From contig NZ_FRDF01000008.1 in NCBI RefSeq assembly GCF_900143235.1, positions 62,001 to 126,000 on the forward strand: DNA of 64,000 bases. Direction: 5' to 3'. Shown piece by piece: positions 1 to 64,000 of the stretch (the first letter of the stretch is position 1; each line of letters opens with the position of its first letter). The stretch is from Erythrobacter sanguineus (GTDB lineage: Bacteria; Pseudomonadota; Alphaproteobacteria; Sphingomonadales; Sphingomonadaceae). Made by a program: the position numbers and the translations under genes. The notes below the pieces were generated by a model. It was not told the origin of the DNA. It saw only the letters and a program-made list of their open reading frames with translations, and did not search any database.

Positions 1-800
1 GCGGCGAAGACCAGCCGCTTGCCCTCGGCCAGCAGTGCATCGATGGTGTAGAGCAATTCTTCCTGCGCGCTCGCCTTGCCGATGATGAACTGGATATCAT
101 CGACCAGCAACAGATCGAAAGACCGCAGCCGCGCCTTGAATTCGATGGTCTGGCTGGATTTCAGCGCCTGCACGAATTCGACCATGAAGCGTTCGGCCGA
201 ACAATAGAAAATCCGCGCGCGCGGGTGCGCCTGCAGATAGGCGTGGCCGATAGCGTGCAGCAGGTGGGTCTTGCCCTGCCCGGTCGCCGCCTTGAGATAG
301 AGCGGCGAGAATTGCGGCGCTTCGACTGCGGCCATGCGCTGCGCCGCATTGCAGGCGAGGACATTGGCCTCACCCGTGACAAAGGCGGTGAAGGTCAGCG
401 AAGGGTCCAGCCCGACCGACGAGGTGAAGCCTGAATCCGACATGGAGCCAGCCGCCACCGCCATCGCGCTTGCCCCGTCATTGGCCGGGCGGCGGCCATC
501 ATTGATACGCAGGTCGGGCAGCTGGCGGCGCCCGGGATGCACCATGATGTTGACCTTGCGCACTTCGCTGCGGGCGATTTTCCACGCCAGCTGCAGCCGG
601 TCGTGAAAGCGGTCACGCACCCAGTTGGCCGAGAATTCGGTTGGCAGGTAGAGGTCGAGCATGCCGCTCTCGCGGTCGAGACTGCCAAGCTGGATCGGCT
701 TGATCCACTGGCTGTGGAGCTGATGGCCCAGATCCTTGCGCAGCCCCTGGCTGATATCGGACCAGTCGGCGGCAAGGTTCACGGCTTCCGCATCTTCCAT
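1..800 (-). CDS. dnaA: Chromosomal replication initiator DnaA (partial, 3' end outside window)
   Basis: DnaA is the AAA+ ATPase that binds DnaA boxes and melts the origin. About 266 N-terminal residues are present; the DNA-binding C-terminus lies beyond base 1. The N-terminal domain is followed by a linker and then the AAA+ core. The Walker A segment reads GQGKTHLLHA near residue 175, preceded by LYLKAAT, and the Walker B segment reads LLVDDIQF near residue 234. The start chosen is the ATG at 800 (MEDAEAVN). An in-frame GTG at 854, preceded by GGGGAAGAG, would add 18 residues and cannot be excluded. Downstream on the minus strand is unknown. Upstream, after 460 bases, lies rpsT on the same strand. 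Identity is certain; the exact start is not. Confidence 0.96.
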   Translation of the reverse strand, partial: MEDAEAVNLAADWSDISQGLRKDLGHQLHSQWIKPIQLGSLDRESGMLDLYLPTEFSANWVRDRFHDRLQLAWKIARSEVRKVNIMVHPGRRQLPDLRINDGRRPANDGASAMAVAAGSMSDSGFTSSVGLDPSLTFTAFVTGEANVLACNAAQRMAAVEAPQFSPLYLKAATGQGKTHLLHAIGHAYLQAHPRARIFYCSAERFMVEFVQALKSSQTIEFKARLRSFDLLLVDDIQFIIGKASAQEELLYTIDALLAEGKRLVFA

Positions 801-880
801 CAAATCATCATCCGCAGGTCGGCGCGTGCTGCGCGCCTTGTCGATCCTGTGCACAAGCTCTTCCCCAATCTTCTCACACC

Positions 881-900
881 TGCGTGACCAGCGTCACGCA
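881..900. promoter_or_regulatory. Perfect inverted repeat just upstream of dnaA
   Basis: TGCGTGAC and GTCACGCA form 8-base arms around CAGC, 27 bases upstream of the possible GTG start of dnaA. It is seen directly in the sequence. It could be an operator or a hairpin in the dnaA leader. No known regulator is assigned. Confidence 0.45.
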
Positions 901-1214
901 GATGCACCCTTGTTATTGTGACAGGCAAATACCATCGCTGCCCCGAAAAATGGATTTTCGGGGAGCCCCCTGTCGGCCGGTTTTCCTAGAACCCGGGCTG
1001 TCCCGCGCCGGGTGAGATGGGAATAAAGAACGCAACGCAGCTTTGCGCAAGCGCGGAGATTACAAAAAAGTGAAATAATCCTGTTGACTCGGCGCAAGCC
1101 CGCAGACTTGCGTTGATCATGTTGTTTTTAAAAGAAGATCACTAATCACACCACGCGAATCGCGGGGAATCCTGACATTTGTCGGGGTTGCACCTGTCGC
1201 AATTGTCGCAAACC
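901..1214. promoter_or_regulatory. Non-coding dnaA upstream region with hairpin and GANTC sites
   Basis: No credible gene is seen here. A 9-base stem (CCCCGAAAA/TTTTCGGGG, 941-963) lies nearer dnaA. GANTC sites, the target of the CcrM methylase in many Alphaproteobacteria, occur at 1086-1090, 1157-1161 and 1167-1171. A fourth lies at 1250-1254, beyond the terminator. This stretch presumably holds the dnaA promoter, but I cannot point to a convincing -35/-10 pair. Confidence 0.4.
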
Positions 1215-1247
1215 AAAAAGGCCGCGCTGATCCAGCGCGGCCTTTTT
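1215..1247. terminator. Perfect intrinsic terminator, bidirectional in form
   Basis: Ten GC-rich base pairs (GGCCGCGCTG / CAGCGCGGCC) flank a three-base ATC loop and are bounded by A5 and T5, giving 15-base perfect arms. It lies 68 bases beyond the rpsT stop on the minus strand and would separate rpsT from dnaA. The flanking A and T runs let it act in either direction. Confidence 0.85.
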
Positions 1248-1314
1248 GCGATTCTCCTCCGCCGACAACCCGCATTCACCCCTTAGGCAGTGATACGGAT
1301 CGCCCAAAAACGAA

Positions 1315-1575
1315 TCAGAGCGTGGCGACTCGGCGCGTCAGACGCGAAAGCTTGCGGGCCACGGTGTTCTTGTGCAGCACGCCGCGGGCGACGCCGCGGG
1401 CCATTTCCGGCTGGGCTTCCTTGAGCGCGGCAGCGGCGGCTGCCTTGTCGCCAGCTTCACAGGCCGATTCGACCTTCTTGATGAAGCTGCGGATGCGGCT
1501 GATGCGCGCACCGTTGATTTCGGCGCGGGCGGCGTTGCGACGGATGCGCTTCTTGGCTTGCGGCGTGTTGGCCAT
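1315..1575 (-). CDS. rpsT: 30S ribosomal protein S20
   Basis: S20 is a small basic protein that binds 16S rRNA early in 30S assembly. The 86-residue product starts [14 protein letters not shown], the hallmark of the family. It is rich in Lys, Arg and Ala, and ends with the conserved [16 protein letters not shown] block. Length matches the usual 85-90 residues. The ATG at 1575 is fixed by the conserved N-terminus. It is followed by the strong terminator at 1215-1247 and lies between mutM and dnaA, all on the minus strand. The 244 bases upstream (1576-1819) hold no other gene and presumably its promoter. Confidence 0.97.
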
Positions 1576-1819
1576 AATTCGTGTCTGTCTCGCAAATGGT
1601 TCGGGCCGCGGCAGGCGGCCGGGAAATTCTGTCAGGTTGGTCGAAACCGGGCGAGCGGGCGCATGGCCCGACCGCCGGAAAGCAGCGCGCATAGTGCGAA
1701 GGGCGCGCAAGGTCAACGATTCCCTTGGCTGGCCATCGCAAGGCGCACAGAATTGGCCCTTGCCGGAACGCAGCGGAGGAACCGCGCCAAGGATGCAACC
1801 GCAGCAGCGGGTTCTTACA

Positions 1820-2635
1820 TCATCGCTGGCACACCGGACAATACCACGTGCTGCGCCCGCCCTGCGCGATGCGGCGGATGGTGCCGCCATCCTCGCGGCG
1901 GCAGGCCTCGTCTGTTCGCCCGTAGACATCGAAGCTGCTGGCGAAATAGCCGAGTTCGCCATCGGGCCGGGCATAGTCACGCAAGGTCGAGCCGCCATCG
2001 CGGATCGAGGCCTCCAGCACATCGCGGATCGCGGGCACCAGGCGCTGGAGCTGCGGCCCGGTGACCTTGCCCCCCGGTCTGGTCGGGCGGATCCCGGCCC
2101 GCCACAGCGCCTCGCAGACATAGATATTGCCCAGCCCGGCGATAATCCGCTGATCGAGCAGGCACAGCTTGATCGATTGCACCTTGCCCTTCAGCGCCGC
2201 CTTCAGATGCCCTGCGGTCAGCCCCGGACCCAGCGGTTCGGGGCCGAGGGCAGCGAATTGCGGCCATTGTTCCAGCGCGGCAGTGCTCACCAGATCGACC
2301 GAACCGAAGCGCCGCGGATCGCACAGGGCAAAGCGGTGCTGCGCGGTCTCCAGCAGCAGATGATCATGCGCATCGGGCGTTTCCGGATCGATCCGCCAGC
2401 GCCCGCTCATGCCGAGATGAAAGATCATGGTTGCATCGCGGTCGAGATGGATCAGGCCGTATTTTGCCCGCCGCGTCAGGCCTGTCACCTGTGCGCCGGT
2501 CATGACCTGCACCAGATCAGCGGGGAAAGGGCGGCGTAGATCGGCGCGGTTGAGGTGCACGCGGGTGATCCGCGCGCCATCAAGGAACCGGGCAAGGCCG
2601 CGGATAGTTGTTTCGACTTCTGGCAGCTCAGGCAT
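1820..2635 (-). CDS. mutM: Formamidopyrimidine-DNA glycosylase (Fpg/MutM)
   Basis: MutM is the bifunctional glycosylase/AP lyase that removes 8-oxoguanine and other oxidised purines. The 271-residue product starts [10 protein letters not shown], which places the catalytic Pro and Glu at positions 2 and 3. The helix-two-turn-helix region contains [18 protein letters not shown]. The C-terminus ends in YCPVCQR, the second half of the zinc finger. The first half reads [12 protein letters not shown], so only one of its usual two cysteines is present. The gene is convergent in spirit with ubiE, which starts 106 bases away on the other strand. Function is well supported; zinc binding may be altered. 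Confidence 0.96.
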
Positions 2636-2741
2636 TTGTTGGGGCTCGCTATCGCTCGAAGCCGCTCCGCCGCGGCCAACGCATCACACGTCGCCTCTAA
2701 CACCCTTTGCGCGGGCGGCAATTGCCTCTAGGGAGCCGGGC

Positions 2742-3497
2742 ATGACTGAAATTTCCGACGACACCGTTTCCTTCGGCTACACGCAGGTTTCTCCGCAGGA
2801 AAAGACCCGCAAGGTGGGCGAAGTCTTTTCCAGCGTCGCACGCAAATACGACGTCATGAATGATGCAATGTCAGGGGGCATGCACCGCTTGTGGAAGGAT
2901 CGCTTCGTCAAGCGGGTGAAACCGCAGCCGGGCGAACAGATCCTCGACATGGCAGGCGGCACCGGCGACATCGCCTTCCGCATGGTGGAGCGCGGCGCGC
3001 ATATCACCGTCGCCGACATCAATCAGGACATGCTGGATGTGGGCGCGGAACGCGCGCTGGAACGCGGCGCGGGCGAAGGCGAGGGCAGCCTTGTCTTCAC
3101 CTGCCAGAATGCCGAGCAAGTCAGCTTTCCGAACAACAGCTTTGATGCCTACACCATCGCTTTCGGCATCCGCAACGTCACCCATATCGACCGCGCCCTG
3201 GCCGAAGCGCACCGGGTGCTGAAGCCGGGTGGGCGGTTTTTCTGCCTCGAATTCTCGACCGTCGAATGGTCCGGGCTGAAAGAGGCCTATGACATCTATT
3301 CCGAACACCTGCTGCCGCGCATGGGGCAGGCCATCGCGGGCGATGCGGATTCCTATCGCTATCTGGCCGAATCGATCCGCAAGTTTCCGCCGATGCCCGC
3401 CTTCGAGGCGATGATCCGCAGCGCAGGCTTTGCCAATACCCGGGTCGAACCGATCATGGGCGGGCTGGTGGCGATCCATTCGGGATGGAAGATCTAA
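2742..3497 (+). CDS. ubiE: Demethylmenaquinone/2-polyprenyl-6-methoxybenzoquinol methyltransferase UbiE
   Basis: UbiE carries out the SAM-dependent C-methylation step of ubiquinone synthesis, and of menaquinone synthesis where that is made. The 251-residue protein has the early VFSSVARKYDVMNDAMSGG signature and the glycine-rich SAM site ILDMAGGTGDIAF near residue 67. The family block FGIRNVTHIDRALAEAHRVL follows. The ATG at 2742 is preceded by a GGGAG sequence at about ten bases. The start of ubiB follows only four bases after the stop, which suggests a ubiE-ubiB transcription unit. Length and motifs are typical. Confidence 0.96.
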   Translation: MTEISDDTVSFGYTQVSPQEKTRKVGEVFSSVARKYDVMNDAMSGGMHRLWKDRFVKRVKPQPGEQILDMAGGTGDIAFRMVERGAHITVADINQDMLDVGAERALERGAGEGEGSLVFTCQNAEQVSFPNNSFDAYTIAFGIRNVTHIDRALAEAHRVLKPGGRFFCLEFSTVEWSGLKEAYDIYSEHLLPRMGQAIAGDADSYRYLAESIRKFPPMPAFEAMIRSAGFANTRVEPIMGGLVAIHSGWKI

Positions 3498-3501
3498 GCC
3501 A

Positions 3502-5058
3502 GTGCCCTCGCCTGCTCTTCATCTTGTCCGCCTTGCGCGCTGGGGCGTGACGCTGGCCCGCCGGCGCGCGCTGGTCGGGATCGAGAATGATCCCAACGCT
3601 CCTGCCGCGCTGCGGCGGCTGGTCCGGCTGGCGCGGCTGGCGACGCTGACCGGCAAGGCGGGCCCGCGCGATTATGCCGGCGCCTTCCGCGCCATCGGCC
3701 CGGCGGCGATCAAGCTGGGGCAGAGCCTTGCGACACGGCCCGATCTGGTGGGCGAGGAGGCGGCGAACAATCTCCTGTCCCTGCAAGACAGCCTGCCGCC
3801 GGTGCCCTTTGGCGAGATCAAGGCATCGATCGAATCGAGCTTTGGCCAGCCGATCGACAAGCTGTTTGCCGAGGTCGACCCCGAACCTGTCGGCGCGGCC
3901 TCGATCGCGCAGGTGCACAAGGGCGTGACCACCGATGGCCGCTCCGTCGCGATCAAGGTGCTGCGCCCCGGCATCCGCGAAAAATTCGCGCGCGACATCC
4001 AGACCTATGAATGGGCCGCCGCCTATGTCGAGGCGATGGGCGGCGAGGCATCGCGCCTGCGCCCGCGCCTGACCATCGCCAATTTCAAGCGCTGGACCAA
4101 TTCCGAGCTTGATCTGCGACGCGAGGCGGCCTCAGCCAGCGAATTGGCCGAACAGATGGCGGGCGTCCCCGGCTACCGTATTCCGGCGGTCGACTGGGAC
4201 CGGACCAATGGCCGGGTGCTGACGGTTGAATGGATCGACGGGATCAAGATCAGCCGGACCCAGGAACTGCGCGCCCGCGGGCATGATCTTGCGGCAATTT
4301 CCGACAAGCTGGTGATCAGCTTCCTTACCCAGGCGATCAGCGCCGGATTCTTCCACGCCGACATGCACCAGGGCAACCTGTTCGTGGAGGATGACGGCAC
4401 CATCGTCGCGATCGATTTCGGGATCATGGGCCGGATTGATCGGCGCGCGCGGCAATGGCTGGCAGAGATCCTCTACGGGCTCACGACCGGCAATTACCAG
4501 CGCGTCGCCGAAATCCATTTCGAGGCGCAATATGTGCCAAGCTACCATTCGGTCGGCGAATTCGCCACGGCCCTGCGCGCGGTGGGTGAACCGATGCGCG
4601 GCAAGCCGGTAAAGGAGCTTTCGGTCGGCCAGATGCTCGACGGGCTGTTCGCGATCACCCGCGATTTCGACATGCAGACCCAGCCGCACCTGCTGCTCTT
4701 GCAAAAGACCATGGTGATGGTCGAAGGCATCGCCACGCAATTGAACCCCGATATCAACATGTGGGACACTGCCGCGCCTTACGTGCGCAGCTGGATCCGC
4801 GATGAGCTGGGGCCGGAAGCCGCGCTCGCCGATCGGCTCAAGCAGGATACCGAAACGCTGCTGCGCCTGCCCGGCCTGATCCGGCGGCTGGAGGAAAAAT
4901 TCCCGCCCAAGGGCGGCGCCCCCGAAACCCCGCCGCTGCCGGTGATCCCGCTGGTCACCGACAAGCGCGAAGGGCGCGGCTGGCCGGGCTATGCGGCCGC
5001 GGCGCTTGCAGGCGCAGGCGCGGTGTGGGGCGCGCTGATGGTGGGCTGGATCGGTTAG
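3502..5058 (+). CDS. ubiB: Ubiquinone biosynthesis regulatory kinase-like protein UbiB
   Basis: UbiB belongs to the ABC1/ADCK atypical kinase-like family needed for ubiquinone synthesis at the membrane. The family signature KxGQ is seen as IKLGQSLATRPDLVG near residue 70. The kinase core includes VAIKVLRPG, then FFHADMHQGN and VAIDFGIMG near residues 285-310. A hydrophobic segment close to the C-terminus (about residues 492-515) is the likely membrane anchor. The GTG at 3502 was chosen because the alternative upstream start at 3430 overlaps ubiE and adds residues antithetical to the family. It is 518 residues, which is normal. Confidence 0.93.
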   Translation: MPSPALHLVRLARWGVTLARRRALVGIENDPNAPAALRRLVRLARLATLTGKAGPRDYAGAFRAIGPAAIKLGQSLATRPDLVGEEAANNLLSLQDSLPPVPFGEIKASIESSFGQPIDKLFAEVDPEPVGAASIAQVHKGVTTDGRSVAIKVLRPGIREKFARDIQTYEWAAAYVEAMGGEASRLRPRLTIANFKRWTNSELDLRREAASASELAEQMAGVPGYRIPAVDWDRTNGRVLTVEWIDGIKISRTQELRARGHDLAAISDKLVISFLTQAISAGFFHADMHQGNLFVEDDGTIVAIDFGIMGRIDRRARQWLAEILYGLTTGNYQRVAEIHFEAQYVPSYHSVGEFATALRAVGEPMRGKPVKELSVGQMLDGLFAITRDFDMQTQPHLLLLQKTMVMVEGIATQLNPDINMWDTAAPYVRSWIRDELGPEAALADRLKQDTETLLRLPGLIRRLEEKFPPKGGAPETPPLPVIPLVTDKREGRGWPGYAAAALAGAGAVWGALMVGWIG

Positions 5059-5062
5059 CGTT

Positions 5063-5449
5063 CTAACCCGGGCCGCCTCTGCCAAACATCCGGTAGCCGG
5101 TGAAGGCCAGCGACAATGTTACCGCCTCGACCACCATCGGCCCGAAAGCGCCAGCATAGCTGCCATCGAGAATCAGACCAACCACCCGTCCGAGCAGCGC
5201 GATCCCCATCAGCGCCGCCGCCACTAGCAGCACGGCACCGTTCCGGCGCCACCCGCCCCACGCCAGCGATCCGCCCGCGACCCAGAAGAACGCGGTAAAA
5301 TCCGCCCGCAGGCTCGACAGGCCCTGCGGGCCGCCTGCCTCGACCCCGAACATCGCGCCCAGTTCAACCGGAGCGATCAGGAAACCCGATCCGATCAGCA
5401 TGGAACCCAATCCGCCCAGCACCAGCGCCGCGCGCAGGAACATCATCAT
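5063..5449 (-). CDS. DUF4345-like small membrane protein
   Basis: The 128-residue product has about four hydrophobic segments (for example ALVLGGLGSMLIGSGFLI and VLLVAAALMGIALLGRVVG). It resembles the DUF4345 family, whose function is unknown. Three consecutive ATG codons occur at the start (5449, 5446, 5443), so the exact first residue is uncertain. The gene is convergent with ubiB, with a gap of four bases, and divergent from coaBC. The assignment to DUF4345 is from general pattern and is moderate. Confidence 0.7.
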   Translation of the reverse strand: MMMFLRAALVLGGLGSMLIGSGFLIAPVELGAMFGVEAGGPQGLSSLRADFTAFFWVAGGSLAWGGWRRNGAVLLVAAALMGIALLGRVVGLILDGSYAGAFGPMVVEAVTLSLAFTGYRMFGRGGPG

Positions 5450-5723
5450 CAAACAGCCCCTCGTGTCGTTATTTCGCCAGAGTCTGGTTCAGCCCCGCCC
5501 TCAAATCAAGCGCGGCGACACGCGGATGCTCCAAAAGCGGTTGCGCCTTTGTAAGCGCAATCTTAACCACGGCCCGGCAAATCTGCGGGCCAGAACCATA
5601 TCCGCGCTGCTTGGCGCGGGGACGGGGCGCGTCTAGAATGGTTTGCCGGCAGCGTTTGCACCGCCCGGCATGGGAGTTGTTCGGACCGATGACATTGATC
5701 GGCATACAGAGCGGAACACAGCG

Positions 5724-7427
5724 ATGACAGGCACGTCCCTGCGCATCCTGCTGGTCGTGGGCGGCGGGATCGCGGCCTACAAGGCCTGCGAACTCGTGCG
5801 CCTGATCCGCAAGGGGGCCAATGGGATCAGCGGCGATGTCACCTGTGTCGTCACCAAGGGCGGGCAGCAATTCGTCACCCCGATGGCGCTGGCCGCCCTG
5901 TCCGAAAATCAGGTCTATACCAACCTGTTCGACCTCAAGAACGAGGCCGAGATGGGGCATATCCAGCTTTCGCGTGAGGCTGATCTGGTGGTGGTCTGCC
6001 CGGCAACCGCCGATCTGCTCGCCAAGATGGCAAGCGGGATTGCCGATGATCTTGCGACCACGCTGATTCTGGCCACTGACAAGCCGGTGATGGCGGTCCC
6101 GGCGATGAATGTGCGGATGTGGGAGCACGAAGCGACGCAGCGCAACATCGCGCTGCTCGAAAACGCGGGCGTTACTGTGCTCCATCCCGATGAAGGCCCG
6201 ATGGCCTGCGGCGAGTTCGGCTATGGCCGCCTGCCCGAGCCCGAGGCGATCTGGCGTGCGATTGCCGATCACTTCGGCATTGCAGTGCCTGCGCCCCAGC
6301 CCGCACCGGCGCTGATCCCCGCGAATGATCGTCAGCTTATCGAAGTCGAGGCGCTTGAGCCCGAGGACGAGGGTGAGGGTGAGGGTGAGGGTGAGGAAGC
6401 CGGCGACGGCGCACCTGCATCGGCCAGCGGGCTGGGGGGGCTGTTGTCGCGCATCATCCCGCGTTCGACCGCGAAACGCACCCATGAGGACATCGAGGCG
6501 GAATATCAGGACCTGCCCGAACCGGATGATGGCGACCTGCCTGCCGACGATGAGCCCGCACCCGAATTTGCCCCCGATCTGGGTGGGCCGCTGCTGGCGA
6601 GCAAGGGCAAGGCCAACGCCGCCCCGCCGGTGGATGCCGATGCGATCAACCACAAGGTCGATCCGCGCAAATCTGCGCCCGAAGTGCTTGCGCCCGAGGT
6701 GCCGGACGAGGTTGAAACCGTGCTGGGCGATGTGGCCGAGGGCGCCGATTTCGGGATTGCCGCGTCGCACCGCCCGCTTTCCGGTCGTCATGTGCTGATC
6801 ACCGCCGGGCCGACGTGGGAAGCGATTGATCCGGTGCGCTACATCGCCAACCGGTCAAGCGGGAAACAGGGCTTTGCCATCGCCGCCGCCACCGCCGCGC
6901 TGGGCGCGAAGGTCACGCTGGTGGCCGGGCCGGTTGCCTTGAAAACACCTGCGGGCGTGACCCGCATCGATGTCGAAAGCGCCGAGGACATGTCGCAGGC
7001 GGTCAAGGCCGCGCTGCCGGCCGATGTCGCGGTGATGGTCGCCGCAGTGGCCGATTGGCGGCCGAAGGAATACCGGGGCGAAAAAATCAAGAAGCGCGGA
7101 TCGGCCCCGCCAGCGCTGATGCTGTCGGAAAACCCGGACATTCTCACCAATGTCGCGGCTGGCGGCAAGCGGCCCGAACTGGTGATCGGCTTTGCCGCCG
7201 AGACCGAGAACGTGATCGACAACGCCAAGCAGAAACGCAAACGCAAGGGTTCCGACTGGATCGTGGCGAATGATGTTTCGGGTGACGTGATGGGCGGCGA
7301 CATGAACCGCGTCCACATTGTCAGCGCGGACGGCGTCGAAACGCTCGATGAAATGCCCAAGAGCGCGGTGGCGATGGCGCTGGCTGAACGGATCGCGGCG
7401 ACGCTCAAGGCCGAGGCGGCGGAATGA
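5724..7427 (+). CDS. coaBC: Bifunctional phosphopantothenoylcysteine decarboxylase/synthetase CoaBC (Dfp) with long acidic linker
   Basis: CoaBC makes 4'-phosphopantetheine from phosphopantothenate and cysteine, two steps of coenzyme A synthesis. The N-terminal flavoprotein CoaC domain covers about residues 1-190. It shows [13 protein letters not shown], the PAMNVRMW motif (residue ~127) and [11 protein letters not shown] with the catalytic Cys (~161). The CoaB domain covers about 350-567, with [16 protein letters not shown] and NRSSGKQG, then KIKKRG. Between them lies an insert of about 158 residues, acidic and proline-rich, that encodes [10 protein letters not shown] from a GAGGGT repeat. 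Normal CoaBC is near 400 residues; this one is 567. The ATG at 5724 fits the conserved start [12 protein letters not shown]. dut overlaps by four bases. Confidence 0.95.
6369..6396 (+). repeat. In-frame hexanucleotide tandem repeat (GAGGGT) in coaBC
   Basis: Four full GAGGGT units followed by GAGG are seen inside coaBC. They encode alternating Glu-Gly in the linker. Because the unit is six bases, copy-number change by slippage would keep the reading frame. Confidence 0.9.
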
Positions 7428-7882
7428 GCGCCGCCGTTACAGTGGCCGTAAAGCGCCTGCCGCACGGCGCAGCCCTGCCGCTGCCCGCCTATGCCACATC
7501 GGGCGCAGCGGGGATGGACGTGGTCAGCGCCGAGGACGTGGTGATCGCTCCGGGCGCGCGCCATGCGGTCGCGACCGGCCTCGCGCTGGCAATTCCGCAG
7601 GGTTACGAAATCCAGGTGCGTCCGCGTTCAGGCCTTGCGCTGAAGCACGGGATCACCGTGCCCAACACCCCTGGCACGATCGATTCTGACTATCGCGGCG
7701 AGTTGAAGGTGATCCTGATCAACCATGGCACCGAACCCTTCACCATCGCGCGCGGCGACCGGGTGGCGCAGCTTGTGCTTGCCCCGGTGGTGCAGGCGGC
7801 GTGGGACGAGGTCGCCGAACTGGATGTGACGGATCGCGGCGCGGGCGGGTTTGGTTCGACCGGCGGGCACGCGAAACTCTAG
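7424..7882 (+). CDS. dut: dUTP diphosphatase (dUTPase)
   Basis: Dut hydrolyses dUTP to dUMP and pyrophosphate, keeping uracil out of DNA and feeding thymidylate synthesis. The 152-residue trimeric-type enzyme shows all five motifs: [45 protein letters not shown] and the C-terminal [10 protein letters not shown] that closes over the active site. The start ATG at 7424 overlaps the coaBC stop by four bases (ATGA), so the two are translationally coupled. This coaBC-dut pair is conserved near the origin in Caulobacter. Confidence 0.97.
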
Positions 7883-7941
7883 ATCAGTCAGGAACGGCAG
7901 CCCGGGCACAGCGGACTATTCCGCACCAGCGCCGCACAAAC

Positions 7942-7973
7942 AAAAAGGCGGCACCGATCCCCTGGCGCCGCCT
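7942..7973 (-). terminator. Intrinsic terminator of the DUF4136 gene
   Basis: A stem AGGCGGC/GCCGCCT, extended by CC/GG past one mismatch around an eight-base loop, is followed on the minus strand by T5. It lies about 40 bases beyond the stop of the minus-strand gene at 8015. It could also stop read-through from dut on the plus strand less efficiently. Confidence 0.75.
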
Positions 7974-8014
7974 CTCCGTCCCGTCCAAGGGTCTGTTGCA
8001 ACCTGTCTACACCA

Positions 8015-8695
8015 TCAATCCTGCTGGCGCACGGTCTTTTCGTCATCGCGGATGGTAATCCGCAGGGTCTCACCCGAATTGCCGGGAAAATCAGTGAAGA
8101 TCGCGTCCACCAGATTGGGCACAAGATTGGGCAGGCGGTTTGAACGCGACACCGCCTGGGCGCTGCCTTCGAACAGGCGCTGGCCATCGGCTGCGCGATC
8201 GATCTTCATCTCGATGCCGCTGGTGAAGATGGTGTAACTGCGCACATTGGGGCCGCCGAGCCACGGATCATTGAAGCCGAAGCCCCAGCCACCGAACCCG
8301 CCGCCCCAGCCACCGAACCCGCGACCCCACGGGCCCCACGGGCCGCCGGCGAAGCCCACACCCGGATCGGTGCGGATGCGTTCGCGTCCGTTATCAACGC
8401 GGTAATCGAAGCGCACCAGCAGATCGGCGCTTTCGGGCGACGCGGCACGGACATAGCCCAGCTGCTCCATCTCGACCGCGACCGAATTGGCATAGGTGGC
8501 AAATTCCAGCCCGCCGGCGAGCTTCGGATCTTCCGGAACCACCGCAAAGCTTTGCCCCTGCGGCGCCGGAAGCGGCACGGCAAAGCGCGAAACATCCGCC
8601 TTGAACGGCGTGGAGCAAGCCGCAAGGCTGGCCACCAGCAGAAGCGGCAAGCCGATACGGCGGAGAGATTTCTTCGACGACATCGCGGTCAACAT
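8015..8695 (-). CDS. DUF4136-type lipoprotein with Gly/Trp-rich loop
   Basis: The 226-residue product has a lipoprotein signal peptide (LPLLLVASLAAC, lipid-carrying Cys27). It matches the pattern of DUF4136 envelope proteins, whose function is unknown. A central low-complexity stretch at about residues 118-145 alternates Gly, Trp and Phe (GPWGRGFGGWGGGFGGWG). The C-terminal half has IDRAADGQRLFEGSAQA and LVPNLVDAIFTDFPGNSGE, typical of the family. The ATG at 8695 is preceded by AAGGG seven bases upstream and was preferred over the ATG at 8683. It stands alone between dut and trpS and has its own terminator. Confidence 0.82.
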   Translation of the reverse strand: MLTAMSSKKSLRRIGLPLLLVASLAACSTPFKADVSRFAVPLPAPQGQSFAVVPEDPKLAGGLEFATYANSVAVEMEQLGYVRAASPESADLLVRFDYRVDNGRERIRTDPGVGFAGGPWGPWGRGFGGWGGGFGGWGFGFNDPWLGGPNVRSYTIFTSGIEMKIDRAADGQRLFEGSAQAVSRSNRLPNLVPNLVDAIFTDFPGNSGETLRITIRDDEKTVRQQD

Positions 8696-8829
8696 GTCAC
8701 AACCCTTATCCTGTCACCAATGCGACAATGGCAGTGGTGCTTGAGCGCGTTATGATATCTTTTCTGCATGAACCGCAATTGAATATTCATCGCAAATGCG
8801 CCTCGGCCCATCGCAGGCCGGGCAGATTC

Positions 8830-9849
8830 TCAGGGACGCACCAACCCCAATGCGCGGTAGGCGGCCGTCAACGTCGGTGCGCCGCGTTCGCGCGCCTTGG
8901 CAGCGCCGCGGGCGAGAATCGCATCGAGCGTCTCGCCATCTTCCTTCAGCATGACGAAACGTTCGCGAATCGGCCCCAGCGTTGCGACCAGCAATTCCGC
9001 CAGCGCGGGCTTGAAACTGCCAAAGCCCTGCCCGCCATACTGGCCCAGCACAGCCGCCGCCGATTGTCCCGACAAGGCGGCATAGATGCCGACCAGATTG
9101 CGCGCTTCGGCCCGGTCGGCCAGCCCGGCTTCCTCGCTGGGCAGGGGTTCTGGATCGGTTTTCGCCTTCTTGATCTTCTGCGCCATGGTGTCGGCATCGT
9201 CCGACAGGTTGATGCGGCTCATGTCGGAAGGATCGGATTTCGACATCTTGGCGCTGCCATCGCGCAGCGACATGATGCGTGCGGCCTGGGCCGGGATGAT
9301 CGGATCGGGCAAGGTGAAGATCGGCGCGTCGTCCGAGGCGAAATCATTGTTGAACTTCTGCGCGATGTCGCGGGCCAGTTCCAGATGCTGCTTCTGGTCC
9401 TCGCCCACCGGCACGTGGGTCGCCTGATAGAGCAGCACGTCGGCGGCCTGCAGCACCGGGTAGGTGAACAGCGCCACGGATTGCCCTTCGCGGTTCTTGC
9501 CAGCCTTGTCCTTCCACTGGGTCATGCGGCCCAGCCACCCCATCCGTGCAGTGCCGCTCAGCAACCATTGCAGTTCGGGATGCTGCGGCACCTGCGCCTG
9601 ATTGAACAGAATCGCCTTGTCCGGATCCAGCCCGCAGGCCACCAGCGTCGCGACCAGTTCCAGCGTCGAGGCGCGCAGATCAGCCGGATCATGCGGCATC
9701 GACAAGGCGTGCAGATCGGCGATGAAGATCAGGCATTCACCCCCGGCGGCATGGGCATCATCCTGCAACGCCACGTAATTGCGGATCGCGCCGAGATAAT
9801 TGCCGAGATGAGGCTTGCCGGTGGGCTGGATGCCGGAAACGACCCGCAT
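8830..9849 (-). CDS. trpS: Tryptophanyl-tRNA synthetase
   Basis: TrpS charges tRNA(Trp). The 339-residue class I synthetase shows the HIGH-equivalent in SGIQPTGKPHLGNYLGA at the N-terminus and an intact KMSKS near residue 202. The GEDQKQHLELARDIA block that contacts the nucleotide is present. Length is normal. It starts 21 bases after the murJ stop, so secB, murJ and trpS probably form one transcription unit on the minus strand. The murJ-trpS neighbourhood is common in Alphaproteobacteria. Confidence 0.97.
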   Translation of the reverse strand: MRVVSGIQPTGKPHLGNYLGAIRNYVALQDDAHAAGGECLIFIADLHALSMPHDPADLRASTLELVATLVACGLDPDKAILFNQAQVPQHPELQWLLSGTARMGWLGRMTQWKDKAGKNREGQSVALFTYPVLQAADVLLYQATHVPVGEDQKQHLELARDIAQKFNNDFASDDAPIFTLPDPIIPAQAARIMSLRDGSAKMSKSDPSDMSRINLSDDADTMAQKIKKAKTDPEPLPSEEAGLADRAEARNLVGIYAALSGQSAAAVLGQYGGQGFGSFKPALAELLVATLGPIRERFVMLKEDGETLDAILARGAAKARERGAPTLTAAYRALGLVRP

Positions 9850-9870
9850 GATGATGAATATCCTTCGCGC

Positions 9871-11436
9871 TTATGTCTGGCGGCGCATTAGGCGCTGCAC
9901 CGTCGCCTTGTCGAGTATCCCGAGCATCACCGCGCCTGCGCCATAGGTGGCAAGGCTGACCAGCCCGATCGCGGCGATCGCCAGCAGTTTTTCGGGCATG
10001 GTGCCATCAAGCCATGGCGCAATTGCCTGCATCAGCGCCCACAGCGCCGCACCCATCGCGGCAGCGGCAACCAGAATCCGCACCAGCCGGCCAACCACCC
10101 GCGCCGGCAGGTGGAAGAACCCGCGCCGGGCAAGGATTGTGCCGAGCAGCCCGATATTGACCCATGCGCCCGCCGCCCCCGCCAGCGCAAGACCAACCAC
10201 CCCCAGCACCGGCACAAGCAGGAAATTGAGCGCAACTGTCACCACCAGGCTGGCAGCGGCGGTATAGACCGGCGTGCGGGTGTCGGCGCGGGCGAAGAAA
10301 TTGGGGGTCAGCACCTTCACCAGCACATAGGCGGGCAGACCCACCACCAGCGCCGAAACCACCATGCCCGTCACCCGCGCATCTTCGGCGGTGAAGGCCT
10401 GCCCCTGCATGAACACCTTGACGAAAGCCGATCCGGAAATGAACAGCGCCACCGCGCAAGGGACTGTCAACAGCATCGCCAGCTCGATCGCATTGGCTTG
10501 CAGCCGCACCGCTTCCTCGTCGTCGGCCTTGCTGATGTAGCGCGACAATGCGGGCAGGATCGCGGTGCCCAGCGCAATCCCGATGATGCCCAGCGGCAAC
10601 TGGTTCCAGCGGTCGGCCATGGCCATATAGGTAAGACTGCCGTCGGGCAGGCCGCGGATGAAGGCGAGGTCGATGAAACGGCTGATCTGGTAGACCCCTG
10701 CGCCGAACACCGCAGGCACGATCAGCGCCCCCATCTGCCTGACCCGTGCGGTGATTTTCGGACGGCCCAGCGGTATGCGGAAGCCTGCGCGCCGCATGAA
10801 CCAGTACAGCCACGCCAGTTGCAGCACCCCGCTGACCGAAACGGCAATGGCCAGCCCGATGCCGGTCGCCGCGCGGGTCGCTTCGCCGGGGGCCTGCACC
10901 GCGCCCCACACCAGCGCGGTGAGCAGGCAGATATTGAGCAGGATCGGCGCAGCCGCCGCAGCAGCAAAACGCGACAGCGAATTGAGGATCGCCGCCACCA
11001 GCGTCGCCAGGCTCATGAACATCAGATAGGGGAAGGCGATCCGGCCCATCAGCACGGCCAGATCATAGGTCGCACCATCACCGCGCAGGTCGGCATTGGC
11101 AAAGGCCCACAGCACCCACGGCATCGCCAGCATCATGATCGCGCCGAACACCACAAGGATCGGCAACAGCACCGCCAGCACCTCCCCGGCAAACCGCTTC
11201 GCCTCGCTTTCGCCTTCGGTCATGTGGCGGTTGAACAGCGGCACGAAGGCGGAGGCAAAGGCACCCTCGGCGAACAGACGACGGAACAGGTTGGGCAACT
11301 GGAACGCGAGCTGCCATGCATCCGCCACCCCGCCTGCCCCCAGCACGCGGGCGAGCAGGATGTCGCGGGCAAAGCCGAATATCCGGCTGACCAGCGTCAG
11401 CGAGCCGATCGTGCCGACATTCCTGAGCAGGCTCAT
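9871..11436 (-). CDS. murJ: Lipid II flippase MurJ (MviN)
   Basis: MurJ moves lipid II, the peptidoglycan precursor, across the inner membrane. The 521-residue protein belongs to the MOP superfamily and has about 14 hydrophobic segments. The N-terminus SLLRNVGTIGSLTLVSRIFGFARDI carries the family's first helix and its charged residues. LPNLFRRLFAEGAFASAFVPLF is the second conserved block. It sits between secB (28 bases upstream) and trpS (21 bases downstream) on the same strand. Assignment is secure. Confidence 0.96.
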   Translation of the reverse strand: MSLLRNVGTIGSLTLVSRIFGFARDILLARVLGAGGVADAWQLAFQLPNLFRRLFAEGAFASAFVPLFNRHMTEGESEAKRFAGEVLAVLLPILVVFGAIMMLAMPWVLWAFANADLRGDGATYDLAVLMGRIAFPYLMFMSLATLVAAILNSLSRFAAAAAAPILLNICLLTALVWGAVQAPGEATRAATGIGLAIAVSVSGVLQLAWLYWFMRRAGFRIPLGRPKITARVRQMGALIVPAVFGAGVYQISRFIDLAFIRGLPDGSLTYMAMADRWNQLPLGIIGIALGTAILPALSRYISKADDEEAVRLQANAIELAMLLTVPCAVALFISGSAFVKVFMQGQAFTAEDARVTGMVVSALVVGLPAYVLVKVLTPNFFARADTRTPVYTAAASLVVTVALNFLLVPVLGVVGLALAGAAGAWVNIGLLGTILARRGFFHLPARVVGRLVRILVAAAAMGAALWALMQAIAPWLDGTMPEKLLAIAAIGLVSLATYGAGAVMLGILDKATVQRLMRRQT

Positions 11437-11464
11437 CGCTTGCTGCGCCCGCCGGCCTTGCGGA

Positions 11465-12013
11465 TCAGGAGTTGCCGGTTACCGGCGCGACCGGATCGCC
11501 GCCGGCCGCTTCCTCGGCCCGGCGGGCCTGCAGGCGCTGGACGTAAAGCCCGTTGAAATCGATCGGATCCAGCATCAGCGGCGGGAACCCGGCATTGCGC
11601 ACCGCATCGGCCACCACCTGGCGGGCAAACGGGAACAGCAGGCGCGGCGCTTCGGCATAGAGGAAGGCATGGGCCTGTTCCTCACCGATGTTGCGCATCC
11701 CCACCAGCCCGCAATAGGCCAGATCGACGATATAGGCCTGGCCCTGCTGCGATGACGCGGTGAGCGTGAGCTTGAGCATCACCTCGTGCACGTCATTGCC
11801 GATGCTTTCCGCGCCGATATTGAACTGCACATCGATCTGCGGCGCGTCGGTCCACTGGTAGACATCGGGCGCATTGGGGTTTTCGACCGACAGATCCTTC
11901 ACATATTGCGTGATGATCCCGACCGCAGGCTGGGTGTCGGCGCCATTGGGCTTGCCTCCGCCGCCGGTGCCTGCGTTGTCGAGATTGGTGAGGACGCCAT
12001 CTTCATCGGCCAT
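11465..12013 (-). CDS. secB: Protein-export chaperone SecB
   Basis: SecB holds precursor proteins unfolded and passes them to SecA. The 182-residue product shows the family core QYVKDLSVENPNAP, then EVMLKLTLTA, and the C-terminal region LLFPFARQVVADAVRNAGFPPLMLDPIDF. It is slightly longer than the E. coli protein because of short polar ends. The ATG at 12013 follows AAGACACACCCC. It heads the secB-murJ-trpS group and is divergent from the Tim44-like gene, with 266 bases between that must carry both promoters; no other gene is seen there. Confidence 0.96.
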   Translation of the reverse strand: MADEDGVLTNLDNAGTGGGGKPNGADTQPAVGIITQYVKDLSVENPNAPDVYQWTDAPQIDVQFNIGAESIGNDVHEVMLKLTLTASSQQGQAYIVDLAYCGLVGMRNIGEEQAHAFLYAEAPRLLFPFARQVVADAVRNAGFPPLMLDPIDFNGLYVQRLQARRAEEAAGGDPVAPVTGNS

Positions 12014-12279
12014 GGGGTGTGTCTTTCAATCTGGGTAACAGGAATTGCGCCGGGCGCATGAAACAAGGCGCTGCGATGCGCTCCGGTGCCGCCGCGCGCG
12101 CCTAGCAGGCACAGCCGCGCCTCGCAACAGCGCCCGCAGGACAAAGATTCACCCCGCGCCGCAACCTAACGGATGTTGGCGAATTGTAATCAGTGCCTAT
12201 TTAAGGCAGTGTATTGTTCCTCGGGTGTTCGCTTGGCTTCGTGTCTGGCCGATGCCCACCCGCAGATCGGATATGTCTA

Positions 12280-12933
12280 GTGCTTGAAATTGTTCTCCTT
12301 GCCATGGTCGCCGCCTTTCTGGGCATGCGCCTTTATTCGGTGCTCGGACGCCGGGCGGAGCAGGAGGAGGAATCGGTGCCGCAGCGCTTCGATTCGGACG
12401 ACAAGCCTGCCAGCATCGCCCGTCCGGCCCAGACCACAGCCGCCGTGCCTGCCCGCCCGATCGAACTTGACGGGGTCATGCCGGCGGTCGAACGCGGCAT
12501 CCGCGAGATCGCCTCGGCGGATAATCGCTTCAACCTCGGCCAGTTCCTCGAAGGCGCGCGCGGGGCCTACCAGATGGTGCTCGAAGCCTTCTGGAACGCC
12601 GACCGTGAGACCTTGCGCGAATTGTGCGATGATGATGTCTATGAAGGCTTCGTCGCCGCCATCGACGCGCGTGAGGCAGCGGGCGAAACGCTGGAAAGTT
12701 CGCTCATCCGGATCGAGGAAACCCGCATCCATTCGGCTTCGCTCGACGGACGGATGGCGCGTATTTCGGTGTTGTTCATTGCCGATATCGCGTCGGTCAC
12801 CCGCGACAAGGATGGCAATGTCATCGCCGGATCGCTCGACGATGCGATCGAAAGCCGCGATGTCTGGACCTTCGCCCGCAACACCGCCGCGCGCGATCCC
12901 AACTGGCTGCTCGACGAAACCGACGAGGGTTGA
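12280..12933 (+). CDS. Tim44-domain membrane-anchored protein
   Basis: The 217-residue product begins with a hydrophobic segment (EIVLLAMVAAFLGMRLYSVLGRR) followed by a charged linker. A Tim44-like domain covers about residues 70-215 (GAYQMVLEAFWNADRETLREL and VYEGFVAAIDAREAAGE). In mitochondria Tim44 tethers the import motor; bacterial relatives such as TimA of Caulobacter are inner-membrane proteins of unclear role. The start chosen is the GTG at 12280, giving a signal-anchor at the very N-terminus; the 22 codons upstream look non-coding. mltA and smr follow on the same strand, and secB is divergent, so a protein-export role is plausible but not shown. Confidence 0.85.
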   Translation: MLEIVLLAMVAAFLGMRLYSVLGRRAEQEEESVPQRFDSDDKPASIARPAQTTAAVPARPIELDGVMPAVERGIREIASADNRFNLGQFLEGARGAYQMVLEAFWNADRETLRELCDDDVYEGFVAAIDAREAAGETLESSLIRIEETRIHSASLDGRMARISVLFIADIASVTRDKDGNVIAGSLDDAIESRDVWTFARNTAARDPNWLLDETDEG

Positions 12934-12981
12934 TTCGCCGCTGCCGGAGCGCCGCACAGGCAATCCGCTGAGAGGGAACGG

Positions 12982-14196
12982 ATGATGCGCACGGTGCTGG
13001 TGCTGGGTCTGGTGCTGGCACTGGCCGCGTGTGGCCGGATGATCCCGCAAGGCAGTTTGTCGGCCCCCGCCGCCACAGCGCCTGTTGCTGCGCCCATCAT
13101 GCCCCCCGTGGCGGCCAATGCAGTGCTAACCGGGCTGTCCGCCGGCCCCGCGCTTGCCGCGCTCGCGCTGGATGATCGCGATGCCGCGGGCGCGCTGACA
13201 AGCTTCATCGAATCCTGCCCCAAGCTGCTTGTGCGCGAGGATGCCAGCGGCCTGACCCGCGCCGACGACTGGCGCCGCCCGTGCGAAGCCGCGCGCGGCT
13301 GGCCGCAGGCGCGTGCACGCGATTTCTTCACCCGTGAATTCAGCGCGGTCCAGGTGGGGGACGGGCGCGCCTTTGCCACCGGCTATTTCGAGCCGGAGAT
13401 TGCCGGAAGCCGCACCCGCCGTCCGGGCTTTGCCGTGCCGGTCTATGCCATGCCGCCCGATCTGCTGCGCGACTGGCCCGCCGACGTGCCGCTGGCCGAA
13501 CGCACCGGCCGTCCGCCGCTGGGACGGTATGACGAGGCGGGCCGCTTCACGCTGTATCATGATCGCGCCGCAATCGAGGACGGGGCGCTCGACGAAAAGG
13601 CCCCGGTGATCGCCTGGGCCGCCGATCCGGTCGAATTCTTCTTCCTCCAGATTCAGGGTTCGGGCCGCCTCGTCACGCCCGAGGGCGAGGTTATCCGCAT
13701 CGGCTATGCCGGGCAGAACGGGCGCGAATATGTCGGCATCGGCGGGGTGATGCGGACCCGCGGCCTGCTGGGCGAAGGGCCGGGCCAATATCCTGGATCG
13801 ATGCAGGGGATCATGGCCTATATCCGCGCAAACCCGGCGCAGGGTCGCGATCTGATGCGGCTCAACAAAAGCTGGATTTTCTTTCGTGAACTCAATGGCG
13901 ACGGCCCGCTGGGCGCGCTGGGCGTGCCGGTGCGGCGTGAAAGCTCGGTCGCTGCCGATCCCGCCTTCGTGCCCTTGGGCGCGCCGGTGTGGCTGGCAAT
14001 GGACCGGGCAGAGGCGGGCGGATTGTGGATCGCACAGGACACCGGCGGGGCGATCAAGGGCGCCAATCGCTTCGATACCTTCTGGGGCGCGGGTGAGGAC
14101 GCACGGATGATCGCCGGCGGGATGAGCACGCGCGGCCGGGCCTTGGTGCTGATCCCGCGTGAGGCCGCCGCGCGGCACGGCACGGCTGGGCGATGA
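12982..14196 (+). CDS. mltA: Membrane-bound lytic murein transglycosylase A
   Basis: MltA cleaves peptidoglycan glycan strands to 1,6-anhydro products at the outer membrane. The 404-residue protein has a lipoprotein signal peptide with LAAC and Cys17. The MltA barrel includes GYFEPEIAGSRTR and IQGSGRLVTPEGEVIRIGYAGQNG. The 3D domain at the C-terminus carries IAQDTGGAIKGANRFDTFWG and the catalytic Asp of this motif family. AGAGGGAACGG precedes the ATG at 12982. It lies 48 bases after the Tim44-like gene and ten bases before smr. Identity is secure. Confidence 0.95.
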   Translation: MMRTVLVLGLVLALAACGRMIPQGSLSAPAATAPVAAPIMPPVAANAVLTGLSAGPALAALALDDRDAAGALTSFIESCPKLLVREDASGLTRADDWRRPCEAARGWPQARARDFFTREFSAVQVGDGRAFATGYFEPEIAGSRTRRPGFAVPVYAMPPDLLRDWPADVPLAERTGRPPLGRYDEAGRFTLYHDRAAIEDGALDEKAPVIAWAADPVEFFFLQIQGSGRLVTPEGEVIRIGYAGQNGREYVGIGGVMRTRGLLGEGPGQYPGSMQGIMAYIRANPAQGRDLMRLNKSWIFFRELNGDGPLGALGVPVRRESSVAADPAFVPLGAPVWLAMDRAEAGGLWIAQDTGGAIKGANRFDTFWGAGEDARMIAGGMSTRGRALVLIPREAAARHGTAGR

Positions 14197-14206
14197 GGGT
14201 GCGCCC

Positions 14207-14791
14207 ATGAAACTCCCGCGCGGGCTGAGCGCCGGGGAACAGGCCGCCTGGGCGCATCTTGCCCGCAGCGTCACCCCGCTGCCGGGGCGCGCGTCCCCCC
14301 AACCCGATCCGAAACCCAAGGCAACCCCGCCAGCGCCGCCCAAGGCCGTGTTGGCAGCGGTGGTTGCGGCAAAGCCTGCCGCGATGCGCCAACCGCGCCG
14401 CGCGCCCCCGCCGCCACCCCCGCCCCCGCCCCCGCCGCCTGTTGCCGACGCGCTGGATTCGCATTGGGACCGGCGGATGAAAGGCGGGCGGATCGCTCCC
14501 GATCTCACGCTCGACCTGCATGGCCACACGCTCGATACCGCCTATGACCGGATCATGGCCGGGCTTGATCAGGCGCGGGCGATGAATGCGCGGGTGGTGC
14601 TGGTGATCGCCGGACGCGCCCGCCCGGTCGATCCGGCCGACCGGATGGCGCGGCGCGGGGCGATCCGCGCCAAGCTGCTCGATTGGCTTGCCGCCAGCCG
14701 CCATGCAGGCGCGATTGCCGCCGTGCGCAAGGCGCACGTCAGCCACGGGGGCGAGGGCGCGCTCTATCTCGTGCTGAAACGCCCGCGCTGA
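14207..14791 (+). CDS. Smr-domain protein with proline-rich linker
   Basis: Smr domains occur in the MutS2 C-terminus and in stand-alone proteins and can act as nucleases or nucleic-acid binders. The 194-residue product has an Ala/Pro-rich N-terminal half containing a run of about 13 prolines near residues 66-78. The Smr domain follows with LTLDLHGHTLDTAYD and the C-terminal HVSHGGEGALYL. The usual central TGKG motif reads IAGRARPVDP here, so it is degenerate. The ATG at 14207 lies ten bases past the mltA stop. Function cannot be stated beyond family membership. Confidence 0.88.
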   Translation: MKLPRGLSAGEQAAWAHLARSVTPLPGRASPQPDPKPKATPPAPPKAVLAAVVAAKPAAMRQPRRAPPPPPPPPPPPPVADALDSHWDRRMKGGRIAPDLTLDLHGHTLDTAYDRIMAGLDQARAMNARVVLVIAGRARPVDPADRMARRGAIRAKLLDWLAASRHAGAIAAVRKAHVSHGGEGALYLVLKRPR

Positions 14792-14897
14792 AAGGCGGCG
14801 CCGGGCAGAACCGGCGCTTTCCTACGCGCCGCCATCCTGCCAACCTGCGCCGCATGACCTGCCGAAGCTTGCCCGTTCCCTGCCATCATGTCCCTTT

Positions 14898-14954
14898 CCA
14901 GAAACGGGGGGCCTGTCCGGAAACGGGAAACCTGCCCGGAGACGGAAGGGTTTT
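14898..14954. repeat. Three imperfect 19-base tandem repeats
   Basis: Units start at 14898, 14917 and 14936 and share the pattern CCxGAxACGG. The first two agree at 14 of 19 positions. The third runs into a 9-base hairpin (GAGACGGAA/TTCCGTCTC, 14939-14961). The array lies in the 239-base gap between smr and the DUF305 gene, which are convergent. No gene is seen in that gap. Confidence 0.6.
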
Positions 14955-15030
14955 CCGTCTCTGGACAGTGTCTCATGTGTCTCCAACATCAGGAAAGGAG
15001 GAGCAAAGCTGAACCGCTGAACGCCGCGCC

Positions 15031-17322
15031 CTAGCCGCCCTTGCGGCTCGATTCGGCGGCTTCGATCACCGCTGCATCCCACGTCACCTGGGTCTGGGTT
15101 TGCGGGTTGAAGCGCCCGTCTGCGTAAGATGCCGCCTTGGCCGCGGCGATTTCCGCTGCGGTCAGATAGTCGCTCGGTTCCAGCGCGAAGACATCGATCC
15201 CGCGGGTGATCTCGGTGCCGTAGATGTGGCCCTGATACCAGTAGGTCGACCAGTAACCGCCCAGCACCAGCTGTTCATCGTCAATCGGGCCGCGATCGAA
15301 AAAGGCAATTTCGCGCGGGTTGTCGCTGTCAGTGAAGTCCATCACGCTGAGCCCGCCCTGATACCACGCCTGCACAAACAGGTCGCGGCCCGGCACCGGA
15401 ATGATCGAGCCATTATGCGCGACGCAGTTCTCCTTGTCGCTCTGCGGCCCGGGCAGCTTGTAGTGCGAACGGAACACCAGCTTGCCATCGACGATGTCAT
15501 AGATCGCGTTGGCGCCCCAGGTCTTGGGGTCGGAAGCCCGGCAGCGCGGCCGCCCGCCGCCGCCCCATTCGTCGGTGAAGATCACCTTGGTGCCATCATT
15601 GTTGAAGGTTGCCGAATGCCAGTAGGCAAAGCCCTTGTCGGTCACCGCATCGATCCGCTGGGGGTTGAGCGGGTCGGAGATGTCGAACAGGATGCCGTTG
15701 CCCGAACAGGCCCCGGCCGCGATCTTCATCGCCGGGAACACGGTGATGTCGTGGCAGTGATTGGTTTGCGAGGTGCGCTGGGTGCCATCGCCATGGTCAC
15801 CACCGCGCCACAGGCCTGCGATTTCCCCGGTTTCGGCATCGGCAAAGACTCGCGGACTGCTGACAATCCGCGCCTTGGCCGGATCGGCCACCGGGATCTC
15901 GATTACATCGACCGAGAACAGCGCGGTGCGGGTGTCGCCCGGGATATTGCCGATGCAGCCGGCCAGTTCCTCTTCCTCGCGGATGCCGGACGTGCCCGAA
16001 TTGTAGACGATGATACGGGTATCGTCGGCGCTGACGATCGAATGCGTGTGGCTGCCGCGGCAGGTCTGCACCTGCCCGACCTGACGCACGGCGGCGAGAT
16101 CGGAGATGTCGAAGATGCGCAGGCCCCGGAACCGGTCTGCGCTGACCTTGCCATCCACGCCCTGCAACCCGCAATCGACACGCCCGCGGGTCTGTTCGAC
16201 ACTCATCACGAGGAGATTGTCGACCACCGAGACATCGCCCTGCCCGCCCGGACACACCACCGAGCTCATCAGGCCCGGCACCCCGTCGGCGCCGAGCTTG
16301 TAGATGTTGAAGCCATGGTAACTGCCTGCAACCATGATATCGTCGAAGAACGCCATGTCGGTATTGGCGAAGTCGAGCAGCGGCGAACGTTCGGCAAACT
16401 GGGTGAGGCTTTCCTCCTCGCCGCGTTCGGGCGTCGCTTCGCCTGCTGCCTCGGCAACCCCGGTTCCGGCTTCAGCGGCATCGGCAGCGTCAGCAGTTTC
16501 GGCTTCGTCCTTGTCCGCATCCTTCTCGGGCGCGACCGGCAGGCGCAGATCGGCCGGGTTATCGGGGTTGAAGAACCCGGCGGGCTTCCTGAAGCTGGCG
16601 ACCTTGGTGAGGTTCATGATCGCCTCGCCCGCATTGTCGAACCCGGCGGCAAGCCCGGCACGCGGATCTTCGGAAAGACCCGCGAGCAGCACGTCCATCC
16701 GCTCGATCTCGCCGGTCTGTTCGTTCTCGATATCGCCGGTAAAACGATACAGCACCGGGTCGGCGGCGGTGCCGGGCTGGCCGAGCAGATCCTCGACCAT
16801 GTCGACCGCGCCTTCATGATGGGCGATCATCAGGGTCAGAAACTGGCGGTCGAAATCGACACCCTTGGCCGCGGCGAGCGCCTTCATGTCATCGGGCGAA
16901 GCCATGCCCGCCATCATGTGATGCATATGCGCGGCATGCCCCTTCATCTTCGGGTCTTCGGCCAGCTCGCCGCGCTCGGCCAGCCAGGTCTTCATGAAGG
17001 CGATCTCGTCGGCCTGGCTCGATTCGATCCGTCCCGCGATGGCCACGATCTCTTCGGTATTGGTGCGATCCTTGACCAGCACGGCCATCTCCACCGCCTG
17101 CTGGTGATGGACAATCATGTGCTGCATGAAGGTGACATCGGCCGGCGCATAGCTGGCCGCGGCAAGCTTGGTCGCTTCATCGGCGGTCAGCAAGCGGCTG
17201 TCCTGCCCTGGTGCGCCGGGCTGGACGATCGGCGCGCTCTGAGCGAAGGCAAAGCCCGAAGTGCCAAGCAGCAATGCGGAAAGAACTGCGCCCGATGCGC
17301 GCAGGCGGTTTACGTTGGTCAT
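15031..17322 (-). CDS. Exported DUF305 plus LVIVD-type beta-propeller protein
   Basis: The 763-residue product has a Sec signal peptide (ALLLGTSGFAFAQS). A DUF305 region covers about residues 25-230, with two metal-ligand clusters: FMQHMIVHHQQAVEMA and LTLMIAHHEGAVDMV, separated by HAAHMHHMMAGM. An acidic Ala-rich linker leads to a C-terminal region from about residue 310 that looks like repeated LVIVD propeller blades (for example DNLLVMSVEQTRG, GLRIFDISDLAAVRQVG, GILFDISDPLNPQRID). DUF305 proteins are often linked to copper; the fused propeller is of unknown role. The ATG at 17322 follows AAGGGGACATC. It is divergent from the serine hydrolase at 17572. Confidence 0.88.
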   Translation of the reverse strand: MTNVNRLRASGAVLSALLLGTSGFAFAQSAPIVQPGAPGQDSRLLTADEATKLAAASYAPADVTFMQHMIVHHQQAVEMAVLVKDRTNTEEIVAIAGRIESSQADEIAFMKTWLAERGELAEDPKMKGHAAHMHHMMAGMASPDDMKALAAAKGVDFDRQFLTLMIAHHEGAVDMVEDLLGQPGTAADPVLYRFTGDIENEQTGEIERMDVLLAGLSEDPRAGLAAGFDNAGEAIMNLTKVASFRKPAGFFNPDNPADLRLPVAPEKDADKDEAETADAADAAEAGTGVAEAAGEATPERGEEESLTQFAERSPLLDFANTDMAFFDDIMVAGSYHGFNIYKLGADGVPGLMSSVVCPGGQGDVSVVDNLLVMSVEQTRGRVDCGLQGVDGKVSADRFRGLRIFDISDLAAVRQVGQVQTCRGSHTHSIVSADDTRIIVYNSGTSGIREEEELAGCIGNIPGDTRTALFSVDVIEIPVADPAKARIVSSPRVFADAETGEIAGLWRGGDHGDGTQRTSQTNHCHDITVFPAMKIAAGACSGNGILFDISDPLNPQRIDAVTDKGFAYWHSATFNNDGTKVIFTDEWGGGGRPRCRASDPKTWGANAIYDIVDGKLVFRSHYKLPGPQSDKENCVAHNGSIIPVPGRDLFVQAWYQGGLSVMDFTDSDNPREIAFFDRGPIDDEQLVLGGYWSTYWYQGHIYGTEITRGIDVFALEPSDYLTAAEIAAAKAASYADGRFNPQTQTQVTWDAAVIEAAESSRKGG

Positions 17323-17471
17323 GATGTCCCCTTGGGCCCGATGGTTGACGTGCAGACTGGCGTTATCCGCTGGGCAGTCAAGTGGCGGAATGACACTGCA
17401 ACTCCCCTTTCGACGAATTGGCGATGCGAATCGAGCAGAGGCTTTGGCTGTCCGGTCGTGTCATGCGCACC

Positions 17472-17491
17472 TTTCGTCGCACAGGACGAAA
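17472..17491. promoter_or_regulatory. Inverted repeat in the divergent intergenic region
   Basis: TTTCGTC and GACGAAA form 7-base arms around GCACAG, 80 bases before the serine hydrolase start and 149 bases before the DUF305 gene start. It has the form of an operator for a dimeric regulator. No regulator is assigned. Confidence 0.4.
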
Positions 17492-17571
17492 TGAACCCTT
17501 GCCGAGGCGAATCGCCCGTGCCTAGGATGATCATTAAGCCTGTCGAAACCGCAAGAAAGTAGCTTCAGACC

Positions 17572-18606
17572 ATGGCACGCGCCCGTTTTTCGATTTTCGC
17601 CGCCGGCCTTGCCGCCGCTGCCGCAATGTTCGCGATGCCTGCGGCCGCGCAGGCTGACGAGCTGCAATCCAGCTTTGACCGTGCCCTCGGCACCGAGCTG
17701 CGCCAGCCGCAAACCTTCGAAGCGATCTATGCCGGCAGCTTCCAGCAGCGCATCGCCGAGCTGGCGGAGCCTTCGCGCGGGCGGATCGGAGTGGCTGCGG
17801 TCGATCTTGCCACGGGCGAGGAAATCATGGTGCTGGGCGACCAGCTGTTCCCGATGGCATCGACCAGCAAAATCGCGGTGGCTGCGGCCTATCTCGAGAT
17901 GGTCGAGAAAGAACGCTTTTCGCTGACTTCGGAATTCCCGCTGCTGTTGCCGATCCGCTCGGCCAAATTCTCCTCGGCCCGCGCGCCGGTGCGCAAAGGG
18001 CAGTACATGCCCGCAATCGACCTGATCGAGATCATGATCACCCGCTCCAGCAATCCGGCAACCGATGCCTTGCTGGCCGCAGTGGGCGGGCCGGACATTG
18101 TCAATGAATGGGTGCGGCGGCAGGGCATCGCCGATTTCAGCATTAACCGCGATATCGCGACTCTGGTGCGCGATGACGGCGAATATAATCCGGCAACCCA
18201 TATCGATTCGCGCGATGCAGCCACGCCGCGCGCGATGGCGCGACTGCTCGCCGGACTTTATCGCGGCGACTTCCTGTCGGACGAAAGCCGCCGGGTGCTG
18301 CTCGGCGCGATGAGCCGGACTGTGACCGGCAAGCGCCGCATCGTCGCCCACATCCCGGCCGAAGCGCGGGTCAGCCACAAGACCGGCTCGCTCAACAACA
18401 CGTCAAGCGATATCGGTCTGATCGAATGCCCGGATGGCAGGACCATCGCCGTGGCAATCTATGTCACAGGGCAAGGCACACGGCTTGCGCGGGAAGAACG
18501 AATCGCGGCCATTGCCCGTGCGCTTTATGATGGCTTTGCCGTTCGCGCCCAGCAGCAGGACCCGATGCGCAACTGGGCCAGCGCGCCCTATAGCAACGGC
18601 GGCTGA
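17572..18606 (+). CDS. Exported class A beta-lactamase-like serine hydrolase
   Basis: The 344-residue product has a signal peptide ending in AMPAAAQA and a beta-lactamase/transpeptidase-like fold. The catalytic S-x-x-K is seen as STSK (Ser97, Lys100). SSN (residues 159-161) stands where class A enzymes have SDN. HKTGS (Lys270) is the third motif. SRDAATPRAMARLL matches the block after the omega loop. The omega-loop Glu166 equivalent is unclear; DDGEYNPAT is the only candidate, so true lactamase activity is not established. It could be a penicillin-interactive or peptidase-like enzyme. It is divergent from the DUF305 gene and convergent with the small lipoprotein. Confidence 0.85.
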   Translation: MARARFSIFAAGLAAAAAMFAMPAAAQADELQSSFDRALGTELRQPQTFEAIYAGSFQQRIAELAEPSRGRIGVAAVDLATGEEIMVLGDQLFPMASTSKIAVAAAYLEMVEKERFSLTSEFPLLLPIRSAKFSSARAPVRKGQYMPAIDLIEIMITRSSNPATDALLAAVGGPDIVNEWVRRQGIADFSINRDIATLVRDDGEYNPATHIDSRDAATPRAMARLLAGLYRGDFLSDESRRVLLGAMSRTVTGKRRIVAHIPAEARVSHKTGSLNNTSSDIGLIECPDGRTIAVAIYVTGQGTRLAREERIAAIARALYDGFAVRAQQQDPMRNWASAPYSNGG

Positions 18607-18657
18607 AGCGGGCGCGCACGCATAGTGGACGGCAAGAGGAACCGGCGCAAAAGGAAA

Positions 18658-18681
18658 GGGCGGCGCCTTGTGGCACCGCCC
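18658..18681 (-). terminator. Intrinsic terminator of the Ala-rich lipoprotein gene
   Basis: GGGCGGCGCC and GGCACCGCCC pair with one mismatch around TTGT. On the minus strand the stem is followed by TTTCCTTTT. It lies 45 bases beyond the stop of the gene at 18727 and may also serve the serine hydrolase from the other side. Confidence 0.65.
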
Positions 18682-18726
18682 CTCCTGTTTGACCATCGCT
18701 GACGAAGCAGCGCGATCAGATCCGAA

Positions 18727-19002
18727 TTATTCGGCAGCAGCTTCAGCTTCGGCAGCCACTTCAGCAGCGGCGTCAGCAGCAGCTTCAGCGCCTTCAGCGG
18801 CAGCAGCAGCGGCGTCTTCGGCGCCTTCGGCGGCGGCGTCGGCAACAGCTTCGGCGCCTTCGGCAGCGGCGTCGGCATTGGCTTCAGCGTCGGCAGCCAT
18901 GGCGTCGACAGCCTCTTCGGTTTCGGTGGTGGCGGTTTCACCGCAAGCAGCGAGGCCCAGAGCCGAGGTGGCGATGGCGGCGGCGAGAACGATCTTGCGC
19001 AT
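18727..19002 (-). CDS. Ala/Glu-rich 11-residue-repeat lipoprotein
   Basis: The 91-residue product has a signal peptide with LAAC (Cys20) and a mature region built almost only of Ala, Glu, Asp and Gly. Residues 43-86 hold four 11-residue repeats of the form ADAAAEGAEAV. This 11-residue period is typical of amphipathic right-handed coiled coils, as in LEA-like proteins. The ATG at 19002 opens the signal peptide MRKIVLAAAI. No enzymatic function can be suggested. It has its own terminator at 18658-18681 and is divergent from polA; the 257 bases between (19003-19259) contain no other gene. Confidence 0.8.
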   Translation of the reverse strand: MRKIVLAAAIATSALGLAACGETATTETEEAVDAMAADAEANADAAAEGAEAVADAAAEGAEDAAAAAAEGAEAAADAAAEVAAEAEAAAE

Positions 19003-19259
19003 AGTCTTGAAATCCTTGTTCAGCGTTTGTCCCATGTCCCTTGGCGGAGCATGTCGAAACCGGTATCTGACCCCCGGCTCGTTGCTGCGAATAGTGGCAG
19101 GATTGGGGCAATGCAAGCCAATTGCGGCAGCCCCGCCCAAATTCAGCCATCTTTTCGCCACAATTCGACGCGCGCGGAACCGCTCCATCCCGCTGCTGGG
19201 CAGGGGAATGCCCCGCAAAACCGGCTACCCCGGCTCGCTGCCGGGTGCTAGCAGGCGGC

Positions 19260-22139
19260 ATGGCCGACACCCCCGAACCCACCAAGCAGCACCTCTATCT
19301 CGTCGATGGATCGTCCTACATCTTCCGCGCCTACCACCGGCTGCCGCCGCTGACCGACCCGGAAGGCACGCCTGTCGGTGCGGTCTATGGTTACACCACG
19401 ATGCTGTGGAAGCTCGCCGCCGACCTCGACGAGGCTGACGGGCCGACCCATCTGGCTGTGATCCTCGATGCAGGATCGATCAGCTTTCGCAACGACATCT
19501 ACGAGCATTACAAGGCCAACCGGCCCGATCCGCCCGAGGATCTGGTGCCGCAATTCCCGTTGATCCGCGATGCCACCCGCGCCTTCAGCCTGCCCTGTAT
19601 CGAAGAAGCGGGGCTGGAGGCCGATGACCTGATCGCCTCCTACGCGCGCGAAGCACAGCGGATGGGCTGGAACGTCACGATCGTCTCGTCCGACAAGGAT
19701 CTGATGCAACTGGTGGGCGAGGCCGATGGCCCTGACGGCCCGGCCCGGATCGACATGCTCGACACGATGAAGAACCAGCGCATCTATCTTCCCGAAGTCG
19801 CGGAGAAGTTCGGCGTCACCCCCGATCTGGTCGGCGACGTGCTGGCGCTGATGGGCGATTCGGTGGACAATGTGCCGGGCATTTTCGGCATTGGCCCCAA
19901 GACAGCGAGCAAGCTGATCGCGGAATACGGCTCGCTTACCGCGGCGCTGGATTCTGCGCCCGCAATGAAACCCTCCAAATTGAAGGAGCGCCTGATCGAA
20001 GGCCGCGCGGATGCCGAACTGAGCAAGGTGCTGGTGACGCTCAAGGAAGATTGCGACCTGCCGCAACCGATCGCCGAGATGAAGCTCGGCCCGGTGCCGC
20101 CCGAACCGCTCGCCGCGTTTCTGGAAAAGCACGGCTTCACTTCGCTGCTGAAGCGGCTCGGCGCAGGCAATGGCAGCCCTGCACGCAAGACTGATCTCAA
20201 CCCGCCCAAGGCCGACAAGGCGGGCGATAATGGCACGGGCGACGGCAGCGCCAATCGCCAGCCGCCGCCTGAAATGCCGCATGTCGATCACACCGCTTAC
20301 GAGACAGTGCAGACCATCGAACGGCTCGAACACTGGATCGCCCGCGCCCGCGCCGCGCGGCTTGTGGCCGTGGATACCGAGACCACCTCGCTCGACGCGA
20401 TGCGCGCCGATCTGGTCGGGGTGAGCCTCGCGCTTGGCCCGAATGATGCCTGCTACATCCCGCTGGCGCATGGCGGGGACGACATGTTCGCGCAAAAGCC
20501 GGAGCAGGTCGACAAGGCCGCGGCGCTCGCCGCGCTCAAACCGTTGCTGGAGGACGATAGCGTCCTCAAGGTGTTCCAGAACGGCAAGTATGATTGCAAC
20601 GTCCTTGCCCGCGAAGGCATGGCGGTGGCGCCCATTGACGATACGATGGTGATCAGCTTCGCGCTGGATGCCGGACGCGGCGAGGAAGGCATGGGCGGCA
20701 GCGGGATTGGGGGCCACGGGATGGATGAACTCAGCCAGCGCCACCTTGGCCACACGCCGATTGCGTTCAAGGACGTGTGCGGCACCGGCAAGAAGGCGAT
20801 TTCCTTTGGTGAAGTCCCGCTGGACCGCGCGACCCGATATGCTGCCGAGGATGCCGACATCACCTTGCGGCTTTACCAGACCCTGAAACCGCGGCTGGCC
20901 GAAGAAGGCGGCACACGCATCTATGAACGGGTCGACCGCCCGCTGATCCCGGTGGTGGCGACGATGGAACGCGAGGGCATCCGGGTCAACCGCGCGCGGC
21001 TCGCCAGGCTGTCAGAGGAGTTCGCGGTCGAGATCAGGCGGCTGGAGGGCCAGATTCACGAACTGGCCGGGCAGGAATTCACCGTCGGCAGCCCAAAGCA
21101 GCTGGGAGAGATCCTGTTCGACAAGCTCGGCTACAAGGGCGGGAAGAAGGGCAAGAGCGGACAATATTCGACCGATGTCTCGGTGCTGGAACGGCTCGCG
21201 ACGGAAGGGGCGCCAATGGCGCGCAAGGTGCTGGAATGGCGCCAGCTGGCCAAGCTCAAATCGACCTATACCGATGCCTTGCAGGCCGCGATCAATCCGG
21301 CGACGGGCCGGGTCCACACCAGCTACAGTCTGGTCGGCGCGCAGACCGGGCGATTGAGTTCGACCGATCCCAACCTCCAGAACATCCCGGTGCGCACCCC
21401 CATCGGCCGCCAGATCCGTGAAGCCTTTGTGCCCGAAGATGGCAATGTCCTGCTGGCCGCGGACTATTCGCAGATCGAACTGCGGCTGGCCGCGCACATG
21501 GCGAATGTGGACACCCTGAAACAGGCCTTTGCCAATGGCGAGGACATCCACGCCCGCACAGCGCGCGAAATGTTCGGCGAAGTCACCCGCGACACCCGCG
21601 CGCGGGCCAAGACGATCAATTTCGCGATCCTTTACGGCATTTCGCGCTGGGGCCTTGCCGGCCGTCTGGAGGTCACGTCGGACGAGGCGCAGGACATGAT
21701 CGACACCTATTTCCAGCGCTTCCCCGGCATCCAGCGCTATATTCACGAAACGCTCGAGACGGTGCGGGCCAAGGGCTATTCGGAGACGCTGTTCGGGCGC
21801 AAGACGTGGTTCCCGCGGATCAATTCGAAGAATCAGGCCGAACGGCAGGGGTCAGAGCGCGCGGCGATCAATGCGCCGATCCAGGGCACCAGCGCCGACA
21901 TCATCAAGCGCGCCATGGCCCGGATGCTGCCGGCTTTGGCGGAGGCGGGCCTCGATGATGTGCGGATGCTGCTGCAGGTGCATGACGAACTGGTGTTCGA
22001 ACTGCCCGAGGCCCGGGTCGAGGCGGCCACGCCGATCATCCGCCGGGTGATGGCCGAGGCGGCGCTGCCTGCGGTGGAACTGACCGTGCCGCTCGGCGTC
22101 GATATCGGCACTGGCGCAAGCTGGGACGCGGCGCATTGA
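19260..22139 (+). CDS. polA: DNA polymerase I
   Basis: PolA removes RNA primers and fills gaps in replication and repair. The 959-residue protein has three domains. The 5' nuclease comes first (LYLVDGSSYIFRAYHRLPPL, DDLIASYA). A proofreading 3'-5' exonuclease follows at about residues 345-560, with an intact DTETT motif (Asp and Glu metal ligands) and AAEDADITLRL. The polymerase domain includes DYSQIELRLAAH, RAKTINFAILYG and QVHDELVFE. The ATG at 19260 (MADTPEP) was chosen; upstream in-frame codons look non-coding. The stop overlaps the next small gene by one base. Confidence 0.97.
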   Translation: MADTPEPTKQHLYLVDGSSYIFRAYHRLPPLTDPEGTPVGAVYGYTTMLWKLAADLDEADGPTHLAVILDAGSISFRNDIYEHYKANRPDPPEDLVPQFPLIRDATRAFSLPCIEEAGLEADDLIASYAREAQRMGWNVTIVSSDKDLMQLVGEADGPDGPARIDMLDTMKNQRIYLPEVAEKFGVTPDLVGDVLALMGDSVDNVPGIFGIGPKTASKLIAEYGSLTAALDSAPAMKPSKLKERLIEGRADAELSKVLVTLKEDCDLPQPIAEMKLGPVPPEPLAAFLEKHGFTSLLKRLGAGNGSPARKTDLNPPKADKAGDNGTGDGSANRQPPPEMPHVDHTAYETVQTIERLEHWIARARAARLVAVDTETTSLDAMRADLVGVSLALGPNDACYIPLAHGGDDMFAQKPEQVDKAAALAALKPLLEDDSVLKVFQNGKYDCNVLAREGMAVAPIDDTMVISFALDAGRGEEGMGGSGIGGHGMDELSQRHLGHTPIAFKDVCGTGKKAISFGEVPLDRATRYAAEDADITLRLYQTLKPRLAEEGGTRIYERVDRPLIPVVATMEREGIRVNRARLARLSEEFAVEIRRLEGQIHELAGQEFTVGSPKQLGEILFDKLGYKGGKKGKSGQYSTDVSVLERLATEGAPMARKVLEWRQLAKLKSTYTDALQAAINPATGRVHTSYSLVGAQTGRLSSTDPNLQNIPVRTPIGRQIREAFVPEDGNVLLAADYSQIELRLAAHMANVDTLKQAFANGEDIHARTAREMFGEVTRDTRARAKTINFAILYGISRWGLAGRLEVTSDEAQDMIDTYFQRFPGIQRYIHETLETVRAKGYSETLFGRKTWFPRINSKNQAERQGSERAAINAPIQGTSADIIKRAMARMLPALAEAGLDDVRMLLQVHDELVFELPEARVEAATPIIRRVMAEAALPAVELTVPLGVDIGTGASWDAAH

Positions 22140-22369
22140 TGCAGCGCGGCGTGCTTTGTCTGGGGGCGTTCATCGCCCTGGCCTTGGCCGCCGGCAGCGC
22201 GCTGATCTGGCAAGGGCGCGGTGGGCTGCGCTTCAGCGATGAAGGTCGCCATTTTGACCAAGCCACCGGCATTGTGGTGCATCAGCATTCGGTCGAAGTT
22301 TACGCGATCCTGACGATGGCCTTCAGCGTGATCAGCGTGGCCTTGGCGGTCCTGGCACGCAGGCGCTAA
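22139..22369 (+). CDS. Small two-helix membrane protein downstream of polA
   Basis: The 76-residue product has two hydrophobic segments (residues ~5-22 and ~53-72) separated by a polar loop. The ATG at 22139 shares one base with the polA TGA, which suggests translational coupling. No family is recognised. It ends 18 bases before the parS site. Confidence 0.6.
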   Translation: MQRGVLCLGAFIALALAAGSALIWQGRGGLRFSDEGRHFDQATGIVVHQHSVEVYAILTMAFSVISVALAVLARRR

Positions 22370-22386
22370 GGCGGCCCTCACGGCGA

Positions 22387-22402
22387 TGTTTCACGTGAAA
22401 CA
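22387..22402. promoter_or_regulatory. parS: parS centromere-like site (ParB binding site)
   Basis: The 16-base palindrome TGTTTCACGTGAAACA matches the broadly conserved chromosomal parS consensus TGTTNCACGTGAAACA exactly and is flanked by A and T to give an 18-base perfect palindrome. ParB loads here, then spreads and recruits SMC and ParA. It lies in a 65-base gap between a small membrane gene and cdc48. It is the only copy I found in the window; parAB are not in the window. Confidence 0.92.
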
Positions 22403-22434
22403 TTTGCAGAACATCGGGGTTATTACGCCCGTCG

Positions 22435-24741
<2,307 letters not shown>

Positions 24742-24913
24742 GGGGAATTCCTGCGCTTGCGTGGTTTTGTGTGGGCTTGCACGATTAGCTAGGCACGCCT
24801 CCGGGCGATTGCAATCGAGCAAGCCCCGAGGGCGCAGCGCAGGCCCATGGGCAAACATCCGGCGGCCAGCGCGCTACGCCGGGCGATTCGGGCCGGGCGA
24901 TTTTGGCCGGGCA

Positions 24914-24951
24914 GAAAAAAGCCCGGCACAAACCTTGCGGTGCGCCGGGCT
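24914..24951 (-). terminator. Intrinsic terminator upstream of cdc48
   Basis: AGCCCGGC and GCCGGGCT form an 8-base stem around a 16-base loop, followed on the minus strand by T6. It lies 173 bases before the cdc48 start and 280 bases or more downstream of nothing recognisable, so it ends an unknown minus-strand transcript or acts as an attenuator. A nearby GCCGGGC (24906-24912) could compete for pairing. Confidence 0.65.
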
Positions 24952-25100
24952 GAAAAGTTTGGGAGAGGATGCCTGAAAGGCACCTTCGCAACTGCAGCAG
25001 AATCTCTCGTTGTGCAAGTGCGAAAGGTGCATAGTTTGATGCAAAGAATGCAATTATGGGCAATTTTCACATTGTGGCCGGTCAGAACTTGCAAAACCTC
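24952..25100 (-). ncRNA. Candidate structured small RNA or cdc48 leader
   Basis: This AT-richer non-coding stretch reads into the terminator at 24914-24951 on the minus strand. GAGAG (24963-24967) can pair with CTCTC (25004-25008), enclosing a TGCC-TGAAA-GGCA hairpin (24970-24982). TTGCAT-like motifs occur near 25040-25065 but no clear promoter is seen. It matches no RNA family I can name. The rest of the 555-base gap between cdc48 and scoA (24742-25296) shows no gene. Confidence 0.25.
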
Positions 25101-25296
25101 TGCCTGAGAAATCGGCATTCGCCCAAAATTTGGGCAGATTTCGCAGGGTTTGGATTTTGCGTTGCAACATGAACGATGGTTCAGTTTTTTGCCCGTGGCC
25201 GGGCGTGACAGCGCGGCCCGAAGGCACTAATCATCCACGGCAAATCCCGCTGGGGTGCAGGCCCTGCAGAACCACAAAGCGAGGCAGACAGGCCCG

Positions 25297-26019
25297 ATGA
25301 CCAAGCTCTATCCCGACGCAGCCAGCGCGCTGGCAGGCATCCTTACCAACGACATGCTGATCGCCGCCGGGGGCTTCGGCCTGTGCGGAATTCCCGAGCG
25401 ACTGCTGGACGCGATTCGTGACAGCGGCGTGACGGGGCTCACCTTTGCCAGCAACAATGCCGGGATCGACAACGAGGGCATCGGCAAGCTGCTGCGCACC
25501 CGGCAGGTGAAGAAGATGATCAGCTCCTATGTCGGCGAAAATAAGGAGTTCGAACGGCAATATCTGGCGGGCGAACTCGAAGTCGAATTCTGCCCGCAGG
25601 GCACGCTGGCTGAACGCATGCGTGCAGGCGGGGCAGGCATCCCCGGCTTCTACACCCGCACCGGGGTCGGCACCGAGGTGGCCAAGGGCAAGGATCACAA
25701 GGACTTTCCCGACCGCGACGGGGTGATGCAGACCTACATCCTCGAACGCGGCATCTTTGCCGACCTGTCGATCATCAAGGCATGGAAGGCCGACGCCACC
25801 GGCAACCTGATCTTCCGCAAGACTGCGCGCAACTTCAATCTGCCCGCGGCAACCTGCGGCAGGATCTGCGTCGCCGAGGTCGAGGAAGTGGTGCCCGCAG
25901 GCGCGCTTGATCCTGACGCTGTTCACCTTGCCGGCGTGTTCGTGAACCGGATCGTGTGCGGCGCGCCCTATGACAAGAAAATCGAATTCCGCACTGTTCG
26001 GGAGAGGGAGAACGCATGA
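25297..26019 (+). CDS. scoA: 3-oxoacid CoA-transferase subunit A
   Basis: This subunit works with ScoB to move CoA from succinyl-CoA to acetoacetate or a related 3-oxoacid, opening ketone-body and PHB-derived carbon for use. The 240-residue product shows the family blocks IAAGGFGLCGIPERLLDAI and FASNNAGIDNEGIGKLL, then GIPGFYTRTGVGTEVAKGK. The ATG at 25297 fits the conserved N-terminus MTKLYPDAASAL. The stop overlaps the next gene by four bases (ATGA). Unusually, scoB is not adjacent: a lipoprotein gene is inserted between them. Confidence 0.95.
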   Translation: MTKLYPDAASALAGILTNDMLIAAGGFGLCGIPERLLDAIRDSGVTGLTFASNNAGIDNEGIGKLLRTRQVKKMISSYVGENKEFERQYLAGELEVEFCPQGTLAERMRAGGAGIPGFYTRTGVGTEVAKGKDHKDFPDRDGVMQTYILERGIFADLSIIKAWKADATGNLIFRKTARNFNLPAATCGRICVAEVEEVVPAGALDPDAVHLAGVFVNRIVCGAPYDKKIEFRTVRERENA

Positions 26020-26975
26020 TGGATCGCAGGATTGCCTTGCTCCCGGTGCTGGCACTGGCGGGGACGTCGCTTTCGGGCTGTGTGGCTGTGGCGATCCCGG
26101 CGCTGGCAGGCAGCGCGCTCGTCGGCAGCCGCATCGACGCCGAACGCCCGGACAATGCCGCGCCTGCCGCTGCGCCCGCACGTGTCGTAGCTCTTGTCCC
26201 ACCGGTCAGGACGCCTGCCGCATCATCAGCGCCGCCGGTTACGGTTGCTGCTGCCCCGGCGGCGGAATCCGCTGCGATGGCGGTTGCCAGCGCCCCGGCT
26301 GCGGTTCCGCCAACCCCGCTGATCGAACCCGCGCTGCCAATGATCGCGCCTGCAAGCCCGCGCCGCCAGTTCGGCTTTGCACAATTCGTGCGTTATGGCC
26401 GCGGGGTCGCAGCGGTCAGCGCGCAGGCCAACGGGCCGCTTTCCGCCATGCTTGCAGACCCGATCGCGCTCGACGGGCAGCGGCGGCGGTGCGCTGGGGA
26501 CGATCAGCCGGTCGCGGTAATCGATCTCGACCCGCAAGGCGGTGTCTTCATCCCGCCTGCCAAGGTGGTGAAGAATGACGGGCAGGCGCTCGGGCTGGCG
26601 GTGTTGCGCGAAGCCGGGGTGCAGATCGCCTGGGTCTCCGATGCGCCCGTCAGCCAGATCGGGGGCGTGCGCACCGCGCTTGAGCAATCCGGCCTTGATC
26701 CGCGCGGCGAAGATATCGTCTCGCTCCGGCGCGACCCCGAAGACCGCAAGCAGGCGCGCAAGGAAACGCTCGCCGCGACCGCGTGCATTGTCGCAATTGC
26801 CGGCGACGAGAAGTCTGATTTCGATGAGCGTTTCCAGTATCTCAGGAACCCCGAGGCCGGCGCGGCGCTGGAAACGGCAATCGGCGATGGCTGGTTTCTG
26901 ATCGAACCGGTTTTCTCCGTCACATCGCCAGTGGATGCCGACGGCGCGCGGCAAAAAGGACAATTCGACCAATGA
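26016..26975 (+). CDS. Exported HAD-like lipoprotein inside the sco operon
   Basis: The 319-residue product has a lipoprotein signal peptide with LSGC and Cys22. An Ala/Pro-rich linker (about 40-115) leads to a C-terminal domain that reads like a HAD phosphatase. Motif I is IDLDPQGG, motif II is WVSDAP, a basic stretch is EDRKQARKE, and motif IV is [12 protein letters not shown]. This order matches class B/C acid-phosphatase-like HAD proteins, but the first motif lacks the usual Thr two residues on. It overlaps scoA and scoB by four bases each, so it is translated as part of the operon. Its role beside a cytoplasmic CoA-transferase is unknown. Confidence 0.75.
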
Positions 26976-27622
26976 GCACGCTTCCCACCGGGTGGAACCG
27001 CGACCAGATGGCCGCCCGCGCCGCGCGCGAGCTGAAGGATGGCTATTACGTCAACCTCGGCATCGGCATCCCCACGCTGGTCGCCAACCACATCCCCGAA
27101 GGCATGATGGTGACCTTGCAGAGCGAGAACGGCATGCTCGGCATAGGCCCGTTTCCCTTTGACGATGAAGTCGATCCCGATCTGATCAATGCTGGCAAGC
27201 AGACCATCAGCGAACTGCCGCACTCTGCCTATTTCGACAGCGCCACCAGCTTTGCGATGATCCGCGGCGGGCATATCGACCTCACCGTGCTGGGCGCGAT
27301 GGAGGTCGCCGAAAATGGCGACATCGCCAACTGGATGATCCCCGGCAAGATGATCAAGGGCATGGGCGGGGCGATGGATCTGGTCGCGGGTGTAAAGAAG
27401 ATCATCGTGGTGATGGACCACACCGCCAAGGACGGATCGCCCAAGTTTATCCCCGGATGCACCCTGCCGCTGACCGGCGCAGGCGTGGTGGACATGATCA
27501 TCACCAACCTCGGCGTGTTCCAGCGGCCCGATCACGCCTCGCCGTTCCGCCTGATCGAGATGGCGCCGGGGGTGAGCGAGGCCGATATCGCGGCAAGCAC
27601 CACCGCGCATTACACGGTGTGA
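26972..27622 (+). CDS. scoB: 3-oxoacid CoA-transferase subunit B
   Basis: The partner of ScoA. The 216-residue product contains the catalytic-glutamate motif [10 protein letters not shown] near residue 51 and the family block [40 protein letters not shown] and [12 protein letters not shown] are also typical. The ATG overlaps the preceding lipoprotein stop by four bases, and the stop overlaps the next gene by one base (TGATG). Together with ScoA it forms the heteromeric enzyme of the SCOT/AtoDA family. Confidence 0.95.
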
Positions 27623-28506
27623 TGCGGCGCGGTGTTGGAATCGCTGCCCTTGCGCTTGTTCTCGTGATCGGCGGCATTCTCGCCTTCACCTCGCCGCCGC
27701 GGCTGCTTTCGTTCTATGACCAGGCGGCAGGCGGCGGCGCGGGCGCGCGTCAGACAGCCGAAGGCGTCGCTTTCGGCACCCACGGGCAGACGCTCGATAT
27801 CTGGGCGCCGGAGAAGCCGCCAGCGGGCAAGCTCCCCGTGGTCATCTTCTGGTATGGCGGCGGCTGGGCCAAGGGTGACCGCGCCGCCTATGCCTTTGCC
27901 GGACGCGCGCTGGCCAATCAGGGCTTTCTTGTGGTGATCCCCGATTACCGCAAGGTGCCGGACGTGCTGTTTCCCGCCTTCCTCGGCGACGGGGCCGAGG
28001 CGATCGCGTGGGTCGAGGACAATATCGGCCGGCACGGCGGCGATCCGGCGCGGCTCGCCTTCATGGGCCATTCGGCGGGGGCCTATCAGGCCGTGATGCT
28101 GGCGCTCGACAGCCAGCGGCTGGTGGCGGCAGGGGCCGATCCGTCAAACATCAAGGCGGCGGTCGGCCTGTCCGGTCCTTATGATTTCTACCCTTTCGAC
28201 AGCCCGCGCTCGATCGCGGCGTTCAGCGAATGGCCACGGCCGGAGGAAACCCAGCCGATTACCTATGCCCGCGCCGACGCGCCGCCGCTGTTGCTGGTGA
28301 CATCCGAAGGCGACACCACGGTGCGACCGCGCAACGCCAATAATCTTGCCGCGAAACTGCGCGAGTTGGGCGCGGCAGTGGAGGTGAAAAACTACGGCCC
28401 GCTCGATCACGAAGAGGTGGTGATGGCGCTGTCCGTGCCGTTCCGCAGCAAGGGCCCGGTGCTGGCTGACAGCGTCGCCTTTCTGAAAGCGCGGCTGGGG
28501 GAATGA
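27622..28506 (+). CDS. Exported or membrane-anchored alpha/beta hydrolase (esterase-like)
   Basis: The 294-residue product starts with a hydrophobic segment (GIAALALVLVIGGILAFTS) and then an alpha/beta hydrolase fold. The oxyanion-hole region reads FWYGGGWAKGDR, in place of the HGGG of carboxylesterases. The nucleophile elbow is GHSAGA near residue 153. Asp and His of the triad are likely in TSEGDTTVRP and DHEEVV. The ATG at 27622 shares one base with the scoB stop, and the stop overlaps the next gene by four bases. Substrate is unknown; an ester or thioester from the same acyl pathway is only a guess. Confidence 0.85.
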   Translation: MRRGVGIAALALVLVIGGILAFTSPPRLLSFYDQAAGGGAGARQTAEGVAFGTHGQTLDIWAPEKPPAGKLPVVIFWYGGGWAKGDRAAYAFAGRALANQGFLVVIPDYRKVPDVLFPAFLGDGAEAIAWVEDNIGRHGGDPARLAFMGHSAGAYQAVMLALDSQRLVAAGADPSNIKAAVGLSGPYDFYPFDSPRSIAAFSEWPRPEETQPITYARADAPPLLLVTSEGDTTVRPRNANNLAAKLRELGAAVEVKNYGPLDHEEVVMALSVPFRSKGPVLADSVAFLKARLGE

Positions 28507-29663
28507 CAATGTGGCTGACCGAACCACGCAATCCCAATGCGCCGCTCGCTGGGCTCAAGGTGGTGGAATTGGCGCGGGTGCTGGCGGGACCGTTCTGCGG
28601 ACAGATCCTTGCCGATCTCGGTGCGGATGTGATCAAGGTCGAAAGCCCGGAAGGCGACGGCACACGGGCTTGGGGCCCGCCTTGGGTCGAGCGGGTGGAC
28701 GCGGCTGGCACGGTCCACCGCGAGGCTGCCTATTACCATGCCTGCAACCGGGGGAAGCGTTCGATCATCGCCGATTTCTCCGCCGCCGATGACCTTGCGC
28801 GGGTCAAGGCGCTGATCACCGATGGCGATGTGGTGATCGAGAATTTCAAGACCGGCAGCCTCGCCAAGTTCGGCCTCGATTACGCCAGCTGCGCCAACGG
28901 CAACCCCGGCCTCGTCTATTGCTCGATCACCGGCTTTGGCCTCACCGGGCCGCGCGCGCATGAGGCGGGCTATGATTTCGTGGTGCAGGGAATGAGCGGC
29001 TTCATGTCGCTGACCGGCGAGCCTGAAGGGCACCCGGTCAAGATGGGCATCTCGATCTCCGACCTGTCGACCGGGGTGTGGGCCGCCAACGGCATTCAGG
29101 CGGCACTGCTGATGCGGGCGCGGACCGGCAGGGGCCAGCAGGTCGATATCAGCCTGATGGATTCCTCGGTCGCGCTGCTGTCCAACCAGGCGACCTATTT
29201 CCTCACCACCGGACAGAACCCGCCGCGCATGGGCAATGCCCACGCACAGGTCGCGCCATACGGCATGTTCGCGGTGAGCGATGGGCACGTGATCCTTGCG
29301 CCTGCCAATGACGGGTTGTTTCACAAGCTGATGGATGTGCTCGGCCTTCGCCACCTGTCCACCGATCCACGCTTCATCGCCAATGGTGATCGCACCGCCA
29401 ATGCGAAGGCACTCGACGCCGAAATCGCGGCGGCGACAGCGGGATGGACCAAACAGAGCCTGCTTGATGCCTGCCACGCGGCAGGCGTTCCGGCCGGGCC
29501 GATCAACCGGCTCGACGAAGTTTTCGCCGACCCGCAGGTGGCGGCGCGAGGCCTGCGCGTTGATCTTGGCGGGATGCCCGGAGTGCGCAGCCCCTTCGTG
29601 TTTTCCGAAGCCGAACTGGCGCTCGACCGGCCTTCGCCGATCCATGGCGAGGACGGGCCCTGA
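28503..29663 (+). CDS. CaiB/BaiF family CoA-transferase
   Basis: Class III CoA-transferases move CoA between carboxylic acids through an aspartyl intermediate. The 386-residue product shows LKVVELARVLAGPFCGQILADLGADVIKVE and, near residue 159, AGYDFVVQGMSG, which carries the likely catalytic Asp. GISISDLSTG and GRGQQVDISLMDSS are family blocks. It closes the five-gene overlapping operon begun by scoA. The substrate cannot be told from sequence alone. Confidence 0.92.
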   Translation: MTMWLTEPRNPNAPLAGLKVVELARVLAGPFCGQILADLGADVIKVESPEGDGTRAWGPPWVERVDAAGTVHREAAYYHACNRGKRSIIADFSAADDLARVKALITDGDVVIENFKTGSLAKFGLDYASCANGNPGLVYCSITGFGLTGPRAHEAGYDFVVQGMSGFMSLTGEPEGHPVKMGISISDLSTGVWAANGIQAALLMRARTGRGQQVDISLMDSSVALLSNQATYFLTTGQNPPRMGNAHAQVAPYGMFAVSDGHVILAPANDGLFHKLMDVLGLRHLSTDPRFIANGDRTANAKALDAEIAAATAGWTKQSLLDACHAAGVPAGPINRLDEVFADPQVAARGLRVDLGGMPGVRSPFVFSEAELALDRPSPIHGEDGP

Positions 29664-29686
29664 CTGCGGGGGTTGCGCTCTTCTCG

Positions 29687-29706
29687 AATTTCTGTATTTC
29701 CAGAAA
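29687..29706. promoter_or_regulatory. Operator candidate 1, upstream of the gbsR-type gene
   Basis: AATTTCTGTATTTCCAGAAA contains TTTCTG and CAGAAA arms spaced by six bases. An almost identical copy (19 of 20 bases) lies at 30328-30347. It ends 21 bases before the GTG start of the regulator, so autoregulation is likely. Confidence 0.7.
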
Positions 29707-29727
29707 TAGGGAAAGGCGAAGCGAGTC

Positions 29728-30276
29728 GTGACCGATCTGATGGACATCCCCGAGGCGCGCGCCTTCATCCTCCACTGGGGGGAGATGGGCACGGCCTGGG
29801 GCGTCAACCGCTCGGTCGCGCAGATTCATGCGCTGCTCTATCTCAGCGACCACCCGCTGCATGCCGAGGATATCTGCGAAGTGCTCGGCCTTGCCCGTTC
29901 CAACGTGTCGACCGGGCTGAAGGAACTGCAGGGCTACGGCATCGTCCGGCGCGTGCATATCGAGGGCGACCGGCGCGACCACTTCGTCGCCGAAACCGAC
30001 CTGTGGGAGGTGCTGATGCGCCTCGCTGAAGAGCGCAAGAAGCGCGAGTTCGATCCGACCATCCGCCTGCTTGGCGAGCTGTCCGACAGCGTCAAAGCGC
30101 GCGGCGAGGTGCCGGTGCATGTGCGCGAGCGGATCGGGCGGATGCATGAATTCATTGGCACCCTGACCGGCTGGTATGCCGACGTGCGCCACCTGCCCAA
30201 GCCGACCCTCGTGCGGCTGATGAAGCTCGGCCGCGGCATCGCCCGCTTCCTGCCGGGCGGCAGCGACCGATCCTGA
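29728..30276 (+). CDS. GbsR/MarR-type transcriptional regulator
   Basis: The 182-residue protein belongs to the GbsR branch of MarR-like winged-helix regulators. The DNA-binding region reads AQIHALLYLSDHPLHAEDICEVLGLARSNVSTGLKELQGYG, followed by the wing. The start GTG at 29728 gives the conserved N-terminus ARAFILHWGEMGTAWG. The gene is preceded by one operator candidate and followed by a second in front of the next gene. Both support a local repressor. Effector unknown; the choline/betaine link of B. subtilis GbsR need not apply. Confidence 0.88.
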   Translation: MTDLMDIPEARAFILHWGEMGTAWGVNRSVAQIHALLYLSDHPLHAEDICEVLGLARSNVSTGLKELQGYGIVRRVHIEGDRRDHFVAETDLWEVLMRLAEERKKREFDPTIRLLGELSDSVKARGEVPVHVRERIGRMHEFIGTLTGWYADVRHLPKPTLVRLMKLGRGIARFLPGGSDRS

Positions 30277-30327
30277 TCTGAACCCCCGACAAAGGAGAAA
30301 CCCTCTTGGAGCACGCTTGCATGAGTT

Positions 30328-30347
30328 AATTTCTGAATTTCCAGAAA
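30328..30347. promoter_or_regulatory. Operator candidate 2, upstream of the truncated membrane gene
   Basis: AATTTCTGAATTTCCAGAAA differs from the copy at 29687-29706 at one position. It ends 15 bases before the ATG at 30363. It is presumably the target-gene operator of the adjacent GbsR-type regulator. Confidence 0.7.
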
Positions 30348-30362
30348 GCACAGGAATGAAAG

Positions 30363-30500
30363 ATGTACGATATCTATGCCTATGTCGCCTACCTTCTCGT
30401 CAGCATCGGCCTCACCGTCTGGGTGGCACAGACCCTGTCGAAGAACGGCCTCGTCTTCCTTGTCGAATGTTTCGGCCATGACCGGACGCTGGCGGGAGAC
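30363..30500 (+). pseudogene. Truncated small integral membrane protein gene
   Basis: The first about 40 residues (YDIYAYVAYLLVSIGLTVWV, then a short polar turn and VFLVECFGHD) look like the start of a small inner-membrane protein, preceded by AGGA and the operator candidate at 30328. After about residue 46 the frame runs antisense into the DUF418 gene and its sequence becomes Arg/Pro/Gln-rich with no sense. A second membrane helix expected for such proteins is missing. I infer that a deletion or rearrangement fused the gene start to the end of the DUF418 gene. The original 3' part is not in the window. Confidence 0.5.
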
Positions 30501-30524
30501 GCGGCGGGCGGCGCAGGGCGCCGG

Positions 30525-31718
30525 TTAAGACAAAATCCGCGCACCCTCCCGCCACAGCCGCTCGAACGGCCCCTGGCCCAACCGCGCCACCCATGGCGGC
30601 GACCACAGCACCATCGCGGCAATCGGCACCAGCCCGAGCGCCAAGGCCTGCCAGCGGGTGACACAGCCGAACAGCCCCAGCCCCCACGGCGCGAAAATCG
30701 CGGCAAGGATCACGCTGGTCATCAGATAGTTGGTGAGCGACAGGCGTCCCACTGCCGCGAGGCTGCGGGTCAGGGCATTCTCGCTTCCCATGAACGCCAT
30801 CGCCAGCGCGGCATAAGCCACCCCCAGCAAGGTATCGAACGGGGCTGACAGCACCAGCGCCACCGGCCCCGCCAGCGCCGCCGGAAAGCCTTCCGCCACC
30901 AGCCAGCCCGCCAGCGCCAGCAGCGCCGGCAACGCTACCAGCGCAGCAAGGCCCGCGATGCGTTGCAGCCGGAAAGTGCGCCACTGGCCCTTCAGCATTC
31001 CCGCCTTCCACAGCCCCATGCCAAGCGTGATCGCCGCCAGATTGAGCGGCAGCGAAGCGACCAGAGTTGTGAGCTGGGCGGGAATTGCGGCACTGCGCCG
31101 CATGATCCGCGCGCCAAATCCCTCGCGACCCTGTTCAAGCAGCGCGGCAATCGCCGCCGGGTCGTGTCCGAAATTGCGTTCAGCAAACAGCAGGGCATCA
31201 GTGCCCGCGCGGTTCAGATAAAAATCGACCATGGCGCTGCCAAAGGCGGTCAAGCCAAGGGCAACATGCACCATCAGCAACCCTGCCGCCACCGCAACCA
31301 GCGCCCGCGCCGATAGTCCGGCAAGCAATGGCAGCGCCAGCCCCGCCAGCGCATAGGCGCGCAGCACGTCATTGCTGGCCAGGAAGGTCGCATGCACCAG
31401 CCCGATCACGAACAGCACCAGCATCCGGGCATAATGCGCACGCCATGGCTGTTCGCCGCCCTTTTCCAGCAGGATCAGGCAGCCGACCCCGAACAGCATC
31501 GCGAACAAGGTGCGGAACTTGTCCTCGACGAACACGAAGCTTGCCAGCCACACCCGGTAATCGACCGCGCCGGTCGCGCCATAGGCAAGCGGGTTGTAAT
31601 AGGCCGGCCCCGGCAGCGCGAAGGCGTGGACATTCATCCCGACGATGCCGATCACCGCGATCCCGCGCAGCGCATCGAGCGCGAAAATCCGTTGCGGGGG
31701 CGAATCGGGCGTCACCAT
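30525..31718 (-). CDS. DUF418-type membrane protein
   Basis: The 397-residue product has about ten hydrophobic segments. It starts RIFALDALRGIAVIGIVGMN, the hallmark of the DUF418/YeiB group of predicted transporters, and its C-terminal part shows GRLSLTNYLMTSVILAAIF. Function is unknown. The ATG at 31718 was chosen over the upstream TTG. metK ends 23 bases upstream (31741), so metK-DUF418 may be co-transcribed on the minus strand. Its stop abuts the truncated plus-strand gene. Confidence 0.9.
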   Translation of the reverse strand: MVTPDSPPQRIFALDALRGIAVIGIVGMNVHAFALPGPAYYNPLAYGATGAVDYRVWLASFVFVEDKFRTLFAMLFGVGCLILLEKGGEQPWRAHYARMLVLFVIGLVHATFLASNDVLRAYALAGLALPLLAGLSARALVAVAAGLLMVHVALGLTAFGSAMVDFYLNRAGTDALLFAERNFGHDPAAIAALLEQGREGFGARIMRRSAAIPAQLTTLVASLPLNLAAITLGMGLWKAGMLKGQWRTFRLQRIAGLAALVALPALLALAGWLVAEGFPAALAGPVALVLSAPFDTLLGVAYAALAMAFMGSENALTRSLAAVGRLSLTNYLMTSVILAAIFAPWGLGLFGCVTRWQALALGLVPIAAMVLWSPPWVARLGQGPFERLWREGARILS

Positions 31719-31740
31719 CAATGGCGCCCTACACCCGAAA

Positions 31741-32964
31741 TCAGCCCAGCGCTGCCTTCAGATCAGCAACCAGATCGGTGCGTTCCCACGGGAAGAGATC
31801 GCCTTCGGCCTTGCGCCCGAAATGGCCATAGGCAGCGGTCTTCTGATAGATCGGCTTGTTAAGGCCAAGATGGGTGCGGATGCTGCGCGGGGTCAGCCCG
31901 CCCAGCTTGGCAATGCCAAGGATCGCCTGTTCGATCTTGTCGTCGCCCACGGTGCCGGTGTCATGCGTATCGACATAAAGCGACAGCGGCTCGGACACGC
32001 CGATGGCATAGGCGATCTGGATGGTGCAACGCGTGGCAAGGCCCGCCGCCACGACATTCTTGGCAAGGTAGCGGGTGATATAGGCGGCCGAACGGTCGAC
32101 CTTGGTCGGGTCCTTGCCGCTGAAAGCGCCGCCGCCGTGCGGGGCCGCGCCGCCATAGGTATCGACGATGATCTTGCGCCCGGTCAGGCCTGCATCGCCA
32201 TCCGGTCCGCCGATTTCGAAGGCCCCGGTGGGATTGATGTAATATTTCGTCCCGCGCAGCAGCACCGGCGGGATCACGTCGGCCACCACTTTCCGCACAT
32301 AGGCTTCAAGCTCGGCATATTTGGCCGCATCGGCATGATCGCCGGTAAGGCAATAGCCCCGCCTGTGCTGGGTCGATACCACCACCGCGGTCGCGGCCAC
32401 CGGCAGCGAACCTTCATAACGCAGCGTCACCTGGCTTTTGGCATCGGGTTCAAGAAACGGAGCCAGACCCGCATGGCGATCAGCAGCCATGCGCTCCAGG
32501 ATCTTGTGGCTGTAATACAGCGTGGCGGGCATCAGATCGGGGGTTTCGTCGGTCGCGTAACCGAACATGATCCCCTGATCGCCTGCACCTTCATCCTTGT
32601 TGTCGCCCGCGTCCACGCCCTGCGCGATTTCCGCCGACTGGCCGTGGAGGTTGTTTTCGAACCGGAGGGTTTCCCAGTGGAAGCCGTCCTGTTCGTAGCC
32701 GATACGCTTCACCGTTTCGCGCACGGTGTCCTCGATCTCTTTTTCGGCACCGGGCGCCCATTTGCCGTTCTCGAACACACCCTTGCAGCGGATTTCGCCG
32801 GCCAGCACCACCAGCTGGGTGGTGGTCAGGGTTTCACACGCGATGCGCGCTTCGGGGTCTTTGGACAGGAACAGGTCGACGATCGCATCGGAAATCTGAT
32901 CGGAAACCTTGTCCGGGTGGCCTTCGGAAACGCTTTCGGAGGTGAAGAGATAATCGGTGCGCAT
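31741..32964 (-). CDS. metK: S-adenosylmethionine synthetase
   Basis: MetK makes S-adenosylmethionine from methionine and ATP. The 407-residue product starts [20 protein letters not shown] and carries the conserved [11 protein letters not shown] near residue 127. [19 protein letters not shown] is the phosphate-binding block. A GGGGGA sequence lies four bases before the ATG, and a CCCCC run immediately before it could hide it by pairing. The product feeds the methyltransferases in the window such as UbiE, PrmC and TrmB. Identity is certain. Confidence 0.97.
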
Positions 32965-33035
32965 GAGTCCCCCGGGGGCTGTGGTGAGCGGATTTCCACC
33001 AGACAGGTCACCTTATGCAGATATAAGGAAACCTT
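32965..33035 (-). promoter_or_regulatory. metK leader with overlapping inverted repeats
   Basis: CCTTAT-GCAGAT-ATAAGG (33011-33028) overlaps ATAAGG-AAA-CCTTTAT (33023-33038), an operator-like arrangement 47 bases from the start. Closer to metK, on the minus strand, GGTGA pairs with TCACC, while loop CTGT can pair with ACAG, forming an H-type pseudoknot pattern. The Shine-Dalgarno GGGGGA follows CCCCC. This resembles the placement of small SAM-sensing RNAs, but no known consensus is matched. Confidence 0.35.
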
Positions 33036-33061
33036 TATGTCCAGCTTTGTGCCGCACCGCC

Positions 33062-34702
33062 CTAGCCGCGCGCGCGGGCCAGCGCAAGCGCTCTTGGCAA
33101 GCCAAGCCCCAGCGCAATCAGCACCGCCGCCCAGCCCAGCGTCAGCCAGTGTCCGGCCCGCGCAAACAGCGTCGGCGGCTTGGCGGCGGGAACCACCCCT
33201 TCCAGCTTGTCCGCCTTGCCGCGCGCGATACTGCCGCGCACGATCCCGTTCGCATCGATCACCGCGCTGATCCCGGTGGTGGTCGATCGCAGCGCCGGCA
33301 GGCCTTCCTCGATTGCCCGCATCCGCGCCTGCGCCAGATGCTGCGGCGGGCCCCAGTGGCCAAACCAGCCATCATTGGACGGGTTGAAGATGTAATCCGG
33401 CCGGTTCGCGCGATCCACGACCTTGCCCGAGAACACGATTTCGTAACAGATCTGGATGCCCGCCTTGCCATGCCTGCCCAGATCGAGCGTGCGCGGCCCC
33501 GGCCCGGGTTCGTAATCGATCGCGCCTGCCACCAGCCGCGACAGGCCAAGCGGTTCGAGCAGTTCGCGCATGGGCAGATATTCGCCATAGGGCACAAGAT
33601 GCGCCTTGGCGTAACTGGCCTTGATTGCGCCCTCGCCATCAATCGCCATCACCGAATTACGCGCGCTGACCGCGCCTTGGGTGCCGTCCTCGCGCGTGCC
33701 GATGTCGAGGTTGACCACCCCGGTGAGCAACGTCGATTGCGGGCCGATGATCCCGCCGATGCGCGCCCTTGCAAATTCGGGATCGGCCCCGGCGGTCATC
33801 TGGAGATAATACCGGTCTGGATAACCATCTTCGAGGTAATCGGGAATCGCGCTTTCGGGCCACAACACGATCCGGGACTGGTTCTGTTCCGGCGCGGTAA
33901 GCGCGGCGATGCGGGCGAATTGTTCCTCGAACTTGCCGGCCTCGTTGATCTCCGACTGAGGGATCAGCGGCTGGACAAGGGTGTAGCGGAGGCCCTTAAG
34001 CGGCGGCTTGATGACATGCAGGGAAACAAGCATCCCCGCCGCGACTGCCACCACGCCTGCACCGGCCACCAGCCAGCGGCGGGCGGCCAAGGCCCACAGC
34101 AGCACGCTTGCCAGCACCAGCGCTAGGCCTGACAGCGCATAGGTGCCCAGCCAAGGGAGCAGATTGGCCACACCGGGCGTGCCCCACCCGCCCAGCAGCA
34201 TCAGCCCCAGCGGCGGCCAGGGATAGCCGGTGAACACCCAGCCCCGCAGCCATTCGGCGGTAATCCACGCCCCCGCCAGCACCAGCCCGAAGGCCCACAG
34301 CGGCGCGCGGCGAGCGATGAGGTGCGCGGCCAGCGCCGCCAGCGCGGGATAGGCCGCAAGATAGATGCACAGCATGGGCACCGCGACCCAGCCCAGCACC
34401 TCGGGCATCTTGGCCTGATGGGTAAAGGCGGTCGCGATCCAGTTATTGGCGAGCGTCAGATGCGCCCAGCCGAACCACCAGCCGCGCCAGAAGGCCGCGC
34501 GCCGGGTGGGGGCCACATGCAGCAGCCACACGAACCCTGCCAGCGCCGCAAGGCCCAGCGGCCACAGATGCAAGGGCGGATAACCGCAGGCCGCAATCAG
34601 GCCCAGCACAATGGCGGAAAGCGCCGGGCGGCGCTGCGCCAATGCCGGTGCACCGGCCAGCCAAACGGCCACGCCCATCCGAGCCGAAGCCGTCCAGCCC
34701 AT
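33062..34702 (-). CDS. lnt: Apolipoprotein N-acyltransferase
   Basis: Lnt adds the third acyl chain to lipoproteins at the periplasmic face of the inner membrane. The 546-residue product has about six N-terminal hydrophobic segments and a nitrilase-like domain. The catalytic triad is visible: Glu in VLWPESAIPDY, Lys in SYAKAHLVPYGEYLP, and Cys in IQICYEIVF. NPSNDGWFG is the substrate-loop block. Several lipoproteins in the window (MltA, DUF4136, DUF917 and HAD types) are its likely substrates. It is eight bases from the DUF4167 gene upstream and 97 bases from metK downstream. Confidence 0.96.
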   Translation of the reverse strand: MGWTASARMGVAVWLAGAPALAQRRPALSAIVLGLIAACGYPPLHLWPLGLAALAGFVWLLHVAPTRRAAFWRGWWFGWAHLTLANNWIATAFTHQAKMPEVLGWVAVPMLCIYLAAYPALAALAAHLIARRAPLWAFGLVLAGAWITAEWLRGWVFTGYPWPPLGLMLLGGWGTPGVANLLPWLGTYALSGLALVLASVLLWALAARRWLVAGAGVVAVAAGMLVSLHVIKPPLKGLRYTLVQPLIPQSEINEAGKFEEQFARIAALTAPEQNQSRIVLWPESAIPDYLEDGYPDRYYLQMTAGADPEFARARIGGIIGPQSTLLTGVVNLDIGTREDGTQGAVSARNSVMAIDGEGAIKASYAKAHLVPYGEYLPMRELLEPLGLSRLVAGAIDYEPGPGPRTLDLGRHGKAGIQICYEIVFSGKVVDRANRPDYIFNPSNDGWFGHWGPPQHLAQARMRAIEEGLPALRSTTTGISAVIDANGIVRGSIARGKADKLEGVVPAAKPPTLFARAGHWLTLGWAAVLIALGLGLPRALALARARG

Positions 34703-34710
34703 CGCTGCAA

Positions 34711-35409
34711 TCAGCCGACCGCTTCGAGCGTGCCGTCGCTATCGCCAGAATCATCACCGGGTCTGGCGCGCGCATCATCGCCGCGGATCGACGGGGGAAG
34801 GATCGATGAATCGAGTCCGCCCGGGCCATCACCTGCCGACTTGCGCGGCTTGCGGGCGCGCGGCGTCGGCTTTTCGGCGCGCTTTTCGGTGCGCGCACCC
34901 TCCCCATCACCCTGCGGCTTGCGCGAGGGCTGACGGCGGCGGGGTTGCGGTTCGGGCTTGGCCGGTTCTTCGGCATCTTCATCGCCGATGAAGGATTCGC
35001 CTTCCTGCCCGAATTCGCCTTCGTCATTGCTGCGCGAATCATCGTCGCGATCATCGCGGCGCTGGCGCGGCCCACGCTCGCTGCGACGGTTGCGGTCGAA
35101 ATCGCCGTCCTCGTCGCTGGTGTCCTCGTTCTGGTCGCGGTCCTCGCCGCGGCGCGGCCCACGCTGTTCGTCCTGACGCGCCTTGTTGTCGGCAATCACC
35201 CGGAAATAGTGATCCGCGAATTGCAGATAATATTCCATCTGCACGCGGTCGCCATTGTGCTGGGCGTCCTGCGCCAGCTTCTTGTACTTGTCGAGCATCT
35301 GAGGCGCATTGCCGCGCGCCCGGCTGTCGATCCGGTTAAGCTGGTTGCCACTGCCACCCTGAGGGCGGTTCCCGCGCCCGCGGCGACGGTTATTGCGATT
35401 GTTATTCAA
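34711..35409 (-). CDS. DUF4167 protein
   Basis: The 232-residue product has the DUF4167 N-terminal domain (RRGRGNRPQGGSGNQLNRIDSRARGNAPQ, then KYKKLAQDAQHNGDRVQMEYYLQFADHYFR) followed by a long charged Arg/Asp/Glu-rich tail. The family is widespread in Alphaproteobacteria and its function is unknown; an RNA-linked role is suggested by the basic head. The start is a TTG at 35409, supported by AAGGAA eight bases upstream. lnt follows after eight bases. The 274 bases to prmC hold no other gene but include a GGTGCA/TGCACC repeat at 35436-35455. Confidence 0.9.
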   Translation of the reverse strand: MNNNRNNRRRGRGNRPQGGSGNQLNRIDSRARGNAPQMLDKYKKLAQDAQHNGDRVQMEYYLQFADHYFRVIADNKARQDEQRGPRRGEDRDQNEDTSDEDGDFDRNRRSERGPRQRRDDRDDDSRSNDEGEFGQEGESFIGDEDAEEPAKPEPQPRRRQPSRKPQGDGEGARTEKRAEKPTPRARKPRKSAGDGPGGLDSSILPPSIRGDDARARPGDDSGDSDGTLEAVG

Positions 35410-35683
35410 GGAAATTGTTCCTTAATCAGCGGCCTGGTGCAAAAAATCCTGCACCCGCGACCAACAGACCCCTTGTCCATGCACTCCACCGTCGGATCTT
35501 GACCATCGGCCTGACCAAAGGGTGACGCGCGCCCCGCGCTGACAAAGCCGGGGACGAGCCCTGCCGGCCGGTTCAAGCGAAATTTGGAGCTTAGTCCAGC
35601 GATTTGCGCCCTTCGCAGATCGTCTGGTCTGACGTGGAAATAGCGATGCAAAGTCGCTTTGCCAAGCCCCTGCCGGCTTTTCC

Positions 35684-36505
35684 TCACCGGAGGAGCAACA
35701 CGCGCGGCCTTCCGGCAAGGTCGCAGCGCAGTTCGGCCGCGAATCCGGCGCCAGCCGCAATCGCGCCGACAGCTTCGGCCTGGGTTGCGCCAATTTCGAC
35801 GATGGCGACTCCACCGGGCACAAGCAGCTTGCCAAGCTGCGGGATCAGCGCGCAATAGTCGTCAAGCCCTTGCGGCCCGGCGAACAGCGCGCCGGCGGGT
35901 TCCCAGTCGCGCACTTGCGGGTCGAGCGCCGCGTCCGCCTCGACATAGGGCGGATTGGCGAGGATGAGGTCAAAGCGGCCAAGATCATCCGCCCAGCCGG
36001 GCGCGTGCCAGTCGCGCTCCAGCCAGCGGCTGCGCGGCGCAAGGCCCAGCGCGGCGGCATTGGCGGACGCAACGGCCAGCGCTGCGGGGGAAGCATCGAC
36101 CCCCACCCCGTCCCACCCTTCCCGGTGGGCCAATACCGCCAGCAGCAGCGCGCCCGAGCCGGTGCCGCAATCGAGCGCGCGGCCCGCATCTGCGGCCTGT
36201 TCGAGCGCAGCGTTGACCAGTGTTTCGCTGTCCGGGCGCGGGATCAGCGTGGCCGGGGTGACGGCCAGCGAGAGGCCATAAAACTCCGTGTTCCCGGTAA
36301 TATGGGCGACGGGTTCATGGGCGGCACGCCGGTCAACCATCGCGCTGAAACTTGTCGGCGCGGGTTCTCGCATCGCCTTTAGCAACATCTCCGAGCGGGC
36401 AAGCCCCAGCGCATGCGCCATCAGCAATTCGGCGTCGAGCCGCGCCGTGTCGCTGGTGGCGGCAAGGCGCGTCGCAGCAGCGCGGACGGCTTCACCGACG
36501 GTCAT
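35684..36505 (-). CDS. prmC: Peptide chain release factor N5-glutamine methyltransferase
   Basis: PrmC methylates the Gln of the GGQ motif in release factors. The 273-residue product has an N-terminal substrate-recognition part and a SAM-binding fold with ALDCGTGSGALLLAV and the catalytic NPPYVEADAAL. The conserved RPDSETLV precedes the fold. The ATG at 36505 lies only ten bases past the prfA stop, so it is co-transcribed with its own substrate RF1. Identity is certain. Confidence 0.96.
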   Translation of the reverse strand: MTVGEAVRAAATRLAATSDTARLDAELLMAHALGLARSEMLLKAMREPAPTSFSAMVDRRAAHEPVAHITGNTEFYGLSLAVTPATLIPRPDSETLVNAALEQAADAGRALDCGTGSGALLLAVLAHREGWDGVGVDASPAALAVASANAAALGLAPRSRWLERDWHAPGWADDLGRFDLILANPPYVEADAALDPQVRDWEPAGALFAGPQGLDDYCALIPQLGKLLVPGGVAIVEIGATQAEAVGAIAAGAGFAAELRCDLAGRPRVLLLR

Positions 36506-36515
36506 CCCACCCCGC

Positions 36516-37598
36516 TCACTCGGCTAACGCCGCCAGCCGCTTGCCTTCGTCCTCGGCGATCAGCGCGTCGATCAGTTCGGCGAGCCCCGGCCCGGCCAGC
36601 ACTTCTTCCAGCTTGTGCAAGGTCAGCCCGATGCGGTGATCAGTGACGCGGCCTTGCGGGAAATTATAGGTGCGGATGCGTTCGGAACGATCGCCGCTGC
36701 CGACCATTGCCTTGCGCGCTTCGGCCTCGGCCCCGTGGGTGGCTTCGCGCTGGGCATCGTAGAGCCGCGTGCGCAGCACCTGCATCGCCTTTTCCTTGTT
36801 CTTGTGCTGGCTGCGCCCATCCTGGCAGGTCACCACCGTATTGGTCGGCAAGTGGGTGATGCGCACGGCGCTGTCGGTGGTGTTGACGTGCTGGCCGCCT
36901 GCGCCGGACGCGCGGTAGACATCGATCTTGAGGTCTTTGTCCTCGATCTGCACATCCACCTCGTCGGGCTCGGGCAGCACCGCCACGGTCGCTGCGCTCG
37001 TGTGGATACGCCCGCCGCTTTCGGTCACAGGCACACGCTGCACCCGGTGGACGCCGCTTTCGAACTTCAGCTTGGCGAACACGCCGGTGCCGGTGACATT
37101 GGCGATCACTTCCTTGAAGCCGCCGATGTCGCTGGCGTTGATGCTGACCGGCTCGACCTTCCAGCCCTGCTCGGCGGCATAACGTTCATACATGCGGTAC
37201 AGGTCAGCGGCGAACAGCGCGGCTTCATCGCCCCCCGTCCCGGCACGGATTTCGAGCATCGCGGGCTTGGCATCGGCAGAATCGCGCGGCAGCAGCGCGA
37301 TGGCGAGGCGGCGTTCGAGTTCGGGCAAGCTGGCCTTGATCTCGGCAAGCTCGTCCTCAGCCATGGCCTTCATTTCGGGGTCGGCGAGCATTTCGGAGAG
37401 GCCCGTCATTTCCTCGCGCGCGGATTTCACCTCGGCCGCGATCTTGGCGACGGGTTCGAGTTCGGCGTAATCACGCGAGGCGCGCACAAAGGCCTCGCCC
37501 TCCAGCGTTCCGCTCGCCATGCGCGCTTCCAGCTCCGCAAAGCGGTGCGCGATCTGGTCAAGGCGTTCGGGGGGGATTTGCACTTCGGTTTCTTCCAT
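36516..37598 (-). CDS. prfA: Peptide chain release factor 1
   Basis: RF1 recognises UAA and UAG and triggers peptide release. The 360-residue product shows the PCRF domain ([22 protein letters not shown]) and the catalytic GGQ in [18 protein letters not shown]. The codon-recognition region is present in the middle domain. It is followed after ten bases by prmC. Between prfA and hisS upstream lies a 95-base gap carrying a double palindrome. Confidence 0.97.
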
Positions 37599-37603
37599 CG
37601 TCG

Positions 37604-37682
37604 GCCCGCACTTGATGCGGGCCTTGGCTTTCTAACGGCGGGCGGCGGAAAAGGAAGCCAAGCCCCGGATCAAGTCCGGGGC
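37604..37682. repeat. Paired palindromes (REP-doublet-like) between hisS and prfA
   Basis: GCCCGCA-CTTGA-TGCGGGC (37604-37622) and GCCCCGGA-TCAAG-TCCGGGGC (37662-37682) are two palindromes. They are linked by TTGGCTT and AAGCCAA, so the whole element is an inverted repeat. This is the layout of REP doublets. The second palindrome also resembles the CCCCGGA/TCCGGGG type repeats common in Sphingomonadales genomes. Confidence 0.65.
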
Positions 37683-37693
37683 GACGGAGGGCG

Positions 37694-38929
37694 CTAAGAT
37701 CGGGACGTCAGGATTTCTGAAAGCTTTGGAGCAAGCTCACCACCCGCGAAGCCATAATAGCCATCTGCACCTACGCGCAAGATATGCTGCGGCTGCTGCT
37801 TCACGGCCTTGTCGTAACGCTTCTTGGGCGATCCGGTTGCCATGATTTCGGCGACGACTCCGCCGTTGCGAAGGTCGGCGAGCAAGGAGAACGCGGCGCT
37901 AAGTCCGGCGTCATCTTCAACGAGCACCATCGCTTCGAGCGGTTCATCTTCCCGCGCCCCCACCAGCATCGCCAGCCGCTCGATCCCCGCAGCCCAGCCC
38001 ACCGCAGGCGTCGGGGCACCGCCGAGCGACTCCAACAGGCCGTCATAACGCCCGCCGCCCAGCACCGTGCTCTGGCTCCCCAAAGCCGCAGCCGAGGCGC
38101 TGCCTTCGTCAGGGATGAATTCAAACGCCGTGTGGCGGTAGTAATCGAGGCCGCGCACAAGGCTTTCCGCCCGCACCCACTTCACGCCCGCCGCATCCAG
38201 CCCGCTGGTCACAGCGGCAAAGAAGGCGCTCGCCTCCTCCGACAAAAACGCATCGATCTTCGGCGCATCCGCCAGAAATGGCTTGTCACGCGCATCCTTC
38301 GAATCGAGAATGCGCAGCGGGTTCTTCTCCAGCCGCTCCTGCGATTCCTCCGATAGCTGATCCTTCACCGCGCGGAAGTAATCCACCAAAGCCGCGCGCC
38401 ACGCCTCGCGGCTTTCGCCATCGCCCAGCGTGTTGAGATGCAGGGTCACATCGTGAATGCCCAGCTCCTTCAACAGCTGATCCGCCATCGCCAGCAGCTC
38501 GACATCGGCCTGCGGCTCGGCGGCACCGATGACCTCGGCGTCGATCTGGTGGAACTGGCGGTAGCGGCCCTTTTGCGGACGTTCGTAACGGAACAGCGGG
38601 CCGTGGGTCGCGACCTTCAGCGGCGCATATTGCTGCCAGCCGTTGGTGAGGAAAGCGCGCGCGATCCCGGCGGTGAATTCGGGGCGCAGGGTGAGCGAAT
38701 CCCCGCCGCGATCTTCGAAGGAATACATCTCCTTCGACACCACATCGGTCGTCTCGCCGAGGCTGCGCGCAAACACCTCGGTCTTCTCGAAGGCCGGCAT
38801 TTCGACCCGGCGGAAGCGATACAGGCGGCGCACGCGCTCAAACGTCTCGACCACGAAGGCGAAAGCCTCGGCCTCGGCGCCGAAAATATCCTGAGTGCCT
38901 CTGATGGCCTGCGGGGTGTTCTTGCTCAT
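37694..38929 (-). CDS. hisS: Histidyl-tRNA synthetase
   Basis: HisS charges tRNA(His). The 411-residue class II enzyme starts [14 protein letters not shown] and shows the motif 2 region [15 protein letters not shown] with [26 protein letters not shown]. The motif 3 region contains [14 protein letters not shown]. The ATG at 38929 was chosen since residues upstream look non-coding. It is divergent from ppa with 118 bases between. Confidence 0.96.
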
Positions 38930-39047
38930 GGGATTCCTTGGTGTACCGGGCGCAGTTAAGCCCACGCGGGGTCTTTCGCAATCCTGCGGCACGGATTAAG
39001 GGGCGGGGCGTTACCGCTTCTTCACGTAGCCGCAAAAGAGAACAATC

Positions 39048-39578
39048 ATGCGCATCGACAAGATCCCCACCGGCATCAATCCGCCCGACGATCTCAACGT
39101 GATCATCGAAGTGCCGACCGGCGGCGAGCCGGTGAAGTATGAATTCGACAAGGAATCAGGCGCGCTGTTCGTCGACCGCATCCTGCACACGCCGATGCGC
39201 TATCCGGCCAATTACGGCTTTGTTCCGCACACGCTCAGCCCCGATGGCGATCCGCTGGATGCGCTGGTGATCGCGCGTTCGCCCTTCATCCCCGGCTGCG
39301 TTGTCCGCGCCCGCCCGATCGGGGTGCTCAACCTCGAAGACGAACATGGCGGCGATGAAAAGCTGATCTGCGTGCCGGTGGACACAACCTTCCCCTATTA
39401 TTCGGACGTGGCCGAGACCAAGGATCTGCCTTCGATCATCTTCGCGCAGATCGAGCACTTTTTCACCCACTACAAGGATCTGGAAGCCGAAAAGTGGGTG
39501 CGCGTGGGCAAGTGGGGCGATGCCGCCGAAGCCCGGCAGGTCACCATCGAGGCGATCGAGCGGTACAAAAACTCCTGA
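39048..39578 (+). CDS. ppa: Inorganic pyrophosphatase
   Basis: Ppa hydrolyses pyrophosphate, pulling biosynthetic reactions forward. The 176-residue family I enzyme has the conserved MRYPANYGFVPHTLSPDGDPLDALV, whose Asp residues bind metal, and KYEFDKESGALFVDRIL. It stands alone on the plus strand between hisS and a minus-strand membrane protein gene. Length is normal. Confidence 0.97.
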   Translation: MRIDKIPTGINPPDDLNVIIEVPTGGEPVKYEFDKESGALFVDRILHTPMRYPANYGFVPHTLSPDGDPLDALVIARSPFIPGCVVRARPIGVLNLEDEHGGDEKLICVPVDTTFPYYSDVAETKDLPSIIFAQIEHFFTHYKDLEAEKWVRVGKWGDAAEARQVTIEAIERYKNS

Positions 39579-39774
39579 TTTGCGCCCACCGTCCGGGGTA
39601 CGAAGTTCTCGCTCGTGCGGCCTCAAGGTCGCGTCGCTGCGGGCGGTTTTGCAGGTGTGGTTCGCACGTTTGCGTGTTCAGCTCCGATCGCGCAGCGACC
39701 GCGTAGGCGCGCGCCCAGGCCCGCAGGGTTTGAAACCGCACCGGGGATGATCGGCCGAAGGGCCGGGTTCAAAA
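39579..39774. other. Convergent intergenic region with hairpins
   Basis: This 196-base gap between ppa and the membrane protein gene is rich in short inverted repeats, including one reading CGGCC-GAAGG-GCCG near 39755. Similar GGCCCTTCGG text occurs near 43675. It presumably holds both terminators. No gene was seen. Confidence 0.4.
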
Positions 39775-40152
39775 CTAGAAAAGGCTGAGCAGCGCCTTGA
39801 TGATCAGGGTCAGGCCGAACGGCAGGCCGATCGCCAGCAACCACAGTCCCGCAATGTCACGGCGGAAGGCGGCGGCATAGGCAGGATCAGCGGCCTGACC
39901 ATCGTCCAGCGCGGCCCAGCGACCTTCGAACCAGCGCAGGGCGGGAATGATGCCCGCCACCAGCACCACCAGCGCCGCATAGGGCAACAGTCCCGAGGTG
40001 CCCTCGCTCAGCGCCTTGACCGTCATGAAAATCTGCAGGCCGGTATAGACCAGCAGACCATAGGCGACATGATCGCTCATCGACTTGCGCCAGTCGCGCA
40101 CCCGTGCTGAGGCCGTGGCCCGTGCCTGATGGTGCTCGGTTGCTTTGCCCAT
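39775..40152 (-). CDS. Conserved-looking small membrane protein
   Basis: The 125-residue product has three hydrophobic segments (around VAYGLLVYTGLQIFMTV, LPYAALVVLVAGIIPAL and IAGLWLLAIGLPFGLTLIIKALL). The ATG at 40152 is supported by GGGGGAG nine bases upstream; the longer frame from 40197 lacks this. No family is recognised. It is divergent from lptB, and the 250 bases between hold no other gene. Confidence 0.7.
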   Translation of the reverse strand: MGKATEHHQARATASARVRDWRKSMSDHVAYGLLVYTGLQIFMTVKALSEGTSGLLPYAALVVLVAGIIPALRWFEGRWAALDDGQAADPAYAAAFRRDIAGLWLLAIGLPFGLTLIIKALLSLF

Positions 40153-40402
40153 GATGCCGCTCCCCCACGGTCTGGAATTGATGATCGAGTATCGCAAAGC
40201 ACGCGGAAGGTTGCAATGGGCAGCGAAAAATCGCCATTTTGTTGCGCCGGGGCCAATCTTGCAGAGGCAAGCATCGGAAATGACGCAAAGTTTGGCGCGG
40301 GATGCGCGTGCAGCACCCCGATCTGTGGCGGCTAAGCAATAATCCTGCCAAACCTGTCTCGGGTCTTTCCTGAGGGCCGAAGGGTGCTAAAGACCGCAGG
40401 CA

Positions 40403-41185
40403 ATGTCTGAAACGTCCCTATCCGAAACGATGGCCGAAGCGGCTCCCGCCACCCAGCCGCTGGGCACCGGACTCGAGGTGATCTCGATCGCCAAGAGCTA
40501 TGACAAGCGCGCGGTGCTATCCGATATTTCGTTCAGCGTCGCCAAGGGCGAGGTGTTCGGCTTGCTCGGCCCCAATGGGGCGGGGAAGACCACCTGCTTC
40601 TATTCGATCATGGGTCTGGTGAAGCCGGATTCGGGCCGCATCCTGATGGATGGCGAGGATGTGACCAAGTTGCCGATGTATCGCCGCGCGATTCTGGGGC
40701 TGGGTTATCTGCCGCAGGAAACCAGCATCTTTCGCGGAATGACGGTGGAACAGAACATCAATTGCGTGCTCGAACTGGTCGAGCCCGATAGCACCACCCG
40801 CGCCGCCGAACTGGAACGCCTGCTCGACGAATTCGGCCTTGCGCGGCTGCGCGAATCGCCCGCGATGGCCCTGTCGGGCGGCGAGCGGCGGCGCTGCGAA
40901 ATTGCCCGCGCGCTGGCGGCCAAGCCTTCGATCATGCTGCTGGATGAACCCTTCGCCGGGATCGATCCACTGTCGATCAGCGACATCCGCGAGCTTGTGC
41001 GCGACCTCAAGGCGCGCGGTATCGGGGTGCTGATCACCGATCACAACGTGCGCGAAACGCTGGATATCGTTGACCGCGCCTGCATCATCTACGGCGGGCA
41101 GGTGCTGTTCGCCGGCAGCCCGCAGGAACTGGTCGCCGACGAGAACGTGCGACGCTTGTATCTCGGCGAGAGCTTCACGCTCTAG
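40403..41185 (+). CDS. lptB: LPS export ABC transporter ATPase LptB
   Basis: LptB powers LPS extraction from the inner membrane with LptF and LptG. The 260-residue ATPase shows Walker A GPNGAGKTT, the signature LSGGERRR, and Walker B IMLLDEPFAG. The GLVKPDSGRI and YLPQETSIFRGMTVEQNI blocks are typical of LptB. rpoN starts nine bases after the stop, as is common in Proteobacteria. The usual upstream partners lptA and lptC are absent here; an unrelated membrane protein lies upstream. Confidence 0.96.
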   Translation: MSETSLSETMAEAAPATQPLGTGLEVISIAKSYDKRAVLSDISFSVAKGEVFGLLGPNGAGKTTCFYSIMGLVKPDSGRILMDGEDVTKLPMYRRAILGLGYLPQETSIFRGMTVEQNINCVLELVEPDSTTRAAELERLLDEFGLARLRESPAMALSGGERRRCEIARALAAKPSIMLLDEPFAGIDPLSISDIRELVRDLKARGIGVLITDHNVRETLDIVDRACIIYGGQVLFAGSPQELVADENVRRLYLGESFTL

Positions 41186-41194
41186 CATACTGGC

Positions 41195-42688
41195 ATGGCT
41201 CTCGGCCCCCGCCTCGATTTACGGCAGACACAATCGCTGGTGATGACGCCGCAATTGCAGCAGGCGATCAAGCTGCTGGCGGCATCGAACCTCGAGATTG
41301 AAAGCTTCATCGCCGAGGCGCTGGACGCCAACCCGCTGCTCGATACCGCGACGCCCGCGCCCGACGAGCCTGAGCGCGGCGAGGTTGCGGTTGCCCTTCC
41401 CGAAGATGCGCCTGCCGACCAGTTGATCGCGCTGGGCGGCGGCGAAGGCGATGCCCCGCTCGATCTCGCCTCGGTCGACCGGGACTGGGACACCGGCGAT
41501 GGCGCGGCGCGCGGTGCCCGCGATGCCGAATGGGGCGCTGCGGCGAGCGCGGGCGGCGATTTCGCCGAACTGCCCGACTGGGAACAGCTGCGCGCCGCCG
41601 AGGTGACGCTGACCGAGCACCTCGACGCCCAGATCGGCACGATGGCAAGCGACCCGCGCACCGGTTTCATCGCGCGCCGCATCATCGGCCTGCTCGACGA
41701 TGCGGGTTATCTCGGCACGCCGATCGACGAGGTGGCGGATGATCTGGGCGTCGATCTGGTCGAGGCCGAAGCCGCGCTGGCGCTGGTGCAATCGCTCGAC
41801 CCCTCCGGCGTGGGCGCGCGCAATCTGGCGGAATGCATCGCCATTCAGGCGCGCGAGGCCGATCGCTATGATCCCTGCATGGCCGCGCTGATCGCCAATC
41901 TCGAACTGGTGGCGCGCGGCGAGGTGGAGCGCCTCAAACGCCTGTGCCGCGTGGATGACGAGGATTTCGCCGACATGCTGCGCGAATTGCGCAGCTATGA
42001 CCCCAAGCCCGGCCTCGCCTTCGCGCCGTCTGCCACCAGCACCGTGGTGCCCGATATCCTCATCAGCGCCAATGCCGCAGGCGGGTGGGACATTGCGCTG
42101 AACGAGGAGACGCTGCCCCGGCTGATCGTCAATCGCGGCTATTTCGTCGAGCTGAGCGGCAATGCCGGGGACAAGGCCGCGCAAGGCTGGCTCAAGGAAA
42201 AACTGGCCGATGCACACTGGCTGATCCGCGCGCTCGACCAACGGCAGAAGACGATCCTGAAAACCGCCGCCGAGATCGTGCGCCAGCAGGACGGGTTCTT
42301 TCGCCGCGGGGTGGCCGAACTGCGTCCGCTGACCTTGCGCGAAGTGGCCGAGAAGATCGAAATGCACGAAAGCACGGTCAGCCGCGTCACCAGCAACAAA
42401 TACCTCGCCTGCGCGCGCGGGACGTTTGAACTGAAATATTTCTTCACCAGCGGGGTCGGATCAGCTGATGGCGAGGGTGCGTCGAGCGCGGCGATCAAGG
42501 CACGGATCAAGGCGCTGATCGATGCCGAGACAGTGAAGAAGATCCTGTCCGACCAGCAACTGGCCGACATGCTGAAGCAGGAAGGCTTCGACCTTGCCCG
42601 GCGCACCGTGGCAAAATACCGCGAGGCGATTGGCCTAGGGTCGAGCGCAGAACGACGGCGCGCCAAGAAGCTGGCAGGGCTGCGTTAG
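41195..42688 (+). CDS. rpoN: RNA polymerase sigma-54 factor
   Basis: Sigma-54 directs enhancer-dependent transcription. The 497-residue protein has the Gln-rich region I (LRQTQSLVMTPQLQQAIKLL) and an acidic region II. The core-binding region follows, and the C-terminal DNA-binding region ends in the RpoN box ARRTVAKYRE. ESTVSRVTSNKYL matches the helix-turn-helix. It lies nine bases after lptB. The stop is at 42688, then ctrA's regulatory region begins. Confidence 0.97.
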   Translation: MALGPRLDLRQTQSLVMTPQLQQAIKLLAASNLEIESFIAEALDANPLLDTATPAPDEPERGEVAVALPEDAPADQLIALGGGEGDAPLDLASVDRDWDTGDGAARGARDAEWGAAASAGGDFAELPDWEQLRAAEVTLTEHLDAQIGTMASDPRTGFIARRIIGLLDDAGYLGTPIDEVADDLGVDLVEAEAALALVQSLDPSGVGARNLAECIAIQAREADRYDPCMAALIANLELVARGEVERLKRLCRVDDEDFADMLRELRSYDPKPGLAFAPSATSTVVPDILISANAAGGWDIALNEETLPRLIVNRGYFVELSGNAGDKAAQGWLKEKLADAHWLIRALDQRQKTILKTAAEIVRQQDGFFRRGVAELRPLTLREVAEKIEMHESTVSRVTSNKYLACARGTFELKYFFTSGVGSADGEGASSAAIKARIKALIDAETVKKILSDQQLADMLKQEGFDLARRTVAKYREAIGLGSSAERRRAKKLAGLR

Positions 42689-42736
42689 GAGTTTTCCCGG
42701 TCAGCCGGGCGGCGCGTAAAGCCAATTTGCCGGCGC

Positions 42737-42808
42737 GAATCCCGCCGCACGCGGGTGTGACTCGAAAGACTCACTCCAAAAAGTTAACGCTCTAAACTTC
42801 TTATTAAC
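42737..42808 (+). promoter_or_regulatory. ctrA control region: three GANTC sites and a near-consensus CtrA box
   Basis: GAATC at 42737-42741, GACTC at 42759-42763 and GACTC at 42768-42772 are CcrM-type methylation sites within 36 bases. TAAA-CTTCTTA-TTAAC (42793-42808) differs by one base from the CtrA consensus TTAA-N7-TTAAC, and a second TTAAC half-site lies at 42784-42788. This is the layout expected for GcrA/CcrM input and CtrA feedback, as known in Caulobacter. Confidence 0.65.
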
Positions 42809-42891
42809 CTTTTTTGGTGAGAAGTGGCGTGGTTAATTCACGGCAACCTCTCCTAAGCAGGGGTTACCAGGGGCAAACAGAGGACCCATTG

Positions 42892-43587
42892 ATGCGTGTG
42901 CTGCTGATCGAAGACGAACCGACCACCGCCAAAGCGATTGAGCTGATGCTTACGACCGAAGGTTTCAATGTCTATTCGACCGACCTCGGCGAAGAGGGCC
43001 TGGATCTGGGCAAGCTGTATGATTACGATATCATCCTGCTCGATCTCAACCTGCCCGACATGCATGGCTATGACGTGCTGAAAAAGCTGCGCGTCGCCAA
43101 GGTGCAGACCCCGGTGCTGATCCTGTCGGGCATTTCGGAAATGGATTCGAAGATCCGCAGCTTCGGTTTCGGCGCTGATGATTACGTGACCAAGCCGTTC
43201 CACCGCGAGGAACTGGTCGCCCGCATCCATGCCGTGGTGCGCCGGTCCAAGGGCCATTCGCAAAGCGTGATCCGCACCGGCAAGCTGGCGGTCAACCTCG
43301 ACGCCAAGACAGTCGAAGTCGATGGCGCCCGCGTGCATCTGACCGGCAAGGAATATGCGATGCTGGAGTTGCTGAGCCTGCGCAAGGGCACGACTCTGAC
43401 CAAGGAAATGTTCCTCAACCACCTTTATGGCGGGATGGACGAACCAGAACTCAAGATCATCGACGTGTTCATCTGCAAGCTTCGCAAGAAGCTGAGCCAT
43501 GCTTGCGGCGGCGAGAATTACATCGAGACCGTGTGGGGCCGTGGCTATGTGCTGCGCGACCCGAACGAGGAAGCCGAAGCGGCGTAA
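42892..43587 (+). CDS. ctrA: Cell-cycle response regulator CtrA
   Basis: CtrA is the OmpR-type master regulator that controls division, motility and, in Caulobacter, origin silencing. The 231-residue product has the receiver with acceptor Asp51 in ILLDLNLPD and the phosphorylation-sensing [12 protein letters not shown]. The winged-helix DNA-binding domain shows [27 protein letters not shown] and [11 protein letters not shown]. The MRVLLIEDE start fits; the 65-base region upstream from 42784 carries the control sites. The C-terminus ends EEAEAA, not a classic AA degron but similar, so ClpXP turnover is possible. Confidence 0.96.
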
Positions 43588-43612
43588 CTCGTTTCGCCCT
43601 CAAACGCCGGGC

Positions 43613-43690
43613 GGCGGACATCCGTCCGCCTTGGCTTTCGCGCCATAAGGCGCAGCGGGCCGTCGCCCTTGCGGCCCTTCGGGCCGATCG
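43613..43690. repeat. Series of hairpins downstream of ctrA
   Basis: GGCGGAC-ATCC-GTCCGCC (43613-43630) is followed by CTTGGCTTTC, which is also found after the palindrome at 37604-37622. Further stems GCGCC/GGCGC and GGCCC/GGGCC follow. The convergent gap between ctrA and the MscS gene is 127 bases, and this array probably terminates both. The shared 11 bases suggest a dispersed element. Confidence 0.5.
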
Positions 43691-43714
43691 GCCTGATTCC
43701 TTCGCACTCTTGCC

Positions 43715-44932
43715 CTATTGTGGCTCTGCGTGGGCAAGATTGCCGAAATCGACCCCGGTCGGCTCCTGGAACAACCGCAGGTGGAATTCGGGCATGATCG
43801 CCAGCATGTGATCGAAGATATCGGCCTGTATGCTCTCATATTCGACCCAGGCGGTGGTATCCGTAAAGCAGTATAATTCCAGCGGCAGGCCCTGCCCGCC
43901 CGGCGGCAATTGCCGCACCAGCAGGGTAAAATGCGCATTGATCCGGGGGTGATGCTGGAGATAGGCCAGCACATAGGCGCGGAAGCTGCCGATATTGGTC
44001 AACCGCCGACGATTGACCGGGTTTTCCTCACCCGCAACCTCGCGCCCGTTCCACGCGGCAATCTCGGCCTGCTTTTCCGCCAGATAGGGCCGCAGCAGCC
44101 GGAAGCGGTGCAGCGCGGCAACTTCATCCTCGGTCAGAAATCGGATCGTGTTCTGGTCAAGCGGCAAGGCGCGCTTGATCCGCCGCCCGCCCGCCTCGCT
44201 CATCCCGCGCCAGTTGCGATAGGAATCAGACACCAGCCGATGGGTCGGGATGGTGGTGATGGTCTTGTCGAAATTCTGGACCTTCACCGTGTGCAACGAG
44301 ATGTCGATGACATCGCCATCGGCGTTCATCCCCGGCATTTCGATCCAGTCGCCCACCCGCAGCATATCATTGGTGGACAGCTGCACACTGGCGACAAGGC
44401 TGAGGATCGTATCCTTGAACACCAGCAGCAGCACCGCAGTGATCGCGCCCAGCCCGGACAGCAGCAGCAATGGCGATTCGTCGATCAGGATCGAGATGAC
44501 GATCAGCGCCGCCCCGCACAGCACGATGATCTTGACCACCTGCAGATAGCCCTTGATCGGGCGGTTCCTGGCATGTGGCAGGCGTTCGTACAATTCGTTG
44601 AGATAGGTCAGGGTCTTGGCGATCGCCAGGGCGACCGACAGCACGATCAGCGTCTGCGCGACATTGCCCACCACCTCGCGCGCGGTGGCCGGCAGATAGG
44701 GCACCAGATTGATCCCGTTCGACACGATCAGCAGCGGCACCACCGTGGCAAGCCAGCCCACCGCCTTGTCGATTGTCCGCGTCTTGCGATCGAGCCACGG
44801 GGCGGCGGCGCGCAGGATCACGTGCTTGAGCAGATAATTCGCCGCCAGCGCAGCCAGCGTCAGCACTGTCAGTCCGATCAGCGATTGCAGCCATGCGGGC
44901 TGCTGCGCGAGAAATGGCGCGACCTGCTCCAT
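43715..44932 (-). CDS. MscS-family mechanosensitive channel (YbdG-like)
   Basis: The 405-residue product has five hydrophobic segments and an MscS core. The pore-lining helix region reads LLLLSGLGAITAVLLLVFKDTILSLVAS, then the beta domain with LRVGDWIEMPGMNADGDVIDISLHTVKVQNFDKTITTIPTH. The long C-terminal part resembles the YbdG group. The ATG at 44932 was chosen; the frame could begin at a TTG 14 codons upstream. It is divergent from trmB. Osmotic protection is the likely role. Confidence 0.92.
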   Translation of the reverse strand: MEQVAPFLAQQPAWLQSLIGLTVLTLAALAANYLLKHVILRAAAPWLDRKTRTIDKAVGWLATVVPLLIVSNGINLVPYLPATAREVVGNVAQTLIVLSVALAIAKTLTYLNELYERLPHARNRPIKGYLQVVKIIVLCGAALIVISILIDESPLLLLSGLGAITAVLLLVFKDTILSLVASVQLSTNDMLRVGDWIEMPGMNADGDVIDISLHTVKVQNFDKTITTIPTHRLVSDSYRNWRGMSEAGGRRIKRALPLDQNTIRFLTEDEVAALHRFRLLRPYLAEKQAEIAAWNGREVAGEENPVNRRRLTNIGSFRAYVLAYLQHHPRINAHFTLLVRQLPPGGQGLPLELYCFTDTTAWVEYESIQADIFDHMLAIMPEFHLRLFQEPTGVDFGNLAHAEPQ

Positions 44933-45027
44933 GCCGGGGGCGATAGCGGCAATCGCCCCGTCACTGCAAGGCAAGCCAAACAGCGGGGCTGGACAAGCAG
45001 GCGCACCCGCGCCTAGCGGCTGCGGTC

Positions 45028-45729
45028 ATGACAGCATTCAAGGAAGGCGATCCGACCACCATCGCCCGGCTTTACGGGCGCAGCGTCGGCAAGAAATTGC
45101 GCGGCCGGCAGCAGGGACTGGTCGATAACCTGCTGCCGCAGATCGCCGTACCGGTTGAAGGCCCGGTGACATCCGAAGTGCTGTTTGGCGATTCGCGCCC
45201 GCTGCATTTCGAGATCGGCTTTGGCGGTGGTGAGCATCTCGCCTATCGCGCCGATCTCCTGCCCAACCATGGATTCATCGGCGCCGAGCCGTTCCTCAAC
45301 GGCGTCGCTCAGGCGTTGACCCATGTGGAGGAGCAGCGGCTCGCGAATGTCAGGATTCATCACGGAGACGCGCTCGAAGTGCTGCGGCGGGTGCCGGACG
45401 GCGCGCTGACGATGCTGTATCTACTGCACCCCGATCCTTGGCCCAAGGCCAAGCACGCCAAGCGGCGGATGATGAACGACGGCCCAGTGCAGATGTTCGC
45501 CGACAAGCTGAAGCCCGGCGGTGAATTCCGCTTCGGCACCGATCATCCCGTCTATGTCCGCCACGCGCTCATGGTGATGCAGCGGCATACGGACAAGTTC
45601 GAATGGGTCGTCGATGGCCCTTCAAGCTGGCAGAACCGGCCAAGCGGGTGGTGCGAAACCCGTTACGAACACAAGGCGCGCACCGTGTTCGGCCACGAGG
45701 TGTGGTATTTCAGGTTCCGTCGGCGTTAA
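45028..45729 (+). CDS. trmB: tRNA (guanine-46-N7)-methyltransferase
   Basis: TrmB makes m7G46 in tRNA. The 233-residue product has the SAM site FEIGFGGGEHL, the acidic block PDHWPK-like HPDPWPKAKHAKRR near residues 132-145, and the C-terminal TRYEHKARTVFGHEVW. It begins 95 bases from the MscS gene on the other strand and is followed 30 bases later by the DUF917 gene. Identity is secure. Confidence 0.96.
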   Translation: MTAFKEGDPTTIARLYGRSVGKKLRGRQQGLVDNLLPQIAVPVEGPVTSEVLFGDSRPLHFEIGFGGGEHLAYRADLLPNHGFIGAEPFLNGVAQALTHVEEQRLANVRIHHGDALEVLRRVPDGALTMLYLLHPDPWPKAKHAKRRMMNDGPVQMFADKLKPGGEFRFGTDHPVYVRHALMVMQRHTDKFEWVVDGPSSWQNRPSGWCETRYEHKARTVFGHEVWYFRFRRR

Positions 45730-45758
45730 AGTGCCCCTGATCAAAGGGGACACATCAC

Positions 45759-46988
45759 ATGGCATCACGGCGGCAATTTCTGGGTGGTTTGGCAGTCGCA
45801 GCGGGCACGCTCGCGGCGTGTAAGGAGATTAATGCGGGCGATGGGCCATCCACCGGATCGCGCGCCGCGAATTCCAACGCTGTGGCGCTGGATGCCGAGG
45901 GGCTGGAGGATGCGCTGGTCGGCAGCTCCTATCTTGGTACTGGCGGTGGCGGGAGCCTTGCCGAAGCGCGCGATTTGATTGCGAAGGATCTTGCGGCAGG
46001 ACTTGCGTTCACGGCCCTGCCCGTTGCAGCCTTGGTCGATACGGACCGGGTTGCGTGCCCCTACGGCCTCGCCAGTCTGGCCCCCACCAGCGAGGAAATG
46101 CAGGCTAGGCTGGATGCGATTGATCCGGTGGGTGAGCCTGTGCAACTCGCCTTCGAAACGCTGGAGCGGCATATCGGGCAGAAATTCGCCGGCGTTATTC
46201 TGGGCGAAATCGGGCCTCTCAGTCTTGCAGAAGGGTTGTCCATAGCCGCCCGGCTCGGCGTGCCTGCGCTGGATGCTGATACGGTCGGGCGCGCGGTTCC
46301 GGAGATTAACCAGCATTCGGTGAAGGTCGCGGGACTGCCGCTCACCCCGATCGGCGCGGCAACCCCGTTTGGCGATGAATTGGTTGTTGGCACATTGGGC
46401 GACCCCAGCCGCGCGGAGGATATCCTGCGCAGTATCGCCGTGGCGAGCGAAGTTTGCGGGGTCGCCGACAGCCCGATCACCGGCGCTCAGGCCAAGGCAA
46501 ATGGCACGCTGGTAAAAGGCAGCCTTACCCTGGCCCGCGAAATCGGCGCAGCGGTTCGAGCCGCCAGATCCTCGGGCGCTGACCCGATTGAAGCGGCGCG
46601 ACTCGCTGGCGATGGCTATCTGCTGTTCACTGGGACGGTGAGCGAATTCGACTGGCGCGATGAAGACGGGTTTCTAGTCGGAGAACTGGCGCTGGCTGGC
46701 AGTGGCGATTTCGCCGGGCAAAGCTTTGATACAGAATACAAGAACGAACATCTGATCGCCCGTCGCGATGGCAGCGTGGTGGCAACCTGCCCCGACCTGA
46801 TCTCGGTCATCGATATGGAAAGCTTTGACGGCGTGAACAACCCTGATTTCACCAAAGGCCAAAATGTCGCCGTGCTGGGCTTTCGGTGTGATCCATTGTG
46901 GCGGACTGAAGCGGGTCTTGCCGTCTTCAGTCCGCGCTATTTCGGGTATGATGAGGACTATGTCCCGATCGAGGAACGACTGGCCTGA
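45759..46988 (+). CDS. DUF917 protein with Tat signal and lipobox
   Basis: The 409-residue product matches DUF917 (S-methyl thiohydantoin desulfurase/hydantoinase-like families) with ALVGSSYLGTGGGGSLAEA near residue 52, AGVILGEIGPLSLAEG, and AGDGYLLFTGTVSEFDWRDEDGF. The N-terminus MASRRQFLGG is a twin-arginine signal, and TLAAC (Cys21) is a lipobox. Most DUF917 proteins are cytoplasmic, so export with lipid attachment is unusual. GC content looks slightly lower than in neighbours. It sits alone between trmB and maeB (convergent). Function is unknown. Confidence 0.85.
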   Translation: MASRRQFLGGLAVAAGTLAACKEINAGDGPSTGSRAANSNAVALDAEGLEDALVGSSYLGTGGGGSLAEARDLIAKDLAAGLAFTALPVAALVDTDRVACPYGLASLAPTSEEMQARLDAIDPVGEPVQLAFETLERHIGQKFAGVILGEIGPLSLAEGLSIAARLGVPALDADTVGRAVPEINQHSVKVAGLPLTPIGAATPFGDELVVGTLGDPSRAEDILRSIAVASEVCGVADSPITGAQAKANGTLVKGSLTLAREIGAAVRAARSSGADPIEAARLAGDGYLLFTGTVSEFDWRDEDGFLVGELALAGSGDFAGQSFDTEYKNEHLIARRDGSVVATCPDLISVIDMESFDGVNNPDFTKGQNVAVLGFRCDPLWRTEAGLAVFSPRYFGYDEDYVPIEERLA

Positions 46989-46997
46989 GGTCAGGAA

Positions 46998-49271
46998 CTA
47001 ACCCACGACCCCCGCGCTCGACAGAACTGCCAGCGTCAGCACGTCAGGCGCGGCCGCTGTCATCGGCACGATCTGCACCGGCTTCTCCATCCCGATCAGC
47101 ATCGGGCCAATCGTGGTGTTCGAGCCCAGCTCTCGCAGCAGCTTGGCCGAAAGATTGGCCGATTGCAGACCCGGCATGATCAGCACGTTGGCAGGCGCGG
47201 ACAGGCGGCTGAAGGGATACAGGCTCATCACCCGCGGGTTGAGCGCCGCATCGGGGGCCATTTCACCTTCATATTCGAAATCGCAGCCGTCGCGATCAAG
47301 GATCGCCACCGCATCGCGGATATTGCTGAGCCACTGCCCCGAAGGATTGCCGAAAGTCGAATAGGACAGGAAGGCGACGCGCGGTTCGTGGCCCATGCGG
47401 CGGGCGACTGCCGCGGTTTCCTTGGCGATATAGGCCAGTTCCTCGGAATTCGGGCGCTCGTTGATGGTGGTATCGGCAAGGAATGTGGTGTGGTTCTTGC
47501 CGATCATCATATGGATGCCGAAGGGCAAGGCGTCTGGTTTCTTGTCGAGAACGAGGTTCACTTCGCGCACGGTCTGGGCATAGGTCCGGGTGACGCCTGA
47601 AATCAGGCCATCGCCATGGCCAAGCGCCACGAGCAGCGCGGCAAAGACGTTACGCTCCTGATTGACCATGCGGCGCACGTCGCGCTCGGTATAGCCGCGC
47701 CGCTGAAGCCGCTTGTAGAGATAGTCGACCATGGCAGGCACGTATTCGCTGTCGGCCGAGTTCTGGATTTCGAAGCTGCCCGGATCGGACACGGAAAGCT
47801 GGTGCAGCTTGTCCATCACCGCCTTGGTCCGTCCGACAAGGATCGGCGTACCATAGCCGAAGTCGCGGAACTGGATCGCGGCGCGCAGCACTACTTCCTC
47901 TTCCGCCTCGGCAAAGACCATCCGCTTGGGATTGGCCTTGGCTTCGTTGTAAACGCCGGTCAGCACCGCGGTTGTCGGGTTGAGGCGCGATTTCAGCTGA
48001 TGGCGATATTCGTCGAGGTCTGCGATCGGAGCCTTGGCCACTCCCGAATCCATCGCCGCCTTGGCCACAGCCGAGGAAACGACCTCAATCAGGCGCGGAT
48101 CGAAGGGTGCGGGAATGATGTAGTCCGTCCCGAACTTCTGGTTCTTGCCATAGGCACTCGCCACTTCTTCGGGCACGCGTTCGCGCGCGAGTTCGGCGAT
48201 GGCGGTGGCTGCGGCAACCTTCATTTCCTCGTTGATCGTCGTCGCCTGCACGTCGAGCGCGCCGCGGAAGATGAAGGGGAAACCCAGCACATTGTTGACC
48301 TGATTTGGAAAGTCGCTGCGCCCGGTGGCGATGATCGCGTCAGGGCGAACGGCCTTGGCTTCGTCCGGCATGATTTCCGGCGTCGGGTTGGCCATGGCGA
48401 AGATGATCGGTTTATCCGCCATCTCTGCCACCCATTCGGGCTTGAGCGCGCCAGCGGCCGAAAGGCCGAGGAAGATGTCCGCGCCCTTCAGCGCTTCTTC
48501 GAGCGTGGTCGCGTCGGTCGCGACGGCATGCGCGCTCTTCCACTGGTCCACCCCGTCACGCCCCGGCGTGATCGGGCCGGATCGGTCGCACATGATGACG
48601 TTTTCGTGCCGCACGCCCATCGCCTTGATCAGCGCGGTACAGGCAATCGCGGCAGCACCCGCACCGTTCACGACGACCTTAACATCCTCGATCTTGCGAT
48701 CGGTCAGGTAACAGGCGTTCAGCAGGCCCGCGGCAGTGATGATCGCCGTGCCGTGCTGGTCATCATGCATGACCGGGATCTTCATCCGTTCGCGCAAGGC
48801 GGCCTCGATAATGAAGCATTCGGGCGCCTTGATGTCTTCCAGATTGATGCCGCCAAAGGTCGGCTCCATCAGCGCGACGGCATTGATGAAGGCCTCGGGA
48901 TCTTCGGTGTCGAGTTCGATGTCGATCGAATCCACATCGGCAAAGCGTTTGAACAGCACCGCCTTGCCTTCCATCACCGGCTTCGATGCCAGCGCGCCGA
49001 GATTGCCCAGCCCGAGGATCGCGGTGCCGTTGGAAATCACCGCGACCAGATTCGCCTTGGCTGTGTAACGGGCCGCCAGCGAGGCATCGGCAGCAATCGC
49101 TTCAACCGGGGCGGCAACGCCGGGGGAATAGGCCAGGCTGAGATCGCGCTGCGAGGTCATCGGCTTGGTCGCGACGATTTCCAGCTTACCCGGACGGATC
49201 GTCTCGTGATAGAACAATGCCTCGCGGGTGGTGAAGCCGCCCCTGTTCTGATTGGCGTTTTCCTCGGCCAT
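46998..49271 (-). CDS. maeB: NADP-dependent malic enzyme with phosphotransacetylase domain
   Basis: The enzyme decarboxylates malate to pyruvate and makes NADPH. The 757-residue product has the malic-enzyme part (SLAYSPGVAAPVEAIAADA, PVMHDDQHGTAIITAAGL) over about the first 430 residues and a phosphotransacetylase-like part (PMTAAAPDVLTLAVLSSAGVV end) over the rest. The latter is usually catalytically inactive and regulatory in these hybrids. It is divergent from mutS, with 150 bases between that hold both promoters. Confidence 0.95.
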   Translation of the reverse strand: MAEENANQNRGGFTTREALFYHETIRPGKLEIVATKPMTSQRDLSLAYSPGVAAPVEAIAADASLAARYTAKANLVAVISNGTAILGLGNLGALASKPVMEGKAVLFKRFADVDSIDIELDTEDPEAFINAVALMEPTFGGINLEDIKAPECFIIEAALRERMKIPVMHDDQHGTAIITAAGLLNACYLTDRKIEDVKVVVNGAGAAAIACTALIKAMGVRHENVIMCDRSGPITPGRDGVDQWKSAHAVATDATTLEEALKGADIFLGLSAAGALKPEWVAEMADKPIIFAMANPTPEIMPDEAKAVRPDAIIATGRSDFPNQVNNVLGFPFIFRGALDVQATTINEEMKVAAATAIAELARERVPEEVASAYGKNQKFGTDYIIPAPFDPRLIEVVSSAVAKAAMDSGVAKAPIADLDEYRHQLKSRLNPTTAVLTGVYNEAKANPKRMVFAEAEEEVVLRAAIQFRDFGYGTPILVGRTKAVMDKLHQLSVSDPGSFEIQNSADSEYVPAMVDYLYKRLQRRGYTERDVRRMVNQERNVFAALLVALGHGDGLISGVTRTYAQTVREVNLVLDKKPDALPFGIHMMIGKNHTTFLADTTINERPNSEELAYIAKETAAVARRMGHEPRVAFLSYSTFGNPSGQWLSNIRDAVAILDRDGCDFEYEGEMAPDAALNPRVMSLYPFSRLSAPANVLIMPGLQSANLSAKLLRELGSNTTIGPMLIGMEKPVQIVPMTAAAPDVLTLAVLSSAGVVG

Positions 49272-49421
49272 TATGCCTGTTCCCTTTTGCCTTGATCCGG
49301 TCGTCAGCGGCTGGTCTTAGACGCGCCGATGGCCAAGCGATAGGCCACAAATGGCCCGAGTCGGGGGAAAGCCGTAAGGGCAGTCATTCCGAATCGCTCA
49401 AGGTGTGGCTAGTCCGGCAGG

Positions 49422-52064
49422 ATGGCCGCGCGCGACGATCCCAAACCCACCCCGATGATGGCGCAATATCTCGCGCTGCGGGCCGAGGCGGGCGATGCCT
49501 TGCTGTTCTACCGGATGGGCGATTTCTTCGAGCTGTTCTTCGACGATGCGCGGGCCGCCGCGCAGATCCTCGATATCGCGCTGACAACGCGCGGAGAACA
49601 TAATGGTGAGCCGATCCCGATGTGCGGGGTGCCGGTGCATTCGGCGGAAGGCTATCTCGCGCGGCTGATAAAGGCCGGATGCCGGGTGGCGATTGCCGAG
49701 CAGATCGAAACGCCCGACGAGGCGAAGGCGCGCGCCAAGCGTGAAGGCACGCCATCGTCCAAGGCATTGGTGGCGCGTGCGATTGTGCGGCTGGTGACGG
49801 CCGGCACGCTGACCGAGGAAGCCCTGCTGAACCCGCGCCGCGCCAATGTGCTGGTGGCGCTGGCCGAACTGCGCGGCAGCATCGGGATCGCTGCCTGCGA
49901 TGTTTCGACCGGCGCGATGGTGCTGGAGGAATGCGAGGCCGGGATGCTGGGCGCGGTGCTGGCGCGGATCACCCCCAGCGAAGTGGTGGTGCCCGAAGAC
50001 TGGGCAGATGGCCCGGAAGGGGCGATTTCCCGCCCGCGAAGCACCTTTGCCAGCGATGGCGGGGCCGACCGGCTGCGCGCCATCCATGGTGTGGCGACGC
50101 TCGACGCCTTCGGCGATTTCTCCCGCGCGATGCTCAGCGCAGCCGGGGGCCTGATCGCCTATCTCGACCATGTCGGGCGCGGTTCGCTCCCGCTGCTGCT
50201 GCCCCCGGTGCTGCGCGAGGCGCGCAGCGGCATGGCGATGGACGAGGCGACGCGGGCAAGCCTCGAAATCCTCGAATCATCGCAAGGCGGGCGCGCAGGC
50301 AGCCTGATCGGCGCGGTGGACCGCTGCGTCACAGGTGCCGGATCGCGGCTGCTGGCAGAAGACCTGTCCGCGCCGCTGCTCGATGCCGGGCAGATCGAGC
50401 GACGGCTCGCGCTGGTGCAGTTCTGGCAGGGCCGTCCGATTGAACGCGCGCAATTGCGCGATGCCTTGCGCGCCATCCCCGATCTGGGCCGTGCGCTGGG
50501 ACGGGTGGTGGCAGGCAGAGGCTCGCCGCGCGATCTCGGCCAGTTGCGCGATGGCCTGAACGAAGCGATGCGGCTGCACCAGTGGCTCAGCGGTGCGCCC
50601 GATCGGCCCGATCTGCTCGATGATGTGCTGGCCCGCCTGACCGGCCACGGTGCGCTGACCGATCTGCTTGCCCGCGCGCTGGTGCCCTCGCCCCCGACCG
50701 AACGCGCGGGCGGCGGCTATATTGCCGATGGATATGACGCCGCGCTTGATGAACTGCGCGTCACATCGGGCGATGCCCGCCGCGCGATTGCGGCGATGGA
50801 GGCGCGCTATCGTGACGAAACCGGGATCGCGACGCTCAAGATCCGGCACAATGGCGTGCTCGGCTATTTCATCGAGGTGCCCGCGCGCCATGCCGACCGG
50901 CTGATGGTGCCCGAAAGCAGTTTCACCCATCGCCAGACGATGAAGGACGCGGTGCGGTTCAACTCGCTGAAGCTGCACGGGGAAGCCGCCCGTATCGCCG
51001 AGGCAGGAGGCCATGCACTCGCCGCCGAGGAAGCCCATTTCGAGGAGTTGGTGGGCGAAGTCGTCGCGGCGAGGGAAACCATTGCCGCGACCGCCGCCGC
51101 GCTTGCCCGGATCGATGTCGCCGCCGCCAATGCCGAACGGGCGGCCGAAGGCGACTGGTGCCGCCCGGAGATCGCCGAGGATGCGGGCCTTGCCATCACC
51201 GGCGGGCGGCATCCGGTGGTCGAGGCAGCGCTGGCCAAGGCGGGCGAGCGGTTTGTGGCCAATGATTGCACACTTGGCCCGGATAACCGGTTGTGGCTGA
51301 TCGGCGGCCCGAACATGGGCGGCAAATCGACCTTCCTGCGCCAGAACGCATTGGTCGTGCTGCTGGCGCAGGCGGGGTGTTTCGTCCCGGCCCAAGCGGC
51401 GCGGATCGGGCTGGTCGATCGCCTGTTCAGCCGGGTCGGCGCGGCGGATAATCTGGCGCGCGGGCGTTCGACCTTCATGGTCGAAATGGTCGAAACCGCC
51501 GCAATCCTTGCCCAGGCCAGCAATCGCAGCTTCGTGATTCTCGATGAAGTCGGGCGCGGAACCTCGACCTATGACGGCTTGGCGCTCGCCTGGGCCGTGG
51601 CCGAGGCGGTGCATGGCGCTATTCGCTGCCGCTGCCTGTTCGCCACCCATTATCATGAACTCGCGCGGCTGGCGGAGACCTGCGAGGCCTTGTCGCTGCA
51701 CCATGTCCGCGCGCGCGAATGGCAGGGCGATCTGGTGCTGCTGCACGAACTGGCCGAAGGGCCGGCGGATCGTTCCTATGGCCTCGCGGTCGCGCGGCTG
51801 GCCGGGGTGCCCGCGCCCGTGGTCGAACGGGCGAAGGCGGTGCTTGAAAAGCTTGAGGCGACCCGCGAGGCAACCGGCGGGATTGCCGCCGGGCTGGGCG
51901 ATCTGCCGCTGTTCGCCGCCCTGCGCCCCGAGCCTGCGCCGCCCTCCCCCGAGCAGCAATTGGCACAGGCCCTGCACGCCGCCGATCTTGATGCGCTGAC
52001 CCCGCGAGAGGCGCTGGACCTGCTGTATGAATGGAAGCGCGCCCTGCCCACCAAGCCGCGCTGA
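49422..52064 (+). CDS. mutS: DNA mismatch repair protein MutS
   Basis: MutS finds mismatches and starts repair with MutL. The 880-residue product has the mismatch-binding N-terminal domain with FYRMGDFFELFFDDAR (the conserved Phe-x-Glu context) and the ATPase with GGPNMGGKSTFLRQ and ILDEVGRGTSTYDG. The C-terminal region ends LYEWKRALPTKPR. It is followed 42 bases later by a small membrane-anchored protein. Identity is certain. Confidence 0.97.
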   Translation: MAARDDPKPTPMMAQYLALRAEAGDALLFYRMGDFFELFFDDARAAAQILDIALTTRGEHNGEPIPMCGVPVHSAEGYLARLIKAGCRVAIAEQIETPDEAKARAKREGTPSSKALVARAIVRLVTAGTLTEEALLNPRRANVLVALAELRGSIGIAACDVSTGAMVLEECEAGMLGAVLARITPSEVVVPEDWADGPEGAISRPRSTFASDGGADRLRAIHGVATLDAFGDFSRAMLSAAGGLIAYLDHVGRGSLPLLLPPVLREARSGMAMDEATRASLEILESSQGGRAGSLIGAVDRCVTGAGSRLLAEDLSAPLLDAGQIERRLALVQFWQGRPIERAQLRDALRAIPDLGRALGRVVAGRGSPRDLGQLRDGLNEAMRLHQWLSGAPDRPDLLDDVLARLTGHGALTDLLARALVPSPPTERAGGGYIADGYDAALDELRVTSGDARRAIAAMEARYRDETGIATLKIRHNGVLGYFIEVPARHADRLMVPESSFTHRQTMKDAVRFNSLKLHGEAARIAEAGGHALAAEEAHFEELVGEVVAARETIAATAAALARIDVAAANAERAAEGDWCRPEIAEDAGLAITGGRHPVVEAALAKAGERFVANDCTLGPDNRLWLIGGPNMGGKSTFLRQNALVVLLAQAGCFVPAQAARIGLVDRLFSRVGAADNLARGRSTFMVEMVETAAILAQASNRSFVILDEVGRGTSTYDGLALAWAVAEAVHGAIRCRCLFATHYHELARLAETCEALSLHHVRAREWQGDLVLLHELAEGPADRSYGLAVARLAGVPAPVVERAKAVLEKLEATREATGGIAAGLGDLPLFAALRPEPAPPSPEQQLAQALHAADLDALTPREALDLLYEWKRALPTKPR

Positions 52065-52106
52065 TTTCCACCAAAGTTTAACCAGATCCGCGCTATCCCT
52101 CGGCGC

Positions 52107-52571
52107 ATGTCGAAAACCCTGTTCGCAAACAGCAAGACCGCAATCGCCTTTGCCGGAATAACCATCATCGGCGCGGTGGTGATGATCGGTCCGCAGGATG
52201 GCGGCGGCGTGCTTGACCGCGCGATCGATACCTATGGAACGCAGCGCGAAACCATTGTCGAGGAGGCGCGCAGCGTCTCCGAGGAACGCAGCGAGGACGT
52301 CACGCTTGCGCCGCTTGATCCCGACAGCGGCTGGGGCGGCACGCCAGCCCCGGTGTTCGGCGAGTTTGCGCCCGAGGTTGACCCTGACGAGCCGCCCGTC
52401 GCGGCCCAGCCTTCGCAAGGTCCGCCTGCGGACACGCGCGGGCCCACGCCCGGCATCCGGATCGGCGGCCCGGTTGTCGCCCATTCGCCGGGGATTCTCG
52501 TCCCGCGTGAACAGGCTGAGCAAGCCGTCCCGGTCATCACGTCGCGGGCGCTGATGGTAGAGCCGGAATAA
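52107..52571 (+). CDS. Small membrane-anchored hypothetical protein
   Basis: The 154-residue product has one hydrophobic segment at residues ~10-27 (KTAIAFAGITIIGAVVMIG) and an acidic, proline-rich tail with no recognisable domain. It follows mutS by 42 bases and is convergent with the dehydrogenase gene. The gene is probably real because base composition matches neighbours, but nothing can be said about function. Confidence 0.6.
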   Translation: MSKTLFANSKTAIAFAGITIIGAVVMIGPQDGGGVLDRAIDTYGTQRETIVEEARSVSEERSEDVTLAPLDPDSGWGGTPAPVFGEFAPEVDPDEPPVAAQPSQGPPADTRGPTPGIRIGGPVVAHSPGILVPREQAEQAVPVITSRALMVEPE

Positions 52572-52590
52572 GCCGCGGCCCGCCCCCGCC

Positions 52591-53460
52591 TCAGCGGGTC
52601 GGCACCGGCGCTTCGCCCGTGTAATCGTAGAAACCGCGCCCGGTCTTGCGCCCCAGCCACCCGGCCTCGACATATTTCACCAGCAGCGGTGCGGGGCGAT
52701 ACTTGCTGTCACGGGTGGTCCGGTAAAGCACCGTGATAATGTCGAGACAGGTATCCAGCCCGACGAAATCAGCGAGCTGCAACGGCCCCATCGGGTGATT
52801 GAGGCCGAGCCGGCAGCCCTTGTCGATATCCTCGATCCCCGCGGTCGATTGCCCCAGCACGAACACGGCTTCGTTGATCATCGGCAGGAGGATGCGGTTG
52901 ACCACAAAGCCGGGTTCGTCCTGACTCAGCACCACTTCCTTGCCCAGCCCGCGCGCAAATTCTGTGACGCTGTCGGTGGTTGTCTGCGCGGTCGCGAGGC
53001 CGGGGATGACTTCGATCAGGCCCATGACAGGCACCGGATTGAAGAAATGCAGGCCAATGAAGCGCGCCGGATCAGGCGAATGATTGGCCATGCGGGTGAT
53101 CGGGATCGATGAAGTGTTCGACGCCATGATCGCGCCTGCGTTCAGCACCTTGCCTGCGCTTTCGAAGATCGCGTTCTTGATTTCCTCGCGCTCGGTCGCG
53201 GCTTCGACGATCAGGTCGGCTTCGGCGAAAGGCGCATAATCGGCCACCGGAGTGATGCGGGCGAGCAGGGCTTCGGCCTCCCCCGCCTCGATCTTGCCGC
53301 GCCCCATCAGCTTGACCAGCGCCTTTTCGACATTGGCCTTGCCCGCTTCGGCCCGGGCCAGATCAACATCGGCGAGCATTACGGTCATGCCATGGGCGGC
53401 AACTGTCTGGGCAATGCCGGTTCCCATCTGACCGGCGCCAATTACGGCGATGTTGCGCAT
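52591..53460 (-). CDS. 3-hydroxybutyryl-CoA dehydrogenase
   Basis: This enzyme interconverts acetoacetyl-CoA and 3-hydroxybutyryl-CoA with NAD(P). The 289-residue product has a Rossmann start IAVIGAGQMGTGIAQTVA, and the catalytic His in FIGLHFFNPVPVMGLIEVI. The C-terminal domain shows VNRILLPMINEAVFVL and GCRLGLNHPMGPLQLADFVGLD. With the thiolase at 56168 and ScoAB it covers several steps of acetoacetyl-CoA use. Upstream on the same strand lies the PduO-type gene; in many relatives etfBA sits between them. Confidence 0.95.
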   Translation of the reverse strand: MRNIAVIGAGQMGTGIAQTVAAHGMTVMLADVDLARAEAGKANVEKALVKLMGRGKIEAGEAEALLARITPVADYAPFAEADLIVEAATEREEIKNAIFESAGKVLNAGAIMASNTSSIPITRMANHSPDPARFIGLHFFNPVPVMGLIEVIPGLATAQTTTDSVTEFARGLGKEVVLSQDEPGFVVNRILLPMINEAVFVLGQSTAGIEDIDKGCRLGLNHPMGPLQLADFVGLDTCLDIITVLYRTTRDSKYRPAPLLVKYVEAGWLGRKTGRGFYDYTGEAPVPTR

Positions 53461-53534
53461 CAGGTATTCCTTCGCAAGTGCAGCAAGAGCGCCGCCCTAG
53501 CGGGGAAGATCACGCCTGACTAGCGGGCATCTTG

Positions 53535-54110
53535 TTACCGGTTGGCGCCCGGAACCCACTTCACATCGGTGCGGCCATCATCATTGGCGACGCGGGCAAG
53601 CACGAACAGCAGATCGGACAGGCGATTGATATAGGCAAGCGCCGCCGGATTGACGGGGACTTCGGCGGCCAGCATCACCATCGCGCGTTCCGCCGCGCGG
53701 GTGGTGGCGCGGGCCACATGGACGCGCGCCGCAGCCTCGCTGCCGCCGGGCAGGACAAAACTGGTGAGCGGTTCAAGCCGTTCGTTGAGCGCATCGATCT
53801 GCGCTTCGATCCATCCGGCCTGCGCAGCAACGATCCGCAGCACCATTTCGGACGGGGTGAAATCATCATCCTGCGCCGGGGTGGCAAGATCCGCGCCCAG
53901 ATCGAACAGATCATTCTGCACCCGGGTCAGCAGCGCGCGCTGGCCTGCATCGCCGATGGCGCAGATAGCGAGGCCGATGGCGCTGTTGGCCTCGTCAACC
54001 AGCCCCATCGCATCGATGCGGGCCGAATGTTTCGGGCAGCGCGAGCCATCGACAAGGCCCGTCGTACCGTCATCGCCGGTGCGGGTGTAGATCCTGTTGA
54101 GCTTGACCAT
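53535..54110 (-). CDS. Corrinoid adenosyltransferase (PduO type)
   Basis: It attaches the adenosyl group of ATP to cob(I)alamin, making coenzyme B12. The 191-residue product shows RIYTRTGDDGTTGLVDGSR at the N-terminus and a four-helix core with HVARATTRAAERAMV and NRLSDLLFVLAR, the PduO/CobA2 signature. The upstream HIG1-like gene ends 19 bases away. The product would serve methylmalonyl-CoA mutase or ribonucleotide reductase elsewhere. Confidence 0.95.
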   Translation of the reverse strand: MVKLNRIYTRTGDDGTTGLVDGSRCPKHSARIDAMGLVDEANSAIGLAICAIGDAGQRALLTRVQNDLFDLGADLATPAQDDDFTPSEMVLRIVAAQAGWIEAQIDALNERLEPLTSFVLPGGSEAAARVHVARATTRAAERAMVMLAAEVPVNPAALAYINRLSDLLFVLARVANDDGRTDVKWVPGANR

Positions 54111-54128
54111 CAGGGAAGACGCAGGGCT

Positions 54129-54359
54129 TCAGCGGGCAACGGCAAGGATGATCGCCACGACCACGATTGCCATCGCCTGATACTTGATGCGCGCAAACAT
54201 CGCCTTGTTCTGGGCAAGCTGCATGTCGGTCGCGGTTTCAGCCTCGCCCGTTTCAAGGTCGATCCGGGTCGTCTTGAGAAAGGCGACGATCCCCTTGATC
54301 AACGAGAACGCGACAAGGCCCATCAGGACCAGCAGAACGGCGATGAGGAAATAGGTCAT
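54129..54359 (-). CDS. HIG1-like twin-transmembrane small protein
   Basis: The 76-residue product has two hydrophobic helices (YFLIAVLLVLMGLVAFSLIKGIVAF and QAMAIVVVAIILAVA) flanking a short polar loop, the layout of HIG1-domain small proteins. In bacteria these are linked to respiratory complexes by analogy with mitochondrial HIG1. It heads the group HIG1-like, adenosyltransferase, dehydrogenase on the minus strand, an order often seen in Sphingomonadales. gluQ is upstream on the same strand. Confidence 0.85.
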   Translation of the reverse strand: MTYFLIAVLLVLMGLVAFSLIKGIVAFLKTTRIDLETGEAETATDMQLAQNKAMFARIKYQAMAIVVVAIILAVAR

Positions 54360-54383
54360 GGCCCCTAAATGGATGGTCAGCCG

Positions 54384-55214
54384 TCAAGTTCCAAGCCGCA
54401 AATGCTGCAAGCGCAATTGTTCGGCAAGCATCCGGCCATTTTCGCCTGCCAGCCGCCGCTCTGCCAGCGCAGGCGAACTGCGCCGCTTGGCGAGTTTCTG
54501 GCCGGTATCATCCATCAGCAGCGCATGATGGTGCCAGCGCGGCACGGGCAGATCGAGCAGCGCCTGCAAGGTGCGATGGACGTGGGAGGCGGCGAACAGA
54601 TCGGCTCCGCGCGTCACCAGTGTCACACCATCGGCGGCATCATCAAGCGTGACCGCGAGGTGATAGCTGGCGGGCAGGTCTTTCCGCACCAGCACCACAT
54701 CGCCCAGCCCCGACAGGTCGACCGGGATGGGTCCGGCAAGGTCATCCTCCCACACCAGCGGCCCGGTTGCCGCCAGCGCCCTGCCCGCATCGAGCCGCCA
54801 TGCCGCTGGCAGCGCGGGATCGGGCGGGATGCGTTTGCAGGTGCCGGGGTAGATCAGGCGCTCTGCCCCGGATGCCGCCCCCGCAGCTTCAATCTGCTTG
54901 CGGGTGCAGGTGCATGGATACAGCAATCCGCGCGCCTTCAGCGCTGCGGCGGCGGCAACATAGGTGGCAAGACGGGTCGATTGCGCGGCGGTCTCTTCCC
55001 ATTCCAGCCCCAGCCATGCCAGATCGCGGCGGAATTCATCGGCCAGTTCGCGGCGTGACCGCGGGCCGTCGATATCCTCGATCCGCAGCAGGAACCGCCC
55101 GCCGCCGGCCTTCGCCAGATCATGCGCGATGATCGCCGACAGCGCATGGCCAAGATGCAACGGCCCGTTGGGGCTCGGCGCGAAGCGGGTGACGAGCGGG
55201 CGGTCTTCCGTCAT
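54384..55214 (-). CDS. gluQ: Glutamyl-Q tRNA(Asp) synthetase
   Basis: GluQ attaches glutamate to the queuosine of tRNA(Asp). The 276-residue product resembles the catalytic half of GluRS with FAPSPNGPLHLGHALSA and the KMSKS-equivalent KLAKRR, and lacks the anticodon domain. A zinc site is suggested by YPCTCTRKQ and YPGTCK. The ATG at 55214 was chosen over upstream codons. It is divergent from the HNH nuclease, with an inverted repeat in the gap. Confidence 0.95.
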   Translation of the reverse strand: MTEDRPLVTRFAPSPNGPLHLGHALSAIIAHDLAKAGGGRFLLRIEDIDGPRSRRELADEFRRDLAWLGLEWEETAAQSTRLATYVAAAAALKARGLLYPCTCTRKQIEAAGAASGAERLIYPGTCKRIPPDPALPAAWRLDAGRALAATGPLVWEDDLAGPIPVDLSGLGDVVLVRKDLPASYHLAVTLDDAADGVTLVTRGADLFAASHVHRTLQALLDLPVPRWHHHALLMDDTGQKLAKRRSSPALAERRLAGENGRMLAEQLRLQHLRLGT

Positions 55215-55247
55215 GGCGGGAGGCCATGCCACAGGACTTATCCTCGC

Positions 55248-55298
55248 GCTATCCACAGCCGCTCCACAGGCCCCCAACAGCTTGGCCCTGTGGATAGC
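55248..55298. promoter_or_regulatory. Inverted DnaA-box-like pair
   Basis: GCTATCCACAG (55248-55258) and CTGTGGATAGC (55288-55298) form 11-base perfect arms around 29 bases. Each contains CTATCCACA, one mismatch from the DnaA box TTATCCACA. The site lies between gluQ and the HNH gene. It may bind DnaA, or be a simple hairpin. Confidence 0.45.
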
Positions 55299-55369
55299 CA
55301 GGTTGTAACGGGTTTGACTCTTTGCCCTGCCACGTCAGGATGGCAGCAATCAGGGAGGAACGCAGCACG

Positions 55370-55978
55370 GTGTTCAAAGCCGAACTGATCGAGAAAGCAG
55401 CCCGGTTCCGCGGCGTCGATGAAGATCCGACGCGCAACCTTTCGGCCTGTCCGGCGCTGGTGCTCAACGCCGATTATACCCCGCTGTCCTATTACCCGCT
55501 CAGCCTGTGGCCGTGGCAGACCGCGATCAAGGCGGTGTTCCTCGACCGGGTGGATATCGTCGCCAGTTATGATCGCGAGGTGCATTCGCCCAGCCTCGAC
55601 ATGAAAATCCCCAGCGTGATCGCGCTCAGGCAATATGTGAAGCAGAGCGAATTTCCCGCCTTCACCCGTTTCAACCTGTTCCTGCGCGACCGTTTCCAGT
55701 GCCAATATTGCGGCAGCGGCGAACACCTGACCTTCGATCACGTGATCCCGCGCCGGCTGGGCGGGCGCACCACGTGGGAAAACATCATCACCGCCTGCGC
55801 GCCGTGCAACATGAAAAAGGGCGGGCGGACACCGAAACAGGCCGGGATGCCGGTGCACCAGTCCCCGATCCGCCCGACCAGCTGGCAGTTGCAGCAGTAC
55901 GGCAAGCTGTTCCCGCCGGGCTACCTGCACGAGACATGGCGCGACTGGCTGTATTGGGACATCGAGCTGGAGGCCTGA
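55370..55978 (+). CDS. HNH endonuclease
   Basis: The 202-residue product has the HNH fold in CQYCGSGEHLTFDHVIPRRLGGRTTWENIITACAPCNMKKGG, with two Cys pairs binding zinc and the catalytic His in FDHV. The N-terminal part LVLNADYTPLSYYPLSLWPWQTAIKAVFLDRV is conserved in a widespread alphaproteobacterial family. Start is uncertain: GTG 55370 (after GGAGG) was chosen, with ATG 55340 an alternative. The role of this family is unknown; it is not linked to restriction genes here. Confidence 0.9.
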   Translation: MFKAELIEKAARFRGVDEDPTRNLSACPALVLNADYTPLSYYPLSLWPWQTAIKAVFLDRVDIVASYDREVHSPSLDMKIPSVIALRQYVKQSEFPAFTRFNLFLRDRFQCQYCGSGEHLTFDHVIPRRLGGRTTWENIITACAPCNMKKGGRTPKQAGMPVHQSPIRPTSWQLQQYGKLFPPGYLHETWRDWLYWDIELEA

Positions 55979-56080
55979 CCGCTTCGGCTGGACGAAAACG
56001 GCGCAGGAGTTGCCCCCCGCGCCGCCCGTGTTTCAGTGGTGGTCTACCGGCTTCAGGTAACGCAAGCGCAGGCTGGCGAC

Positions 56081-56141
56081 CCCGCCTCAAGCAGCGAAGC
56101 GGTAGGCAGCCAATCCCGCCTCAAGCAGCGCAGCGGTAGGC
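56081..56141. repeat. Two 27-base direct repeats
   Basis: A 27-base unit starting CCCGCCTCAAGCAGCG and ending AGCGGTAGGC is repeated at 56081-56107 and 56115-56141 with one mismatch and a seven-base spacer. It lies in the 189-base convergent gap between the HNH gene and the thiolase gene. CTACCG about 40 bases upstream could pair with CGGTAG. No gene was seen in the gap. Confidence 0.75.
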
Positions 56142-56167
56142 CTCCCAAGACTCCCTCCGCTCCCCGC

Positions 56168-57349
56168 TCAGAACACCTCGAACAGGCCTGCTGCGCCCAT
56201 GCCGCCGCCGACGCACATGGTCACGACGACATATTTCGCGCCGCGACGCTTGCCTTCGATCAGCGCGTGGCCGGTGCAACGTGCGCCGGTCATGCCATAG
56301 GGGTGGCCGATCGAGATCGAGCCGCCGTTGACGTTGAGGATGTCGTTATCGATGCCCAGCTTGTCGCGGCAGTACAGCACCTGCACCGCGAAGGCCTCGT
56401 TGAGTTCCCACAAGCCGATGTCGTCCATCTTGAGGCCGGTTGCTTTAAGCAGCTTGGGGATGGCGAAGACCGGGCCAATGCCCATTTCGTCAGGCTCGGT
56501 GCCCGCCACCGCCATGCCGACATAGCGGCCGAGCGGCTGAAGGCCCTTCTGTTCGGCGAGCTTGGCTTCCATCAGCACGCTGGCCGAGGAACCATCCGAC
56601 AACTGTGAGGCGTTGCCAGCGGTGATGCACATCCCCGGGCCCATGACGGGCTGGAGCGATTGCAGGCCTTCGAGTGTGGTCGAGGGGCGGTTGCCTTCAT
56701 CCTTGGCAAGCGTGATTTCCTGATGGCTGACTTCGCCGGTTGCCTTGTCCTTCACCGCCATGGTGGTGGTGACCGGGACGATTTCGGCATCGAAACGCCC
56801 GGCTTCCTGCGCGGCCGCTGTGCGCATCTGCGATTGCAGGGCGTATTCGTCCTGCGCCTCGCGGCCGATATTGTAACGCTTGGCCACGGTTTCTGCCGTG
56901 CCGAGCATCGGCATGTACACGTCCTTGTGCATCGCGATCAGCGAACGATCGGGCGCAACGCGCATTTCCGGCGTCTGCACCATCGAGATCGAATCCTGAC
57001 CCCCGCCGACGACGATATCCATATTGTCGACGATGATCTGCTTGGCCGCGGTGGCGATGGCCATCAGGCCGGACGAACACTGGCGGTCGATGGTCTGGCC
57101 CGAAACGCCCACCGGACAACCGGCGCGCAGCGCGACCTGGCGGGCGATGTTGCCCGCCTGCGTGCCCTGGGTGAGGACTGCGCCCCACACCACATCGTCG
57201 ATGGTGCCGGCATCGATGCCCGCACGCTCAATGGCGGGGGCAAGGCTGTAGGCGCCGAGCGTGGCGCCCGGCGTGGCGTTGAAGGCGCCCTTGTAAGCGC
57301 GCCCGATCGGCGTGCGGGCGGTGGAGACGATAACGGCGTCACGTGCCAT
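56168..57349 (-). CDS. Acetyl-CoA C-acyltransferase (thiolase)
   Basis: The thiolase cleaves 3-ketoacyl-CoA or condenses acetyl-CoA. The 393-residue product has the nucleophile Cys in [22 protein letters not shown], the catalytic His in [13 protein letters not shown] and the second Cys in [14 protein letters not shown]. The ATG at 57349 follows AAGGATACCCCC. It lies on the minus strand after a MaoC-type gene with a 110-base gap that carries a hairpin. Chain-length preference cannot be read from the sequence. Confidence 0.95.
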
Positions 57350-57427
57350 GGGGGTATCCTTAATTAAGAGGGAGCGAGCCTCCGTGCAGGCGGGGGCCTC
57401 GTTAGGGGGGGCGCTGACCCGATTGCG

Positions 57428-57447
57428 GTTCCCGCCTTCGCGGGAAC
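57428..57447. repeat. Palindromic element between maoC and thiolase genes
   Basis: GTTCCCGC-CTTC-GCGGGAAC is a perfect 8-base stem. It looks like the CCCGC/GCGGG palindromes scattered in this kind of genome. A TTAATTAA sequence lies at 57360-57367. Confidence 0.6.
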
Positions 57448-57459
57448 TCACCGATCAGT

Positions 57460-57909
57460 TTAGACGAAGAACAGCGTCATCCATTCGCAGATCAGGGCGG
57501 GCTTGTCCTCGCCTTCGATCTCGATCGTGATCTCGACCGTCTGCTGCCACTGGCCGGGGCGCTTTTCCGCCATTTCCAGCAGCTTCCAGTGGCCGCGGAT
57601 ACGCTTGCCGGAACGGACTGGGGCGATGAAGCGGGTCTTGTTGCCGCCGTAGTTGACCGCCATCTTGATCCCGTCAACGCGCGGCATATCGCTGTTGGCG
57701 CTGAGGTAGGGGATCATCGACAGGGTGAGAAAGCCGTGGGCGATGGTGCCGCCGAACGGGGTCATCTTCGCGGCTTCTTCGTTGACGTGGATGAACTGGT
57801 GGTCACCGGTCGCCTCGGCGAACTGGTTGATGCGTTCCTGGCTCATTTCGGCCCATTCGCTGGTGCCGATATTCTCGCCGACCTTGGCGGCCAATTCCTG
57901 CGGGGTCAT
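57460..57909 (-). CDS. MaoC-family dehydratase
   Basis: The 149-residue hot-dog protein has the hydratase-type motif GDHQFIHVNEEAAKMTPFGGTIAHGFLTLSM, with Asp and His in the expected places. It probably hydrates enoyl-CoA substrates. The ATG at 57909 follows GAGGAGGAAACC. The thiolase lies downstream on the same strand, so a short beta-oxidation-type pair is likely. Confidence 0.92.
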   Translation of the reverse strand: MTPQELAAKVGENIGTSEWAEMSQERINQFAEATGDHQFIHVNEEAAKMTPFGGTIAHGFLTLSMIPYLSANSDMPRVDGIKMAVNYGGNKTRFIAPVRSGKRIRGHWKLLEMAEKRPGQWQQTVEITIEIEGEDKPALICEWMTLFFV

Positions 57910-58020
57910 GGGTTTCCTCCTCTGATTCGCGCCGGCGCAATCCCATGCCGCCGCGCGCATTTTCCGGAGGCTTCATGGCGCATCATCGGAGGCAGCGCAA
58001 CGCCCCTGCCTGCCGGGCCG

Positions 58021-59403
58021 TCATGCCGCTACGGCACCGCGCATCTTGCCGCCGATGGCCGCGCGCCGCCTTTCATTGCGCTCGTGCTGGCGCTGCGCCG
58101 AATCGATCCGCGCGCAATAGGAATTGAGTCCGATCTGCAGCCCCACCAGCATCAGCATCACCGGCTGGTAGCCAATCCCCTGGAACAGCGCGCCGACAAG
58201 ATAGATCAGCGCGCCCATCTGCAGCGCGGCGGCAAAGGGCGCAATCCATACCTCATCTTCGCCCTGCGCCCCCTTCCAGCGGCGATAGATCCGCTCCATC
58301 TGCCACAGGCCCAGCGCGTGCAGCGAGAGCCAGATCGCAAGCCCCGGCCAGCCCTGTTCGCCGAGCAACTCGAACACCGATGAATGGAACGCACGGCCTT
58401 CGTCGACCACTTGCTTGTATGTCACGCTGGTGCTGTTGCCGGACACTTCCTTGACCTGCATGACATAGGCAAAGCGATTGGCGCGAAAGGAATCGAACCC
58501 GCCGCCCAGCGGCTTTTCGGCGACGTAATCAAGCGTCCATTGCCACACGGCCATCCTGGTCGAGGCGCTTTCGTCGCCGCCCGGTTCTGCAATCGTCGCC
58601 ATGCGATCATAATAGCTCTGCGGCAGGAACGGCAGCGCCACGAGGCCCAGCATTCCAGCCCCGGCGATGAACAGCAACCGCTTGCGGGTGTAGCGCAGCA
58701 GCAGCACGCCGAGCGCGGCGATGCAGAGCAGGCCGGTCCGCGCCTCGGTGCCGATCGGCACCAGCAGGCAGGCGAAGGTCAGCGCTGCGGCAAAGGCGGT
58801 CACCATCCAGTGCGGCTTTAAGATCGTCCCGTGGCGGGTGAACCACCAGATCATCGGGATCAACCCGATCGCGACCGTCGCCAAAGTCGAACTTTCATAG
58901 ATCCCGCTATTGTCATCGACGAAGAAGTTGAGGCTATCATACCCGCCCCCGCCCAGCACGGTTTTCATCCCGGCACCGATCACGATGGTGGCAATCGCCA
59001 GAACCAGCATCAGCGCCAGAGCCTCGATCCGGACGCGGGTGGTGAGGGTGAAGGGCAGGAAAATCGCGAACAGCAGCGCCTTCCACACCCATTCCCACTT
59101 GGTCGCGGCGTCCTCGGGAAAATCGGCATTCCCGGTGCTCCACCAGCAATAGACCAGCAGCGCCAGCAGCAAGCCCTGCCGGATCGAAAAGCGCCCGCCT
59201 TCCTTGCGGTCGAGCACCAGCCAGCCGCCGAAGGCAGCGGCAAAGGCGATCAGCGAAACCGGCAGGGTGGTGATCAGCGAATAGCCGATGCGCTGGGGCG
59301 CGAGGATATCGATATAGACATAGAGCAGCACCCACAGAAACGGGCGCTTCAGCCCGAGCAGCAGGACGTAGAAGATAAAGGCGAGGAAGATCAGATCCAT
59401 CAT
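58021..59403 (-). CDS. Putative O-glycosylation ligase, XrtA/exosortase A-associated
   Basis: The 460-residue protein has about ten hydrophobic segments and a large periplasmic loop (about residues 255-330) typical of O-antigen ligase/Wzy-type proteins. GGGFDSFRANRFAYVMQV and FELLGEQGWPGLAIWL match the exosortase A-associated O-glycosylation ligase group. It overlaps the small upstream gene by four bases. Exosortase itself is outside the window. It probably acts in exopolysaccharide or O-glycan assembly. Confidence 0.85.
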   Translation of the reverse strand: MMDLIFLAFIFYVLLLGLKRPFLWVLLYVYIDILAPQRIGYSLITTLPVSLIAFAAAFGGWLVLDRKEGGRFSIRQGLLLALLVYCWWSTGNADFPEDAATKWEWVWKALLFAIFLPFTLTTRVRIEALALMLVLAIATIVIGAGMKTVLGGGGYDSLNFFVDDNSGIYESSTLATVAIGLIPMIWWFTRHGTILKPHWMVTAFAAALTFACLLVPIGTEARTGLLCIAALGVLLLRYTRKRLLFIAGAGMLGLVALPFLPQSYYDRMATIAEPGGDESASTRMAVWQWTLDYVAEKPLGGGFDSFRANRFAYVMQVKEVSGNSTSVTYKQVVDEGRAFHSSVFELLGEQGWPGLAIWLSLHALGLWQMERIYRRWKGAQGEDEVWIAPFAAALQMGALIYLVGALFQGIGYQPVMLMLVGLQIGLNSYCARIDSAQRQHERNERRRAAIGGKMRGAVAA

Positions 59404-59633
59404 CCGGGATGGGTGTCCCCGATGTCAGCTGTGCCTTGCGCGTCCCTGTCCTTGCCGAGTGCCTGCCGCGCTGCACTTCGCCGTGCTTCGATGGCGGCCA
59501 GACGGTTGCGTTCCTGCTCGGATTTCATCCCCTCCAGCAGCGGATCGGCATCCAGATCATCGCGCAGCACGAGCCGCAGCAGCGCGATGGCCATGAGGGC
59601 ATGGCCGAGAGCAAGCGCGAAATAATCGATCAT
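59400..59633 (-). CDS. Small membrane protein upstream of the XrtA-associated ligase
   Basis: The 77-residue product has an N-terminal hydrophobic segment (YFALALGHALMAIALLRLVL) and a charged Ala/Arg-rich tail. Start ATG 59633 follows GGAGC at some distance. The four-base overlap with the ligase gene suggests translation coupling. No family is recognised. Confidence 0.55.
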   Translation of the reverse strand: MIDYFALALGHALMAIALLRLVLRDDLDADPLLEGMKSEQERNRLAAIEARRSAARQALGKDRDAQGTADIGDTHPG

Positions 59634-59725
59634 CGAAAGCGAAGCTCCAAAACGGGCCGTAAAGGCAGCTTTACCGTGCGCCGGTTGACGCCACGTTAAG
59701 CACACCTGCGTTAGGCGCCTGCCCC

Positions 59726-60994
59726 ATGACCCGCGTGCTCCACGTCCTCGACCACTCGCTGCCGCTCCACAGCGGCTACACCTTTCGCACCCGCGCCATT
59801 CTGAAGGCGCAAGCGGGGCTGGGTCTGGAGGTGCGCGGGATCACCGGGCAGCGCCACAATCTGGAAGCGGCGGATGGCGGCTCACCCGAAGAAGCCGACG
59901 GGCTGATCTTCCACCGCACGCCCGGCCTGCCCGAAGGCCCGCCGCCGTTTCGCGAGCTGGGCGAGATTTCCGCGCTGGACAGCGCCATTCACGCGCTCGC
60001 GCAGGAATGGCGGCCCGATATCATCCACGCCCATTCGCCCGCGCTGTGCGGCGCGGCGGCGCAGCGGGCTGCGCGCGCGCTCGGTGTGCCCTTCGTCTAT
60101 GAAATCCGCGCCTTCTGGGAAGATGCCGCAGTCGGCAACCTCACCGGCACCGAGGGCAGCCTCAAATACCGCCTGACCCGCGCGCTGGAAACGCGGGTGG
60201 CGCGGGCGGCGGATGCGTTGTTCACCATCTGCCACGGGCTCAAGAATGATCTGATCGCGCGCAGCATTGCCCCTGACCGGATCGGAATCATGCCCAACGG
60301 GGTCGATCTCGACCTGTTCGGCGAACCCGGGCTGCGCGACGATGCGCTGGCGGCAGAACTGGGACTGGCGCCGGATGGGCCGGTAATCGGCTATATCGGC
60401 AGCTTCTACGCCTATGAAGGCGTCGATGATCTGATCGCCGCCATGCCGATCCTACGGCAATCGCACCCCGATGCGCGGCTGCTGCTGGTCGGTGCTGGCC
60501 CGATGGCCGATGCATGGCGCGCGGCGGCTGCCGCTCTGCCCGAACCTGACGCGGTGATCTTCACCGGCCGCGTGCCGCACACCGAGGTCGAACGGTATTA
60601 TTCGCTGGTCGATGTGCTCGCCTATCCACGCAAAGGGCAGCGCCTCACCGACCTCGTCACCCCGCTGAAGCCGCTGGAAGCCATGGCCCAGCGCCGGCTG
60701 GTCGCGGCATCGAGTGTCGGCGGCCACCGCGAACTCATCACCGACGGCGAAACCGGCACGCTGTTCGCGCCCGACGATCCCGCCGCCTGCGCCGCGGCGC
60801 TCGCCCGGATGCTCGATGCGCGCGGGGCATGGGAAGCGATCAAGGATCGCGCTGTCGCCCATGTCCGCACCCGCCACGACTGGGCCGCGAATGCGCGCCA
60901 TTATCTGTCTGTTTACCATCTTTTGCTAGCCGGAGATCGCCCCAATCCCGCCGCTGATCGCGCGGGGTCAGGGTTTGAACGAAAGGCGGGATAA
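59726..60994 (+). CDS. Glycosyltransferase, XrtA/PEP-CTERM-associated type
   Basis: The 422-residue GT4-type protein starts MTRVLHVLDHSLPLHSGYTFRTRAILKAQ, the start of the exosortase-associated glycosyltransferase group. It has the conserved PNGVDLDLF, GYIGSFYAYEGVDDLI and KPLEAMAQRRLVAASSVGGHRELI. Start ATG 59726 is divergent from the small gene at 59633. With the ligase it forms part of a polysaccharide locus whose exosortase lies elsewhere. Confidence 0.92.
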   Translation: MTRVLHVLDHSLPLHSGYTFRTRAILKAQAGLGLEVRGITGQRHNLEAADGGSPEEADGLIFHRTPGLPEGPPPFRELGEISALDSAIHALAQEWRPDIIHAHSPALCGAAAQRAARALGVPFVYEIRAFWEDAAVGNLTGTEGSLKYRLTRALETRVARAADALFTICHGLKNDLIARSIAPDRIGIMPNGVDLDLFGEPGLRDDALAAELGLAPDGPVIGYIGSFYAYEGVDDLIAAMPILRQSHPDARLLLVGAGPMADAWRAAAAALPEPDAVIFTGRVPHTEVERYYSLVDVLAYPRKGQRLTDLVTPLKPLEAMAQRRLVAASSVGGHRELITDGETGTLFAPDDPAACAAALARMLDARGAWEAIKDRAVAHVRTRHDWAANARHYLSVYHLLLAGDRPNPAADRAGSGFERKAG

Positions 60995-61001
60995 CAGGCG
61001 C

Positions 61002-61967
61002 ATGATGGGCCGGAGGAACCACAAGACGGATCGCCGCACGCAGGGCAAGCCGCAGCGCCGGACGCGAACGCCACTGGTCGCCCACCGCGCGTTCGCACCG
61101 CTGCTGGGTGTTTGGGGTGCAGCGCTGGGCGGACTGGTGACAGTGGTTCTGCCACAAGCCACGGTGCTGGCTGGCGCGGCGAACCTCGGTCTGGGTGCGC
61201 TCGGCGGACTCGGTCGGTTTGCGCTTGCAGGCGCAGCCGCGCTGGTGCTGGGCGGCACCTTGTTCGTGGGCGCCCGCACGCTGACCCGCAAGGCCCGACG
61301 CACGGATGATACGCCTTCGATCGCGGCAATGGCGATGCGCCATGTGCGCATGATCGATCCGATGAAGGAACTGGGCAGCAGCAGTCTCGACGAACCGGTC
61401 GAATGCATGCCCTTTGCCCTCGGAGGCAAAGCGCCCGAACCAGAGGCCGAACCGCAGGCGGGCACGATCCCCGCGCATCAGGCCGACGATATGCCCCCGC
61501 CGCGCGAGCTCGACCTCGCGCAGTTCGCTGTCATGCCCGGCCGCAATGCCGTGTGGGTCGTGGACGAGACCACCCCTGCGGCGCCGGCCCGTCCCACGCC
61601 CGAACCGGTGCCCGAACCCCTATCTGCATCGGCACCCTCCCCGGTCGCCATCCCTGCCGCATCCCGTCCCGCCGGTCGTCCTGCCAGCCGCCCCGCCAGT
61701 CACTCGGCCATCGAACACCTGCGTGCGGTGCCGCCGGGCGAACTCAGCCTGATCCAGATGGTCGAACGCTTTGCCGCCGCACTGCACGAACATCAGGCCG
61801 CCGCCGAGCGGCGCGCGGATCATAATGGCCCCGCCGATCGCGACGCGGCCCTCGCACAGGCGCTCAAGGCGCTTGCCTCGTTCAGCCCCGAGGGGCACGG
61901 CGAGCCTGAAACCGCGCCGCTGCGCGATGCTCTGGCACGTTTGCAGGAACTGCGCGGCGCGGCCTGA
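61002..61967 (+). CDS. Membrane-anchored hypothetical protein
   Basis: The 321-residue product has a basic N-terminus and two hydrophobic segments (about residues 32-50 and 60-95, with LGLGALGGLGRFALAGAAALVLGG). A long Pro/Ala-rich linker and a helical end with SLIQMVERFAAALHEHQAAAERRA follow. The start ATG 61002 lies seven bases after the glycosyltransferase stop, suggesting co-transcription. No family is recognised, and a link to the polysaccharide genes is only positional. Confidence 0.65.
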   Translation: MMGRRNHKTDRRTQGKPQRRTRTPLVAHRAFAPLLGVWGAALGGLVTVVLPQATVLAGAANLGLGALGGLGRFALAGAAALVLGGTLFVGARTLTRKARRTDDTPSIAAMAMRHVRMIDPMKELGSSSLDEPVECMPFALGGKAPEPEAEPQAGTIPAHQADDMPPPRELDLAQFAVMPGRNAVWVVDETTPAAPARPTPEPVPEPLSASAPSPVAIPAASRPAGRPASRPASHSAIEHLRAVPPGELSLIQMVERFAAALHEHQAAAERRADHNGPADRDAALAQALKALASFSPEGHGEPETAPLRDALARLQELRGAA

Positions 61968-62242
61968 AACCCGCGCCAATCACGCAAATCCTGCAACCCG
62001 CACAGGCAATTGATGCCTTGCACGCAATCTAACGATAGTCAGGCTAGGCCGCCGAGAAATATTGCTTCGCGCAAACCCATTGCCAAATCCGCTTCCTGTC
62101 GGCATGAGGGGGCCGAAACCGGGCATGATCGGCCGCCCGCGGCCAGACGTGCCCTATTGACCTGCCGGTAAGCGCGCGTCGCCTGTGAGCATCAATGCCC
62201 GCAAAGCGCGCCTGTCGGCATCTGACAGATCGGACTTTTGCC
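61968..62242. promoter_or_regulatory. gltB upstream region
   Basis: This 275-base gap has no recognised gene. It contains an 11-base direct repeat CCTGTCGGCAT (62095-62105 and 62211-62221) and a CTGTC/GACAG inverted repeat at 62212-62228, 15 bases before the start codon. It presumably holds the gltB promoter. I could not place -35/-10 boxes with confidence. Confidence 0.35.
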
Positions 62243-64000
62243 ATGGGATACCCCGTCTCCCAGGGTCTTTATGACCCCCGTAACGAACATGACGCCTGCG
62301 GTGTGGGCATGGTTGCGCACATCAAGGGCGCAAAAAGCCATGGAATCGTGCGCCAGGCGCTCGAGATTCTCGAAAAGCTCGATCATCGCGGCGCGGTGGG
62401 CGCGGATCCGTTGCTGGGCGATGGCGCAGGGCTGCTGATCCAGATTCCCGATCCGCTGATCCGCCGCTGGGCGGAGGGGCGCGGCCATGATCTGCCCGAT
62501 TCCGGCGATTATGCGGTGGCGATGTGTTTCCTGCCGCAGGACGAGGCCGCGCGCCAGTTCGTCAAGGCGCGGATGGAAACCTTCACCGCCAAGGAAGGCC
62601 AGCGCTTCGTCGGCTGGCGCGACGTGCCGACCACGCAGATCGGATTGGGGGCCGCCGTGATCGCCTCGATGCCGGTGATCGAAATGGCGGTGATCGCCCG
62701 CGGCGCGAATTGCGCCGATCAGGACGCCTTCGAACGCAAGCTGCTGGTGATCCGCAAGCAGGTGCAGAACCCGCTGGCGCAACTTGCCGAACGGCACGAC
62801 CTGCCCGGCCTTGTCGAAACCTACCTGCCAAGCTTTTCGAGCCGCACGATCGTGTACAAGGGCCTGCTGCTGGCGACGCAGGTGGACAGTTTCTACGATG
62901 ATCTGCGCGATCCCGAATGCGTTTCGGCGCTGGGCCTGGTCCATCAGCGGTTTTCGACCAACACCTTCCCCAGCTGGCGGCTGGCCCACCCGTTCCGCCT
63001 GATCGCGCATAATGGCGAGATCAACACGGTGCGCGGCAACGTCAACTGGATGAACGCCCGCCGCCGCACGATGGAAAGCGAGTTGCTCGGCCCCGATCTC
63101 GACAAGATGTGGCCGATCATCCCGCACGGCCAATCGGACACGGCGTGCCTCGACAACGCTTTGGAACTGCTGATCGCGGGCGGATACAGCCTTGCCCATG
63201 CGATGATGATCCTGATCCCCGAAGCCTGGGCGGGCAATCCGCTGATGGATCCCGACCGGCGCGCCTTTTACGAATATTACGCCGCGCTGATGGAGCCGTG
63301 GGACGGTCCGGCGGCGGTGTGCTTTACCGATGGCCGCCAGATCGGCGCCACGCTGGATCGCAACGGGCTCAGGCCTGCGCGCTACTGCGTCACCAAGGAT
63401 GATATCGTCTGTCTCGCTTCGGAAAGCGGTGTGCTGCCGTTTGCCGAGGAAGACATCGTGCGCAAGTGGCGGCTGCAACCGGGCAAGATGCTACTGATCG
63501 ACCTCGAACAGGGCCGCATCATCGAGGATGACGAGCTGAAGGCCGATCTCGCCAAGGCCGAGCCCTATGCCCAGTGGCTCGAACAGGCGCAGTACAAGCT
63601 TGAAGACATCACCGACATCATCCCCGAACTCAGCGCGATCCCGGCTGAGGAAAGCACGCTGCTCGAACGCCAGCAGGCATTCGGCTACACGCAGGAAGAT
63701 ATCGGCCGCTTCCTTGAGCCGATGGCGGTGCAGGGGGATGATCCGATCGGTTCGATGGGCACCGATACGCCGATTGCGGTGCTATCCGACCGTTCGCGCC
63801 TGCTCTACGACTATTTCAAGCAGAACTTCGCGCAGGTCACCAACCCGCCGATCGATCCGATCCGCGAAGAACTGGTGATGAGCCTGACCAGCATGATCGG
63901 CCCGCGCCCCAACCTGCTGGGCCATGATGCCGGCACGCACAAGCGGCTGGAGGTCGATCAGCCGATCCTCACCAACGAGGATCTCGCCAAGATCCGTTCC
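62243..64000 (+). CDS. gltB: Glutamate synthase large subunit (partial, 5' part)
   Basis: GltB makes glutamate from glutamine and 2-oxoglutarate with NADPH through the small subunit. 586 residues are present; the enzyme is about 1500. The start reads MGYPVSQGLYDPRNEHDACGVGMV, where the Cys becomes the N-terminal nucleophile after propeptide removal. The glutaminase domain holds FSTNTFPSWRLAHPFRLIAHNGEINTVRGNVNWM, typical of class II amidotransferases. The synthase and FMN domains lie beyond 64000. The frame runs uninterrupted to the end of the window. Confidence 0.97.
   Translation, partial: MGYPVSQGLYDPRNEHDACGVGMVAHIKGAKSHGIVRQALEILEKLDHRGAVGADPLLGDGAGLLIQIPDPLIRRWAEGRGHDLPDSGDYAVAMCFLPQDEAARQFVKARMETFTAKEGQRFVGWRDVPTTQIGLGAAVIASMPVIEMAVIARGANCADQDAFERKLLVIRKQVQNPLAQLAERHDLPGLVETYLPSFSSRTIVYKGLLLATQVDSFYDDLRDPECVSALGLVHQRFSTNTFPSWRLAHPFRLIAHNGEINTVRGNVNWMNARRRTMESELLGPDLDKMWPIIPHGQSDTACLDNALELLIAGGYSLAHAMMILIPEAWAGNPLMDPDRRAFYEYYAALMEPWDGPAAVCFTDGRQIGATLDRNGLRPARYCVTKDDIVCLASESGVLPFAEEDIVRKWRLQPGKMLLIDLEQGRIIEDDELKADLAKAEPYAQWLEQAQYKLEDITDIIPELSAIPAEESTLLERQQAFGYTQEDIGRFLEPMAVQGDDPIGSMGTDTPIAVLSDRSRLLYDYFKQNFAQVTNPPIDPIREELVMSLTSMIGPRPNLLGHDAGTHKRLEVDQPILTNEDLAKIRS

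Follow-up and report, generated by a model that had tools for sequence, protein, structure and literature searches.

The 64,000-nucleotide stretch of Erythrobacter sanguineus DNA considered here (the window, from a genome of 2.98 Mb in 25 contigs) carries the gene for the response regulator CtrA, with rpoN, encoding sigma-54, as its upstream neighbor and lptB before that (Table 1). CtrA is 99% identical in named genomes of Qipengyuania, Erythrobacter, Porphyrobacter and their kin. The region upstream of ctrA is probably its regulatory region and, by analogy with Caulobacter, would hold two overlapping promoters. A consensus sigma-70 promoter or terminator in 42650-42900 is rejected since a consensus scan of that segment found neither, and the candidate -10 elements for the ctrA promoter are weak ones only. 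An RNA element at the promoter is also ruled out, as 42600-43000 is without an Rfam match at gathering threshold. At eight of 90 genus loci (G107, G086, G058, G027, G095, G057, G034 and G028) there is no rpoN match in the fetched DNA 5′ of ctrA, with other neighbors or contig ends found there instead.

Table 1. Features of the ctrA locus, in coordinates of the 64,000-nucleotide window
Feature	Position	Strand	Remarks
lptB	40403-41185		before rpoN
rpoN (sigma-54)	41195-42688	+	upstream neighbor of ctrA; source of the tree
GANTC site 1 (GAATC)	42737-42741	.	fails extended GcrA motif; private to the species among those compared
Conserved pair block, D-type, TGTgactcGAAAgactcAC	42756-42774	.	two GANTC 9 bp apart, near-dyad
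GANTC site 2 (GACTC), accessory member of the pair	42759-42763	.	fails extended GcrA motif
GANTC site 3 (AgactcA), primary	42768-42772	.	fits extended GcrA motif YGAKTCK, minus strand
TTAAC CtrA half-site	42784-42788	+	between GANTC pair and main box; 16 bp after site 3
CtrA box TAAACTTCTTATTAA	42793-42807	+	TTAA-N7-TTAA, one mismatch
Conserved core TTAACC-N21-GGTTAA	42804-42836	+	only genomic place of TTAACC-N19..23-GGTTAA
ctrA, response regulator CtrA, 231 aa	42892-43587	+	NF045991, 426.3 bits (cut-off 350)

The initial annotation was right that three GANTC fall within 36 bases, with starts at 42737, 42759 and 42768. It also held the cluster to be far above chance, reckoning with one GANTC per 300 bases. 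The triple is indeed the single instance in the 64 kb, but the real rate is one per 582 bp (110 in total), and on uniform random placement of 110 sites such a triple arises somewhere in the window in 13% of draws, so that the cluster by itself is modest, suggestive evidence. Dinucleotide shuffles give 270 GANTC, and the window is thus depleted in them. Chance alone is ruled out through conservation and not through the cluster itself; on sequence comparison, it is the conservation of the sites that makes a firm case. Two of the three form a conserved pair, and to that extent the proposed stacking of methylation input stands, but the site at 42737 has a counterpart in none of the 30 other members of the window's clade and is probably incidental. 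The counterpart of site 2 is missing in five genomes (G006, G037, G047, G071 and G074) and that of site 3 in one, G016.

The near-consensus CtrA box that had been annotated beyond the cluster is also there, with its one mismatch. Two such one-mismatch TTAA-N7-TTAA sites occur in the window; the shuffle mean is 1.2 and two or more turn up in 35 of 100 shuffles, so that by itself the box is unremarkable. Most relatives have a CtrA box with 0-1 mismatch at a similar position, and from the likeness to Caulobacter CtrA is predicted to bind the one at 42793-42807. The core of which the window's GGTTAA at 42831 is part, in the form TTAACC-N19..23-GGTTAA, is found in all 96 genus promoters, in 65 of the 79 order-wide ones (window included) and, within the window's genome, only at ctrA; it is in none of 26 class promoters from outside the window's family. 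Several Sphingomonas, Sphingomicrobium and uncultured kin (L068, L070-L072, L077, L078 and L080) have further TTAA-type half-sites 3′ of the core, among them TTAATGGACGCTTAG and CGTTAAG, and these resemble additional CtrA sites. Extra CtrA paralogues in two genus members (L180, L181 and L182, from G077 twice and G086) have a common and differing promoter in which TTAACC is present and the GANTC block absent.

For the comparisons, GANTC were counted in the 60 bp preceding the CtrA box, which served as anchor. The genus set drew on 103 matched genomes of 114, and of the 97 promoters used 96 were anchored (G013 was not). Three paralogue promoters, two from G077 and one from G086, were excluded, both copies in G034 were retained, and G014, G036, G051, G065, G068, G069 and G112 were at first left out for a partial match or nearness to a contig end, in the case of G068 needlessly. 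Two of 80 order-wide loci were dropped, L002 as too short and L038 for want of an anchor, leaving 78 plus the window; L004, L007, L008 and L021 have the same promoter sequence as genus rows and are counted in both sets, and once in a non-redundant set. The latter comprises the 140 promoters left on removal of sequences more than 85% alike, with 174 of 175 promoters entering the count before that step as one does not have the full 60 bp. Of 144 genomes in a class sample 97 matched, and the best-scoring 28 loci were used, of which 26 were kept (G123 was dropped as of the same family and G251 for having no start call; L214 was kept with only 127 bp upstream).

The initial annotation looked to the ctrA upstream regions of the Sphingomonadales for conservation, and it is found: GANTC lies in the 60 bp before the box in 94 of the 96 anchored genus promoters and at 52 of the 78 order-wide loci, leaving 26 without. 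At least one is present in 115 of the 140 non-redundant promoters and at least two in 60. Seven palindromes of equal composition, counted over the same 60 bp as the best control, occur at least once in no more than 58 of 140 promoters, a maximum due to AG.CT, which overlaps AGACTC, and at least twice in no more than three of 140, while the proportions in control 60-mers from the flanks, mostly coding DNA, are 550 and 21 of 7,953. Adjacent GANTC are 8 or 9 bp apart in 47 of 76 cases, and the promoter blocks are conserved while their flanks diverge. Beyond the family, GANTC lies within 250 bp in 19 of the 26 class promoters, and none of the 26 has a pair at 8-9 bp.

The paired sites come in two classes. 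The D-type block, to which the window belongs, is TGTgactcRAAAgactcAC, with its second site 25 bp upstream of the box. The P-type block, GCgactcGYGgagtc, is nearer, its first site being 20 bp upstream of the box. Little sequence is shared between the two beyond GACTC. Two further genomes, outside the counts, also have GANTC in the 60 bp: G068, with a D pair at the window's offsets, and G014, with two GANTC of neither class; G069 and G051, likewise outside, proved too short. TTAAC is at the half-site place in 26 of 37 D-type versus none of 55 P-type promoters. A CRP-like reading of TGTGA..TCACA is dropped, as CRP sites have halves 6 bp apart and here they are 10 bp apart. Nor is GANTC-N4-GANTC clearly a general promoter signature: the genome has nine such places versus five for the reversed pattern, and five of the nine are inside open frames of at least 110 codons.

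The extended GcrA motif reported for Caulobacter, YGAKTCK (PMC7987155), is fitted by 36 of 37 D-type and 53 of 55 P-type primary sites among the non-redundant sequences, with 189 of 609 flank GANTC as background. Partners fit it in nine of 40 cases upstream (D) and two of 27 downstream (P); eight of the nine D partners that fit have AA before the site and resemble shifted primary sites, the remainder being one in 32. Site 3, at 42768, is the only one of the window's three promoter sites to fit, and since 46 of the window's 110 GANTC do so its single match is weak evidence.

A quick rpoN tree gives an idea of how these states have turned over (rpoN was available at 82 of 90 loci, was long enough in 79, and 78 have promoter states). 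GANTC is in the 60 bp in 77 of the 78 genomes, and so its presence can change only once on the tree. Site class, scored as D, P, both or none, changes 14 times on the best tree, and the starred branches alone force seven changes for D and five for P; both blocks are present in six of the 78 genomes. Scored singly, D changes ten times, P ten times, and 'D or P', which holds for 74 of 78 rows, four times. Control palindromes present in 11-55 of the same rows change 9 to 15 times, and two that are sparser, AC.GT in three rows and TG.CA in seven, change three and seven times. The four rows of neither class are G016, G052, G083 and G090, three of which have GANTC elsewhere in the 60 bp. A strict exchange of D for P is unsupported, independent pairs not giving significance (median p 0.25). 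The pattern of presence and class is the one expected if a methylation site were needed and its place were not, and most relatives keeping a site despite repeated shifts of position suggests that the methylation signal matters.

The window's genome encodes CcrM, recognized by a methylase and a RAMA domain, GcrA, with two family stretches in one 234-aa frame, and proteins of the SciP family (DUF1153). CcrM and GcrA are both encoded in all 50 genomes tested, and so whether a site is present bears no relation to the presence of either; the 50 include all 26 loci that are without GANTC though CcrM and GcrA are encoded, and methylation input is thus dispensable. A conserved promoter of the CcrM, GcrA and CtrA kind, as the initial annotation envisaged, is supported: GANTC beside the CtrA box is conserved all through the genus and, exceptions apart, over much of the order as sampled. 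GANTC is methylated in two members of the order: at 99.24% of sites in Zymomonas mobilis (PMC8432527), and in Sphingomonas AAP5, where it far outnumbers every other methylated motif (PMC8067484).

The ccrM leader in the window's genome (L185:480-660 of G000) has a TTTACCGCGTGTTAA box (TTTAC-N6-TTAA) at 582; GACTC follows twice, at 630 and again at 641, immediately 5′ of a likely ATG at 646. Such a leader would fit a closed loop. Neither GANTC nor a CtrA box is present in the 400 bp before gcrA, and there is no CtrA box in the region before sciP. Further upstream in the ccrM leader two GANTC are in the arms of a hairpin-like GAGTCCCCC..GGGGGACTC. Elsewhere in the genome, outside the window and outside listed open frames, are two copies of one GANTC-rich element (L187:1440-1600 and L189:1440-1600, on contigs C7 at about 96690-96850 and C10 at about 102880-103040), with GANTC at the same spacings of 12, 9, 27 and 28 bp; within 100 bp one copy has five sites and the other six, and there is no Rfam match at gathering threshold.

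Control of ctrA by CcrM and GcrA and by CtrA itself, to which the initial annotation appealed, is a well-established circuit in Caulobacter. The P1 promoter there has GANTC at -29 (legend) or -28 (text) and, about 15 bp further on, TTAA at -14 as a CtrA half-site; P2 and P3 are served by a full CtrA box (PMC4287350). The order in the window is alike, with GANTC, a TTAA half-site (here 16 bp on) and a full box before the gene. In contrast to Caulobacter crescentus ctrA, there is a conserved GANTC pair 9 bp apart, half-site and box are within 24 bp, the box has one mismatch, there is no SciP half-motif, and the core TTAACC-N21-GGTTAA is present, as it is in none of the 26 other class promoters. 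There is likeness too to the CGACTC motif of Caulobacter ftsZ and mipZ, in that P-type primary sites are CgactcG and mipZ has a second GANTC nearby (PMC3708114); unlike in those cases the window's pair reads TgactcG and AgactcA and lies before ctrA, and the 8-9 bp spacing is seen over many species.

As the site at 42768, TTAA at 42784 and the box parallel the Caulobacter layout, we infer an upstream promoter dependent on GcrA and shut by CtrA, and one driven from the box. With methylation, the binding of GcrA and CtrA, the timing and the positions of both promoters carried over from Caulobacter, a GcrA promoter timed by methylation, next to a CtrA promoter under autoregulation, is the likely arrangement. 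The upstream, weak sigma-70 promoter would be switched through CcrM methylation of the primary GANTC at 42768, the methylated site being read by GcrA on RNA polymerase, and the accessory partner at 42759, 9 bp off, may widen or strengthen the response. Newly made CtrA would then occupy the TTAAC half-site and the box, shutting the upstream promoter and driving the downstream one from the box.

A more elaborate and tentative proposal, about which there is considerable doubt, has the pair acting as one methylation reader with two sites: once the replication fork has passed, the primary site, of GcrA grade, and its non-consensus partner 8-9 bp off would jointly determine the dose of ctrA or its timing, with sphingomonads rebuilding the input at two alternative positions. 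Retention of the input through such rebuilding would point to selection for some methylation signal rather than for a site at a set place. Counting against the methylation-timed ctrA promoter as such are reports that an unmethylatable ctrA promoter gives no abnormal phenotype in Caulobacter (PMC3973325), that deletion of ctrA in Sphingomonas melonis is without growth defect (PMC8116508) and that in Brevundimonas the extended motif is not seen at GcrA-activated genes (PMC7987155).

Other readings of the sites may also be considered. Binding of the pair by some other protein, through the dyad TGTGAnTC..GAnTCACA or, in P-type promoters, by SciP at GCGACTC, which would shield it from CcrM and leave it hypomethylated, is unlikely. 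In its favor, the middle base of the primary site, free as far as CcrM is concerned, is C in all 37 D-type and in 53 of 55 P-type promoters; GCGAC, a SciP half-motif (PMC4287350), overlaps 45 of 55 P-type primary sites versus a background of six in 609; and in Caulobacter GANTC can be occluded by MucR, and by CtrA at a synthetic promoter where three GANTC overlap two CtrA boxes (PMC5172544). The fixed C is, however, also allowed or demanded by the extended GcrA motif and by the CGACTC motif of Caulobacter ftsZ and mipZ (PMC7987155, PMC3708114), GCGAC is at none of the 37 D-type primary sites and on neither strand of 42700-42895, and the two classes have little beyond GACTC in common.

It is improbable, too, that the GANTC sequence is a -35 promoter element and its methylation incidental. 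If the -10 of P-type promoters were the hexamer at box+6 (26 occurrences in 55 sequences) or at box+7 (11 occurrences), the primary GANTC would be near -38, which is the -35 position, but that assignment is weak as the box is AT-rich and -10-like hexamers are lacking in 25 of the 37 D-type promoters and in 17 of the 55 P-type ones, and a -35 element has no need of a second, paired GANTC. Very improbable is that GANTC are simply commoner in intergenic DNA and shared through descent without regulatory role. The outcome of the uniform placements, the privacy of the site at 42737 and published intergenic enrichment of GANTC (PMC8067484, PMC8116508), with the flank control being mostly coding DNA, speak for such a by-product; the fixed offsets and 8-9 bp spacing, the conserved blocks in divergent flanks, the far fewer equal-composition palindromes in the same 60 bp and the persistence of a site in 77 of 78 genomes despite repeated class changes speak against it.

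Judged by these comparisons, the GANTC block by ctrA is a real conserved promoter element, of a known circuit type and with an architecture that looks novel. The Caulobacter circuit is already published, as are counts of GANTC upstream of ctrA in the Sphingomonadales: PMC8116508 reports 1-5 within 300 bp in all those it examined, and its available part gives no position, pairing, motif class or turnover. In the wider order-wide set used here, window included, 'all' is not supported: GANTC lies within 250 bp in 62 of 79 promoters. A literature search limited largely to open-access papers turned up no account of a pair spaced 8-9 bp, of two classes or of their turnover at ctrA, and the paired architecture and its turnover there look new.

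For the methylation-timed promoter, the roughly hundred species amount to a comparative test of whether coupling of ctrA to replication by methylation is selected outside Caulobacter. Removal of the site in Caulobacter gave no abnormal phenotype (PMC3973325) and loss of ctrA in S. melonis did not impair growth (PMC8116508), yet the relatives considered here retain a site even as its position shifts, and the D-type, P-type, two-block and site-less species are natural material for promoter fusions.
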